From contig JAJBUH010000127.1 of the NCBI GenBank assembly GCA_020860445.1, positions 1 to 37,494 on the forward strand: DNA of 37,494 bases, in the 5' to 3' direction. The stretch's first letter is position 1. Every line of letters begins with the position of its first letter. The stretch comes from Bacteroidales bacterium. Its GTDB lineage: Bacteria; Bacteroidota; Bacteroidia; Bacteroidales; Muribaculaceae. The position numbers and the translations under genes were made by a program. Below the pieces are notes generated by a model, which searched no databases, was not told the DNA's origin, and worked only from the letters and a program-made list of their open reading frames with translations. Shown in pieces: positions 1-37,494 of this stretch.

Positions 1-2
1 AT

Positions 3-1042
3 TTCAAGCTTCTGCTAAATTACTATCACCGACGCTTGCGTGATACTCCTACAGGGTTTCATCGTTATCTTTATACCAAAATCAATTGGGATGCCCGATT
101 GATTGGGATAAAGGCCTTACCCACTTGTTTCTTGATGAGGTGCATAGATATTCCAATTGGTCACAGGAAATCAAGATGATATATGATTCGATCCAAGACC
201 TGAAAATAGTTTACACAAGCAGTTCGATGCTTGAGATTGAGAAATCCAAAGTAGATTTATCTCGACGCCAATCTGTCTATCACCTATGCGGATTATCGTT
301 CCGAGAATTCCTGGAATATGAAGGAGTATTGACTCTACCCCCATTCCCCTTGGATGAAATACTGGAAAAGCATGTGGCCATCGCTATGGACATAACTGCG
401 AAGATAAAACCTTTGCCCCTCTTTGCTGAGTATCAGCACCACGGTTACTATCCTTTCTACAAGGATTCTTCGATTGATTTCCTTTTGCATCTCTTAAGAG
501 TGGTGCAAAATGTCATAGAGATAGACCTTCCCGCGGTATGCGATATCTCCTATGTTACTGTAGAGAAGACCAAGCAGTTGTTGATGTACATTGCCCAAAA
601 TCCTCCTTTCGAGCCCAAACTCAGCACTCTGTTTAAAGCCATAGAGATGTCGCGTGATAATGGCTTAAAGCTTATCAATTTGTTGGAGAAAGCGGATTTG
701 CTTATGCTCTTTTCTACTAAGAAGCTTAATTACAAGCAACTTGTAATCCCAGAAAAGATACTCCTCCAGAATGCGAATATTATGAGAGCCCTATCTGAAA
801 AGAATAGTTCGGGGAGTGCGCGTGAGGCATTCTTCTTAAATCAATTGAGACAAGCCCACCAGATGAGGATGCCACCATCGGGAGATTTCTTTGTTGACGA
901 GAAATACACATTTGAGGTCGGAGGACCCAACAAGACCTTTGACCAAATCGCCAACCTCCCCGATAGTTTCTTGGCGATAGACGACATTGAAATCGGTTAT
1001 GGCCACCGCATCCCCCTTTGGATGTTTGGCCTCCTCTACTAA
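3..1042 (+). pseudogene. AAA_14/DUF4143-type ATPase, internally deleted and frameshifted (5' end outside window)
   Basis: Frame from bp 3 reads FKLLLNYYHRRLRDTPTGFHRYLYTKINWDARLIGIK, the usual N-terminus of this family just before Walker A. Sequence then jumps to another frame at GLTHLFLDEVHRYSNW (Walker B) and continues to the family C-terminus ...AIDDIEIGYGHRIPLWMFGLLY*. Walker A is missing. Confidence 0.8.
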
Positions 1043-1163
1043 CGCCACCAGCGTCAGCAGCGGCGGGGCGACACCCTCGCCAGCCCATGCCGCAAAAGCT
1101 AATTTCGCCATTAAGGCAGCGTAGCCCCAGTGTGGCCGCGCCGCCCTCGGCGCAATGCAGCGT

Positions 1164-1263
1164 GCGGAACAGGGGACAGGAACTTGTTCCACCCCTCCCC
1201 CACCCGCAGCAATGCGGAACAGGGGACAGGAACTTGTTCCACTCCTCCCCATCCGCAACCCAT
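1164..1263. repeat. Two tandem ~50-bp units with GGAACAGGGGACAGGAACTTGTTCC hairpin
   Basis: gcggaacaggggacaggaacttgttccac at 1164 and again exactly 50 bp later at 1214; GGAACA/TGTTCC stem. Related copies at 2667 and 5568. Confidence 0.85.
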
Positions 1264-1268
1264 ACCAA

Positions 1269-1491
1269 TAAATTCGGAGATGCCCCCGCTTGCTGGGGCA
1301 TCAACAAGGGTTGGCTATAGCCACATAAAATTGACAGGCTGTGTGATTATTTACGGTTATAGCCGCAAATAATCACACAGCCTGTTGGTGGCCCAGCAAG
1401 CAGGGCCACCTCCGAATTTACTGGCGCATCGCCCACCCTCCTCATCTTTCCCCATTTGCCTTTGTTGTTTAAATAAATTGTCGTAAATTTG
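1269..1491 (+). repeat. REP/BIME-like composite intergenic element, copy 1, ending in a promoter
   Basis: Left hairpin 1279-1302 (GATGCCCC-CGCTTGCT-GGGGCATC); central 19-bp perfect inverted repeat 1334-1352/1367-1385; right inverted hairpin 1387-1410 (GGTGGCCC-AGCAAGCA-GGGCCACC); outer AAATTCGGAG/CTCCGAATTT; tail shared with copies 2 and 3. Confidence 0.85.
1461..1491 (+). promoter_or_regulatory. Bacteroidetes-type promoter inside repeat copy 1
   Basis: TTTG (1461-1464), 19-nt spacer, TAAATTTG (1484-1491), 26 bp before the ATG at 1517. Confidence 0.7.
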
Positions 1492-1516
1492 CGTTGAATG
1501 TAGAAACATTAAAGAT

Positions 1517-1735
1517 ATGGAAGCCAAATCTCTCAACAAAGCCCAAATAGAGGTATTGAACGCCTTAGCCTACTTACACACTGAGGAAGACATCATTGCC
1601 CTAAAGCAGGCCCTCTCTGACTTCTTCGCAAAAAGAGCCGATGAAGAAATGGAGCGCCTGATCGCCTCCGGCCAATGGTCAGACGCCTCCTTAGAGTCCT
1701 TAAAAAATTCCCATTACCGCACACCCTATAGGTAA
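1517..1735 (+). CDS. Small acidic protein, putative antitoxin-like
   Basis: 72-aa ORF MEAKSLNKAQIEVLNALAYLHTEEDIIALKQALSDFFAKRADEEMERL...HYRTPYR behind the repeat-borne promoter; resembles small Bacteroidetes proteins often paired with toxins (recalled, not searched). Confidence 0.6.
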   Translation: MEAKSLNKAQIEVLNALAYLHTEEDIIALKQALSDFFAKRADEEMERLIASGQWSDASLESLKNSHYRTPYR

Positions 1736-1773
1736 TTACAATGAAAGGATTGTTGTAAACCCCAATACATTTT

Positions 1774-2724
1774 ATGTTGATGGACCTATCAAATAAAATA
1801 GAGGAAATCAGAAATCTGAATCTCGATATCCACATAGATTTTAAATCCTTTCCCCTTCGGAAGGAAATTGATTCCTATTCCCTATTATCAATTGTGCCGT
1901 ATCAACAATTTTGGCGCGTATTAGATGCTGATAAAAAAGTCATAGCCAGCTATTGGCAAGCCGAATTCGATGAAATGCTCCCATTCCATGATGGTTTTTC
2001 GTTCGTAAGAAAAGGCGATAAATGGGGGATTGTTGATTTGTATGGTGATGTTTGGGAACCCCTCATTCATACAAATCCTGATGAGCTCATAGTAATTTCC
2101 AATTCTTTTGAGTCAATACCTTTGGAATTGTACCTTAGGGATAATAGACTAAAAGATGAAAATCTCCTTGATGAGGATGGGTACCATGGGTTGAAAGACT
2201 CAGTAACGGGGGAGCAAATTGTCGAGGCTAAATTTAAATCTTCCTTGTCCTTACGTTTTGGCTTAGCTGCCACCACACTTGATGGTGAACGGTGGGGTTT
2301 TATTGACTCAACGGGTCAGTTTGCAATTCCCCCAATTTTTGATTGGGCTTTCTCTTTCTCTTGTGGCCTTGCCGCAGTGGAATTAGATGGGAAATGGGGC
2401 TATATAACCCCCCATGGGGTCTTCGTATTGCCTCCAATTTATGATCATGCAGCATATTTCAACTATGGTTTGGCCCCTGTGAGAAACAAAGATTGGAAGT
2501 ATGGATATATTGACAGAGAGGGCAATACGGTATTGCCCTTCGTCTTTAACTCTGCCGACAGTTTTAATCTAAAAATGGATACTAAAACCGTATTGGCCAA
2601 TATAAGCATAAACGGAACTCGTCTCCGAATGACCCCCTCAGGCCAAATCATTACCCCCCTAAGCCTGCGGAACAGGGGACAGGAACTTGTTCAACCCCTC
2701 CCCACACGCAACCCGTACCAATAA
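1774..2724 (+). CDS. WG repeat-containing protein
   Basis: Repeated KWGIVD / RWGFIDSTGQFAIPPIFDWA / KWGYITPHGVFVLPPIYDHA / KYGYIDREGNTVLPFVFNSA motifs typical of WG (KWG) repeats. Confidence 0.85.
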   Translation: MLMDLSNKIEEIRNLNLDIHIDFKSFPLRKEIDSYSLLSIVPYQQFWRVLDADKKVIASYWQAEFDEMLPFHDGFSFVRKGDKWGIVDLYGDVWEPLIHTNPDELIVISNSFESIPLELYLRDNRLKDENLLDEDGYHGLKDSVTGEQIVEAKFKSSLSLRFGLAATTLDGERWGFIDSTGQFAIPPIFDWAFSFSCGLAAVELDGKWGYITPHGVFVLPPIYDHAAYFNYGLAPVRNKDWKYGYIDREGNTVLPFVFNSADSFNLKMDTKTVLANISINGTRLRMTPSGQIITPLSLRNRGQELVQPLPTRNPYQ

Positions 2725-3009
2725 ATTCGGAGATGCCCCCGCTTGCTGGGGCATCAACAAGTTTTGACCTTGCCTCTGACATTGCCTCTGACCTTTGGTT
2801 TCACCTTACTCCCTTAAGATTATTTGCGGCTATAGCCGCATAAAATTGGCATGACGTGTGATTATTTACGGTTATAGCCGCAAATAATCACACAGCCTGT
2901 TGGTGGCCCAGCAAGCGGGGCCACCTCCGAATTTATGGGCGCATCGCCACCCCCCTCCTTAACTTTTCCCTTCCCCCCTTTGTTATCTCAATAAAAAGCG
3001 GTAAATTTG
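2667..3009 (+). repeat. REP/BIME-like composite element, copy 2, ending in a promoter
   Basis: ggggacagg hairpin at 2669-2693; left hairpin 2732-2755; palindrome GCGGCTATAGCCGC near 2826; central inverted repeat 2856-2867/2882-2893; right hairpin 2902-2925; tail homologous to copy 1. Confidence 0.85.
2979..3009 (+). promoter_or_regulatory. Bacteroidetes-type promoter inside repeat copy 2
   Basis: TTTG (2979-2982), 19-nt spacer, TAAATTTG (3002-3009), 22 bp before the ATG at 3031. Confidence 0.7.
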
Positions 3010-3030
3010 CATTGAAATATCCCTAAGCCA

Positions 3031-3567
3031 ATGCCCTACAGACTCAACATAACATTTGACGACAAGGAGACGGTCTACGAAGCAGCTCGGCTCCTCTCCA
3101 CCCTTCCCGGCGTGAGCATTGAGGAGGAGATCTGTGGCGCACACGAGCAAGAGGCCACTTATGGCACCAACCCTCAGAGACGCATAGCATGGGACAAATG
3201 GCTGTCGCCATCCTTGCGGGAGCAGCATAGGCAATGGCGCAAACAGCTCGATGAAATCGAGGGATTGGAACAAGACTGGGATGAGGAGGGTGCATACCCT
3301 GTTGAGAAAAGTCTTATAAATTTGGTTAGGGAGTTTGTGGCTGGAGCATCAGAGAGAATTCTTAAGAACTGGTGGGTGGCGCCTGTCGCCAACGGTTCCC
3401 TGCTGATTGCACCCGAAGCCGGAGGCGACTCTTCGGTGAGCATCGGCACCAACGGTATTGCCTTCTACGCTGCCACCCCACAGAGGGAAATGAGTGGCCA
3501 ACTCCCCTCCCAATCCGACATCCTCCTCCCCCTCATGGAAATCCTAACCCTTATGTTGAAACCATGA
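3031..3567 (+). CDS. Hypothetical protein, first gene of a coupled pair
   Basis: 178-aa ORF behind repeat-borne promoter; C-terminal half LDEIEGLEQDWDEEGAYPVEKSLIN...NWWVAPVANGSLLIAPE. Confidence 0.75.
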   Translation: MPYRLNITFDDKETVYEAARLLSTLPGVSIEEEICGAHEQEATYGTNPQRRIAWDKWLSPSLREQHRQWRKQLDEIEGLEQDWDEEGAYPVEKSLINLVREFVAGASERILKNWWVAPVANGSLLIAPEAGGDSSVSIGTNGIAFYAATPQREMSGQLPSQSDILLPLMEILTLMLKP

Positions 3568-3986
3568 TCCGTCCCATAAACGATTCTGAGGACATAGTTA
3601 GATTCTTGAGGCCCAAGCATCTTACCAGACAAGGCCATCCCATGGTCAACGCATTCATCCTCCGCAAGCTACCAAGTGGAATCGATGAGGATTACGCATC
3701 CGTGATGCGTTATGGTTACCAAGGGTATTATCCCTCCATTGCAACCTGCCCATTGAAAAATGCTATAGGGTTCCTTCAATTCAATGCAGGACGATTCAGA
3801 GAATTGGAAACTCCAACAAGCCTATCAGCGACTATAGTGCCTAAGCCTACCGCATCATACCCGTCTCATGCTGGGCTCTACGTCTATCTCAATGGTACAA
3901 TCGTAAAGGGTGAATGCGTTGACAACAACTACCGCAGACTGCTGCAGAAAATAATAGACATTTCAACCCTGAATAAGTGGTCCTAA
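3564..3986 (+). CDS. Hypothetical protein, second gene of a coupled pair
   Basis: ATG at 3564 overlaps the previous stop (ATGA); 140 aa MIRPINDSEDIVRFLRPKHLTRQGHPMVNAFILRK...LNKWS. The listed ORF start at 3372 is upstream and out of frame with the preceding gene, so unlikely. Confidence 0.75.
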   Translation: MIRPINDSEDIVRFLRPKHLTRQGHPMVNAFILRKLPSGIDEDYASVMRYGYQGYYPSIATCPLKNAIGFLQFNAGRFRELETPTSLSATIVPKPTASYPSHAGLYVYLNGTIVKGECVDNNYRRLLQKIIDISTLNKWS

Positions 3987-3998
3987 CCTACCTATGGA

Positions 3999-4093
3999 GC
4001 GGGGCCACCTCCGAATTTACTGGCGCATCGCCACCCCCCTCCTTAACTTTTCCCTTTCCCCCTTTGTTATCTCAATAATTAGGCGTGATTGAA
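3999..4093 (+). repeat. Truncated composite element, copy 3
   Basis: GCGGGGCCACCTCCGAATTTACTGGCGCATCGCCACCCCCCTCCTTAACTTTTCCC...TTTGTTATCTCAATAA matches the right half of copies 1 and 2. TTTG retained at 4063 but the -7 box reads TGATTGAA. Confidence 0.8.
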
Positions 4094-4299
4094 ACCACTG
4101 AAAAGCCTAATCATCCTCACCAAAAATATCGTCACAAGAATCGCAATACACAAGGAGCCAGTCTCCCTTCAAATTGCACCTTCCACCACTAAAGTGGCGG
4201 CTCCGGCCTACCGCTCCTCCTCGCCTACTGAGGGCCTGCGAGGGCTCCGGGCCCACCAGGCTAAACGCGACACGCATCTCCGCAGCCCTGCTCCCAACA

Positions 4300-4390
4300 A
4301 AAACTGGTCGAGAAAAGTGCGATAACAACACAAAAACTGGCCGAGAAAAGTGTGATAACAACTCCAAAACTGGCCGAGAAAAGTGTAATT
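4300..4390 (+). repeat. 33-bp direct repeats, about 2.8 units, upstream of ATPase promoter
   Basis: aaaactgg(t/c)cgagaaaagtg(c/t)gataacaac.. starts at 4300, 4333 and 4366: exact 33-bp period. Confidence 0.9.
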
Positions 4391-4393
4391 TAT

Positions 4394-4424
4394 TTTGTAA
4401 TTCAAATATTTACCCTTAAATTTG
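4394..4424 (+). promoter_or_regulatory. Bacteroidetes-type promoter for ATPase remnant
   Basis: TTTG (4394-4397), 19-nt spacer, TAAATTTG (4417-4424), ATG at 4455. Confidence 0.65.
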
Positions 4425-4454
4425 CAAAACAATCAAAATTTACACCCTTCAGCC

Positions 4455-5530
4455 ATGTACCGCACCATCATCGAAGACCTTAAAAAATGGAAAGATTCCT
4501 CTATGCGAAAGCCTTTGATCCTCAACGGCGCTCGCCAAGTGGGGAATACTTCTGCGAAGACCCAAGAGACTACCACGTAGCCGTGGCAGGCTCGCTGCTG
4601 GGCATCACGTTGCATCCGGGCGTATCTTTCCCCGTAGGAAAGGTGGATATGCTCTCGCTCCGACCGATGGACTTCCGGGAATTTTTACTGGCTTTAGGCA
4701 AAAACAACCTGGTGGAGAGCTTGGATCACGGCGACTGGAATGTGCTTACGGGGATACACAGCATGATGGTGGAGCTGCTGCGTCAATACTATTTCGTAGG
4801 AGGAATGCCTGAGGCAGTGAATCTATATGTTGCTACAAATGACCCTATAGAGGTAAGAAAGGTGCAGCAAAACATTCTGCTCGCCTATCGCGACGACATA
4901 TCAAAGCATGCCCCCACCAACGAAGCCATGCGCATCGGACAAGTTTGGAAATCCATCCCATCCCAACTGGCAAAGGAAAACAAAAAGTTCATCTTTTCCG
5001 CCGTCAGGTCTGGCGCTCGAGCCAAGGATTTCGAGCTGGCTATCCAATGGCTTATCGACAGTGGACTGGTCTACAAAGTGAATCGTATATCAAAACCTAC
5101 GCTCCCTCTGAGTTTCTACGAGGATATGAATGTATTCAAACTTTTCGTGCTTGATTGCGGACTGCTCGGGGCCATGAGCGAGACCCCTCCAAGCCGCATG
5201 CTACTGGGCAGCGATGTGTTTGAGGAATACAAGGGAGCATTCACCGAGAATTTCGTGCAATGCCAATTGGCAACAATACCAGATATGCGCATCTGTTACT
5301 ATACCAATGAGAATTCTACTCTGGAGATTGATTTCGTGGTGCAGCTCGACGACCGAATTATCCCCATCGAAGCGAAAGCCGAAATAAGCACCCAAGCCAA
5401 ATCATTCAAGCAATTCCTCAGCGACAATCCCTCGCTCAAGGGCATCCGCCTCTCAATGCTCCCCTACCGCGACCAAGAACGCTTGGTCAATTATCCCCTC
5501 TACTCCCTCCCCTTCTCCTTCTCAAAATAA
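4455..5530 (+). pseudogene. AAA+/DUF4143 ATPase with deletion from Walker A past Walker B, frameshifted
   Basis: ATG at 4455 reads MYRTIIEDLKKWKDSSMRKPLILNGARQVG then changes frame to EYFCEDPRDYHVAVAGSLLGITLHPGVSFPVGKVDMLSLRPMDFREFLL... through the DUF4143 C-terminus. Confidence 0.85.
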
Positions 5531-5567
5531 GTCCACCAACCGCCCCCTCCTACAGAGGAAGCCCTTT

Positions 5568-5677
5568 GTGAACCGGGGACAGGTTCCCGTTCACATCATT
5601 TCTCAGAATCCCCCACCCGCAACCCGAAGCAATAAATTCGGAGATGGCCCAGCAAGCGGGGGCGCCTCCGAATTTAT
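5568..5677. repeat. Collapsed composite element, copy 4
   Basis: GTGAACCGGGGACAGGTTCCCGTTCAC hairpin 5568-5594, then AAATTCGGAGATGGCCCAGCAAGCGGGGGCGCCTCCGAATTT, which fuses the left flank to the right hairpin. Confidence 0.75.
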
Positions 5678-5689
5678 GGGGAGAACCGA

Positions 5690-7048
5690 TTATAAAGACA
5701 GGAGATAGGTGCAATACTTTTGCAGGATATTCTGAATTGGCAAATCGCCATGGTGGTATCTCTCGGCATCTAGTGGAGAGATAGATTCTTCAAATCTTTT
5801 TCCTTGGTAATAGCCAGAGAGAATTGTAGATTCCCCATTGCTCTGGATGCTCACCTCGGTGCAATCTTTGAGCAAAAACTCAATTTCCTTGGTGTAGCAC
5901 AGTGAGTAGCTGGGTCGCTTTGCATCGGGGATATCAATTAGTAACAGCCCTTTGGCAAGGAGATCTTGAATATCACGAATAGCCGTATCTTTTGAGCATT
6001 TGTTTATGGCTGCCCATGCCTTTGAGGTGATTTTTGCCTCATATCCATCCAAGAACAGATTTAGGGTATCCACCTGTCGCTGCGAGAGAGGGATGCCTGC
6101 GGCGTTCTGCCAAAAGAAGGCTTTGTTTAACACCTGCGATACGATGCTCTGCGCTCCCTTGATGGCCTTTATCAGCGTATTGACGTACCATGCCATCCAT
6201 GCTGTGATGTCCATGGTGCCATTTTGGGTTTGCTCCATCACGGCATAATAATGCCTCTTGTCACGGTTGATGTAGGTAGAGATGTTGTAAAACCGAAATG
6301 GGTTGGCTGCGCTGCGCGACAGGAATATGTCGCCGATGATGCGAGCAAGGCGACCATTGCCGTCCTCAAAGGGATGGATGGTGACGAACCACAGATGGGC
6401 TATCGCCGACTTGGCTATAGGCGAGAGCGCATCAGTCTCGTTGCACCAATTCAAAAAGGTTTCCATTTCGGCATCAACCTGCTCGGGTGCTGGAGCGCGG
6501 AAATGCACCTTCTCTCTACCCATAAAGCCCGAGACGACCACCTCTTCGTTGGTGCGGTATTGGCCAACCTTGATGGGAATGCCGCCGCTGCGGCCGGTAG
6601 GGAAGTAGGCGCCTTGCCAGGCGCATAGCCTGTCCTTGGTCAGGGGCTCGGAGTAATGCTCAGTGGCATCCATCATCACCTCGACCAGGCCATCGATGTA
6701 GTGGGTCTCGCCTTCGGTGTTTTTATAATCAAGCCCTAATCGGCGAGCTACCGATGAACGCACTATGTCGGCATTCAGCTTCAGCCCTTCGATCTCAGAG
6801 GATTGCATCAGGTCGTCGGCGATATTTTGGGCCGTAGATTTGAGCCGGTCTTCCCAACCCAAGGTTGACAAGCGGCCATAGAGGGCCGACTGAAGTCTCA
6901 GGGCTTCGTCAAGCATAGGGCTGATTATGTCATTGTCCCATTGCCAGTGGGGCCAATCGGGTTGATGATAGATATACATTCGGCGAATAGGGTCAAAAAA
7001 CGTCTCAAATTTTACGGCAAATTTAATGATTATACGTCTAACAACCAA
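5690..7048 (-). CDS. Fic family protein with DUF4172-like N-terminus
   Basis: Fic motif HPFEDGNGRLARII; upstream SSEIEG matches the (S/T)xxxE(G/N) inhibitory motif; true start may be the internal MYIYHQPDWPHWQWD. Confidence 0.9.
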   Translation of the reverse strand: MVVRRIIIKFAVKFETFFDPIRRMYIYHQPDWPHWQWDNDIISPMLDEALRLQSALYGRLSTLGWEDRLKSTAQNIADDLMQSSEIEGLKLNADIVRSSVARRLGLDYKNTEGETHYIDGLVEVMMDATEHYSEPLTKDRLCAWQGAYFPTGRSGGIPIKVGQYRTNEEVVVSGFMGREKVHFRAPAPEQVDAEMETFLNWCNETDALSPIAKSAIAHLWFVTIHPFEDGNGRLARIIGDIFLSRSAANPFRFYNISTYINRDKRHYYAVMEQTQNGTMDITAWMAWYVNTLIKAIKGAQSIVSQVLNKAFFWQNAAGIPLSQRQVDTLNLFLDGYEAKITSKAWAAINKCSKDTAIRDIQDLLAKGLLLIDIPDAKRPSYSLCYTKEIEFLLKDCTEVSIQSNGESTILSGYYQGKRFEESISPLDAERYHHGDLPIQNILQKYCTYLLSL

Positions 7049-7145
7049 ATCCTCTCAAAAAAATAATCAGTCAATTTGGTCATTAGGGATATAATCATTA
7101 ACTTTGTAATCATTGAAAGTTTAATGATTGAGACCTTAATGATGA
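7024..7145. promoter_or_regulatory. Divergent regulatory region with repeated TAATSATT boxes and a promoter
   Basis: TAATGATTA 7024, TAATCATTA 7092, TAATCATTG 7107, TAATGATTG 7122, TAATGATGA 7137; promoter TTTG 7075-7078, 20 nt, TAACTTTG 7099-7106. Confidence 0.6.
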
Positions 7146-7146
7146 T

Positions 7147-7401
7147 ATGAGCAGTGAGGAGCAAAGAAGGCCCAACAATCCCTTTGTAGTGGGGAGATAT
7201 GTGGGCGGAGAATATTTCTGCGACAGAGAGGAAGAGACCCGGTTTATGCTCAAGTTTATCCAACGCCACTCATTGGACACCGCAAGTTCGGTGCAATCGG
7301 CCCTCAGGCCGCTGCTCAAATCCGACCTTGTCACGCAGGCTGATGACTCCTACCAGCTCTCCGACTTCTTCCTCAGCCAATGGCTCAAAGAAAATTATTG
7401 A
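7147..7401 (+). pseudogene. ATPase (PF01637-like) remnant: N-terminus fused to C-terminus
   Basis: 84 aa: NPFVVGRYVGGEYFCDREEETRF (family N-terminus) directly followed by HSLDTASSVQSALRPLLKSDLVTQADDSYQLSDFFLSQWL (family C-terminus); whole P-loop core absent. Confidence 0.8.
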
Positions 7402-7424
7402 CAAATTAAGTGTAGGCTTGCAGT

Positions 7425-7856
7425 ATGAAATTTCCTAAAGATATAATTCTGTTTATCTTTCTGATAATACTACTCTATGGGTGCTCTGAAAAGAAAGCTG
7501 AGGCGACCACTGAGGAGTTGATTGTGGGGAGGTGGGTGAGCGAGGGGTATTATGATATGGTTGAGGGGGAATGGGTGAGAGACAGCCTGGCCGAGGGCGG
7601 CGACTTCGTGGTGGAATATGGGCCGGACGGCTACGCCAAATGCTGGCTCATCGACCCGGACACCGTGACCGAACTCAGCTATCCCTATAGCATCGACGCC
7701 GAGGCGAAAAGGCTCGCCAATCCCTACCAGACCCACGACCTGCTGACCCTCAACGACTCAATACTCGAAACCGCCTACCATCTCGGCATCACCGAAACCG
7801 GCGACACCGTCTACGGCAACTACAAAATCCGCCTAAAACGCCTCACCGAGGACTAA
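7425..7856 (+). CDS. Putative lipoprotein
   Basis: 143 aa; signal peptide with LLYGC lipobox; GRWVSEGYY lipocalin-like start. Confidence 0.7.
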   Translation: MKFPKDIILFIFLIILLYGCSEKKAEATTEELIVGRWVSEGYYDMVEGEWVRDSLAEGGDFVVEYGPDGYAKCWLIDPDTVTELSYPYSIDAEAKRLANPYQTHDLLTLNDSILETAYHLGITETGDTVYGNYKIRLKRLTED

Positions 7857-7894
7857 ATTACTGGATATTTTAACATCCAAATTAGTAGATATTT

Positions 7895-8212
7895 TAACAC
7901 GGAGGGCACTGAGGGACACGGAGTTCACGGAGAATTACTCTTTCCTTTGAGGATACGTTGCTGGAATCGGTCACCGAGACCGCTGAAGCGGTGCCTGAGG
8001 TCACGGAGTGTGGATGGTATCCCTCTGATTTCGGGACCAGCGAGGCGCTAAGCCCTACAGCGGTGCCTGAGGTCACGGAGTGTGGATGGTATCCCCGCGC
8101 TCAGTGACCTCAGCTGCGGCCTTGCCGCCTCTGTGACCGATTCCAGAGCGCAAACAAAGCAGAAAAGAAAAGTCTCCGTGAACTCCGTGAATCTCAGTGT
8201 ACTCCGTGTTAA
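7895..8212. repeat. MITE-like element with ~38-bp imperfect terminal inverted repeats and nested palindromes
   Basis: Left AACACGGAGGGCACTGAGGGACACGGAGTTCACGGAGA; right TCTCCGTGAACTCCGTGAATCTCAGTGTACTCCGTGTT; inner 14-bp perfect inverted repeat CTGGAATCGGTCAC 7961-7974/8133-8146; 37-bp direct repeat 7987-8023 and 8059-8095. Confidence 0.75.
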
Positions 8213-8308
8213 GAGTTGTGTATACCGTGCTAAGAGTTGTGTACACCGTGTTAAGAGTTGTGTATACCGTGTTAAGAGTTGCGTACACCGTGTTAAAAGT
8301 TAAACTAA
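8204..8308 (+). repeat. 21-bp tandem repeats, about 5 units
   Basis: ccgtgttaagagttgtgta(t/c)a starts at 8204, 8225, 8246, 8267, 8288 (last unit degenerate). Confidence 0.9.
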
Positions 8309-8327
8309 CTCATATTGAAACCTGATT

Positions 8328-9518
8328 ATGGAAATGAATGAATCGTTTTGGAAATTTGTAGAGATGAACCTTAAGGGTGAGCCAGCGGGGCTGAGGCTGA
8401 AGTATCACGGGAAAGAGATGGGTTTTGACATGGAATTGGCTATTACTCAGATTGAGTGTAGGCGCAAATTCGGCAAGAAGCTGGCTGAAACGCTCGGGGA
8501 GAATCCCCACTTCCTGTTTCCCTCGGTGCTGGCGGGCGAACAGGCGACCTCAGACCTCCTCGCCGCCTACCACGCCCAGCTCGCTGGCGCCGACAAGCGC
8601 ATCATCGACCTCACCGCGGGCCTCGGCATCGACGCTCTGCACCTCGCCGCACGCAACACCGTGACCGCAGTAGAAAAAGACCCCGACAAAGCCGCTGCCC
8701 TCAGCCTCAACAGCCACGGCACGATCGAGGTCAAAAATGAAATGTGCGAAGACGTCATCGCCCAAGCCGCAGATAGCGGCCAGAAGTTCGACCTCGCATT
8801 CATCGACCCGGCGCGCCGCGACGCCTCGGGCGGTCGCCTTTTCGCTCTCGCCGACTGCCAACCCGACGTCTGCGCCCTGCAGCCCGCAATCCACAGAATC
8901 GCTGACCAACTGATCGTCAAGGCCTCGCCCATGCTCGACATCACCATGATGGCCAACTCGCTGCAAGGACTGAAAGAGATAATCGCCCTGGGCACCCCCA
9001 CCGAATGCAAAGAGCTGGTGGCCATCTGCGAGCGCGGCTACCAAGGCGACTACCACGTCTCGGCCGTGACCCTTGCGCCCCACCCCATCGATTTCTGCTT
9101 CACCACAGACGAAGAAAAAGCCGCCCGCGCCAACTACTCCCTGCCCCAACCCGGCGCCTACATCTTCGAACCCTACCCGGCAGTGATGAAAGCCGCGCCC
9201 TACAACATGCTCGCCCAGCACTACGGCATAGAAAAGCTCCACCCCAACACCCATCTGTATTGGGGCAAAGAAATGGCCCAAGCCGAAATGCCGGGCCATA
9301 AATATAGAATCCTGAAAGTCTTGCCTTACGAATCGCGCCACATCAAGCGCCTGAGCAAAGAATACCCAGCCATGCAAGTCGCCACGCGAAATTTCGACCT
9401 CCCAGCCGAGGCGCTGCGCAAAAAGCTGAAGGTCAAGGACGGCGACCAGGTGAGGCTCTACGCCGTCACCGTAGCCGATGGATCGAAGGCGATGATCATC
9501 ACCGAACCCATTGATTAA
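8328..9518 (+). CDS. Class I SAM-dependent methyltransferase with THUMP-like C-terminus
   Basis: 396 aa; SAM motif RIIDLTAGLGIDALHLA; FDLAFIDPARRD. Confidence 0.8.
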   Translation: MEMNESFWKFVEMNLKGEPAGLRLKYHGKEMGFDMELAITQIECRRKFGKKLAETLGENPHFLFPSVLAGEQATSDLLAAYHAQLAGADKRIIDLTAGLGIDALHLAARNTVTAVEKDPDKAAALSLNSHGTIEVKNEMCEDVIAQAADSGQKFDLAFIDPARRDASGGRLFALADCQPDVCALQPAIHRIADQLIVKASPMLDITMMANSLQGLKEIIALGTPTECKELVAICERGYQGDYHVSAVTLAPHPIDFCFTTDEEKAARANYSLPQPGAYIFEPYPAVMKAAPYNMLAQHYGIEKLHPNTHLYWGKEMAQAEMPGHKYRILKVLPYESRHIKRLSKEYPAMQVATRNFDLPAEALRKKLKVKDGDQVRLYAVTVADGSKAMIITEPID

Positions 9519-10670
9519 GCCGCGCCAAAGCCACGGCGTAGGCATGCTCAGCCTCGAGATACGAGGCTGTGGCCTCGCGGTAATACTGGATCTCGCCCAG
9601 ATAGTCGATAATCGACAACTCGCCGCCATCGTAAGCGCGCTGCAGCACAGCCATATAGGCATTGTCGCCAAACACCCGCTGGTAAGCCTCGACTTGGCGT
9701 CGCCAAGCCTGCGCCTCGGCCATTTCGGCTCGTATCGACTGTTCGGCTTGCGCCGCTACAGCCTCGGCTTGCGCCTCAGCGCTCTGTTTGCGCAGCAATG
9801 CTGCCGACCGCGCATGCCTATTCTCAAAGAACGGCAACTTGATGCCAGCCGTCAAGCCATTGAATCGGTCGCCCATCTCGGCCTGATGCTCATAGCCCAC
9901 CGAGAAACCCGGAAACCGCTGCTGCCGCGCCACTCGCGCCTGAGCCTCAGCGCTCTCCTGAGCGCTGACCAGCGCCAGATATTCCGGATTGAGCAACCGC
10001 ACCTGCTCCTGGTATTCCTCCATGCTCAGCAGGGGTTCTACCGGGTATTCCCTGACATCGCCCAGCCGTAGCTGCGCCCCGGGAGCCATCTGCTGCAGCT
10101 CGGAAATCAGTTGTCGTTCTTGCGATTCCTGAGCGGCTATCTCAGCCTCAATCTTATAGGTCTCGATGGCAAGTTTCTTCTGGTCCAATATGGTGACCTG
10201 GCCGTGGCTGTAGGAAAATTCCATCGCCTGGGCCATGCGCCTCACATACCCCATCAGCTCCTGCTGCAACGCCATCTGGCGCCGCAACAGCACCAGGTCG
10301 AGCAATTTCTCCTTTGCCTCAAGAGCCGTCTGTGATATCTGGGCTTCAATCTCGGCCTCGGCCGCGCTAATCTCAAACTTGGTGGCTTGGCTGCGCGCCC
10401 GGTACAGGCCGGGCCAGTCAAACTCCTGGCTCACATCAAGTTGCAACTTGTTGCCAATGCCATGGCGCCCCACACGCGGGTGAAGTCGACCGAGGGGTTG
10501 GCCAGACTGTTCTCATCCTTAAGCTCAAGGGCTTGCACATTCATCTCATCCCGCTGGGCCTGAAGCTCGGGATTGTTTGCAACGATGGCGCTGACGGCCT
10601 CGGAAATGGGGTCCTGCGCTCGCAGGGTCGTCGCTCCTATCAGCATCAGCGACAGCAGAATCTTGTTCAT
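9499..10670 (-). pseudogene. TolC/CusC-like outer membrane efflux protein, frameshifted
   Basis: N-terminal ORF 10431-10670 and C-terminal ORF 9499-10473 join at VWG/HGIGNKLQLDVSQEFDWPG in different frames near 10465. Confidence 0.75.
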
Positions 10671-13600
10671 CTCGGTTGGGTTCTGTTCTTTACCAATAAA
10701 TAAATAGCTGGGACCACTATCAGATTGAGAATGGTCGAGGAAATGATTCCACCTAAAATAACAATCGCGAGTGGAGATTGGATTTCATTTCCGGGCAAAT
10801 TCCCCTTTATTACAATCGGTATAAGGGCCAGAGCCGTGGTGAGGGCCGTCATCACGATGGGCAAGAGACGGTCAGTAGAACCCTGCATCACCCTCTGTCG
10901 GAGCCCCACGCCGGCAGCCTCGAGGGCATTGTAGCGCGAGATCAGCAGCATGCCATTGCGGGTGGTGATGCCGAGCAGAGAGATAAAGCCGATGATGGCC
11001 GGGATGTTGAGGTCGGCGCCCGTGAAGAAGAGAACAAGCACACCACCGATCATAGCCAACGGCATATTGACAAGCACGATGAGCGATTCGCGCCAGTCGC
11101 CAAACTCGTGGTAGAGCAGCATGAAGATTATCAGCAGCGCGCCAAGCGAGGTCCATAGCAGGGTGCGCGATGCCGAGGCCTCGCTCTCAAACTGGCCGCC
11201 GTACTCGACATAGTAATTCTGAGGCAGCACCACCTGCTCCTCGATGGCTCGGCGCATATCATTGACCGCGCCGCGCAGGTCGCGACCCTCGACATTGGCC
11301 GAGATGACAATGCGGCGCTTAACATTCTCGCGGTTGATGGCATTGGGGCCGGTGGAAGAGATGAAGTCGGCGACCGTTGACAGCGGCACCATGCCAAAGC
11401 GCGAATCAATCGAAATCTCCTTGAGGCCATCAATCGTGGCGCGGCTCTGTTCGTCAAAAATCACCACGAGGTCGTAGGGCTGAGCCTCTTCGTAAACCTT
11501 CGATACCGCCTTGCCACCCATTGCTGTCTCGATGACATCGCGCAGTTGGGCCGAAGTGATGCCGTAGGCAGCCATCATCTCGCGCTTGGGGCGTATGTCA
11601 AGTTGGGGACGCTCCATCTGTTGCTCGATATTGGCATCAACCACCCCGGGAATGCCCTCGATAGCCTCCTTGATCTCATTGCCAGTGAGGAAGAGCAAAG
11701 GCAGGTCATCGCCAAACAGCTTTATAGCCACCTGAGCCTCAGTGCCAGAGAGCATGGCATCGATGCGGTGCGAGATGGGTTGGCCAATCTCGATGTTGAC
11801 GCCGGGGAGCTGCGACAACTTCTGGCGCAACTCCTTGGCAACCTCGCCACGGCTGCGGCCCGACAGTTTATAAGGCGCCTCGATTTCTGATACATTTACG
11901 CCGAGCGAGTGTTCGTCGAGTTCTGAGCGTCCAGTCTTGCGCGCCACAGTCTGAATCTCCGGCACACTCATTATAAGCTCCTCGGCTATGCGGCCCACCT
12001 GGTCGCTCTCGTCGAGCGCGATACCCGGCAGAGTAGAGACATTGATGGTGAACGAACCTTCGTTGAACGGCGGCAAGAAGCTCCTGCCCAGCGTAAAGAA
12101 CAAGCCCACAGCCACGGCGAACAATGCGCCAGTGGCCCAAAGCATAGCCTTGCCCCCTCGCGGCAGCGCATAAGCGCCAGTGCCCTTGAGGCCGAGCCAA
12201 CGGGCCAGCAAGCGAGAGTATCCCTCGCGCAACTTTACACTGACCCAAGGCTGCTTGGCCATCTTCTCCATCGCCTTTTTAGTGCCAAGAAGCATGCTGC
12301 AAAGCACCGGAGTGACTGTCAGCGCCACGATGGTCGAGGCAATCAAGGCCACGATAAACGCCACGCCCAGGGGTATCAGCATCCTGCCTTCCATTCCGCT
12401 GAGGAAGAAGAGCGGCAAGAACGAGGCAATGATAATCAGCGAAGAGTTGAAAATCGGCATTCTCACTTCGGCCGAGGCGTGGTACACCACATCGAGCATC
12501 CCCTTGCGTTCGACCTTAGGCTTGGCATGATTCTCGCGCAGGCGCTTGTAGACATTCTCGACATCCACAATCGCATCATCGACGAGCGAACCAATAGCAA
12601 TGGCAATGCCGCCAAGGCTCATAGTATTGATGGTAAACCCGAAGGCATGCAGCACCAGCAAGGTCAGGATAATCGACAGAGGCAGAGCCACAAGCGAAAC
12701 GATTGTTGCCCTGAGATTCATCAGGAAGAAGAACAAAACCATCACCACAAAGATGGCGCCCTCGAAGAGCGAACTTTGGAGATTGCCAATCGAGCGGTCG
12801 ATGAAATCGCTCTGCCGGAATATGTCGGTCGAAATGGTAATGTCAGTGGGCAATGAGGCGCGTAGGGTCTCAAGCCTCTCCTCAATCTCTTGCGTCAAGG
12901 GTATGGTGCCAGCGCCGGGTTGCTTGGTCACGGTAATCAGCACTCCCTCCTGACCCTGGATCGAGGCTGTGCCGAGACGCTGAGCCGCCGGAGCCACGGT
13001 CACTTGGGCTATGTCACCCAAGGTGACGATGCCTTGATCGTCGCTGCGCACCACGCTGTGCTCAATGTCGTCCGCGCTCTTTGCGCTCATATCGCCCTTG
13101 ACGATGTACTCGTTGCCGTATTGATACAAGCTGCCGCCTCCCACATTGTCGTTGAGGCTCTCGGTGGCGGCAATCACTTCTTGCAATGTCACGCCGCGCT
13201 GACGCATAGCCGCCGAGGAGAGTTGGATTTGGTATTCCTTGGGTTCGCCTCCCAACACCGACACCTGGGCCACGCCAGCCATGGCGAGCAGACGCGGAGC
13301 AATCGTGCGGTCGGCTATGTCGCGCAGCTCCATCACCGAGGTTGAATCAGCCGTAAGGCCGATAATCATCATCTCGCCAAGAATCGACGACTGCGGACCC
13401 ATAGTAGGCACGCCAGCCCCGGGAGGAAAGTCCTCGGCAAGGGATGTGATGCGTTCTGCCACCGTCTGCCGAGCATGGTAGATATCAGTGTCCCAGTCAA
13501 ATTCGACCCATACCACAGAGAAGCCCGAAGAAGAGGCCGAACGTACGCGCCTCACCCCGGAGGCGCCATTGACGGCAGTCTCGATGGGAAAAGTTATAGA

Positions 13601-13789
13601 TCTCTCAACCTCCTCGGGGGCCATGCCTTGCGCCTCGGTCATCACCACCACGGTGGGAGCGTTGAGGTCGGGAAAGATGTCGACATCCATGCGCAGGAGG
13701 GCAGCCATGCCGGCAGCCATAGCCACGATGGTCAGCACCAGCACGGTGAGCCGGCTCTGCAATGAGAATTTTATGATTCTATTCAGCAT
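10667..13789 (-). CDS. CusA/CzcA-family RND efflux permease
   Basis: 1040 aa full-length RND; DVDIFPDLNAPTVVVMTEAQGMAPEEVERSITFPIE; ATGA overlap with downstream outer-membrane factor. Confidence 0.92.
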   Translation of the reverse strand: MLNRIIKFSLQSRLTVLVLTIVAMAAGMAALLRMDVDIFPDLNAPTVVVMTEAQGMAPEEVERSITFPIETAVNGASGVRRVRSASSSGFSVVWVEFDWDTDIYHARQTVAERITSLAEDFPPGAGVPTMGPQSSILGEMMIIGLTADSTSVMELRDIADRTIAPRLLAMAGVAQVSVLGGEPKEYQIQLSSAAMRQRGVTLQEVIAATESLNDNVGGGSLYQYGNEYIVKGDMSAKSADDIEHSVVRSDDQGIVTLGDIAQVTVAPAAQRLGTASIQGQEGVLITVTKQPGAGTIPLTQEIEERLETLRASLPTDITISTDIFRQSDFIDRSIGNLQSSLFEGAIFVVMVLFFFLMNLRATIVSLVALPLSIILTLLVLHAFGFTINTMSLGGIAIAIGSLVDDAIVDVENVYKRLRENHAKPKVERKGMLDVVYHASAEVRMPIFNSSLIIIASFLPLFFLSGMEGRMLIPLGVAFIVALIASTIVALTVTPVLCSMLLGTKKAMEKMAKQPWVSVKLREGYSRLLARWLGLKGTGAYALPRGGKAMLWATGALFAVAVGLFFTLGRSFLPPFNEGSFTINVSTLPGIALDESDQVGRIAEELIMSVPEIQTVARKTGRSELDEHSLGVNVSEIEAPYKLSGRSRGEVAKELRQKLSQLPGVNIEIGQPISHRIDAMLSGTEAQVAIKLFGDDLPLLFLTGNEIKEAIEGIPGVVDANIEQQMERPQLDIRPKREMMAAYGITSAQLRDVIETAMGGKAVSKVYEEAQPYDLVVIFDEQSRATIDGLKEISIDSRFGMVPLSTVADFISSTGPNAINRENVKRRIVISANVEGRDLRGAVNDMRRAIEEQVVLPQNYYVEYGGQFESEASASRTLLWTSLGALLIIFMLLYHEFGDWRESLIVLVNMPLAMIGGVLVLFFTGADLNIPAIIGFISLLGITTRNGMLLISRYNALEAAGVGLRQRVMQGSTDRLLPIVMTALTTALALIPIVIKGNLPGNEIQSPLAIVILGGIISSTILNLIVVPAIYLLVKNRTQPR

Positions 13790-13801
13790 AGTCCTACCCC
13801 A

Positions 13802-14928
13802 TTAATGGTTATGGCTATGCCCCTCGGGGGCTACGCGACTGCTCTCGGCCAGCCTAACTGCCACTACCCCATCGACCACAATCTGTTCATCGCCATTCAG
13901 GCCAGAGAGAATCTCAACATTGGTGCCATCGTTGGCTCCAATCTTGACGGGGAGCTTCTCATAGCAGTCGTCATCAATCTGGCGATACACGAAATATGCG
14001 CCCTGCTGTTCTGACAGAGCCGACAGAGGCACTGACATTGCGCCCGCTACTGGTTCGCCCAGCAAGTACACCTTAAGATAAGAGCCATGGGTGAGCTGGC
14101 CGTTGTTGTCAAAGGTGAAATACAGAGGCACGTATCCTCTCTGGCTTGCAATGCCCTTAGGCGAAGTGATGCGCTTGGCACCCATCTCATCCAGGCTGTA
14201 CACTTGGCCAGTGATGGGGTCGGCAACGTTGGCCGATGATATCTGGGGCAGGCGTGAACGGAAACGCTCGGGCAAGTCGGCCCTCAATGTCAACATCTCC
14301 TCGCTGCAAGCCACAGCGATCGGGGTGCCAGCCTCGACATATTCACCCTCTTGCACCAGCATACGGGTGATTACACCATCGATGGGCGACACAGCTTGAC
14401 CCGAGGCAGCCGACGCGCTATATGCAGCCTTGGCTTGCTTGTAGGCCTGTTCGGCCTCGGCATAAGTTTTGGCAGTCACGATGCGCTCCTCGTAGAGGGG
14501 GGGGTGATGCGGTCCAGTTCTGCCTTTGCCGCCTCCAATGCGGCGAGGGCCACAGCGTTGGCATCGCCGCCGGTGAGGCTCGACGCCGAGATATGGGCCA
14601 CGACCTCGCCGCGTCGCACCTCGGTGCCATCCATCATGTGAGGCGCGTATTTCACCACTCCCGATGTGGGAGCCGCGATGGCAGATGACGAATTAGGCGT
14701 ATCCACTATCTCGCCAGCCACAGTGATGGCTGGACGGAACTCGCCCACACTTACGGGCTGAGCCTTCACGCCAAAACGCTCGGCGCTCTGCGGCGCCAAG
14801 GTAATTTCACTCCCAGTCTCTGTTTCTGGATGGTCATGATGATGACCTACTTCATCATCTGAATGTTTGTGGCCACAAGCAGTCAAACACAAAGACCCGA
14901 CTGCAAGCCAGAAATATTTTGCTTTCAT
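13802..14928 (-). pseudogene. RND efflux periplasmic adaptor (HlyD/CusB-like), frameshifted at a G8/C8 tract
   Basis: ORFs 14476-14928 (lipoprotein N-terminus, His-rich GHHHDHPE) and 13802-14479 join at AELDRITP(P)LYEERIVTAKTYAEAE; run of 8 G at 14497-14504 on the plus strand. Confidence 0.8.
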
Positions 14929-14973
14929 TTTATTGAGAAAAGTAAGATAAAGACAAATTGCCCATCGTGAGGC

Positions 14974-15951
14974 TCATGCGTGCTGAGCGCAACTCCCAGC
15001 AGCTTTGGGCCGATGTTGGGCCTTATATAGTTGATAAGAATTGACCAGATTATGCCAAATGCTGTAAAATCCGCCCACAATCGAGGTGATTGGGGTGAAG
15101 AAAGTGTAGCCCAGCCAGATAGCCAGCACAGTATTTTTCTGCCCGAGCGCCTGACCAGCAGTGACCTTGTCGCCATATACGGCTCCAATCTTGCGCCCAG
15201 CCCAGAATTGCAGAGCGCAACTCGCCAGCGACACCACCACGAGCCATCCTTGGGTTGACAGCGGCACCTGGCTGTGCACGATGCTGCGAGTTGTTACCAC
15301 CATAGCGAGGGTCAATGCCACAAGCCAAAGGTAGAAAGGCGCATCCTGCATCTTGAGCAATTGGGCATGCAGCGGCGGTGCGAGATAGCGCACCAGCAGA
15401 GCCAACACCAAGGGCAGGAGCAACAGCGGAAACACCTTGCCAAGTATAAGCATCGAGGCGTTGAATACCGTCATGCTCGGATTGGGATGCACAAAGGGCA
15501 GCAAGGCCGGGATGAGGAGCGCGGCTGCCAGATTGATAAGAATCGTGTAGGTGGTGATTTGCTCGACATTGCCGCCGAGTTTGCGAGTGATGACAGCCGC
15601 GGCCGTGGCCGTGGGACAGATAAAGCATATCATAGCGCCCTCGAGCACCACGCGCAGATGGCTGTCAGGCAAGCACACAAGCACCAGGCCGATCAGGGTG
15701 AAGAGTCCGCACTGGATGAGCAACAGCCAACCAAGCCAGGGACTGAGCCGCAGATGGTGAGGGTCGATCTTGCAAAAAGTAAAGAAAAGCATCATGAAGA
15801 TGAGAGCGGGCTGCAGAAAATCTACAGCCTCGCGGGCGAAGGCTGAAGCCCTCTCCAGAAGCGGGATATTCACAAAGATGAAATACCCAGCCACACCGCT
15901 CACCATGGCTATGATGAGCGCCCAGTCGCGCAAATATTGGATTCCTTTCAT
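14974..15951 (-). CDS. BASS-like (bile acid:sodium symporter) transporter
   Basis: 325 aa, multiple TM segments; ICPTATAAAVITRKLGGNVEQITTYTILINL. Confidence 0.65.
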   Translation of the reverse strand: MKGIQYLRDWALIIAMVSGVAGYFIFVNIPLLERASAFAREAVDFLQPALIFMMLFFTFCKIDPHHLRLSPWLGWLLLIQCGLFTLIGLVLVCLPDSHLRVVLEGAMICFICPTATAAAVITRKLGGNVEQITTYTILINLAAALLIPALLPFVHPNPSMTVFNASMLILGKVFPLLLLPLVLALLVRYLAPPLHAQLLKMQDAPFYLWLVALTLAMVVTTRSIVHSQVPLSTQGWLVVVSLASCALQFWAGRKIGAVYGDKVTAGQALGQKNTVLAIWLGYTFFTPITSIVGGFYSIWHNLVNSYQLYKAQHRPKAAGSCAQHA

Positions 15952-16063
15952 TTCAATTGCAAAATTACGAATTTTATTTAAGAAAATACGCTATCTTTGC
16001 TACACAATTCCACTGTGGAGTTGCATAATTATAAATCAGTCCCATTTTCATCCCACATAAGCA

Positions 16064-16612
16064 ATGGATTCTGCACCTTATAGCCCAATGCAAATGATCA
16101 AGCGCCATTTGTTTGCCATGCGCAATGGCGTGATAGCCGACACTCTGCGCCGTGGCGGTTCGCCTTTTTCAATCATTTTTGGCGTGAATCTGCCCCAACT
16201 GACCGAGATAGCCGCGACCCATGGGCCAGACCGCGAATTGGCCGAAAAGCTGTGGGCCAACACCACCACTCGCGAGAGCATGCTCCTGGCCCCGATGCTG
16301 ATGCCAAGAGAGGATTTCAGCGAGGACCAGGCTATCCGCTGGGCCGAGCAGTCGCCATGCCCCGAGGTGACCGATGTGCTGTGCCTGAAACTGCTGCGCC
16401 ATCAGCCCTACGCCTTGGATTTGGTCAGAAAGCTGGCGGACGACCCAAAGCCGATGTCGCGCTACGCCGCGCTCAGGCTGATGTGCAATCTGGCTCCACA
16501 GAACATTGAAATGGCGGTCGAGATAGGCAGACGGGCGCAACCTGAGGTAGCCCAGTATCCCCAAACTCGCCAGCCAGTCGAGGTGCTGCTCAGTTATGCC
16601 GACCTCGACTGA
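16064..16612 (+). CDS. DNA alkylation repair-like (HEAT-like) protein
   Basis: 182 aa; GVNLPQLTEIA...ELAEKLWANTTTRESMLLAPMLM; promoter-like TATCTTTG upstream. Confidence 0.65.
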   Translation: MDSAPYSPMQMIKRHLFAMRNGVIADTLRRGGSPFSIIFGVNLPQLTEIAATHGPDRELAEKLWANTTTRESMLLAPMLMPREDFSEDQAIRWAEQSPCPEVTDVLCLKLLRHQPYALDLVRKLADDPKPMSRYAALRLMCNLAPQNIEMAVEIGRRAQPEVAQYPQTRQPVEVLLSYADLD

Positions 16613-16895
16613 GCAAGCCGGCACTGTCGAGTTTCTCCTCGACGGCGCTGACAAAGGCCTCGGCAGCAAGGGTGTCGCCGGCAGCTTTAATCCTCTCCTC
16701 GCGGGCGCGGATAGCGAGCAATGCTTTTTCTTGCTCAACCGAACCCTTGGGCAGACTTAGCACCTGCTCGGCGGCTTCGTATCCTTTTTGTATAGCGTAT
16801 AATTCATTGGCAGTCAACTCTCTGGCCTTCTCATGATGGCACCCAGCCATCACCGCGCCCACAGCCACCACCAACAAAAATTTTTCATTCTTCAT
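16590..16895 (-). CDS. Putative small lipoprotein
   Basis: 101 aa, VGAVMAGCHHEK lipobox; convergent overlap with the previous gene. Confidence 0.6.
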   Translation of the reverse strand: MKNEKFLLVVAVGAVMAGCHHEKARELTANELYAIQKGYEAAEQVLSLPKGSVEQEKALLAIRAREERIKAAGDTLAAEAFVSAVEEKLDSAGLLSRGRHN

Positions 16896-16898
16896 TTT

Positions 16899-17762
16899 TC
16901 ATTCTTCATTTTTCACTATCTGCCCTACTCTCTCTTTGACCTTCTCCATTAGCCAGCGAGGAGTAGATGTGGCTCCGCAAATACCTATCGATTCAGAGCC
17001 ACGGACCCAAGCCGGGTCAATCTCATCAGCGTTTGAGACAAGATAGGTCGAGGGGTTGACATCCTTGCAATGGCCATAGAGGATGCGACCATTACTGCTC
17101 TTGGCACCGGCCACAAACAGGATGGTGGCATGGCTCTGAGCGAAATTCATAAGATGCTCCACGCGGTTGGCCACCTGTCGGCAGATGGTGTCGAACGACT
17201 CGAAGTTAGCCTCGGGAGCCTTGCGTTCGCCAATAGCCGAAATCATGCCTTGGAAACCCTCGAGCGACTTTGTGGTCTGGGAATAGAGAGCGATATCCTT
17301 GTTGAAATCAATCTTGTCGAGCTGGCTGTCATTCTCAACGACGATGGCATTGCCGGCAGTCTGGCCCACCAGGCCGTTGACCTCGGCATGGCCACTCTTG
17401 CCGTAGATCACAATCTGCGGGTGCGAGGGCTGATCATAAGCCGCCTTGATGCGTCGTTGCAACCTCAGCACCACTGGGCAAGTGGCATCGATAATCTCGA
17501 TATTGTTGCGCTTGGCCAATTCGTAGGTCGATGGGGGTTCGCCATGGGCGCGCAACAGCACCTTCACATCATGCAGCTGTGCCATCTGCTCATGGGTGAT
17601 GGTGACCAGGCCCTTTTGGCGCAGACGCTCGACCTCGTCGCTATTGTGCACAATGTCGCCGAGGCAATACAGGGTGCCAGATTTCTCCAGTTCCTCTTCT
17701 GCCTTTTGGATAGCGGTAGTCACACCGAAGCAGAAACCGCTGCTCTCATCGATTTCAACCAT
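16899..17762 (-). CDS. ispH: 4-hydroxy-3-methylbut-2-enyl diphosphate reductase
   Basis: 287 aa; SGFCFGVTTAIQKAEEEL, LLRAHGEPPSTYELA, DATCPVV motifs. Confidence 0.95.
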   Translation of the reverse strand: MVEIDESSGFCFGVTTAIQKAEEELEKSGTLYCLGDIVHNSDEVERLRQKGLVTITHEQMAQLHDVKVLLRAHGEPPSTYELAKRNNIEIIDATCPVVLRLQRRIKAAYDQPSHPQIVIYGKSGHAEVNGLVGQTAGNAIVVENDSQLDKIDFNKDIALYSQTTKSLEGFQGMISAIGERKAPEANFESFDTICRQVANRVEHLMNFAQSHATILFVAGAKSSNGRILYGHCKDVNPSTYLVSNADEIDPAWVRGSESIGICGATSTPRWLMEKVKERVGQIVKNEE

Positions 17763-17766
17763 CAGA

Positions 17767-18468
17767 TTACTTGTTTTCGAGTTTGGAAATCACTCTGTTG
17801 TATTGGTCGAGCAGCCATTGGTCCTGCTCGGCCACAGTCATATTGGAGTTGTCGAGGAGCAGGGCATCGTCGGCGCGGCGCAAAGGACTCTCGGCACGTG
17901 TCTCATCGATATGGTCGCGGTGCATCACATTGGCCAAAACATCCTCGTAGGTAACGGCGCTGCCCTTCTCGACCATCTCCTTGAATCGTCGCTGAGCGCG
18001 AGTCTGGGGCGAGGCAGTCACAAAGATTTTGAGTTCGGCATGTGGAAACACTGTGGTGCCGATGTCGCGGCCGTCCATCACTATGCCTTTTTGCTTGCCC
18101 ATAGCCTGCTGGGCTGCCACCAAGGCATGACGCACAAATGGCAAGGCGGCGATGGTTGACACATGATTTGAGACATTGATGCGGCGTATCTCATTCTCAA
18201 CATCGGTGCCATTGAGCAGAGTGCGCTGAGAGCCGTCTGTCTGAGGAGCAAAGTCAATAACAATCTCGGGCATCGAGGCCGAGAGAGCGGCCTCGTCGAC
18301 CTCGCCAGCCGAGGAAATCCAGCCCTGCTGCATGGCGAAATAAGTCACAGCGCGATACATGGCGCCAGTGTCGATGTAGCGATATTGTATCTTTGATGCT
18401 AAGCGGCGAGCCATAGTGCTCTTGCCTGATGACGAGTATCCGTCGATTGCTATTATTATCTTTGTCAT
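17767..18468 (-). CDS. cmk: (d)CMP kinase
   Basis: 233 aa; IAIDGYSSSGKSTMARRLA; YRYIDTGAMYRAVTYFA; DGRDIGTTVFPHAELKIFVTA. Confidence 0.95.
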   Translation of the reverse strand: MTKIIIAIDGYSSSGKSTMARRLASKIQYRYIDTGAMYRAVTYFAMQQGWISSAGEVDEAALSASMPEIVIDFAPQTDGSQRTLLNGTDVENEIRRINVSNHVSTIAALPFVRHALVAAQQAMGKQKGIVMDGRDIGTTVFPHAELKIFVTASPQTRAQRRFKEMVEKGSAVTYEDVLANVMHRDHIDETRAESPLRRADDALLLDNSNMTVAEQDQWLLDQYNRVISKLENK

Positions 18469-18513
18469 GAGTGGGTTTTTAGTCTTTGGTTTTTAGTTTT
18501 TGGATTTGGAGGG

Positions 18514-18536
18514 GCCCCTCGGTTCCACCGAGGGGC
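18514..18536. terminator. Intergenic hairpin between porQ and cmk
   Basis: GCCCCTCGG-TTCCA-CCGAGGGGC perfect 9-bp stem. Confidence 0.4.
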
Positions 18537-18558
18537 ACTCGACCGCCCGGGTAATCTA

Positions 18559-19587
18559 TTACAGTATCTCGGCGAGGTTGAGGCTGAGGTTGAACATCAG
18601 GGTGGTGGCGCCGGTGGTGGGCTGAGCCAGGGCAATGCCCACGCCAAGGCGGCTGGTGCGGATGCCGAAGGCTGCCGACCATCCCGACAGGAAGTTGCGC
18701 GAATATGTTGCCATATCAGTACGCGTCTTGTAGTTGTATCCCACGCCGAGATACCAGTTGGGACTGCTGATCAGGTCGGCTCCAAACACCAGATGGCGAA
18801 ACAGATTGCTCGAAAAGCTCTCCTTCAGCTCCATCTTGGTATCAGAGGCTCCATCACCGTATTCATAATATGGCAACTTCCATTTGGTCAGATTCCACGC
18901 GGTGATTGAGAATCTGATTGGGAAATTGCCAAACGACTGCGACCAACCGAGCCGGACGTCAATCGGCATGCGGTCGTAACTCTCGTGAAATTTCTTGACC
19001 TGACCGCCGAGATTGGCGACTACGGCAGATAGCGAGAGGTCGCGGTCGGCATCAAAATAGTTGATGCCCAGGTCAACGCCAATGGCCCAAGCCGTGTATT
19101 CGGCATACGAGCTATAGGCTGCCTTAAGATTGAAACCGCCTCGCAGATTGTCGGTGATGTCGTGCGAGTAAGCTCCCATAAAGGCCACATCCTTGGGCGA
19201 AATGGTGCCGAGCTCGGTGCCGGTTTCGTCCATTTCGCGTATCGAGCCGTAGCCGAAATACTGTATAGCTGCCGACCAAGCGCCGTGTTCGCCTACCGAG
19301 TTGGCATAGCGGATACCGGCAAAGTTGCTGTCGCCGACATAGCGCATATAGCTGAGCGCCAGTTGTCCCTCCATCTCCTGGCCCAGCAGAGCGGGGTTTT
19401 GGTCAATGGTGGTGACATCATCGTCGACAAGGCTGATGTTGACGCCTCCCAAGCCGTAGATGCGGGTCGAGAGGGGCATATTGAGAAACTCATAAGCCGT
19501 GGTGCCGTCCTGAGCCATCGTGCCCAAGGCGGCAGACACGCTTAAAGCGGCTGCAATGAGTCTGAGTTTTGACATTATCGGGTGCAA
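18559..19587 (-). CDS. porQ: Type IX secretion system protein PorQ
   Basis: DGTTAYEFLNMPLSTRIYGLGGVNISLVDDDVTTIDQNPALLG; porQ-cmk-ispH order familiar in Bacteroidales. Confidence 0.88.
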   Translation of the reverse strand: MHPIMSKLRLIAAALSVSAALGTMAQDGTTAYEFLNMPLSTRIYGLGGVNISLVDDDVTTIDQNPALLGQEMEGQLALSYMRYVGDSNFAGIRYANSVGEHGAWSAAIQYFGYGSIREMDETGTELGTISPKDVAFMGAYSHDITDNLRGGFNLKAAYSSYAEYTAWAIGVDLGINYFDADRDLSLSAVVANLGGQVKKFHESYDRMPIDVRLGWSQSFGNFPIRFSITAWNLTKWKLPYYEYGDGASDTKMELKESFSSNLFRHLVFGADLISSPNWYLGVGYNYKTRTDMATYSRNFLSGWSAAFGIRTSRLGVGIALAQPTTGATTLMFNLSLNLAEIL

Positions 19588-19654
19588 AGTTACTAATAAT
19601 ATTTTAAACGTGAAAACCTCTCACTTATTATCGTTTTTTTCGTAACTTTGCCGT

Positions 19655-21316
19655 ATGAAGAAAGCCTCGGAAATAGAACTCGACAAAATAGATACCAAAA
19701 GCGCTGAGTTTCAGAATGCGCTTGCGCTGATTGCCTACACCAATCAGTCGGTGTTTCTCACCGGCAAAGCCGGCACTGGCAAATCAACTTTTCTGCAATA
19801 TCTGACGCGCACCACCAAGAAGAAATACGTGGTGCTCGCCCCTACCGGCATCGCCGCTGTCAATGCCGGGGGCCAGACCTTGCACTCTTTTTTCAAGCTG
19901 CCTTTCAAACCGATGCTGCCCACCGACCCCGAGGTGGTGTCGATAACACGCCTGCGCGAACGCATGAAATACAACAAGCAGCATATCAAGCTGTTGAAGA
20001 GCCTCGATCTGATCATCATCGATGAGGTGTCGATGGTCAGGGCCGACACAATCGACTTTATCGACCGCTTGCTGCGTGTCTTTTGCGGCAACCTGCGCCA
20101 ACCCTTTGGCGGCAAGCAATTGTTGCTCGTGGGCGATGTGTTCCAGCTCGAACCGGTCATTACCGGCGATGTCAAGGATGTGCTGGCGCATCATTACCGG
20201 GATGGATCATTCTTTTTCAACGCCGCAGCTTTTCACGAGCTGTCGATCGTGCCAATCGAATTGCGCAAAGTCTACCGCCAGTCTGACCCGCAATTTATCA
20301 GCCTGCTCGACCGTGTGAGGGTCGGTGCGCCGTCTCTGAGCGATATCCAGACTCTCAACGCCCGCGTCGAGAACCAAGCCTCGCTCATCGATGATGACTT
20401 CACAATGACCATCGCCACGCGCCGCGACATGGTCGACCATATCAACCATACGCGACTGGAATCGCTAACAACGCCCGAACACAAATTTGTTGGGACGATC
20501 AATGGCGAATTTCCCGAGAACTCCCTGCCCACCGATATGGAGTTGGTACTGAAGGAGGGAGCCCAGGTGGTGTTTGTCAAAAACGACCCGGAGCGCCGCT
20601 GGGTCAATGGCACGATTGGCCGCATAGTTGACTTTGGCGAGGATGGGATAATGGTAGAACTCGAGGACGGATCCAAGCATGCCGTAATCCCCGAGACTTG
20701 GGAAAATGTGAAATACGAGTATGACGAGGAAAAACAAGAAGTAACGGAGAATGTCATCGGCAGCTACATGCAGTATCCTCTCAAACTGGCTTGGGCGCTG
20801 ACCATACACAAGAGCCAAGGCCTGACCTTTGACAAGGTTATCATCGATGTGGGCCAGGGGGCTTTCTCTGGAGGCCAAACCTACGTGGCGCTCAGCCGCT
20901 GCCGCAGCCTGCAGGGCATAAAGTTGCGTTCAACTGTCAATGCCAGAGATATCTTTGTCAACCAAAGAGTGGTGGCATTCAGTCGTAACTTCAATAATCA
21001 GAGCCTGATTGTCTCTGCCTTGGAGTACGCCAAGGCTGATGACCTGTACCATCGGGCTGCCATTAGCTTCAACCAAGGCGAATACACCAAGGCTGTCGAC
21101 CTGTTTACACAAGCCGTAGCCGCACGCAGCGAATTGCACCTCCCCGATGTGGCGCGCCTGCTCAAGCAGAAACTGCTCATCATCGACCACCTCAAAAAGG
21201 AGAATGCCCTGCTAAAAGAACAAGTCAAGAAATTGTCGCAAGAAAAGAAAAACCCCAACAAGAAAAATCAGGCAAAAGAAAAGCCCGGCAAGAAACCGCA
21301 GGGCAGTAAAAAATAA
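19655..21316 (+). CDS. PIF1-like helicase / AAA ATPase
   Basis: 553 aa; GKAGTGKSTFLQYL, APTGIAAVNAGGQTLHSFF, LIIIDEVSMVRAD, LTIHKSQGLTFDKVIID. Confidence 0.92.
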   Translation: MKKASEIELDKIDTKSAEFQNALALIAYTNQSVFLTGKAGTGKSTFLQYLTRTTKKKYVVLAPTGIAAVNAGGQTLHSFFKLPFKPMLPTDPEVVSITRLRERMKYNKQHIKLLKSLDLIIIDEVSMVRADTIDFIDRLLRVFCGNLRQPFGGKQLLLVGDVFQLEPVITGDVKDVLAHHYRDGSFFFNAAAFHELSIVPIELRKVYRQSDPQFISLLDRVRVGAPSLSDIQTLNARVENQASLIDDDFTMTIATRRDMVDHINHTRLESLTTPEHKFVGTINGEFPENSLPTDMELVLKEGAQVVFVKNDPERRWVNGTIGRIVDFGEDGIMVELEDGSKHAVIPETWENVKYEYDEEKQEVTENVIGSYMQYPLKLAWALTIHKSQGLTFDKVIIDVGQGAFSGGQTYVALSRCRSLQGIKLRSTVNARDIFVNQRVVAFSRNFNNQSLIVSALEYAKADDLYHRAAISFNQGEYTKAVDLFTQAVAARSELHLPDVARLLKQKLLIIDHLKKENALLKEQVKKLSQEKKNPNKKNQAKEKPGKKPQGSKK

Positions 21317-21318
21317 AG

Positions 21319-21347
21319 GGCCTACCTTCACAGGCGAGCCCTTCAAA
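21319..21347. terminator. Bidirectional terminator-like hairpin
   Basis: AAAGGGC...GCCCTT between convergent genes. Confidence 0.5.
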
Positions 21348-21359
21348 TGAAATCACTTT

Positions 21360-21977
21360 TCAAAAATAGTACGCGAGACGCACTGTCACTTGACGCGTGC
21401 GCGCGCTGTAGTCAGTGAGCAGCTTGGTTTTGAGGGCGTAAGTCATGCCCCAAGTGTACGAGGCTGACAATTGCCATCTGCGCAGAATCTCCACGCCACC
21501 GCCCACTGCCAAACTCAGGTCGCCGCCTGAGTAGTCAATCGCCTTGCAGCGATTATGGCCAAGCAGAATGTTGAACTCCGGGCCACCGTAAACAAACGGA
21601 GCCAGGGTGTCTTCAAAACCGCCCATTCTGGTCCATTTGAATCTCAGATGGAAAGGTATCTGCAGCTGATGCAGCATCACTCGGGTCTTGCCATAGCCCT
21701 CAGACGACCAAATCAGTTTGTCGCCAAGGTCGACATTGGCACCGCCCATATTGTAGATGGCTCCCAAGTCGATGCCGAAACCGATGCCGGGGAACATGAG
21801 TTCGCCCAACACGCCAGCCTGAAAACCTCCCACCTTGCTCACTGGAGCCAGGTCTTGCTTGAAATGCAGATTTGTGATTAATCCGCCAACTATACCAGCA
21901 TATCTGAACTGAGCCGTTGCCGGCATCGCTGCTCCCAACAAGACCACTGCGGCCAATAGTATTTTGTAAAATCTCAT
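21360..21977 (-). CDS. PorT-like outer membrane beta-barrel protein
   Basis: 205 aa; signal peptide ...PATAQFRYAGIVGGLITNLHF; terminal aromatic VRLAYYF. Confidence 0.7.
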   Translation of the reverse strand: MRFYKILLAAVVLLGAAMPATAQFRYAGIVGGLITNLHFKQDLAPVSKVGGFQAGVLGELMFPGIGFGIDLGAIYNMGGANVDLGDKLIWSSEGYGKTRVMLHQLQIPFHLRFKWTRMGGFEDTLAPFVYGGPEFNILLGHNRCKAIDYSGGDLSLAVGGGVEILRRWQLSASYTWGMTYALKTKLLTDYSARTRQVTVRLAYYF

Positions 21978-22012
21978 TTATCTATAGTCTGATTTGATTA
22001 TTTCCTGTCTGC

Positions 22013-23377
22013 TCATTTGGCCAATGCCTCAACAAGCCGATCTGCGGCTACTGTCTGTTGCTCGCCGCTTACCATATTCTTTACCGACACCTTGCCGTCG
22101 GCGAGTTCGGATTCGCCAATTATGGCCACAAAGGGCACGGCCATGTCGTTGGCATAAGCCATCTGTTTCTTCATCTTTGAGGCATCGGGATATACCACTG
22201 CCGAAATGCCAGCTTGGCGCAATTTCTTGACCTGGCGCATCGATTCGGCAGCCTCCTGCTGGCCCAGATTGAGGAACAGCACCTTGGGCCCGGCCTTGGC
22301 ATCGGCCGGATAGAGATTCAGAGCATTGAGCACATCATAGATGCGGTCGGCGCCAAAGCTGATGCCCACGCCTGACACACCGGGGAGACCGAACACTCCG
22401 GTCAGATTGTCATAGCGTCCACCGCCGGTGATGCTGCCAATCTCTACATCTTTGGCCTTGACCTCGATGATTGTGCCGGTATAATAGTTAAGGCCACGAG
22501 CCAATGACACATCGAGGTCGAGTTCGGCATCGAGACCCAAAGCCAAGGTGGCCTCGGTAACCTCTTTGAGTTCCTCTACGCCCTTACGGCCGATTTCTGA
22601 CGGAGCCAGGAGCTGCTCAAGCGCAGCTAAGCGCTCGGCTACAGTGCCAGATATCTTCAGTATAGGCTCGAGAGCGGCGATTGACTCAGCCGACAGGCCG
22701 CGCTCGGCCAATTCCTCGTTTACCTTTTCAATTCCAATCTTGTCGATTTTGTCGATGGCGACGGTGATATCAATCAGTTTGTCGGGGGCCCCTATCAGTT
22801 CGGCTATGCCAGCCAGCACCTTGCGATTGTTGAGCTTAATGGCAATGCGCACGCCCAGGCGGCGGAACACCTCATCGATCATCTGCAGGAGGTCCACCTC
22901 GTTGAGCAGCGAGTCAGAACCAATCACATCGGCATCGCACTGATAAAATTCGCGATAACGACCTTTTTGGGGTCGGTCGGCACGCCACACCGGCTGCATC
23001 TGATAGCGCTTGAATGGGAATTGCAGTTCGCCACGGTGTTGTACCACATAGCGGGCAAAAGGCACAGTCAGGTCATAACGCAGTCCCTTCTCGCACAATT
23101 GCGAAGCTAAGCGGGCACAGTCGCCGCTCTCGATAAGGGCATGGTCGGCTCCGCGCAAAAAGTCACCGGAATTGAGGATTTTGAAGAGCAGCTTGTCGCC
23201 CTCTTCGCCATATTTGCCCATCAGGGTGGAGAGATTCTCCATCGCCGGGGTCTCGATGGCTTCGTATCCATACAGACGAAACACATCCCGTATAGTATTG
23301 AAAATATAGTTGCGCTTGGCCATCTCGGCAGGCGAGAAGTCGCGAGTGCCCTTAGGAATTGAGGGTTTCTGTGCCAT
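22013..23377 (-). CDS. hisS: Histidyl-tRNA synthetase
   Basis: 454 aa; [40 protein letters not shown]. Confidence 0.96.
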
Positions 23378-23475
23378 GATTAGAAATTTTGTGCAAATCT
23401 ACAAAAAAATTCTCAAATGAGAAAACAGTTGCCTATATCTCCAACCAACAACTGCTCGTTTACCTTAATTTTTCA

Positions 23476-25184
23476 CTAACTTTTACATATCCGAGGGCGC
23501 TGGAAGTACTGTTTGAGCACTTCGGCCGACAATACGCCATCGGTTACTACCTCGAGAATTGCCGGCTCAGTGCTATCGGCAAAGAGATGCCAAGCGGTGG
23601 CCAACTCCCGATCTGACTTGGCGCGGAGATACTCGAAGCCGAATGCTCGCGCCAGTTCGCGCAGCGGCAGATTCACCGGCTGGCAGAAAAATTCTTCTCT
23701 CTCCTCCAGCTCGGCTGTCGAGGCTACAAAACGGAAGATGCCCCCACCCTGATTATTGAGGACAGCCATCTTGAAATTCTGCGAGATTTGTTTTGCGGCG
23801 AGTGCCCAAGGTCATATTGGGCGCTCATGTCGCCCGAAATCAGCATGGTCGGTTGCTGGTAGGCGAGCGCCGCGCCAATGGCGGTGGAGGTGCTGCCGTC
23901 GATGCCACTCACCCCTCGGTTGCAATCGATGCGATGGATATGGCCGTAGTCAAAGAGCTGGGCATAACGCACGGCCGTGCCGTTTGACAATTGCACATTC
24001 CAACCCCGAGGCACATGCTTGATGATTTGGCCCATGGCGAGGAAGTCGCTCCACGGCGCACTCTTGAGATACGCCGCAGTCGCCGCATCAGCGGCATCGG
24101 CCGCGCTGCGCCAGAGAGCAGAATAATCACTGGGGGCATTGTGGGGCTGGATGCCCGAGGCCAATTGCTGCAGAAATGGCGCTGTCTCCATCTCGATGCG
24201 GCGCGTCAGGCCCATGAAACAGTCGACAGAATAGGGTTGCAATCCCACATGCCAATGCTCCACGCCGCGATGCTGGGCCGAAATCTGACGCAGCCACGCC
24301 TTGACAAAGCGCGATACCAACGAGCCGCCGATGGTGATTACCACATCGGGTGCCAACTGTTCTTTTTCTTCAGCCGACAGGATGCTGAGCATACTGTCGA
24401 TATTGCCGATAAATCGGCGACCGCCATGCAGATTGGCTTGCGCCTCGTGCAGCACTGCCACATTGGGTTTTGCTGCAAGCTTGAGCAGCGCAGTGTTGAC
24501 CTTGCCATTTGGGGGCATAAAGCCAGCGATGACAAGCACCTTGCGCGGCGAGGCAATTTCTGCGGCCAAAGCTCGCGCCTCGCGCGTGGGCAGCATTGCC
24601 GTAGGGCGCACCACACTGATTTTGCGCTCGGCAAGGAATGGCCCCTCGGCCATTTGGCCTAAGGGAGCATCGAGTTGCACATTGATATGCACCGGCCCTT
24701 GGGGCAAGCTCTGAGCCATAAGCATGGCATCATTGAGGGTGCGGTTGATGTGCCAAGCCTGGGTTGCGTTGCCAGTTTCGACCGGCACATTGTAACTCTC
24801 CTTGACGATATTGCGCAATACGCCTATCTGGCGTATTGTCTGGCTATCGTCTTGGTCGATCCACTCGGCTGGCCGGTCGGCCGAGATGACTATCAAAGGC
24901 ACTCGCCGATAGAAGGCCTCGGCCACTGCCGGAGCGAAATTAAGCACGGCGCTCCCCGATGTGCACACCACAGCCACCGGCTGGCCAGTGAGGGATGCGT
25001 AGCCCAGGGCCATAAAGGCAGCCGAACGCTCGTCGACCACTATCTCGGCTTGCAGCTCGGGATAGCGGTGAATGGCCACAATCAGCGGGGCGTTGCGAGA
25101 GCCAGGGCAAAGGAATGCTTTTCTCACTCCGTGCTGAGCCAGCAGGTCAGCGATCATTCGGCAAGATGCTTTGTCGGTAGTCAT
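23476..25184 (-). pseudogene. menD: MenD (SEPHCHC synthase), frameshifted in this sequence
   Basis: ORF 23724-25184 (LAQHGVRKAFLCPGSRNAPLIVAIH) loses frame after SAQYDLG; ORF 23476-23769 resumes with MAVLNNQGGGIFRFVAST. Confidence 0.88.
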
Positions 25185-25271
25185 ATCGTAAAGAGGCCGG
25201 CCATTGTGGCCGGCCCCTGCAAGCTGAAAGGATTAATAATCAGTGAATAGTGAAAAATGAAGAATGAAAAG

Positions 25272-25323
25272 TGAAAAATTAAGAATGAAAAATAATTATT
25301 CATTTTTCATTCTTAATTTTTCA
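25272..25323. terminator. 22-bp perfect inverted repeat at the pfp stop codon
   Basis: 25272-25293 and 25302-25323 are perfect reverse complements (tgaaaaattaagaatgaaaaat ... atttttcattcttaatttttca); right arm includes the pfp TGA. Confidence 0.5.
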
Positions 25324-26970
25324 TTTGTCCAGTTGTTCGTACTGGAGGGTGAGCGAGGGTTGGTCGCAGACCTCGGCCGGACCGAAGTATTGGATAGGAC
25401 CGGGATATACGTAGCAGGTCTCTTTGGCCCACTTGTCGCGCTTTGAGGCGAATTTGAGGAACGGACGGCCATTGAGGTCGACGAGAGCCTTTTGGATTAC
25501 AGGCTTCATCTCGCCGTGGCGGCGCTCCATGTTCATCATCATGGTGATTGGAATACCGCCAGCCACCCATTGCTCAGCGCGCTTGCACAGGTCGCGCACG
25601 CTCGACATGTAGCCGGTGACGCCAGCGCGGATCAGGCACGAAGCGTTGAAGCCGAGAGCGTAGCAATAGTCAGCGTCGAAGTTTGACGGAGCGGCGCAGC
25701 GGCCTTCGTAGCCGAAGAAGTGGTGCATAGCGGCGAATTTGCCCTTGTACTTGCCCTCTTCCTTCATCTGGGCCAGCTTGCGGCCTACCATCTCGCTGAG
25801 CAGCTTCTCGGTCTCGATGAGCGACACTTGCACGTTGCCGTGGGGGTCGCGGTCGAGAGTGAGTTGGCGAGCAACGCCCTCGGGGAGCGAAGCGTAAGCC
25901 TTGGCATTCTCCTCTGACAGGTGCGAGAGCACCCACTCGCGCTGTTCGGCAGCCGAGAGAGCGGCAAACTCATCAGCGTTGGCAGCGAGCAGGTCGTTGA
26001 GCTCGGCGATGAGGCGCTTGATAGCGGGGATAAACTCGATGAGGCCCTCGGGGATAAGCACAGTGCCGAAGTTGAGGCCTTCGTCAGCGCGGTTAGCCAC
26101 GATGTTGGCGATGTATTCCACCACATCGTCGAGGGTTTGGTCCTTAGCTTCAACCTCCTCCGAGATGATGCACACGTTGGGTTGGCATTGCAGAGCGCAC
26201 TCCAGAGCGATGTGGCTGGCTGAGCGGCCCATCAGCTTGATGAAGTGCCAGTATTTCTTTGATGAGTTGCAGTCGCGTTGGATATTGCCGATCACCTCGC
26301 TGTAGACCTTGGTGGCGGTGTCAAAGCCGAATGAGGTCTCGATCAGATTGTTCTTGAGGTCGCCGTCGATGGTCTTGGGCACACCGATTACTTGCACGCC
26401 AGCGCCGATTTGCTTGTAGTATTCGGCGAGCACAGCGGCATTGGTATTTGAGTCGTCGCCGCCGATGATCACCAGGGCGGTGATGCCGAGCTGCTTTAGG
26501 ATCTCGAGACCCTTGTCAAACTGCTCTTTCTTCTCGAGTTTGGTACGGCCAGAACCGATCATGTCGAAACCGCCAGTGTTGCGATATTCATCGATGATGT
26601 CGGCTGTGAGTTCTTTGTAGTCATGGTCGACAAGACCGCCGGGGCCCATCAGGAAACCATAGAGCTTGCTGCCCTTGTTGATTTTCTTGAGACCGTCGAA
26701 GAGGCCGCAAATCACATTGTGTCCGCCAGGAGCTTGGCCGCCTGATAGGATTACGCCCACGTTGATAGGTTGACCCAGCTGGGGATTGGGGTTCTTTTCA
26801 AATGTGATCTCGGGCAGACCGTAGGTGTTGGGGAAGAGGGCCTTAATTTCTTCCTGGTTTGCCACCGACTGGGTGGGCTTGCCTTCTACGGCTTTCACAG
26901 CACCCTTGAGTGCGTAGGGCAGCTTAGGTTGATAAGCTGCGCGTGCCTTTTGCAATGCGCTCTTTTTCAT
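25321..26970 (-). CDS. pfp: Diphosphate--fructose-6-phosphate 1-phosphotransferase
   Basis: 549 aa; [53 protein letters not shown]. Confidence 0.95.
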
Positions 26971-27013
26971 TATGATAGTTTCTTTTTGTAAGAATATATT
27001 GCGTTTTACTTTG

Positions 27014-27021
27014 CAAAGTTA
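27014..27021 (-). promoter_or_regulatory. -7 box of pfp promoter (TAACTTTG)
   Basis: caaagtta on the plus strand upstream of pfp start; -33 element weak. Confidence 0.45.
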
Positions 27022-27098
27022 ACAATTATTTCTTAATCCGCGAAAAAAATAACATACTTTTGTCTCACCGATTGGCCCTTTTGACCAATGGTTTAAAC

Positions 27099-27122
27099 AA
27101 AAAGGCCCATAATGGGCCTTTT
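27099..27122 (-). terminator. Rho-independent terminator after Wzc-like gene
   Basis: AAAAGGCCCATAATGGGCCTTTT perfect hairpin with T-tract on the minus strand. Confidence 0.75.
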
Positions 27123-27124
27123 CG

Positions 27125-29608
27125 TTATTTATCACTGGTATATGAGCCGTATTTGTAACCGTACTTGTAGCCATATTTGTAGCCGTACTTGTAACCATAG
27201 TGGCCTGAGCCACCCTGGGTGCCGTTGAGCAGCAAGCACAGGTTCTTGTATTTGCCGCTCTTGTAGAAATTCTCTACCTCGGGCAGCATCGAGCGGTCGA
27301 AGAGACCGGCGCGGATCACAAAGATGGTCTTATCGGCCAACTGGTTGATAATCGAGGCATCAGCCACAACCTCGACGGGCGGACAGTCGAGGAACACATA
27401 GTCGTATTCCTTCTTCAGTTCTTGCAGCAACTCGGGCAGACGCTGCGAGAAGAGCAGTTCGGTCGGGTTGGGAGGCAGAGTGCCAACCGGGATAAGGTCA
27501 ACCTTGGTGCCGCTGGCATTGTGGATAATCAGGTCTTGCACCGATTCAGTAGTGCGCTCGGCCAGATAGTCGGCAATGCCCTTCTTGGGACGGCCGCCGT
27601 ATTTCGACAGCTGAGCCTTGCGCAGGTCGAGGTCGACGCACAGCACCTTCTGGCCCTTGAGCGCCAACGAATCGGCGAGGTTGAAGGTGATGAAGGTTTT
27701 GCCCGAACCCGGGTTGGCGCTGGTCATAGCCACCATGTGATGACCCTTGCCGAGCATAAACTCCAAGTTGGTACGCACCACACGGAATGCCTCATTGATC
27801 ACATTACGGCTGCCCTCTTGCACCACGATAGCCTCAGCGCCGTGCACAAGCTGAGTCTTGCCGATGTTGCGACCAAGTATGCGGTGGTTGAGTTTGCTCT
27901 CTTTCTTCTTGATAGTCGAGGCTTCGGGGATTTCGCCCACAAATGGCAACGAGAGTTTCTCGAGGTCCTTACGGCCGCGCACCACAGTGTTGAACATATC
28001 CTGCAGATAGATGATAGCCACGGGTATCACAATGCCGATGACGAAGGCTACGAGCAGCACCTGAGCCTTTTTGGGCGAGGTAGGACGCTTGCTGCCGCCC
28101 GGCTCATCGATGATGCGGGTGTTGTAGGCGGTGAATGCTTGCGACAACTCATTCTCTTCGCGCTTTTGCAGCAAGAAGAGGTATAGGGCCTCCTTGACCT
28201 TCTGCTGACGCTCGACAGAGAGCAGATACTTAGCCTGTCCGGGGTTGCTGGCGATTTGGCTGGTAGCCCTGCCGGCTGTTGCTTGCTGGCTGCGTATCTG
28301 AGTGTTAAGAGCGGTGATCTGGTTGTCGATAGCGGTGATCATAGCGCTGCGCATTTCGCTCAGGCTGCGGTCCATCTCTACTACCAATGGGTTCTTGGTC
28401 GAGCTATAAGCAACCAGGCTGTTGCGCTCGAGCAGCTTATTGTTGTAGTCATTGATTTGCGTGGCCAGACTGTTGTCGTTGAGGCCTGAGGATACGGGCA
28501 TCACTTGGAATTTGTTGGCATCGTTGGCCAGATAATTCCTGATGTAGCGAGCCATGTAGAGCTGGTTGTTGAGTTCGGTGATGCTCATCTCGGCATCGGT
28601 GGCTTGCTTCATATACATCGAGGCCACGTCCTGCACGTCGGGAATCAGGTGCTGGCTCTTGTAGGTCGAGATATCGCTATCCACATCGCCCAGCTCGTCC
28701 TCGATGATGCCGAGACGGTCGTTGATGAACATCGAGGTGCTCACGGCGATTTGGTTCTCATCCTTCACCCAGTTCTCGTTATACACCTGGATCAGGGTAG
28801 CCAGAATGTCATCGCCGCGCTGTATCGACACATCCTTGACGCGCAGCAAGATCACGCTCGACTTGTCATCGTCTTGGCCTACAGTGAGTTCGTCGCAATA
28901 TTTCTCAATTGCATCGTGGAGATCCGACTTGTAAACATAAATCTCCTCAAGTTTCTTAGCGGTGCTCTCCTCCCCCTCGCCGAGCACTGGAGGCAAAAAG
29001 GCGGGATTGGGAGTGATCACCACGCGGCCGATAGGCGTGGCGATGGTGTCGAGCACCATGCCGGTGAGGGGCTTGGCAATGTCAATTTCCTCCTTATCGA
29101 GCTCAAACTCGTCGAGCACGACTTGGCGAGTGACTGAGTTGAGAATCAAGCGGAATTTGGCTGCCTGCTTGTTGTTGAGGTCGATGGTGTTGGCCTCGAC
29201 GGGCAGGTTGGTGCCGTAGAGGGTAACGCGGTGGAATGTGCCGGGAGCCTGGTAGTTGAAGTCAAGCTTCAAGCGCCGCACAACCCCCTCCATAATCGAT
29301 GAGGATTTCGTCGTGAGCATCTCATTGCTGAGATTCACATTTGTGGTGAACATGCCAAAATCCTCAAAGGCCTCGGCCACATTGGCCGACGACTTGCCCT
29401 TTGAGTTCTCTTTGATCAGCACCAACGCCGTGCGAGTGTACACCGGCGGGGTGCGTAATATGTACAATACTGCCAGGCTAAGGCACAGTATGATTGAGAT
29501 CACAAACCAGTACCATCGGCTGACACACAAATAAAGCAAATCTTTTAGGTTGAGGCCAGCTTCCTCTTCTTGCTGGCTTTCGATTGTCTTTTCGGCGACT
29601 TCGGTCAT
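27125..29608 (-). CDS. Wzc-type polysaccharide biosynthesis tyrosine autokinase
   Basis: 827 aa; Wzz domain; Walker A SANPGSGKTFITFNLA, VDLDLRKAQLS, YVFLDCPPVEVVADA; Tyr-rich tail HYGYKYGYKYGYKYGYKYG. Confidence 0.93.
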   Translation of the reverse strand: MTEVAEKTIESQQEEEAGLNLKDLLYLCVSRWYWFVISIILCLSLAVLYILRTPPVYTRTALVLIKENSKGKSSANVAEAFEDFGMFTTNVNLSNEMLTTKSSSIMEGVVRRLKLDFNYQAPGTFHRVTLYGTNLPVEANTIDLNNKQAAKFRLILNSVTRQVVLDEFELDKEEIDIAKPLTGMVLDTIATPIGRVVITPNPAFLPPVLGEGEESTAKKLEEIYVYKSDLHDAIEKYCDELTVGQDDDKSSVILLRVKDVSIQRGDDILATLIQVYNENWVKDENQIAVSTSMFINDRLGIIEDELGDVDSDISTYKSQHLIPDVQDVASMYMKQATDAEMSITELNNQLYMARYIRNYLANDANKFQVMPVSSGLNDNSLATQINDYNNKLLERNSLVAYSSTKNPLVVEMDRSLSEMRSAMITAIDNQITALNTQIRSQQATAGRATSQIASNPGQAKYLLSVERQQKVKEALYLFLLQKREENELSQAFTAYNTRIIDEPGGSKRPTSPKKAQVLLVAFVIGIVIPVAIIYLQDMFNTVVRGRKDLEKLSLPFVGEIPEASTIKKKESKLNHRILGRNIGKTQLVHGAEAIVVQEGSRNVINEAFRVVRTNLEFMLGKGHHMVAMTSANPGSGKTFITFNLADSLALKGQKVLCVDLDLRKAQLSKYGGRPKKGIADYLAERTTESVQDLIIHNASGTKVDLIPVGTLPPNPTELLFSQRLPELLQELKKEYDYVFLDCPPVEVVADASIINQLADKTIFVIRAGLFDRSMLPEVENFYKSGKYKNLCLLLNGTQGGSGHYGYKYGYKYGYKYGYKYGSYTSDK

Positions 29609-29679
29609 CTTTGTCCTATGTAAATCGTAAGTACTCTAAGTGGTGATGTGGTATTCATAGATTGGGATGTCGGCGTGCG

Positions 29680-30462
29680 TCACTTGAATAGCAGCACCGC
29701 GAGCGACATCAGGAAGGACCCACAGGTGAGGTAGAAGCTGTACGATAGCAGAGTGTTGCCGTTGGTAGTAGCCTCGCGCTTGCGTTTGTCGTTAGGCTCT
29801 ACATACACGACATCGTTTTGCTGCAAATAAAAAACAGGAGAGGCATAGAGTGATTGGGCGTCGCAGAGGTTGACTTCGTAGACCTTTTGGTCGCCAGCCT
29901 CCTGACGGAAAACCTTTACGTTGGTGCGTTCGCCCGTGATGGCCAGGTCACCGGCGTCGGCTATTGCTTGGAGAATGGTATAGCGATCTTTTGAGATGCT
30001 GTGGCGTCCGGGATTGTTGACGTCGCCCAGCACCGACACGCCCATATTCAGGTAGTCGACCACAACAACGGGGTCGGTGACGAGTTCGCGTGCTATCAGC
30101 TCTTGGCGAATGTACACCTCAACCTGCTCGCGGGTGAGGCCGGCCACAGGAATATTGCCGATCTCGGGGAAGTCGATAGTGCCGTCGGCCTGTACGGTGT
30201 AGCCAATCTGGTTGGCCACAGTGGTGATGTTGGTGGTCTGGATGGCACCGGTCTGTAGGTTAAACATCTCAGAGAGCCTCTGGTCGGGTGTAGATACAAT
30301 GATGCGCAGCTTGTCGCCAGCCTGTATCTTGACATCGGCGGGCAACTCCACGGTCACCTCGCTGCCATTTGAGATGTCTTGGAAATATACAATATCCTTA
30401 GGCGTGGAGCATGACCAAAGAGCCAACGCAGCAACGGCTATGGGTAAGAATCGATGTTTCAT
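29680..30462 (-). CDS. Wza-type polysaccharide export lipoprotein
   Basis: 260 aa; lipobox ALWSCS; IDFPEIGNIPVAGLTREQVEVYIRQELIA; SVLGDVNNPGRHSI. Confidence 0.9.
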   Translation of the reverse strand: MKHRFLPIAVAALALWSCSTPKDIVYFQDISNGSEVTVELPADVKIQAGDKLRIIVSTPDQRLSEMFNLQTGAIQTTNITTVANQIGYTVQADGTIDFPEIGNIPVAGLTREQVEVYIRQELIARELVTDPVVVVDYLNMGVSVLGDVNNPGRHSISKDRYTILQAIADAGDLAITGERTNVKVFRQEAGDQKVYEVNLCDAQSLYASPVFYLQQNDVVYVEPNDKRKREATTNGNTLLSYSFYLTCGSFLMSLAVLLFK

Positions 30463-30577
30463 TGCATAAGTGGCGCCTCCGCAAGGGGGAGATGGCCTAA
30501 ATGATTATTGAGTTAATGTAAAAGTCTTTTCTCTAAGTCGAAACGCATCTGTCACATAGTGGTTCGTTTCCATTGTG

Positions 30578-30608
30578 CAAAGTTACGACATTTTTCCCTT
30601 ATTTCAAA
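30578..30608 (-). promoter_or_regulatory. Promoter for wza/wzc pair 1
   Basis: Minus strand TTTG (30608-30605), 19-nt spacer, TAACTTTG (30585-30578). Confidence 0.7.
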
Positions 30609-30704
30609 AAACTCGGCCATATTTGTTAAAAAATTGGCCGATTATACCTATGATTAGAGGTTTATTTGGTTAAGATTCTCGTTCGATAGTCCGATAATTG
30701 CAAA

Positions 30705-31715
30705 TTAGTGCATAAAATTGATGTTTAGCCTCACTTTGCCTCCCAGCTGCGAGGCGCCATAGACGAGCACCGTGGCTGCCGAGAGCTGGGGATGCCTCCT
30801 CACCCACTCCTTGGCTCGTTCGACCGCCGGGTCGGTAGCCTCGCCCTCGATATGCACCATGGTGGCAATAGCGCCGGGCGCTAAAGACAGCTCCGGCTCG
30901 GCTCCGCTGCCGAAGTCCAGCTCAACGCTCAGATTCTGGTAGGTTGCCCCCTTGCTTATGGATTGCTGGCGCACTGGTCGCGCTTCAGCCATTCCAGAGG
31001 ATTGCGCTGATTGGCTCGGCTGGGAGCGGCGACCGAAATATGCCGTCACGCCCACTGACACCCCAATGGCCCAGTCCACCCTCTGCGCCCGATAGTCAAA
31101 TTGGCCATGCTCCAGGTCAAAACTGCTGGGATAGAAGTCAGCTGATATGCGCGCATCGACCGAAATCCTCTTGCTATCGCCAATAAAGCGGCTGTATTGC
31201 AGGGCCGCATGGGCGGCAAGTTCGTTAGAACTGATTCCCTGCCCTCGGTAATTGAGATGATGCACCATGCCCAATCCTACGCCCAGGGTCAGGCGGTACA
31301 TGCTCGCTCGGCGCGGATGCGCTATGCGCGTCAGGTCCCAGAGCAGCCATCCGCTCGCATCCCACACCTGGGTCTTCATCTTCCAATACTCCTGCCCGTC
31401 GGCTGTGCGCATTGCCATGCCGCAGCGATAAGCATCATCCTCGTAAGGCGTGTAGCCACGGTAATCGCCATAACTGGCCTCTATCTTGATGCCGAATGCC
31501 GGCACTACCCATTTGCCGATACCAACGCTGTAATGATTCGACACAGTGCCGGAGAAATCTCCGAGCTTGGCATAGTCGCCTCGGAAGGTGTGCATTCCAG
31601 CCATGGCCGAGGCCATAAAGTCTGTCTCGCCCAGTTGGTGCTCTTGCGCTGCAACGCCACAGGCCAGGGCAATAGCCGTAATCATTGTCAATAATCTTGG
31701 TATGAGTGTGCTCAT
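30705..31715 (-). CDS. Outer-membrane-associated hypothetical protein
   Basis: 336 aa; signal peptide ACGVAAQE; GLGMVHHLNYRGQG, SVGVTAYFGRRSQ; ATGA overlap with upstream gene. Confidence 0.7.
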   Translation of the reverse strand: MSTLIPRLLTMITAIALACGVAAQEHQLGETDFMASAMAGMHTFRGDYAKLGDFSGTVSNHYSVGIGKWVVPAFGIKIEASYGDYRGYTPYEDDAYRCGMAMRTADGQEYWKMKTQVWDASGWLLWDLTRIAHPRRASMYRLTLGVGLGMVHHLNYRGQGISSNELAAHAALQYSRFIGDSKRISVDARISADFYPSSFDLEHGQFDYRAQRVDWAIGVSVGVTAYFGRRSQPSQSAQSSGMAEARPVRQQSISKGATYQNLSVELDFGSGAEPELSLAPGAIATMVHIEGEATDPAVERAKEWVRRHPQLSAATVLVYGASQLGGKVRLNINFMH

Positions 31716-32317
31716 AGATTAATATGGCTTTTGCTCAGGGCAAAGGCGAGGTATCCTCCGCCGATGGGTTTTTCTGACACTACGCGGCAACCATGGCGCA
31801 TCGAACGCAACGAGGCTGGATTGTCCTGCGCCACCGTGGCCATCATGCGCAGCCCAAGGCAGGAGCATATCGTGGCGCTGGCACTCCACATGCTGCGTCC
31901 TACTCCTTGGCTTGTATGCGGCTGGGCGACATAGAGCCCCTGAAAAGTCTTGCCAACGCAGAACACTCTCAAGAAAAAGTAGCCAACTAATTCGCCCGAA
32001 CCGAGATGCGTAGCCTTCATCATCAAAAATCCTCCTGAGCGATAGAGTCTTTGCAATGTCTGTAGGTCAAAATCATGAGGGTGAAAATTCTTGACATACA
32101 CTGGGTTAGCAGAAAGCAACAGTTGACTGATGGCACTCAAATCAGCATCTTTGGCCAAACTCAACCTGTACCCATCGGGCGACTCAGCCTCAAGTATCGG
32201 GTTCAAATCATCGCCCAACGCAGGGTAACGCAATCGGCACAGCAAGCCGTTTGCCCACTCCAATGCTCGCCAAATCCAAGGGAGCTTATGCTTGCATTTT
32301 ATCAAGAACCTCAGCAT
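31712..32317 (-). CDS. GNAT-like N-acetyltransferase
   Basis: 201 aa; GSGELVGYFFLRVFCVGKTFQGLYVAQPHTSQGVGRSM. Confidence 0.7.
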   Translation of the reverse strand: MLRFLIKCKHKLPWIWRALEWANGLLCRLRYPALGDDLNPILEAESPDGYRLSLAKDADLSAISQLLLSANPVYVKNFHPHDFDLQTLQRLYRSGGFLMMKATHLGSGELVGYFFLRVFCVGKTFQGLYVAQPHTSQGVGRSMWSASATICSCLGLRMMATVAQDNPASLRSMRHGCRVVSEKPIGGGYLAFALSKSHINL

Positions 32318-33458
32318 AAAAATCCATTTGACAATTCCTTACAAATTTAGCCTCAAACTTTTGAGCCACAGCCGCTCGGGCGTTGGCTCCCATAGCTCTT
32401 CTCATTTTTCCCGACGAAGCGATAGCGGCCATGTGCCGAGCCATAGCCTTATAGTCGTTGACGGGTGCGACATAACCATTGACTCCCGAACGAATTATCT
32501 CGCGGCTGCCATTCACATCAGTGACAATGCAAGGCAGACCCATCGCGCCTGCCTCAAGCACTACGTTTGGAAAACCCTCGCGTCGGCTTGGCAGCACCAG
32601 GCAGTCGGCCATGGCGTAGAGCCATCTCACATCTTTTTGCCAAGGCAGCACGGTCACCCATCTTGGAACAATTTCTCGGATTTCGCCCTCCAGTATCTCG
32701 TCTTCGTCAGGCCGACTTCCGGCCATCACAAGCATCCCCTTGTGGCCTCGCTGGCAAAATAGCCTGAAGGCTTGGAGCATCTCTCTTATTCCCTTGTCAA
32801 TGCTGAAACGACCAACATAGAGAAAAATCACTACTTGCTCTCGAATGCCCAACTCTACCCTACCCCTCGTCAAATCAGTGACCGCCAAAGCCGCTAAGGA
32901 ATAGTGGTTTAGGTCAACTCCCCTCACATTGCCATTGCCTAGAATCTTGACCTCTTTGTTAGGACACACGCCTCTGACCAAGTCATCTTTTACTCCCTGT
33001 CCCTCAGCTATGATATGTGTGGCGCATTTGCATATCATCCAATCTGACAGTCGAAAAGCCTGACGCTTCCAGCCCTTTGCAGTCGGAAACAGCAGCCCGG
33101 TGAAGGTATGCACCCTAACTTTCACTCCAGCCAGACGCGAGGCTACCATCGCAATCAGTCCGGCCTTAGGGGTCAGGCTGTGAACGCACAGCGGTTTTTC
33201 TCGCCTCAGCAGTCGCCACATTTTCAGCAGCGCCTTTGCATCGCTCCACGGGGCAATCTGCCGCTTCATTTCTACGCCGTGGGCGCTTACGCCGGTTTTT
33301 CGGCCAACCTCGCGCAGTAATTCTGACTCAGCGGCAACGATGCCCACTTCGTATTCCTTGGCCATATCCTCAAGTATAGCGCTGCAAAAAACATCAAGCG
33401 AAAGAGCCACCGTCGCGACTCTTATTATTTTCTTTTTCATGGCATTTTTCGGATTCAA
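32286..33458 (-). CDS. Glycosyltransferase family 4-like
   Basis: 390 aa; VIFLYVGRFSIDKGIREMLQAF; DCLVLPSRREGFPNVVLEAGAMGLPCIVTDVNGSREII. Confidence 0.9.
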   Translation of the reverse strand: MNPKNAMKKKIIRVATVALSLDVFCSAILEDMAKEYEVGIVAAESELLREVGRKTGVSAHGVEMKRQIAPWSDAKALLKMWRLLRREKPLCVHSLTPKAGLIAMVASRLAGVKVRVHTFTGLLFPTAKGWKRQAFRLSDWMICKCATHIIAEGQGVKDDLVRGVCPNKEVKILGNGNVRGVDLNHYSLAALAVTDLTRGRVELGIREQVVIFLYVGRFSIDKGIREMLQAFRLFCQRGHKGMLVMAGSRPDEDEILEGEIREIVPRWVTVLPWQKDVRWLYAMADCLVLPSRREGFPNVVLEAGAMGLPCIVTDVNGSREIIRSGVNGYVAPVNDYKAMARHMAAIASSGKMRRAMGANARAAVAQKFEAKFVRNCQMDFYAEVLDKMQA

Positions 33459-33522
33459 GTTACTTTTTAGATTAAAACTAAATCATAGAACTTGTTATAT
33501 CTCTAAGATAGAAGCGATCTAA

Positions 33523-33600
33523 ACACGGAGTTCACTGAGATTCACGGAGTTCACGGAGATATCTCTGTGTACTTCGTGAATCTCAGTGTACTCCGTGTTA
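33523..33600. repeat. 78-bp near-perfect palindrome, same family as the 7895 element
   Basis: AACACGGAGTTCACTGAGATTCACGGAGTTCACGGAGAT / ATCTCTGTGTACTTCGTGAATCTCAGTGTACTCCGTGTT: 4 mismatches across 39-bp arms. Confidence 0.9.
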
Positions 33601-33622
33601 AGACCTCATATTGGATAGTCAC

Positions 33623-34708
33623 TTAAGTGATGACTAAGGTTAAACTCAGATATCCTAATAGGGTGAGGCCTATGGCTCGGTCCTGATTTCTCCAAATGCG
33701 CAATCGCACCAATGGATAGGCTATCACAAAAGGCAGCATGCACCACGACAAGTACCCTATCCTATTGTTGAAGGGCACCCTTATGAGCAATAGCCAAGCC
33801 GCATTGCACAGGCAATAGATGGATGCCAAGGCATCAAAGGCTCTGTCTGATACCCGTTTACGCACGCATACCTCCCAGATTAGCGGCAGGGGCAACATGC
33901 TGTAAAGCACGAAGTCCCAGCGGTAGCCTTGCCGAGAAAATTGGTCCATATCTATTTCCCGAGCATCGTAGGTCTGCAGGCGAGAGTCCAGGTCAAAGTC
34001 TGGCAACGCATTGGCTATCTGATTGCTGAGTAAAATGGAAATAACTAATGCTACAACCCAAACCACTATTGCCGCCTTAGGCTTTTTCAGCATAAAGCAA
34101 CCGACAATCGCGGTGCCTATCTGCAGGGCCGCGCTGTGATGCAAGGAATAGGCTATCAGCATCAGCGGAAAAGCCCAAAAGCGAGGGCCTCGGCACAGGC
34201 AAGCCACAGCGAGCACCATGATTTGGCAAGACAGGCCCGAACGTATGCCATTCACGCCGTAGGCGTAAAACATTGCCGAAGCGAGCACAAACGCCAACGC
34301 CACTGGCAGATGTCTTGGCATCAGCCTAATGGCAGCCAAGAGGGTGGCACCCATATATCCCAATTCTACTATCAAGAAGAAGCCATGGGCAGACAGCCCG
34401 GCTCTGCGACACCACTCCATGGCCATCACCCACAGCCACTCGTCGCGCCAACCAATCGTTGAGAAATCCAGGTCGAGGTCCATGTCATAGACCATGGCGT
34501 AATTGTAGGTGTCGCCGAAATACACTCCGCTGAATGGCCTTAGGCCAAGCCAAAGTCCGATTGACAAGAAGAGCAACGAGGGCACCAGTTTGCCCATCGG
34601 CTGCAATTGCAGTTTGTCGCCCGATTCCATGCAGTACATCGCGCTGAGGCTAATGCTCATTGTCGCTGCTATTGCCATATATACTGGCCAATACAGGGCT
34701 GATTCCAT
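33623..34708 (-). CDS. EpsG-like O-antigen/EPS polymerase membrane protein
   Basis: 361 aa polytopic; GDTYNYAMVYDMDLDLDFSTIGWRDEWLWVMAM. Confidence 0.75.
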   Translation of the reverse strand: MESALYWPVYMAIAATMSISLSAMYCMESGDKLQLQPMGKLVPSLLFLSIGLWLGLRPFSGVYFGDTYNYAMVYDMDLDLDFSTIGWRDEWLWVMAMEWCRRAGLSAHGFFLIVELGYMGATLLAAIRLMPRHLPVALAFVLASAMFYAYGVNGIRSGLSCQIMVLAVACLCRGPRFWAFPLMLIAYSLHHSAALQIGTAIVGCFMLKKPKAAIVVWVVALVISILLSNQIANALPDFDLDSRLQTYDAREIDMDQFSRQGYRWDFVLYSMLPLPLIWEVCVRKRVSDRAFDALASIYCLCNAAWLLLIRVPFNNRIGYLSWCMLPFVIAYPLVRLRIWRNQDRAIGLTLLGYLSLTLVIT

Positions 34709-34713
34709 CTATT

Positions 34714-36456
34714 TCATTTAAAGGCAAATGGCCAAATTCTAAATTTGAATGTTCCCCTTTTGATTACCACCAATGCTACATTAGGAAAGCGTCCTAAAGC
34801 TATCCAACCCGCGATTTTATCCAACATGGCCCGAGGCATTTTTCCCTCGGCAATAATGAAAATTGTGGCGTGGACAAATTGCGCAGTCAGAGCCGCATCC
34901 ACCCTTGTATCAGCATTGTCAGCTGAGTAGAGCACTAGACCCTTTTGGAGCACTATGCGATACCTTTGTACAGTACCTGAAGGCACTACCTCAGTATCCG
35001 TACCAATAGATTCTAAGGCAAGAGCGAGCCGTATCTTCAAATTCTCTGGCATCTCACTTTCTTCGGCTGACGTTATCATAATTGCCTTACCTTTTACAGT
35101 CCTATTCATAAAAAGCTTGAGATCATGGGCTAAAAGTTTGAGTTCTTCCTCCTCAAGTTCAGCGCTAATTTCTCCCAATACTGTAAAACCGTGACCTTCC
35201 AAATCATATATGCCTTGGATAGTGGAATCGAAAAGCAATTCTATATATACTGCCAATGTAGGCAAAATCAAGCCTATAGCCATGGCTAATGCCCAAATAC
35301 TCCATCGTTGGCTTTGCATTTTATCTATTCCTATAGATGGCGGTTCTATCACAACTGCGTGAGGACCGGTCAGGGCATCAGTAAGTTGGTTCTCTTCTTT
35401 TTTCTGCAGGAGATACAGAAATAGATTTTCCTTTACTTTTTGTTCTCTGCCCACTGACAACAGGTATTGCGATTGGATCGGACTCTCTGAAATCCGACTC
35501 TGCGCCACCTCCAGTGCCATGGTCTCTTTTTCTCTTTGCAATTGCAATCGCGAGATTTCATTGTTTAGGGATTCATCGATTGATTGTCTTAGGGATTCGA
35601 GTTCTTCTTCCAAATCCATCACCAAGGGATTTTGTTCTGACGAGTGTGCGAGTTTGGAATTATAGCGGGTCATCACCTCGTTGTACGAAGCCATCATCTG
35701 CTGAATCGGCACATTGTCGATGCCTGACACTGTGGGCAATAGCTTATGGTCGCGGTCTATGACATAGCGGCGTACATACGTCACCAACTCTATTTGATGA
35801 GCAATGTCATCGATATGCTTCTGCGCCTCGATGGCCGAAGCAGTCGCCATGGCTCCGTATTTCTCTGCGTCAAGCACCAGATTGTCGGACTTGTAATTGG
35901 CTATGTCAACATCAATGGCAGCCAATTCGGCTTGCAGCACCTCGATGCGTCGAGCCAAGAAATCATTGGCTGTCGCCAATATCCTCTGCCTTTCGTTTAT
36001 CTTTTGATTTTCGTAGGCCTCAATCAGTGTCTTCAATACATTTTGTGCGCGCAATGGGTCGGTATCGGTATATGTCAAATCCACTATCGAGGCCGAGCGG
36101 TGGCGCTGTTCAACTTTTAATCTGGCTCTTATTGCCTGTGCCGACATATTCTGGCCTATGGAATCAAAACAGCATCTTGCCACTTCTTGCATCAGTTCCA
36201 AGCCTCTGAGGGTCTGCACCTCGTTGGTCAGATTTACAGTGGAAGATAGGCCGACATCTGGCAGAAATGACGCGCTTGCCGGTTGCCCATCGCCGAGACG
36301 TATCGAAGCGGTAGAAACAAATTCCTGTGGCCTACTCTTAGTATAGAGATATGCGCCATAGAGGCAAACGGCTATTGCAACGACAAACCAAGGCCAGCGG
36401 CGCAGGCACCGGTTCAAAAGTTTTCTCAGTCTCTGCTCCATCTTTTCATGCCTCAT
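34714..36456 (-). CDS. Wzc-like chain-length protein with degenerate (pseudo)kinase domain
   Basis: 580 aa; Wzz-type domain paralogous to the 27125 gene; P-loop position reads KGKAIMITSAEESEMPENLKIRLALALESIG (no GxGKT); no Tyr tail. Confidence 0.85.
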   Translation of the reverse strand: MRHEKMEQRLRKLLNRCLRRWPWFVVAIAVCLYGAYLYTKSRPQEFVSTASIRLGDGQPASASFLPDVGLSSTVNLTNEVQTLRGLELMQEVARCCFDSIGQNMSAQAIRARLKVEQRHRSASIVDLTYTDTDPLRAQNVLKTLIEAYENQKINERQRILATANDFLARRIEVLQAELAAIDVDIANYKSDNLVLDAEKYGAMATASAIEAQKHIDDIAHQIELVTYVRRYVIDRDHKLLPTVSGIDNVPIQQMMASYNEVMTRYNSKLAHSSEQNPLVMDLEEELESLRQSIDESLNNEISRLQLQREKETMALEVAQSRISESPIQSQYLLSVGREQKVKENLFLYLLQKKEENQLTDALTGPHAVVIEPPSIGIDKMQSQRWSIWALAMAIGLILPTLAVYIELLFDSTIQGIYDLEGHGFTVLGEISAELEEEELKLLAHDLKLFMNRTVKGKAIMITSAEESEMPENLKIRLALALESIGTDTEVVPSGTVQRYRIVLQKGLVLYSADNADTRVDAALTAQFVHATIFIIAEGKMPRAMLDKIAGWIALGRFPNVALVVIKRGTFKFRIWPFAFK

Positions 36457-37268
36457 TTCGAGGTAAAAAATACCACAAGCGTCATGGCAAATGATGCAAT
36501 TGAAATCCAGAAGGCCGGAGTGCGCAGGTTGTTGCCATTGGGCGTGGACTGGTTGATGCGCGTCATATTCGGCTCTACATACACCACATCGCCCGACTGC
36601 AAGTAATAGGCTGGCGAGGCATAGAGTGATTCCACATCGGTGAGATCAATGCGATAGGTATGCTGGTCGCCATCTATCTGCCTGACGATCATAACGTTGT
36701 CGCGGCGCCCGTTGATAGTTAGGTCGCCGCTGCGAGCCAGGGCCTCCAATAGGGTGACTTGGTCTTTTTCGATAGCTTTCCATCCCGGCTGGTTCACTTC
36801 GCCAAGCACCGAGATGCCCATATCATGAAATTCCACCATCACCACAGGGTCTCTGACCATGCGCGACGAAATCAGTCCGTATTTCACGGTATTGGCAACC
36901 TCTTCGCGCGTCAGTCCCTCGACTGATACCAGTCCCAATGTCGGAAAATCAATCTGGCCATTCCGATCTACGGTGTATTTCATGGGTTCGCGGCTGTGCG
37001 CGCTCTGGATGTTGAAAATCCTCGACAATTCTTCATCGCGGCTATGCACGGTGATGCTCAGTCGGTCGCCTTGCTTCAGTCTAATTGGTTGTCCTACTGA
37101 TATCTCAATGGGCAATGCCGTTTGGGCATCTTGCATATATACGACCTTCTTGGGCGAACCGCAGCCCGCAAGCAACAGCACGCACAAGCACACTAATCCG
37201 ATGGCTATCCAGCGTCGATAGGACTTTATTTTACTATGTGCATCATGCCTTTCAGGCTCCCAATGCAT
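36453..37268 (-). CDS. Wza-type polysaccharide export lipoprotein, second copy
   Basis: LLLAGCGSPKKVVYMQDAQ lipobox; IDFPTLGLVSVEGLTREEVANTV; SVLGEVNQPGWKAI; ATG at 37268 preferred over the TTG at 37277; ATGA overlap with the wzc-like gene. Confidence 0.88.
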   Translation of the reverse strand: MHWEPERHDAHSKIKSYRRWIAIGLVCLCVLLLAGCGSPKKVVYMQDAQTALPIEISVGQPIRLKQGDRLSITVHSRDEELSRIFNIQSAHSREPMKYTVDRNGQIDFPTLGLVSVEGLTREEVANTVKYGLISSRMVRDPVVMVEFHDMGISVLGEVNQPGWKAIEKDQVTLLEALARSGDLTINGRRDNVMIVRQIDGDQHTYRIDLTDVESLYASPAYYLQSGDVVYVEPNMTRINQSTPNGNNLRTPAFWISIASFAMTLVVFFTSK

Positions 37269-37300
37269 CGAAATCAAGCATAAGCGGTGATATCACCCCA

Positions 37301-37308
37301 CAAAGTTA
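37301..37308 (-). promoter_or_regulatory. -7 box (TAACTTTG) upstream of EPS operon
   Basis: caaagtta on plus strand, 33 bp upstream of ATG 37268; no clear -33 TTTG. Confidence 0.45.
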
Positions 37309-37494
37309 AGCATATTTTTCCGTCTTTTTATCTTTTCACCCCATCTTTTTGCATTATTTAATCCTCTTAATGTCATTTCATCCCTAAGTAACCGACCACC
37401 TTCAAATTATGGAAAGCATTTATCAGTGCGTAGCACGGATCTTGACTGTTAACTATACCTTTGCATATCCATTTCAAGGAGGGACGGGAATGTT

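Follow-up and report, generated by a model that had tools for sequence, protein, structure and literature searches.

Decayed single-gene P-loop ATPases and private promoter repeat arrays in a Bacteroidales genome

Why should three neighbouring P-loop ATPase genes all lack the segment that binds the nucleotide? The genes occupy positions 3-7401 of the window, the stretch of 37,494 nucleotides analysed here, whose first base is also that of contig C257 in a 281-contig, 4.1-Mb draft genome (G000); the sister species G004 served for comparison. The first-pass annotation had placed the three genes in at least two families and proposed a common cause for their losses. Alignment to homologues confirms, with corrections of detail, that all three lack their nucleotide-binding core, and assigns them to three subfamilies: AAA_14 without DUF4143 (ATPase 1), AAA_14 plus DUF4143, which is PDC-S01 (ATPase 2), and an ATPase_2/PF01637-like type (ATPase 3). 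We consider it probable that they are dead or dying members of a fast-turnover ATPase set, hit by independent internal deletions and equipped with private, putative operator, arrays.

Three genes without their core

Table 1 Features of the decayed ATPase genes and their surroundings (window coordinates)
Feature	Position	Strand	Remarks
ATPase 1, N-terminal piece	3-113	+	frame 3; residues 9-44 of the G000:C70 homologue
ATPase 1, Walker B to natural C-terminus	110-1042	+	frame 2; residues 95-403 of the G000:C70 homologue
ATPase 2, private promoter array	4297-4390	+	three direct copies of AAACTGGYCGAGAAAAGTG, period 33 bp (4301-4319, 4334-4352, 4367-4385)
ATPase 2 (PDC-S01), N-terminal 30 codons	4455-4544	+	ends GARQVG inside Walker A
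ATPase 2, piece downstream of Walker B	4544-5530	+	other frame; includes intact DUF4143
Fic protein (DUF4172 + Fic, HPFEDGNGR motif)	5690-7048	-	intact, not decayed; between ATPase 2 and ATPase 3
ATPase 3, upstream region	7073-7146	+	TCATTA/TAATGA repeats; 96% identical in G004; sister homology begins here
ATPase 3, N-terminal 36 codons	7147-7254	+	..YFCDREEETRFMLK
ATPase 3, C-terminal 48 codons	7255-7401	+	in frame with the N-terminal piece

The contig begins inside ATPase 1, which is why the promoter, the start codon and ~8 initial codons of this gene are absent. The remainder jumps, as had been noted, from the edge of Walker A to Walker B, although the gap is no larger than ~50 codons: it takes out residues ~45-94 of the homologue in Table 1, opens at the initial Gly of Walker A and closes right ahead of the retained Walker B (LFLDEVH), with a change of frame at the junction. 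The gene scores above the Pfam cut-off for AAA_14 (50.5 bits, cut-off 27), in a match that covers only profile positions 64-129 and so leaves out Walker A.

ATPase 2 breaks inside Walker A and resumes after Walker B, as first read: GARQVG is followed by YFCED..., the intervening ~76 residues, among them the Walker A Lys and all of Walker B, are gone, and the frame shifts at the junction. It matches the PADLOC PDC-S01 model PDLC04786 with E = 1.1e-124 over model positions 108-429 of 439 (6e-169 for its intact paralogue L046), which bears out the suspected link to defence at the level of a candidate. Among defence candidates in prokaryotes PDC-S01 ranks fourth in frequency, with an enrichment in Archaea; this candidate status is one of guilt-by-embedding, and experimental validation is pending for most PDCs (PMC12988326). 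Comparison with solved structures gave only a P-loop match, to midasin. The domain order of ATPase 2, AAA_14 (PF13173) followed by DUF4143 (PF13635), is that of PDC-S01, and its DUF4143 domain (Pfam match 6.5e-31) retains the E-x-D...E-x-K (PD-(D/E)XK-like) motif, EIDFVV...PIEAKAE when aligned with relatives, whereas the P-loop is no longer intact. Judged by its sequence, ATPase 2 is a PDC-S01 remnant and not a functional member. The exact breakpoints of ATPase 1 and ATPase 2 are inferred from homologues of 44-69% identity, because a near-identical intact copy was not found for either. The remaining frames had been described as otherwise open, which holds for each piece but not across the junctions of these two genes, whose pieces sit in different frames.

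ATPase 3 is intact at the same place in G004 (contig C24), so its deletion is derived in this lineage. Exactly 894 bp (298 internal codons) are missing at 7254|7255, in frame, and the DNA from 7255 onward is syntenic with G004. Both halves match one single sister gene (96% and 90%), and a chimera of two paralogues was rejected on this ground. The retained ends differ from G004 by 9 synonymous and 4 non-synonymous changes, a ratio that is uninformative on selection because the divergence in part predates the deletion. The remnant has no Pfam match and is thus below the PF01637 cut-off, and its family was assigned via orthology and profile search. The intact G004 copy scores 31.7 bits against ATPase_2 (PF01637, 'ATPase domain predominantly from Archaea'), just under the cut-off of 33.2, with 220 of 225 positions aligned; the family shares with it an N-terminal F-x-D-R-E motif ahead of the P-loop, whereas ATPase 3 itself has lost the internal codons.

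If deletions of the observed lengths are placed anywhere in the genes, the probability that all three touch Walker A is ~0.009, a post hoc figure. The idea of an inactivated island does not hold: the Fic gene and a methyltransferase gene (8328-9518) both have open frames with matches to their families, and the stretch 8325-16783 shares synteny with G004 at 90%. An Rfam search of the region matched no RNA element.

Repeat arrays ahead of PDC-S01 genes

The main new result is that private direct repeats with a period of 32-33 bp stand ahead of most PDC-S01 genes. Repeats at this lag were found upstream of 32 of 40 PDC-S01 genes, compared with 3 of 173 other genes (p = 4e-27), and the three comparison genes with such repeats are themselves ATPase arrays viewed from the other side or a PDC-S01 remnant. 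The repeat unit has a different sequence in each gene, and almost all members, whether alive or decayed, carry an array; for the unit of ATPase 2, no further copy with up to one mismatch exists across the 4.1-Mb genome. Array positions are 76% identical between the two species, compared with 53% outside. In some cases the array is found again on the downstream side of the gene, and arrays of the same period also occur on plasmids from other phyla. Among living ATPase 3-like relatives the promoter repeats are often inverted rather than direct (11 of 14). The PDC-S01 papers that we found do not mention 32-33 bp promoter arrays; among the other literature searched, DUF4143 came up in one unrelated paper, and none dealt with promoter arrays.

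The array is likely a gene-specific autoregulatory operator, most likely bound by the cognate ATPase and regulating the gene of that ATPase. Iteron or centromere-like operator arrays are known from plasmid rep iterons and from parC of ParMRC. The PDC-S01 arrays resemble these in that several direct repeats, spaced by an integral number of helical turns, lie immediately before the gene of the presumed binder. They differ in that they belong to single genes, mostly chromosomal, with no partner gene, and that a genome may hold up to ~60 paralogues, each with a different unit.

Recurrent decay and a proposed explanation

The same kind of loss is found throughout the family. This genome contains 64 AAA_14 matches and ~60 intact paralogues, which within the family are only about 20-60% identical. 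By profile searches, intact members and remnants number 8 and 6 here and 6 and 2 in G004 for ATPase 1-like genes, 13 and 2 here and 13 and 4 in G004 for PDC-S01-like genes, and 6 and 4 here and 10 and 3 in G004 for ATPase 3-like genes. Intact PDC-S01 proteins include WP_006847938.1, a homologue from the Segatella copri DSM 18205 plasmid, and that of G000:C158. In both genomes roughly one in four genes of the three subfamilies is a remnant, and the lesions differ by lineage: the G004 orthologue of G000:C70, which is intact here, has lost the part from its start to residue 183, and the remnant G000:C86 has an intact counterpart in G004.

One aspect of the decay is not random: the promoter is retained in remnants, in most cases together with the C-terminal tail, and the 5' breaks cluster in the interval from the promoter array to codon ~78. 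In all C-terminal-only remnants whose upstream region could be clearly read the array adjoins the tail (C36, C261, C60, C67:7904 with its counterpart C10:78057, C7:14342, C45 and C115; also C125), and C115 and C45 are broken within the array itself. The 3' end is not kept in C94:15926, C10:80035 and C86, and C136:60458 is ambiguous. Recurrent deletion and a partly common geometry are supported; slippage between direct repeats and selection specifically against ATPase activity are not. Slippage was rejected for ATPase 3, the only deletion with a near-identical intact relative, whose junction has no microhomology and whose nearby TTTAT copies fit no slippage product, and for G004:C7, with ~1 nt of microhomology.

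We favour a picture in which PDC-S01/DUF4143 genes, their AAA_14 relatives and the ATPase_2-like paralogues form a large set of single-gene ATPases with rapid turnover, each unit being a coding sequence with a promoter array of its own. As long as a member is alive, this array would most likely be the operator to which its product binds, with a phase of three helical turns, and its different sequence in each paralogue could allow ~60 copies in one cell without cross-regulation. Each decayed member would have been knocked out by an event of its own, an internal deletion whose ends share little or no homology and which would begin near the promoter and extend a variable distance into the gene; Walker A is usually removed because the deletions start early in the gene. 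The lesions with their lineage specificity, the intact sister copy of ATPase 3, and the arrays with their period are observed, while binding and regulation by the cognate ATPase, and the reason why deletions begin near the arrays, are inferred.

A bolder reading, which we regard as unlikely, takes PDC-S01-type ATPases as selfish or mobile single-gene cassettes, each with a private, self-recognised iteron array of 32-33 bp period at which the deletions begin; the array-plus-tail remnants, those of the window included, would then persist as non-autonomous or regulatory derivatives and not as plain debris.

Also unlikely is that selection against ATPase activity, through autoimmunity or toxicity, strips the core while the rest is kept, for example as a C-terminal repressor or decoy under the original promoter. 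Such selection would fit the loss of Walker A from all three window genes, and the array and tail kept in most remnants. Three remnants are moreover in frame (ATPase 3, C17:23.9k and C17:3.6k) and could yield short proteins, and the tail common to both species (C67:7904 / C10:78057) looks conserved: with 8 synonymous and 4 non-synonymous differences, counted by eye, it appears to have fewer non-synonymous changes than free decay would give. However, Walker A is retained in C67 (4398; 4625-4822), C94:15926, C17:3562 and C125, two other remnants are plain frameshifts, and the intact paralogues persist. In addition, the frame shifts of ATPase 1 and ATPase 2 mean that their C-terminal parts are not made from the native start, and the tail at G000 C67:7904 is closely preceded by an in-frame TAG and lacks a usual start codon ahead of it. 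Functional mini-proteins were rejected, as three in-frame remnants against at least four frame-shifted ones is about the chance expectation of one in three. Selection against ATPase activity is unnecessary to explain the losses.

We likewise regard it as unlikely that the arrays mark the termini or the targets of small ATPase cassettes that move, with the remnants as MITE-like internal-deletion derivatives moved in trans. In 7 of 17 orthologue pairs the cross-species homology covers only the gene and its array (about -5..-180 to -18..+173) in differing surroundings, homologues are present on plasmids and phage-like contigs, and the retention of both ends in most remnants and the downstream arrays also agree with mobility; but the remaining orthologue pairs keep their synteny, every array has a sequence of its own and no multi-copy derivative was seen, and we found no target-site duplication, identical recent copy, or transposase or recombinase domain. 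Collapse of similar paralogues during assembly, for which the many contigs, the large paralogous family and the position of ATPase 1 at a contig edge might speak, is very improbable given the single sister gene and conserved downstream synteny of ATPase 3, the low identity among paralogues, and similar remnants in an independent genome, one of them (C67:7904 / C10:78057) present in both species.

A private phased array before most copies would imply a cognate DNA site for the PDC-S01 ATPases, and what PDC-S01 recognises becomes directly addressable, with dozens of natural protein-site pairs within one genome. For annotation, short array-plus-tail open reading frames are to be read as decayed PDC-S01 genes rather than new small proteins, and a substantial fraction of dead copies must be reckoned with when defence systems are counted.

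Lesions in the three ATPase genes

The genome (G000; a 4.14-Mb draft in 281 contigs, 98% complete) holds all three ATPase genes of the window within an unusually large set, with 64 AAA_14, 27 ATPase_2 and 31 DUF4143 matches; other genomes of the family mostly have 3-25 AAA_14 matches. The sister genome G004, a 4.5-Mb draft of the same genus, has a set of similar size.

All three genes lack their nucleotide-binding core, as the first-pass annotation had stated. ATPase 1, which lies at the contig end (window base 1 is contig base 1), stops at the expected G of Walker A and has lost residues ~45-94 relative to an intact paralogue (contig C70, 69% identical), with Walker B retained. ATPase 2 passes from MYRTIIEDLKKWKDSSMRKPLILNGARQVG through a frame change to GEYFCEDPRDYHVAVAGSLLG, and ~76 residues are gone, among them Walker B and the Lys of Walker A, by comparison with the intact paralogue L046 and plasmid homologues (45-55% identical); both sets of breakpoints are inferred from distant homologues. 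ATPase 3 has lost its middle: 36 codons remain at the N-terminal end and 48 at the C-terminal end, in a single frame. The description of otherwise open frames holds for each piece, but the pieces of ATPases 1 and 2 lie in different frames. In the sister genome, the counterpart of ATPase 3 on G004 contig C24 is an intact 382-codon gene with an 894-bp insert between flanks 96% and 90% identical, and this comparison revealed no microhomology at the deletion ends. Synteny with window 8325-16783 is 90% in G004.

Features of the window and of related loci (contig and L numbers denote contigs and individual loci)
Feature	Location	Detail
ATPase 1, N-terminal piece	3-113	frame 3; reads FKLLLNYYHRRLRDTPTGFHRYLYTKINWDARLIGIK
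ATPase 1, second piece	~110 to natural C-terminus	frame 2; reads GLTHLFLDEVHRY...
Intergenic palindromes	1160-1240, 2660-2700, 5560-5600	GGAACAGGGGACAGGAACTTGTTCC / GTGAACCGGGGACAGGTTCCCGTTCAC; REP/RAYT-like look
Intergenic blocks	1270-1300, 2715-2760, 5630-5680	TAAATTCGGAG(A/G)TGCCCC..GCTTGCTGGGGCATCTCCGAATTTA
WG-repeat protein	1774-2724	four repeats; 3' end enters a GGGGACAGG intergenic repeat
Overlapping small genes	3031-3567, 3564-3986	two-gene-system-like arrangement
Exchanged segment	3973-7073; L037 12222-10473	G004 secreted-protein-like gene replaces ATPase 2 and Fic, between intergenic repeats
Array unit, ATPase 2	4301-4385	ACTGGCCGAGAAAAGTGTG
Array unit, S. copri		GTCCCTCATAAAAGTGTG
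Array unit, G000	C158	ACGTCCTTAAAAGTGTG
Array unit, G000	C144	GTGTGAAAAGTGTG
Gene-specific arrays (32-33 bp period) upstream of PDC-S01 and AAA_14 ATPase genes	L037, L042-L204, L205-L220	
Arrays recurring downstream	L052, L053, L079, L088, L090, L095	
Shared remnant, G000	C67:7904 (L060 4911-5060)	
Shared remnant, G004	C10:78057 (L178 1550-1720)	
Array in open frame, G004	C45 (L198 1961-2599)	HFAVACKSYSK repeated, 11 residues = 33 bp
5' break inside array	C115, C45	
5' break directly past promoter	C86, C261, C60, C67:7904, C7:14342	
5' break at start codon	C7:11552	
5' break by codon	ATPase 2, C17, ATPase 3, ATPase 1	~30, 33, 36, 43
5' break by codon	C10, C125, C67, C94, C17:3562	42, 45, 58, 61, ~75

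Remnants in two genomes

Searching both genomes with a profile for each subfamily gave intact/remnant counts (G000 first, then G004) of 8/6 and 6/2 (ATPase1-like), 13/2 and 13/4 (PDC-S01-like, the candidate defence family of ATPase 2) and 6/4 and 10/3 (ATPase3-like). Decay of such ATPases is not special to the window, and each lineage carries damage that the other lacks: the intact C70 gene has a G004 counterpart (contig C7) without its first 183 residues, and C86 of G000 retains only residues ~109-180 of a gene intact on the same G004 contig. One remnant with a shared array-plus-tail build seems to predate the split of the two species; its copies differ by 8 synonymous and 4 non-synonymous changes in ~52 codons, and the G000 copy lacks an ordinary start codon.

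The geometry of the remnants is not random, with a common plan of promoter array and short head, deletion, and tail. The array may also predispose its surroundings to deletion, or there may be a reason why promoter and tail are retained. Wherever the 5' side is readable, the break falls between the promoter and ~codon 78; since longer 5' remnants would have been easier to detect, ascertainment does not obviously explain the pattern, and the joint chance for twelve deletions, given each length and a uniform start, is ~2e-4 (a rough, post hoc value). Most remnants keep the C-terminal tail, the exceptions being C94:15926, C10:80035 and C86; C17:3562, N-terminal only by profile, actually ends in frame with LPLYMAMFL and a stop, the PDC-S01 tail. 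The open frame of the L198 array is fused to the C-terminal part of PDC-S01, and such translated arrays are a source of spurious repeat-protein annotations.

Selection against ATPase activity had been suggested as a common cause, but four remnants keep Walker A (C67:4625-4822, C94:15926, C17:3562 and C125) and two genes (C98, C144) are merely frameshifted, so losing the ATP site is not what selection favours. Nor is this an inactivated island: the Fic gene, which separates ATPase 2 from ATPase 3, is intact, as is the adjoining methyltransferase gene, and in the syntenic place of G004 ATPase 2 and Fic are exchanged for a different gene flanked by similar intergenic repeats, so that 1-7.4 kb is a gene-exchange region. 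Both intergenic repeat types also surround exchanged genes in G004. The repeat entered by the WG-repeat gene possibly alters that protein's C-terminus. The small-gene pair, 92% conserved in G004, has no Pfam or NCBIfam match.

Promoter arrays

Repeated 11-mers covering at least 22 bp within 160 bp of the start were found for 47 of 55 intact ATPases versus 18 of 100 other genes. A direct-repeat scan with the lag left free (18-60 bp) gave significant repeats in 34/40 PDC-S01 genes (32 of these at lag 32 or 33) and 11/13 ATPase1-like genes (nine at lag 32-33), compared with 23/173 other genes (three at lag 32-33; Fisher p = 4e-27 and 2e-10, respectively, for lag 32-33), where thresholds were picked in the course of analysis and paralogues are non-independent observations, yet unit sequences vary while the period is kept. 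Of these three other genes, L177 and L039 are divergent genes next to ATPase arrays, and L202 is a remnant of PDC-S01. Inverted repeats are commoner in ATPase3-like genes (11/14) and other P-loop relatives (28/49). The array set includes plasmid and phage-like homologues from Segatella, Parabacteroides, Prevotella, Glaesserella, Fusobacterium, Collinsella, Ruminococcus, Vibrio, Acinetobacter and Criblamydia, and spans five phyla besides Bacteroidota. The weakest of these homologues, among them Ruminococcus, P. distasonis and Phocaeicola, fall below the stricter threshold of the free-lag scan.

The repeats are mostly private to their gene: for 27 of 44 arrays no 12-mer recurs in 288 kb of G000 sequence from elsewhere, and most of the remaining arrays have matches at one or two loci only, as chance allows. 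The ATPase 2 unit has three copies genome-wide, all in its own promoter, and one two-mismatch match elsewhere. Many units combine a recurring half, (G/A)AAAAGTGT or AAACGTG, with a variable half. Across 17 aligned G000/G004 orthologue pairs, identity is 76% in array columns versus 53% in other upstream columns, and in several pairs homology starts at the array.

The period corresponds to about three turns of B-DNA, as would be expected for a multimer binding one DNA face, and insulation among ~60 paralogues would demand varied units. We infer that the binder is the cognate ATPase; in DUF4143, the E-x-D...E-x-K core at the C-terminal side points to a nuclease-like fold that could read DNA. In the simplest account, single-gene ATPase units and their private operators undergo birth-and-death turnover.
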